Source of the DNA: an uncultured Oscillospiraceae bacterium
Lineage (GTDB): Bacteria; Bacillota; Clostridia; Oscillospirales; Oscillospiraceae
Direction: 5' to 3'
Assembly: GCA_934630985.1 (NCBI GenBank)
Contig: CAKTXO010000045.1
Coordinates: 1 to 10,812, forward strand
DNA length: 10,812 nucleotides
The notes beneath the pieces were generated by a model. That model searched no databases and was not told where the DNA came from. It was given only the letters and a program-made list of their open reading frames with translations. The position numbers and the translations under genes are program-made. Every line of letters begins with the position of its first letter. The stretch's first letter is position 1. This document shows, piece by piece, positions 1-10,812 of the stretch.

Positions 1-633
1 GGCACCCATCTGGACAACACCGCCAAGGTAGGCCCCTTCGAGCTGGAAAGCGAATGCAGCGTGGCCTCCGGCGTGCGCCGGATCGAGGCCATCACCGGTA
101 AGGCCTGCCTGGAGCGGATGGAGAAGTCCCAGAAGATGCTCTTCGAGGCGGCTGCCCGACTGAAGACCAAGCCCGCGGAGCTGACCAGCCGAATCCAGAC
201 CTATATGGACGAGGTGAAGGATCTGAAGCGTGCCATCGAGCAGTACAAGTCCAAGGAGGCTGCCGGCGACGTGGAGCGGTTCCTGTTCGGCTCCCGGAAT
301 GTGCGGGGCTTCAAGGTGCTCACCGCCATGGTTCCCAAGGCGGATGCCAACCGTCTGCGCCAGATGGGCGACCTGCTCCGGGAGAAGGAGCCGAATGTGG
401 TTGCCGTTCTGGCTTCTGTCAAGGATGACAAGCCCGCCTTCCTGGCCGTCTGCGGCAAGGACGCTGTGGCTGCGGGTCTGAAGGCCGGAGAACTGGTCAA
501 GCAGGTCTGCTGCTGCTGCGGCGGCAGCGGCGGCGGCAAGCCGGATTCCGCCATGGGCGGCGGCAAGGACGTAACCAAGGTTGACAATGCGCTGGCCCTG
601 GTGGACGATTACGTCGATTCCAAGATTCAGTAA
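1..633 (+). CDS. alaS: Alanyl-tRNA synthetase, C-terminal part (5' truncated by window)
   Basis: AlaRS charges tRNA-Ala with alanine in the cytoplasm. The frame is open from the first base, so the gene starts upstream; 210 residues of an enzyme usually about 870-880 long are visible. It opens with GTHLDNTAKVGPF, the end of the editing (tRNA-SAD) domain whose CxGTH motif supplies a zinc ligand; the preceding Cys lies just outside the window. SGVRRIEAITG follows, then a charged helical linker (visible residues about 40-85), then the DHHA1/C-Ala domain to the end, with the conserved glycine-rich stretch GGSGGGKPDSAMGGGKD. An oddity is four consecutive Cys (visible residues 170-173), written as a TGC triplet run, immediately before that glycine loop. 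The stop TAA is followed 8 nt later by a terminator, so this ends a transcription unit. The identification rests on several family-specific motifs and is secure. Confidence 0.96.
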   Translation, partial: GTHLDNTAKVGPFELESECSVASGVRRIEAITGKACLERMEKSQKMLFEAAARLKTKPAELTSRIQTYMDEVKDLKRAIEQYKSKEAAGDVERFLFGSRNVRGFKVLTAMVPKADANRLRQMGDLLREKEPNVVAVLASVKDDKPAFLAVCGKDAVAAGLKAGELVKQVCCCCGGSGGGKPDSAMGGGKDVTKVDNALALVDDYVDSKIQ

Positions 634-641
634 ACACCCAA

Positions 642-670
642 GGGGCGCAGTGAAAGCTGCGCTCCTTTTT
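642..670 (+). terminator. Intrinsic terminator of alaS
   Basis: GGGGCGCAG (642-650) pairs with CTGCGCTCC (657-665) over 9 bp with one G-T wobble. The loop is 6 nt (TGAAAG) and five T follow (666-670). It lies just after the alaS stop and separates that gene from comEC. Confidence 0.9.
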
Positions 671-718
671 GTGAAGGGAACTGTGAGTCGGAGATTGGAA
701 AAGGGCAGGTGATTTCCT

Positions 719-2932
719 GTGCGTGCTGTGGTTTTTGTTACCGCCGGATTTGCTTCCGGATTGGGGCTGATGCTGTACCTGGACAGCTGGCTGCTTCGGG
801 GGCTTGCCCTGGTTATCCTTCTGGGACTGTGCCTGGTTCTGGGGGACAGAAGCGCGTCGATTCAGAGAATCCTGATTTCCCTGGCAGGCTGCATCCTGGG
901 CATTCTCTGGCTGACAGGGTACCAGGCGCATTATCTTTCTGCGGTTGCGCCGCTGGATGGGACGGCTGCGCACTGCGTCATCCGGGCGGAGGACTACAGC
1001 CGGGAAACGGCCTATGGACTGGCTCTTGATGGTAGTACGGAATTAAACGGGAAATCCTACCGGGTGGCCGCGTATCTAGATGGAACGGACGGGTTTTCTC
1101 CCGGAGATACCATCGAGGGGGATTTTCGCCTGAGTCTGACCACGGACGAGGGAGAGAACCCGTCTTCCTACTATCCGGGCAAGGGCATTTTCCTGCGAGC
1201 CTATCAGAAGGGCGAAATCACCCGGCGGGCAGGGGAGCGCAGGCTGCCGAATTTTCCCGCCCGGCTTCGGTATGGAATCGGCCGGATGTTGGACAGATTT
1301 CTATCCGGAGACTGCGCCGCCTTTGCCAGAGCACTGCTCTTAGGCGACACCTCCAAGCTTAGCTATGCCCTGGACACCCGGCTGAAGGTCACGGGTATCC
1401 GCCATGTGGCCGCGGTCTCCGGACTGCATATTTCCATTTTCTTCGCCATTGTCTGCACCATGACCTTCCGGAAGCGGTACCTGACCGCCGCCCTGGGCTT
1501 GCCCCTGCTGGTGCTCTTCGCGGCGGTGGCTGGGTTTACGCCCTCTGTGAACCGAGCCTGTATTATGTGCGGCCTGATGGTGCTGGCTCAGCTGTTTTCC
1601 CGGGAGTACGACGGGTCGACGGCGCTGGCTTTTTCCGCGCTGGTGCTGCTGGTGCAGAATCCCTATGTAATCAGCTCGGTGAGTTTTCAGCTGTCGGTGG
1701 CCAGCGTGGCCGGAATTTTCGCTGCCGCGCCCAGCATTCAGGGCTATTTTGACCGGTTTCTTCCCAAGGGAAAGAGCCGGAAAAGCCGATTTCTCCAGGC
1801 AGTTGCCTCCGGGGTTTCCGTGTCTTTAAGCTCTCAGGCGTTCACGCTGCCCCTGTGCGCTTACTACTTTGGAGTGGTGAGTTTGGTTGGAATCCTCACG
1901 AATCTTCTGGTTTTGTGGGTAATCGGGCCGATTTTCTGGGGGCTGATTGTTCTTTGCTTGTGCGGCAGCTTCTCTTCATGGCTGGCGGGCATTGTTGGGT
2001 TTCTTGTGTCTGTTCCCATCCGGTATGTGCTGCTGGTGGTACGGCTTCTGGCCGCCTGCCCGTTGGCGGCGGTGTATACGAAAAGTCCCTATATCGTGGC
2101 CTGGCTGGTGCTGGTATATGTGCTGCTGGGACTGTTCCTGCTTGCGGGGAAACGCCGCCCGGGGCTGTATGCCTGCTGCTGCGCCCTGGGGCTTTGCGCC
2201 GCACTGATTGCTGCCTGGTGGGAGCCGATGACCTCGGACATGTCCTTTACCATGCTGGATGTGGGTCAAGGCCAGTGTCTGCTTCTGCGCTCCGGAAGTC
2301 AGGTGTATGTGGTGGACTGCGGCGGGGATTCGGACACCAAAACCGCGGATATTGCCGCGGAAACCCTTCTTTCCCGGGGCTTTTCCCATGTAGACGCTCT
2401 GATTCTGACCCACCCGGATCGGGATCACGCCGGGGCGGCGGAGAATTTCCTCTCCCGGATTCGGACGGAGGTTGTGATTTTGCCGAATACCGCCGTGAAT
2501 CTGGACATTCCGGCCTGCACCCAGACGGTTTATGCGGCTTCGGAACTGTGTTTCACGGGCGAAAAGGGGACTGTGCGGATTTTCCCGCCGGTTTATGCCG
2601 CCACCGACAACGAAATGAGCTTATGCGTCTTGTTTGGCACGGAAAAATGTGATATACTCATCACCGGTGACCGGAACGGCTTCGGGGAGCGTTCTCTGCT
2701 GAGAAACGCGGAGATTCCGGAGGCAGACATTTTGGTAGCCGGGCATCACGGCGCCAAAAGCTCCACCTGTCAGGAGCTTCTGGAGGCGGTGCGCCCGAAA
2801 ATTGTGTGCATCAGCGCAGGGGAGGGGAATCCCTATGGTCATCCTGCCCCGGAGCTTTTGAAGCGGCTGACGGACTTCGGCTGCGCAGTTTACCGCACCG
2901 ATCAAAACGGAACCATTACCATCAGGAGGTAA
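719..2932 (+). CDS. comEC: ComEC/Rec2-family DNA internalization protein
   Basis: ComEC forms the inner-membrane channel that takes up single-stranded DNA in natural transformation. The protein has 737 residues, a normal full length, in the three-part family order. An N-terminal hydrophobic region (about 1-70) is followed by a soluble domain (DUF4131-like, about 70-200). The polytopic Competence domain (about 205-490) carries VSGLHIS (S234-S239) and GFTPSVNRA (from G272). A C-terminal metallo-beta-lactamase-like domain begins at LDVGQGQ (L513-Q519), with the metal motif HPDRDHAG (H565, D567, D569, H570), TGD (D651) and GHHGAKSS (675-682). All expected metal ligands are present, so the nuclease-like domain looks intact. 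The start is GTG, with AGGTGA (707-712) 6 nt upstream; another in-frame GTG lies at 728. It leads the comEC-holA-RNase M5-ABC-F run. Presence of this gene alone does not show that the host is transformable. Confidence 0.95.
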   Translation: MRAVVFVTAGFASGLGLMLYLDSWLLRGLALVILLGLCLVLGDRSASIQRILISLAGCILGILWLTGYQAHYLSAVAPLDGTAAHCVIRAEDYSRETAYGLALDGSTELNGKSYRVAAYLDGTDGFSPGDTIEGDFRLSLTTDEGENPSSYYPGKGIFLRAYQKGEITRRAGERRLPNFPARLRYGIGRMLDRFLSGDCAAFARALLLGDTSKLSYALDTRLKVTGIRHVAAVSGLHISIFFAIVCTMTFRKRYLTAALGLPLLVLFAAVAGFTPSVNRACIMCGLMVLAQLFSREYDGSTALAFSALVLLVQNPYVISSVSFQLSVASVAGIFAAAPSIQGYFDRFLPKGKSRKSRFLQAVASGVSVSLSSQAFTLPLCAYYFGVVSLVGILTNLLVLWVIGPIFWGLIVLCLCGSFSSWLAGIVGFLVSVPIRYVLLVVRLLAACPLAAVYTKSPYIVAWLVLVYVLLGLFLLAGKRRPGLYACCCALGLCAALIAAWWEPMTSDMSFTMLDVGQGQCLLLRSGSQVYVVDCGGDSDTKTADIAAETLLSRGFSHVDALILTHPDRDHAGAAENFLSRIRTEVVILPNTAVNLDIPACTQTVYAASELCFTGEKGTVRIFPPVYAATDNEMSLCVLFGTEKCDILITGDRNGFGERSLLRNAEIPEADILVAGHHGAKSSTCQELLEAVRPKIVCISAGEGNPYGHPAPELLKRLTDFGCAVYRTDQNGTITIRR
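2924..2929 (+). promoter_or_regulatory. holA ribosome binding site inside the comEC 3' end
   Basis: A perfect AGGAGG lies 8 nt before the holA ATG (2938). In the comEC frame the same six bases are the last two codons (AGG AGG, Arg-Arg) just before TAA. This fixes the holA start and suggests that its translation is coupled to comEC. Confidence 0.9.
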
Positions 2933-2937
2933 CCACC

Positions 2938-3984
2938 ATGGCAAAAGCACAGCCCTCGGACAGCGGCTTGCAGGAACTGAAAACGGAGCTGAAGCAGAAG
3001 GCACTGGGGCGGCTGTACTTTTTCCACGGGGAGGAAACCTTCCTGCTGAACCATTACCTGACCCAGATGCGCAAGCTGGCGCTGGATCCTCTGACGGAAT
3101 CCTTCAACTATCACCGGCTGACCCAGGAGACCTTCGACATGCAAAGCTTTGCCGACAGCGTGGAAAATCTGCCCATGATGGCCGAGCACACCCTGGTGCA
3201 GGTGGATGACGTGGATCCCTTCAAGCTGCCGGAAAGCGACCGGAACAAACTGGCAGAGATTTTCAGCGACGTGCCGGACTATTGCACGGTGGTGTTCACC
3301 TATCTCACAACCCCCTGGAAGCCGGACAAGCGGCTGAAAAAGCTCTGGGAGACCCTCAGCAAGAATGGCAGCATTGTGGAGTTCCGGAAGCAGGATCAGC
3401 GGGATCTGGTGGCCTGGGTTACCCGGCACTTTGCCGCCGAGGGCAAGCGGATTTCCTCCGATTTGTGCGTGTATCTCATTGACATCACCGGCGGTACCAT
3501 GACCGCCCTCAGCGGAGAAATCGAGAAAATCTGTGCCTATTCCGGTGCGCAGGAAATCAAGAAAACCGACATTGACGCGGTGACAGAGCCGGTGCTGGAT
3601 GCGGTGGTGTTTCAGATGACCGACCTGCTCAGCAGCGGCCGGTACGACCAGGCCTTCCAGAAGCTTCAGGAGCTTCTGAAAATGCAGCAGGAGCCGGTTG
3701 CCATTTTGGGCGCGGTGGGAGGACATTTCCGCCGGATCAGCGCGGCAAGAACCCTGCTGGATAGCGGAAAAACCGCCTATGACCTGCAAAAGCTCTGCGG
3801 CATTCCGGATTATCCTGCCCGGAAGACTATGGAGGCGGCTCGACGTTTTCCTCCTTACCTTTGCCGGAAGGCGGCAGAGCTGGTAATCGAAACGGATTAC
3901 CGGATGAAGACCTCCTTCGACGAACCGGAGCGGCTGCTGGAAATGCTGATTTTGCAGCTTGCCCAGGAGGCGCGAAATGATTAG
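2938..3984 (+). CDS. holA: DNA polymerase III subunit delta
   Basis: The delta subunit is part of the clamp-loader complex and opens the sliding clamp during DNA replication. The protein is 348 residues, typical for the family. It begins with the AAA-like fold signature LYFFHGEETFLL (about 26-37). TYLTTPWKPDKRLKKLW and VEFRKQDQRDLVAWV follow, and then the C-terminal collar domain with EPVLDAVVFQMTDLL, EPVAILGAVGGHFRRI and the closing DEPERLLEMLILQLA. This subunit lacks a working Walker motif, and none is seen here. The frame is open upstream into comEC, but the ATG at 2938 behind AGGAGG is the credible start. Neighbouring comEC and holA is a familiar arrangement in Firmicutes. The stop overlaps the next gene by 8 nt, so the two are co-transcribed. 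Confidence 0.94.
   Translation: MAKAQPSDSGLQELKTELKQKALGRLYFFHGEETFLLNHYLTQMRKLALDPLTESFNYHRLTQETFDMQSFADSVENLPMMAEHTLVQVDDVDPFKLPESDRNKLAEIFSDVPDYCTVVFTYLTTPWKPDKRLKKLWETLSKNGSIVEFRKQDQRDLVAWVTRHFAAEGKRISSDLCVYLIDITGGTMTALSGEIEKICAYSGAQEIKKTDIDAVTEPVLDAVVFQMTDLLSSGRYDQAFQKLQELLKMQQEPVAILGAVGGHFRRISAARTLLDSGKTAYDLQKLCGIPDYPARKTMEAARRFPPYLCRKAAELVIETDYRMKTSFDEPERLLEMLILQLAQEARND
3965..3970 (+). promoter_or_regulatory. RNase M5 gene ribosome binding site inside holA
   Basis: AGGAGG ends 6 nt before the ATG at 3977, within the last codons of holA. It selects this ATG over upstream in-frame codons as the start of the RNase M5 gene. Confidence 0.85.
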
Positions 3985-4591
3985 AATTCGAGAGGCCATC
4001 GTGGTGGAGGGTCGCTACGACAAAAATACCCTGGCCCAGATCGTGGACGCGCCCATACTGGAGACCAACGGCTTTGGCCTGTTCAAAGACCCAGAGCAGC
4101 TGGAATTACTGCGCAGTGTGGCAAAAAAGCGGGGGCTGATCGTCCTGACGGATTCCGATGGAGCGGGCTTTGTGATCCGCAATCATATCAAAAGCGCCAT
4201 CCCGGCAAAGTATCTGAAGCACGCCTATATTCCCGATGTTGCCGGAAAGGAAAAGCGCAAAGCCGCTCCTGGCAAGGAGGGCAAGCTGGGCGTGGAGGGC
4301 ATGAGCCCGGAGGTACTGCTGGCCGCTCTGAAAAACGCCGGAGCCACCATTGAAGGGGAAAGCACGGCTCGGGGAAATGACCAAATCACCAAGCAGGATT
4401 TTGTGGAATTTGGCCTTTCCGGCGGGCTCAATGCCAGCGAAAGGCGGAAAAGACTGCAAAACCGGCTGCATCTGCCGGAGCATATGAGCGCCAACGCTCT
4501 GCTGCAAGCCTTAAATCTGCTGCTGAGTCGGGAAGAGCTGGCGGAAATTGCCCGGGAATGGGACAACGAAAACGGAGAGACACATGGTTGA
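3977..4591 (+). CDS. rnmV: Ribonuclease M5 (Toprim domain, 5S rRNA maturation)
   Basis: RNase M5 cuts both sides of the 5S rRNA precursor in low-GC Gram-positive bacteria, with ribosomal protein L18 as partner. The protein has 204 residues (the B. subtilis enzyme has about 186). The Toprim catalytic features are in place: VVEGRYDK with the acidic E11, ETNGFGLF, and LTDSDGAGFVIRNHI with D59 and D61 of the metal-binding DxD. The following KLGVEGMSPEVLLAAL and the C-terminal QDFVEFGLSGGLNASERRKRL...LLQALNLLL match the RNase M5 tail (DUF4093). The stretch KEKRKAAPGKEGK, about residues 92-104, is a charged insert before that tail. The gene overlaps holA by 8 nt and the ABC-F gene by 8 nt. In Bacilli rnmV usually sits with ksgA, so this setting differs. 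A generic Toprim protein is the alternative, but the whole-length match favours RNase M5. Confidence 0.87.
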   Translation: MIRIREAIVVEGRYDKNTLAQIVDAPILETNGFGLFKDPEQLELLRSVAKKRGLIVLTDSDGAGFVIRNHIKSAIPAKYLKHAYIPDVAGKEKRKAAPGKEGKLGVEGMSPEVLLAALKNAGATIEGESTARGNDQITKQDFVEFGLSGGLNASERRKRLQNRLHLPEHMSANALLQALNLLLSREELAEIAREWDNENGETHG

Positions 4592-6449
4592 TATTCAGGT
4601 AACAAATCTTACGAAATTCTTCGTCATTGGCGAGAATTTGCTGGAAAACCTCAGCTTTGAGATCCAGGAGGGGGAGTGCGTGGCCATCCTGGGACGAAAC
4701 GGCTGCGGAAAGACCACCCTGTTCAATATCCTCACCGGTCAGATGGACTACGATTCCGGTGAGGTTTATGTAAACCCGAACAAGAAGCTGGGTCTCATTT
4801 CCCAGATTCCTCGGTTTCCGGAGGGGTTTACCGTGGAGGATGTGCTTCGCTCGGCCTTTACGGAGCTTCTGCGCTTGCGCCGCCGGATGGAGGCTCTGGA
4901 AGAGGAGATGGCGGCCGGTGCGACCGATGCTCAGCTCCGGGAATACGATACCCTGGCCAACCGGTTCCAGACCGGCGGCGGCTACGACATGGATGTGGAG
5001 GTGGACAAGATCTGCAACGGTCTTGGCATTTCTTCCGAACAAAGAGGTCAGGAATTTGCCAGCCTCTCCGGCGGGGAAAAGACCCGGATGAACCTTGCCC
5101 GGCTGCTGCTGGAAAAGACGGATATTCTGCTGCTGGATGAGCCAACCAACCACCTGGATTTGCGGAGCGTGGAATGGCTGGAGCAGTACATCAACGCCTT
5201 CAAAGGCACGGTGCTGACCATTTCCCACGACCGGTACTTTATCGATCAGGTGGCAGACCGGGTCATTGAGATTGCCGACGGCCACGCGGAGTTCTATTCC
5301 GGCAACTATTCGTTCTATATGGACGAAAAGCAGGCTCGGTTCGATTTGCAGATGAAGCAGTACGAGCAGGAGCAGGCCAAGCTGAAGCAGCTGGGCTATA
5401 CCTTGGAACGGATGAAGGGCTGGGGCATCAACAACCGAACCCTTTACCGCCGTGCCATGTCCATCCAGCACCGGATGGATAGAATTCACCGGACGGAAAA
5501 GCCCAAAAAGGAACGCACCATGAAGGCATCCTTCGGAGAAAAGGATTTTTCCGGAGACATCGTCTTCAAAATGAAGGGCGTTTCCAAGTCCTTTGGAGAT
5601 CGGACACTCTTCTCGGACATTAACCTGAGCGTAGAGGGCGGGGAGCGGATCGCCCTCCTTGGCGACAACGGCACGGGAAAAACCACCTTCATCAAGTGCC
5701 TTCTGGGCGAGGAGGACTGCCAGGGCAAGATTCAGTTTGGCCCTACGGTGAAGTTTGGATATCTGCCACAGATCGTCCACTTTGACCATCCGGAGCGAAG
5801 CCTTTACGACACCATGCTCTACGAAAAGAACTGCACGCCACAGACCGCCAGAGATCGGCTGGGTGCGTTCCTGTTCCAGGGGGAGGATGTGTTCAAGCAG
5901 GTGGGAAACCTGTCCGGCGGTGAGCAGTCCCGGCTGCGGCTGTGTATGCTGATGGACGAGAAAATTAACCTGCTGATTCTGGATGAGCCTACCAACCACC
6001 TGGACATTGCCTCCCGGGAATGGGTGGAGGCGGCCATTGAGGAATTCGAGGGGGTGCTGCTGTTCGTGTCCCACGACCGGTACTTCATCGAGAAATTCGC
6101 TGAGCGGATCTGGCTGCTGGAGGACGGCACCATCCGGGATTTCCCCTGCGGCTATCAGAAGTACCGCTCCATTCTGGAGCATGAGGCGGCGGCAAAGCCC
6201 GCTCCAACGGTGGAAGCCAAACCCAAAAAGGAAAAGCCCAAGGGAGGCACCAAGGAATCGGAAAAGCTGGTGCGCCGCCTGGAGCGGGAGATTGAAAAGC
6301 AGGAGACGGCCATAGCTGAGTTGGATGCCAAAATCGAGGCGGCTGCCGCAGACTATCAGGAGCTGACCCGGCTTCTGGGAGAGAAGGAAACCGCGGGAAA
6401 TGCCCTGATGGCGCTGATGGAGCAGTGGGAAGCTGCCCAGACGGATTAA
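4584..6449 (+). CDS. ABC-F family ATPase (tandem ABC domains, no membrane domain)
   Basis: ABC-F proteins are soluble twin-ATPases that bind the ribosome E site and relieve stalled or antibiotic-blocked translation; they are not transporters. The protein has 621 residues. Domain 1 has Walker A GRNGCGKTT (37-45), signature LSGGEK (161-166), Walker B with ILLLDEPTNHLD (181-192) and switch SHDR (214-217). Domain 2 has GDNGTGKTT (360-368), LSGGEQ (443-448), LLILDEPTNHLD (463-474) and SHDR (496-499). Both catalytic Glu residues (186, 468) are present. A charged inter-domain linker (about 240-335) contains the interaction motif region, and a Lys/Pro-rich stretch leads to a C-terminal coiled coil (about 565-618), as in YdiF/Uup-type members. 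The start ATG follows GGAGAG (4574-4579) by 4 nt and overlaps the RNase M5 gene. Sequence reading cannot tell a housekeeping ABC-F from a resistance-conferring one; the context favours housekeeping. Confidence 0.94.
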   Translation: MVDIQVTNLTKFFVIGENLLENLSFEIQEGECVAILGRNGCGKTTLFNILTGQMDYDSGEVYVNPNKKLGLISQIPRFPEGFTVEDVLRSAFTELLRLRRRMEALEEEMAAGATDAQLREYDTLANRFQTGGGYDMDVEVDKICNGLGISSEQRGQEFASLSGGEKTRMNLARLLLEKTDILLLDEPTNHLDLRSVEWLEQYINAFKGTVLTISHDRYFIDQVADRVIEIADGHAEFYSGNYSFYMDEKQARFDLQMKQYEQEQAKLKQLGYTLERMKGWGINNRTLYRRAMSIQHRMDRIHRTEKPKKERTMKASFGEKDFSGDIVFKMKGVSKSFGDRTLFSDINLSVEGGERIALLGDNGTGKTTFIKCLLGEEDCQGKIQFGPTVKFGYLPQIVHFDHPERSLYDTMLYEKNCTPQTARDRLGAFLFQGEDVFKQVGNLSGGEQSRLRLCMLMDEKINLLILDEPTNHLDIASREWVEAAIEEFEGVLLFVSHDRYFIEKFAERIWLLEDGTIRDFPCGYQKYRSILEHEAAAKPAPTVEAKPKKEKPKGGTKESEKLVRRLEREIEKQETAIAELDAKIEAAAADYQELTRLLGEKETAGNALMALMEQWEAAQTD

Positions 6450-6451
6450 GC

Positions 6452-6473
6452 CCGCTCATTTCCAAATGAGTGG
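6452..6473 (+). promoter_or_regulatory. Inverted repeat between the ABC-F gene and the Mrp-type promoter
   Basis: CCGCTCATTT (6452-6461) pairs with AAATGAGTGG (6464-6473), 10 bp with one G-T wobble around a 2-nt centre. It begins 3 nt after the ABC-F stop and ends at the base before the -35 box. It could be a weak terminator of the upstream operon (no proper T run, only TTGACTT) or an operator for the downstream promoter. Confidence 0.55.
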
Positions 6474-6502
6474 TTGACTTCCGGATTGGGGTAGAATATA
6501 AT
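6474..6502 (+). promoter_or_regulatory. SigA-type promoter of the Mrp-type gene
   Basis: The -35 box TTGACT (6474-6479), a 17-nt spacer and the -10 box TATAAT (6497-6502) give a near-perfect vegetative promoter. Transcription should start near 6508-6510, inside a small palindrome GTATCATAC (6504-6512). The leader is about 48 nt and holds a short hairpin, GGGCA / TGCCC (6520-6533), ahead of the ribosome binding site AAGGAG (6541-6546). Confidence 0.88.
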
Positions 6503-6556
6503 CGTATCATACACAATGAGGGCAGAATTGCCCCGGAATAAAGGAGCGTATTATTC

Positions 6557-7381
6557 ATGAGTTCTTGTAGCGGAGATTGTTCCAGCTGCGGCAGCACCTC
6601 CTGCGGTGAGCGCACCGCGGAGAGCCTGCTGGCTCAGCTGAATCCCAAAGCCAGCGTCAAAAAGGTCATCGCCGTGGTTTCCGGCAAGGGCGGCGTGGGT
6701 AAGTCTACCGTCACCGCCATGCTGGCAGTTGCCATGGCCCGACAGGGGAAGCGGACGGCTGTCCTGGATGCGGATATCACCGGCCCTTCCGCCCCTACGG
6801 CCTTCGGAGTTACCGAGTGCCAGGGTGCCAATGAGGACGGCCTGTATCCTGCCCTGACCCGGGGCGGGATACAGGTTATGTCCATCAACCTGCTGCTGGA
6901 CAATCCGGCAGACCCGGTGGTCTGGCGGGGCCCGGTGATCGCCGGTGCGGTCAAGCAGTTCTGGACGGACGTTATCTGGGAGGACGTGGACTATATGTTT
7001 GTGGACATGCCTCCCGGAACCGGCGACGTGCCCCTGACCGTGTTCCAGAGCCTGCCCATTGACGGCGTGGTTATCGTGACCACACCCCAGGATCTGGTGT
7101 CCATGATCGTGGCCAAGGCCGTGAAGATGGCGAACATGATGCACGTTCCTGTGCTGGGCTTCGTGGAGAACTATTCCTATCTCCAGTGCCCGGACTGCGG
7201 CAAGAAGATCAGTGTTTTCGGCAAGTCTCACCTGGATGAGATTGCGTCCCAGTTCCAGCTTCCGGTGCTTGCCCGGCTGCCCATTGACCCGGCTGTTGCC
7301 GAGGCCTATGACAACGGCCAGATGGAAACCGTGAACACCGACGGTGTCAACGAGGTTATTCAGGCAATCCTCAAAGCTTAA
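6557..7381 (+). CDS. Mrp/NBP35-family P-loop ATPase, Fe-S cluster carrier
   Basis: This is a cytoplasmic scaffold/carrier ATPase of the Mrp/NBP35 (ApbC) group, which passes iron-sulfur clusters to target proteins. The protein has 274 residues. The deviant Walker A SGKGGVGKST (42-51) carries the signature lysine K44; DADITGPS, VWRGPVIAGAVKQF and FVDMPPGTGD follow and are diagnostic of the family. A CPDC motif (C211, C214) is the expected bridging cluster site at the dimer interface. The N-terminus has a second cluster of cysteines, C4, C8, C11 and C16, in a Ser/Gly-rich tail. That recalls the N-terminal ferredoxin-like site of NBP35, but with different spacing. There is no MIP18 domain in front, unlike E. 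coli Mrp. The ATG is preceded by AAGGAG at 10 nt. It is transcribed alone, with its own promoter and terminator. Confidence 0.93.
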   Translation: MSSCSGDCSSCGSTSCGERTAESLLAQLNPKASVKKVIAVVSGKGGVGKSTVTAMLAVAMARQGKRTAVLDADITGPSAPTAFGVTECQGANEDGLYPALTRGGIQVMSINLLLDNPADPVVWRGPVIAGAVKQFWTDVIWEDVDYMFVDMPPGTGDVPLTVFQSLPIDGVVIVTTPQDLVSMIVAKAVKMANMMHVPVLGFVENYSYLQCPDCGKKISVFGKSHLDEIASQFQLPVLARLPIDPAVAEAYDNGQMETVNTDGVNEVIQAILKA

Positions 7382-7388
7382 AACAGGA

Positions 7389-7416
7389 AAAAAGCTCAGC
7401 AAATGCTGAGCTTTTT
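7389..7416 (+). terminator. Intrinsic terminator of the Mrp-type gene
   Basis: AGCTCAGC (7393-7400), loop AAAT, and GCTGAGCT (7405-7412) form a perfect 8-bp stem. It extends by A-T pairs (7389-7392 with 7413-7416) and ends in a T run. The flanking A tract also makes it partly usable from the minus strand. Confidence 0.93.
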
Positions 7417-7433
7417 CTAATAAACGCAATCAT

Positions 7434-7450
7434 TTTACATAGATTTTACA
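7434..7450 (+). promoter_or_regulatory. PhoP-box-like direct repeats upstream of the response regulator
   Basis: TTTACA at 7434-7439 and again at 7445-7450 are separated by 5 nt, giving an 11-bp period. A third TTTACA (7468-7473) is the -35 box itself. The hexamer fits the B. subtilis PhoP consensus TT(A/C/T)A(C/T)A, whose boxes are repeats with about 5-nt spacers. The reading as an autoregulatory site is inferred. Confidence 0.5.
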
Positions 7451-7467
7451 ATTGCAGGAATGCCAAG

Positions 7468-7496
7468 TTTACAGGGGAATGGTAGGATAGTATAAA
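7468..7496 (+). promoter_or_regulatory. SigA-type promoter of the two-component operon
   Basis: The -35 box TTTACA (7468-7473), a 17-nt spacer and the -10 box TATAAA (7491-7496) each differ from consensus by one base. The expected start is near 7503. The ribosome binding site GGGAGGGG (7504-7511) then lies at the very 5' end of the mRNA, so the leader is extremely short. Confidence 0.78.
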
Positions 7497-7518
7497 TAGA
7501 AACGGGAGGGGTTTTCCT

Positions 7519-8184
7519 ATGATATACTGTGTGGAAGATGACAACGCGATTCGGGATCTGATGCTCTACACGTTAGGGGCTTCCGGATTTCAGGCCAAGG
7601 GCTTTCTGGACAGCAACGGCTTCTGGCAGGCCATGACCGAAGAAAAGCCGGAGCTGATTCTGCTGGACATTATGCTCCCCGGAGAGGATGGCATTACGGT
7701 GCTCAAGCGGCTCCGGGCTGCCTCAGCTACGGCAAACATTCCTGTGATTATGGCAACCGCCAAGGGCAGCGAATTTGACAAGGTTATCGGCCTGGACACC
7801 GGGGCGGACGACTATCTGGTCAAACCTTTCGGCATGATGGAGATGATCGCCCGGATTAAGGCGGTCATGCGCCGCACCGCCCCCAAAACCGACCAGGTGC
7901 TGACCTGTGGGAATATTGTGCTGGACGAAACCCGGCACATCGTCACCGTTGACGGCAAACAAGTGGTGCTGACCCTGAAGGAATATGAGCTTCTGAAACT
8001 TCTCATGGAGAACGCCGGTCAGGTCTTTACCCGGGATATTCTGCTCTCTCGCATCTGGGGACAGGACTATCTGGGAGAAACCAGAACCGTGGACGTGCAC
8101 ATTGGCACTCTGCGCACGAAGCTTGCCAAGGGCGGGGAGAAAATCGAAACCGTCCGGGGCGTTGGCTATAAGATGGTGGAGTAA
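7519..8184 (+). CDS. OmpR/PhoB-family response regulator, PhoP/PhoB-like
   Basis: This is a DNA-binding response regulator, phosphorylated by the kinase encoded next to it. The protein has 221 residues. The receiver domain (about 1-115) has the acidic pair D7/D8, the phospho-acceptor D50 in LILLDIMLPGEDG, T80 in IMATAKGSE and K102 in DDYLVKPF, all of the required residues. The C-terminal winged-helix domain (about 125-221) has LTLKEYELLKLLMENAGQVFTRDILLSRIWG and the closing RTVDVHIGTLRTKLAKGG...TVRGVGYKMVE typical of OmpR/PhoB. The ATG follows GGGAGGGG by 7 nt. The kinase gene begins at the base after its stop. Assignment to phosphate sensing rests on the partner kinase's extracellular domain style and the TTTACA repeats upstream; no pst or phoU gene is in view, so the stimulus stays an inference. 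Confidence 0.94.
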   Translation: MIYCVEDDNAIRDLMLYTLGASGFQAKGFLDSNGFWQAMTEEKPELILLDIMLPGEDGITVLKRLRAASATANIPVIMATAKGSEFDKVIGLDTGADDYLVKPFGMMEMIARIKAVMRRTAPKTDQVLTCGNIVLDETRHIVTVDGKQVVLTLKEYELLKLLMENAGQVFTRDILLSRIWGQDYLGETRTVDVHIGTLRTKLAKGGEKIETVRGVGYKMVE

Positions 8185-9537
8185 ATGAATAAGAAGATTT
8201 TTCACGTCATTCTGGTAGTGGCGATTCTTGTTTTTCTTGCCAGCCTGATGTTCATCATGGGCATTACCTACGACTATTTCACCCAGCTCCAGCGAAATCA
8301 GCTCCGGGCGGAGACCCAGCTGGCGGCAAAGGGTGTCGGTATGTCCGGACAGGATTATTTTGAGGATATGCAGGTCAGCGGCTATCGGCTGACCTGGATT
8401 GCGCCGGATGGGACTGTGCGCTATGACAGTCAGGCGGATACCAGCCAGATGGAGAATCACCTGACCCGGGAAGAGGTGAGGGAGGCTTTCGCCAGCGGCT
8501 ATGGGGAAAGCAGCCGCTATTCCAGCACCCTGGCGGACAAGCAGCTCTACGCCGCCCAGCGACTGGCGGACGGCACGGTTCTGCGGCTTTCCATTGTGCA
8601 GATGTCCATGTGGATGCTGATTTTGAGCTTTGCCAGACCCATCTGCATTGTGATCTGCATCGCTCTGGTGCTGTCCATGGCGCTGGCTTCCAGCCTGGCT
8701 CGGCGGATTGTGGAGCCGATTAACGAAATTGACCTGGATAAGCCGAAACAGTACTACGGCCAGCCGGACTATGCGGAGGTGGAGCCTCTGCTTCGCAGGA
8801 TTGCCAGCCAGCAGGAACAGCTGAAGCGGGACAATGCCCAGATTGAAAAGGCGTCTCTGATTCGCCAGGAGTTTACAGCAAACGTATCCCATGAGCTGAA
8901 AACACCCCTTCACGCCATTTCCGGCTACGCCGAGCTTCTGGAAAACGGCATGGTGCGGCCGGAGGACGTGAAGCCCTTCGCCGGGAAGATTCGGGCGGAG
9001 TCTGCCCGGATGACCAGCCTGGTAGAGGACATCATCGACCTGACCAAGCTGGACAACGGCGGCGCGGAGATGACCTGGGAGGACTGCGACCTGTACCGGA
9101 TTGCGGAAAACGCGGTAGACAGCCTGATGACCACCGCCGAGGCGGAGAATGTGAGACAGGACTTGTCCGGCGGTCATGCCATGGTGTACGGCGTGCCCCA
9201 GCAGCTGTACAGCATTGTCTATAATCTCTGCGAGAACGCCATCAAGTATCATACCGCCAACGGCAAGGTCTGGATCCGGGTAAACCAGGACGCCTCCGGA
9301 GTCACCTTGCAGGTTCAGGACAACGGTATCGGCATTCCGGAGGACTGCCAGGATCGGATTTTTGAGCGATTCTACCGGGTGGACAAGAGCCGCTCCAAGG
9401 CCGCCGGCGGCACAGGACTGGGACTTTCCATCGTCAAGCACGCGGTTCTGATTCACAAGGCCTATATCCAGGTGCGCAGTAAGCCGGGCATTGGGTCAGA
9501 ATTTACGGTTTTCTTTCCCAATCGAAAAGAAAAATAA
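8185..9537 (+). CDS. Membrane sensor histidine kinase, PhoR-like
   Basis: This is a membrane kinase that autophosphorylates and passes the phosphate to the adjacent response regulator. The protein has 450 residues. TM1 is about residues 5-27 and TM2 about 145-171, enclosing an outside domain of about 115 residues. That domain carries RLTWIAPDGTVRYDS, MENHLTREEV and YAAQRLADGTVLRLS, the layout of Firmicute PhoR-type sensors. SLARRIVEPINEID after TM2 resembles the start of a HAMP linker, and no PAS domain is evident before the catalytic core. The core is complete: H-box FTANVSHELKTPL with phospho-acceptor H236, N-box NLCENAIKYH (N347, N351), G1 DNGIGIPED (379-387), F-box RIFERFYR and G2 GGTGLGLSI (408-416). 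The ATG directly follows the regulator's TAA with no gap, so translation is probably coupled. PhoR is the best guess, and other PhoR-like cell-envelope sensors are possible. Confidence 0.93.
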   Translation: MNKKIFHVILVVAILVFLASLMFIMGITYDYFTQLQRNQLRAETQLAAKGVGMSGQDYFEDMQVSGYRLTWIAPDGTVRYDSQADTSQMENHLTREEVREAFASGYGESSRYSSTLADKQLYAAQRLADGTVLRLSIVQMSMWMLILSFARPICIVICIALVLSMALASSLARRIVEPINEIDLDKPKQYYGQPDYAEVEPLLRRIASQQEQLKRDNAQIEKASLIRQEFTANVSHELKTPLHAISGYAELLENGMVRPEDVKPFAGKIRAESARMTSLVEDIIDLTKLDNGGAEMTWEDCDLYRIAENAVDSLMTTAEAENVRQDLSGGHAMVYGVPQQLYSIVYNLCENAIKYHTANGKVWIRVNQDASGVTLQVQDNGIGIPEDCQDRIFERFYRVDKSRSKAAGGTGLGLSIVKHAVLIHKAYIQVRSKPGIGSEFTVFFPNRKEK

Positions 9538-9550
9538 TGGAAAACAGTAG

Positions 9551-9566
9551 ATTTCTTCGAAGAAAT
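9551..9566. repeat. Perfect 16-bp palindrome upstream of the queA -10 box
   Basis: ATTTCTTCGAAGAAAT is a perfect dyad ending 1 nt before the extended -10 element, so it covers roughly -17 to -32 of the putative promoter. This position suits a repressor or activator site. No T run follows it, so it is a poor terminator. Confidence 0.65.
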
Positions 9567-9567
9567 A

Positions 9568-9576
9568 TGCTATAAT
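9568..9576 (+). promoter_or_regulatory. Extended -10 promoter, probably for queA
   Basis: TGCTATAAT combines a perfect -10 hexamer (9571-9576) with the TGn extension. No recognisable -35 sits 16-18 nt upstream; that space holds the 16-bp palindrome. The start is expected near 9583, a few bases before the MITE-like element. Confidence 0.6.
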
Positions 9577-9598
9577 GCCCCCCAGTGACTGATACTGT

Positions 9599-9630
9599 TT
9601 TCTGATTAAAATCTTGATTTTAATCAGAAA
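9599..9630. repeat. 15-bp inverted repeat, left palindrome of the element
   Basis: TTTCTGATTAAAATC (9599-9613) is the perfect reverse complement of GATTTTAATCAGAAA (9616-9630), with only TT between. It shares the core ATTAAAATC / GATTTTAAT with the hairpin at the other end of the element. Confidence 0.9.
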
Positions 9631-9660
9631 GGCAACACCTCACGGCGTTGCCCGTTTTGT
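9631..9660 (+). terminator. Terminator-like hairpin inside the element
   Basis: GGCAAC (9631-9636) pairs with GTTGCC (9647-9652); past one A-C mismatch, CC pairs with GG around a TCAC loop. CGTTTTGT follows on the + strand, and TTTCTGATT follows on the - strand. It is the first plausible stop signal after the histidine kinase gene and may work in both directions. The T tracts are short, so strength is uncertain. Confidence 0.5.
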
Positions 9661-9687
9661 GATTTATAAGGAAAGAAATCACAAAAC
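9654..9687. repeat. 12-bp inverted repeat with 10-nt loop
   Basis: GTTTTGTGATTT (9654-9665) is the perfect reverse complement of AAATCACAAAAC (9676-9687). The loop is ATAAGGAAAG. It is the central hairpin of the MITE-like element. Confidence 0.88.
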
Positions 9688-9717
9688 AAGTCTCATATGA
9701 ATTCCATGCCCTTCAGG

Positions 9718-9748
9718 CAATTAAAATCTTTTCTAAAGATTTTAATTG
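9718..9748. repeat. 14-bp inverted repeat, right palindrome of the element
   Basis: CAATTAAAATCTTT (9718-9731) is the perfect reverse complement of AAAGATTTTAATTG (9735-9748), with a 3-nt centre. It is enclosed by TGAATTCC (9698-9705) and GGAATTCA (9748-9755), which also pair. Confidence 0.9.
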
Positions 9749-9770
9749 GAATTCAGTATGAAATTGCAAA

Positions 9771-9777
9771 AGGGGAG
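9771..9777 (+). promoter_or_regulatory. queA ribosome binding site
   Basis: AGGGGAG ends 7 nt before TTG at 9785, a good spacing. An in-frame ATG at 9758 has only a weak GGA upstream, within the stem of the inserted element, so the TTG is preferred. Confidence 0.65.
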
Positions 9778-9784
9778 AGCATTG

Positions 9785-10812
9785 TTGGAATATCAGGAAG
9801 AAGCTCAAAAGGACATTGGGCTTCAAACGAAGGACTATTGGTATGACCTGCCGGAAGAGCTGATCGCGCAGACCCCTCTGCAAAAGCGCGACGCCTCCCG
9901 GCTTATGGTTTTGGATCGAGAAACCGGGGAAATTGCCCACCGGCATTTTTATGAGGTGCTGGACTATCTGAATCCCGGGGACTGCCTGGTGATGAACGAT
10001 TCCCGGGTGCTGCCCGCCCGGCTTCTGGGACACCGTCCCACCGGCGGGGCAGTGGAAGTTCTGCTTCTGCGGGATCTGGGGAACGGGTGCTGGGAGTGCC
10101 TGTGCAAGCCCGGCAAGAAGATGCAGCCCGGCAGCACCGTCAGCTTCGGAAACGGGGAGCTGACTGCTACCGTAAAGGAAGTCCGCGATGATGGCAACCG
10201 GGTGTTGGAGTTCCACTATGAGGGCATTTTCCTGGAAGTTTTGGAGCGACTGGGGAAAATGCCCCTGCCGCCCTACATCAAGGCAGAGCTTGCCGATCAG
10301 GAGCGGTATCAGACGGTGTATTCCCGGGAGGTAGGCTCCGCCGCGGCGCCAACTGCTGGACTTCACTTCACGAAAGAGCTGCTGGAAAAAATCCGGGAAA
10401 AGGGTGTAAAAGAGGCTTTTGTAACGCTGCATGTGGGCTTGGGCACCTTCCGGCCTGTGAAGGCGGACAATATCTTGGAGCATCACATGCACTCGGAGCT
10501 GTGCATGATGAACGAGGAGACCGCCGAACTGCTGAACGAGACCCGGAAAAAGGGCGGGCGGATCATTTGCGTGGGCACTACCTCCTGCCGTACCCTGGAA
10601 TCTCTGGCGCAGCCGGACGGTTCCTTCCGGGCGTGCTCCAAATGGACGGATATTTTCATCTATCCGGGGTACAAATTCAAGGCCATGGATGGGCTGATTA
10701 CGAATTTCCATCTGCCGGAGAGCACCCTTGTCATGCTGGTTTCCGCTTTCGCCGGACGGGAGCATGTGCTGAACGCCTACAAAATCGCGGTTCAGGAAAA
10801 GTACCGCTTTTT
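9785..10812 (+). CDS. queA: tRNA preQ1(34) S-adenosylmethionine ribosyltransferase-isomerase (3' end cut by window)
   Basis: QueA transfers and isomerises the ribosyl part of S-adenosylmethionine onto preQ1 at tRNA position 34, forming epoxyqueuosine, the penultimate step of queuosine synthesis. It is cytoplasmic. Seen in order (numbering from TTG 9785): [13 protein letters not shown] near residue 20, [10 protein letters not shown], a variable beta-domain (about 75-150), [16 protein letters not shown] (189-196), [21 protein letters not shown] (264-273) and [31 protein letters not shown]. About 342 codons are present and the frame is still open at the window end, after [13 protein letters not shown]; family members usually end about ten residues later. 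The start is uncertain. TTG 9785 has the best ribosome binding site but leaves about 12 residues more than most homologues have before [11 protein letters not shown] 9758 would add nine more. Its leader carries the MITE-like insertion. Confidence 0.94.

Follow-up and report, generated by a model that had tools for sequence, protein, structure and literature searches.

The block that separates the queA promoter from the queA ribosome binding site in the analysed stretch of DNA (10,812 nt, here called the window) is one copy of a dispersed MITE family. Its duplicated target is TNA (3 bp), here TGA, and the TA at each end belongs to the terminal repeat. We consider it very probable that the element, 166–168 bp across the family, is moved in trans by the IS630-family transposase of a lineage of ~1.1-kb insertion sequences (IS) that inserts at TNA.

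An earlier note on this DNA had described a non-coding, hairpin-filled element with the ends TA-CTG...CAG-TA and a terminal inverted repeat. The ends are present at 9593–9594 and 9757–9758, and an inverted-repeat search returned two arms of 24 nt (9592–9615 and 9736–9759) that are 83% complementary. The body folds far better than its shuffles, both as DNA (9593–9758, z −11.6) and as leader RNA (9577–9790, z −7.0), with 0 of 200 shuffles as good in either case. None of the listed ORFs (at least 60 aa) is the element's own; the overlapping ones are an antisense ORF and the queA frame extended at its 5′ side. The proposed length of 162 bp becomes 166 bp, since the direct repeat marking the insertion is TGA. 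The window copy scored 111 bits with the covariance model of the family, being itself among the model's 64 sequences. The element is thus short and without a transposase ORF, has terminal inverted repeats (TIRs) and a target-site duplication (TSD), and occurs in multiple dispersed copies in relatives, as a MITE should. The features are collected in Table 1.

Table 1 Features of the window around the queA leader.
Feature	Position	Strand	Basis
Mrp-type ATPase	6557–7381		identity read from translation
Response regulator	7519–8184		identity read from translation
Histidine kinase	8185–9537		identity read from translation
queA promoter, extended −10 (TATGCTATAAT)	9566–9576	+	alignment with L001, L002, L016
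TSD, left copy, TGA, 3 bp	9590–9592	+	TNA duplication in the family; queA empty sites
MITE, 166 bp, TACTG...CAGTA, four hairpins	9593–9758	+	inverted repeat, folding, covariance-model match
Left TIR (pairs with 9736–9758)	9593–9615	+	inverted-repeat search
H1 hairpin, arms 15 bp	9599–9630	+	inverted repeat; covariation helix 1
H2 hairpin, GGCAAC...GTTGCC, highest G+C of the stems	9631–9652	+	folding, covariation
H3 hairpin, arms 12 bp	9654–9687	+	inverted repeat; covariation helix 3
Linker GTCTCAT, unpaired	9690–9696	+	high conservation between copies
H4 hairpin and outer stem; inner arms 9718–9731 / 9735–9748	9698–9755	+	inverted repeat, folding, helices 4–6
Right TIR	9736–9758	+	inverted-repeat search
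TSD, right copy, TGA	9759–9761	+	sequence
queA, TTG start chosen (second TTG at 9782), runs beyond window end	9785–10812	+	

Of 25 related genomes searched with the window copy, 10 matched at E ≤ 0.1, and the best match was a full-length copy, 92% identical, in Pseudoflavonifractor sp. MSJ-30 (G004). With a copy from genome G015 as the query, 31 of 136 genomes from the genus of the nearest relative (G001) matched at E ≤ 1e-4, six candidates being scored per genome. This set includes three Candidatus Faecousia genomes (G009, G018 and G020), among which only G018 matches. A right-end probe (E ≤ 10) found many more sites in G015, G001, G005 and G016. In all, we collected 94 distinct complete copies (at least 60 nt of flank on each side, the window copy counted) and 78 distinct partial copies. 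The complete copies start with TACT in 92 cases and end with CAGTA in 87, and they adjoin many different genes. The dispersed copies with common ends that the earlier note had proposed to look for are therefore present, in relatives, and its counter-case of a single copy is excluded for the family. Beyond the genus, the family looks rare in the genomes searched: 2 of 300 genomes from the family to which G004 belongs match, G004 being one of them, and an order-level search with stricter filters found 1 of 295, which is G001 itself. The plasmid and phage records searched with the G015 copy gave no match.

Since the copies in G015 are near-identical, the MITE and its presumed partner IS appear to have been recently active in at least this genome. 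In one subfamily from G015, H2 contains an additional hairpin-like module of ~40 bp (L187 2852–3061, L198 3213–3006 and L189 1059–855). Short internal-deletion derivatives, such as one of 62 bp in L139 (464–525), keep both ends. Two viral contigs (L241 2772–2820 and L244 620–668) share one remnant, from the element's right half, following a gene that reads as a phage structural protein; three others that were read (L240, L246 and L248) hold no copy.

The earlier note had proposed a duplicated TA. Instead, equal TNA triplets stand on both sides of 79 of the 94 complete copies, where N is A in 46, G in 19, C in 9 and T in 5, and TRA makes up 65 of these 79 targets. The agreement does not reach the next base (15/79). 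Among the remaining 15 copies, nine have TNA on both sides with a different N, five have a one-sided TNA and one has CGA on either side. Equal triplets were the selection criterion for the 20 copies used to train the search profile (19 and the window copy), which are therefore not independent evidence for TNA.

Filled and empty sites prove the same independently. In a cutC operon (gene names are our reading of the sequence) of G024, the element has the TAA stop of the preceding gene on one side and, on the other, TAAGGAGG ahead of cutC. The corresponding empty sites in G391 (L307) and G389 (L324) have a single TAA directly before GGAGG, the ribosome binding site. Of the 30 cutC loci fetched, this one is filled; L307, L316, L319 and L324 match both flanks (69–81% identity) and lack the element, L316 and L319 having a TGA stop at the site, and in the remaining 25 only the right flank matches. 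An all-against-all comparison, run automatically, returned no empty sites, and none of five other genomes searched contained the left flank of the copy shared by G010, G011 and G018.

A conventional IS630/Tc1-type MITE of 162 bp, CTG...CAG, with a 2-bp TA duplication would account for the TA at both ends, and IS630 and RUP insertions are reported at TA in the part of the literature consulted (PMC2229807). We regard this as very improbable. Outside the TA, the base flanked by T and A is the same on the two sides of 79 of 94 copies, and each of the four bases occurs there. The unoccupied cutC sites (L307 and L324) have a single TAA and no TAATATAA, and the queA loci described below align without a gap under the TGA model but need one under the TA model. 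Empty sites reading TNATATNA would fit a TA duplication, a model that these data already contradict. We therefore conclude from the equal triplets and the filled and empty pairs at cutC and queA that the duplication is TNA.

Scanning genome contigs with QueA gave 80 loci, the closest being 87% (L001) and 86% (L002) identical. In both, and in L016, the promoter (CAGTAG and the extended −10) and a short leader are present and the element is absent. When the element and one TGA are removed, the window aligns gap-free to L001 and L002 from the −10 to the Shine-Dalgarno sequence, whereas keeping one TA instead requires a gap; L016 aligns poorly downstream of the −10. We searched 62 queA-locus sources with the covariance model (the window, L001–L059, L069 and L071; the 19 other loci, from more distant species, lie outside this set), and the element stands before queA in the window only. 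At E ≤ 0.1 the model otherwise matched only a copy at another place in L001 and, weakly (22 bits), the edge of L029. The queA copy is thus an insertion, since only the window of the 62 sources has it and two close relatives keep the leader without it. The non-autonomous element proposed for the queA leader is borne out by these empty sites and the dispersed copies, with a single TGA where a single TA had been expected. The extended −10 and the ribosome binding site do flank the element as proposed, and once the element and one TGA are removed the leader comes out 5 nt shorter than under the TA model.

The strong predicted structure and the covariation among copies (below) might also be those of a riboswitch-like conserved leader RNA of queA, with no insertion involved. 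We find this scarcely credible, as none of the other 61 sources searched shows the block before queA, the copies adjoin many different genes, and Rfam gave no match to the window at gathering score. For seven loci with copies, none of the 11 Rfam matches up to E 1 reached its gathering score, and we take them as chance. The queA leader RNA was rejected on these grounds. A hairpin block conserved before queA across genera, named beforehand as evidence against an insertion, was not seen in the 62 sources, and the compensatory changes lie between dispersed copies.

Together with one TGA, the insertion adds 169 nt, mostly hairpins, to the queA leader, and leaves the ribosome binding site outside the element. 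The last A of the element and the duplicated TGA create an ATG (9758–9760) in the queA frame, 27 nt upstream of the TTG. No intrinsic terminator was seen on the plus strand of 9500–9830; the same scan found one terminator-like site on the minus strand. Any effect of the element on queA is putative. In the predicted RNA fold, a C-run at the 5′ end of the leader (9577–9583) pairs with the ribosome binding site (~9768–9780), both outside the element. Upstream of the −10, CAGTAG lies at 9545–9550, and the promoter is kept in relatives without the element. The decamer GAAAACAGTA at 9540–9549 is the exact reverse complement of the first ten bases of the element; this match looks like chance, because its CAGTA part is promoter sequence conserved in relatives. 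The sequence directly before the promoter in L001, L002 and L016 reads like the end of an mrp-type gene, while in the window (7382–9545) a response regulator and histidine kinase pair lies between the mrp-type gene and the queA promoter.

We then compared the hairpins between copies in an alignment (A1) of 64 sequences, hand-picked from the 90 complete copies listed. Paired bases occupy 97.7% of the cells of the structure. Double changes affect 32 of 50 pairs and 399 cells, compared with 20.0 and 123.3 in shuffles, and 0 of 500 shuffles reach either value; covariation is found in every helix. When the structure is slid along the alignment, pairing falls to 36–49%, a control that leans towards the structure since the structure was derived from A1 itself, and the copies are related, which makes the cells not independent. 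Selection on one transcribed strand should leave more G-U than A-C states, yet G-U occurs in 33 cells and A-C in 27 (p 0.52), with 47 other mismatches. The core of four hairpins is under a base-pairing constraint. As the G-U states are no commoner, we infer that this constraint works on the DNA, or on both strands, and not on a single transcribed strand. At the DNA level, this could be hairpin recognition in transposition or arm-to-arm template switching. The latter could also make the arms agree, but 62 of 64 copies keep a C-U or U-C mismatch at one H2 position (the window copy, with A-U, is one of the two exceptions), which speaks against it because correction of this kind ought to remove the mismatch. 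Our reading of the role of the core leans towards the DNA level. The linker has TCT in all 64 copies. At 9689–9696 of the window (A1 columns 101–108) it reads CGTCTCAT in most copies and AGTCTCAT in the window, and it includes a site recognised by a type IIS enzyme, which may be chance.

The position of the copies relative to genes was examined with home-made gene calls based on codon usage, which make the following enrichment provisional. Among the 79 copies with equal triplets, 73 are intergenic and 6 lie inside predicted genes. For 26 of the 73, the insertion coincides exactly with a stop codon, which reads in the direction of the element in 22 cases and against it in 4. The expectation is 14.4 (N-weighted) or 12.9 (uniform), and 26 was reached in 5 of 100,000 weighted simulations. 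The left-hand gene of the intergenic copies is co-oriented in 53 cases, opposed in 17 and uncalled in 3. These calls supersede a first test with a crude ORF finder, which gave 13 of 43 against 8.6 expected and placed 36 of the 79 copies in ORFs, read as mostly antisense. The window copy sits in a leader and not at a stop codon.

The enrichment follows in part from the choice of TRA targets, and selection against damage may add the remainder. Another explanation is that the core is a selected 3′-UTR RNA, for example a processing or stabilising signal, which spread on IS630 ends and was kept after stop codons. The excess at stop codons, mostly in the direction of the gene (22/26), the highly conserved unpaired linker and the covariation in every helix would all fit such an RNA. 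We consider it unlikely, since G-U is not in excess of A-C and the TRA preference alone favours stop codons and fixes the orientation. In addition, the internal-deletion derivatives are also flanked by TNA, equal by eye in L139, L179, L209, L212 and L217 and unequal in L202. Returning to the IS630-mobilised MITE, a wider scenario is possible, which we put forward tentatively. A transposase of the IS630 lineage may have switched from TA to TNA with a purine preference. With TRA serving as the stop codon TAA or TGA, insertion would rebuild the stop and add a co-oriented hairpin cassette, a near-harmless docking with the core under pairing selection of its own.

The earlier note had also called for a matching transposase, and one of the IS630 family with similar ends was found in relatives. 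Before the IS630 search, looking through the fetched loci for long elements bounded by TACT had led nowhere. DDE_3 (PF13358) occurs in 6 of 15 genomes with the MITE, and elements of 1112–1117 bp with TACT ends surround the DDE_3 genes. G015 has two identical copies of 1117 bp, flanked by TGA/TGA and TCA/TCA, and G005 has one copy flanked by TGA/TGA. Judged from their flanks alone, these three intact copies therefore show TNA and not the TA duplication expected of the IS630 family. Two overlapping frames encode the transposase, and seven consecutive A lie where they overlap. ORF B of L285 scores 133 bits with NF033545 (IS630, NCBIfam; cut-off 100) and 73.5 bits with PF13358 (cut-off 28.6), and ORF A alone scores 54 bits with NF033545, below the cut-off. 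Of ten IS ends, seven match a MITE end at 20–21 of 24 bases, while at least 20 is reached by 1 of 300 random AT-rich controls. IS matches (E ≤ 1e-20) were found in 7 of the 136 genomes of the genus, 6 of the 31 with the MITE and 1 of the 105 without it (Fisher p 5.5e-4). From these ends and TNA flanks, the ~1.1-kb IS630-family elements are the likely mobiliser.

Several observations count against this pairing. The other three IS ends match at just 17 of 24 bases, a value that 35 of 300 controls reach or exceed. Equal triplets flank only 3 of the 7 IS copies with both ends in view; the unequal flanks belong to an internally deleted copy in G404 (L289, TTA/TCA), a contig-edge copy in G009 (L295, TTA/TCA) and nested pairs, apparently in the same place, in G001 (L288) and G402 (L287), TAA/TTA. 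The MITE-positive genomes lack an IS match at E ≤ 1e-20 in 25 of 31 cases, and G009 has the IS without a MITE match; repeats, the IS included, may be lost from draft assemblies. By eye, no counterpart of the internal core of the MITE was seen in the IS sequences. In the nested pairs (L288 902–2815, and L287), one IS630-type copy lies inside the other or faces it head to head, and stops interrupt the transposase frames.

The IS protein has many relatives, with 4606 of 4711 candidates reaching E ≤ 1e-20. Of the 120 that were listed, three are named by source, two of them as an IS630 family transposase of Oscillospiraceae. The protein had no match in phages. Its plasmid relatives are less than 60% identical, and the flanks of those whose ends were read cannot separate TA from TNA because N hardly varies.

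Insertion sequences of the IS5/IS1031-type group duplicate TNA. A different transposase, for example of this type, could thus have moved the MITE, and the 25 of 31 MITE-positive genomes without an IS630 match would be accounted for. We hold this to be improbable, as the IS630 copies do carry TACT ends and TNA flanks, whereas none of 31 genomes had PF13359 above cut-off (two had it weakly), PF01609 was present in 2 of 9 and PF13586 was above cut-off in 1 of 15, with no TACT end pair around any of these matches. An IS5-type partner was rejected, none with matching ends having been found in the combinations of families and genomes covered.

We propose that the IS630-family transposase would recognise ends that start with TACT and insert at TNA, with TAA and TGA preferred in the orientation of the element, duplicating the three bases. 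It would act on the MITE in trans, and the queA copy presumably arrived in this way in the lineage of the window. The system adds a MITE/IS pair for a little-studied group of gut bacteria and, for the IS630 type in bacteria, an example in which three bases, TNA, are duplicated. It could be used to test whether the targeting of stop codons reduces the harm done by a mobile element, and the covariation without an excess of G-U offers a way to ask whether MITE hairpins persist as RNA or as DNA.

We compared the element and its partner with known systems, drawing on sections of the cited papers. Judged by titles and abstract openings, and with a MITE review (PMC10969869) in the scope, the papers listed in our literature searches gave no description of the family or of a bacterial IS630 TNA duplication. 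The partner IS resembles the IS630 family (NF033545) in an ORF B above the cut-off, two overlapping ORFs with an A7 run, and TIRs. It differs in its TNA duplication, TA being reported for the IS630-Tc1-mariner group (PMC8533490). Other target lengths in this group are reported for eukaryotic or mixed branches (PMC7386202, PMC8533490), such as TAA/TAAA for Fot (PMC7386202) and TATA for Sailor (PMC8533490). The pogo/Fot elements share the transposase group and a 3-bp duplication (PMC7386202) but are eukaryotic, with TAA rather than TNA with a variable N.

Among structured bacterial MITEs, ERIC and Correia/NEMIS can likewise lie in transcribed regions, and the orientation of ERIC matters for the transcript (PMC2229807). 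Both are known from other hosts, and they are set apart from the queA MITE here by description, not by sequence. SPRITE of Streptococcus pneumoniae is likewise enriched near the 3′ ends of genes, but it is terminator-like and its duplication could not be established (PMC3049150), whereas the queA MITE has no terminator-like site on the plus strand and its family docks on the stop codon itself. In the sections compared, the closest known pair is RUP with IS630-Spn1 (PMC2229807, PMC3049150). Like the queA MITE, RUP of S. pneumoniae is short, dispersed and non-coding, has ends resembling those of the co-resident IS630 and forms a structured transcript (PMC2229807, PMC3049150). RUP is 107 bp long and is reported to target TA, whereas the queA MITE, of 166–168 bp and from another host group, targets TNA and carries four covarying hairpins.
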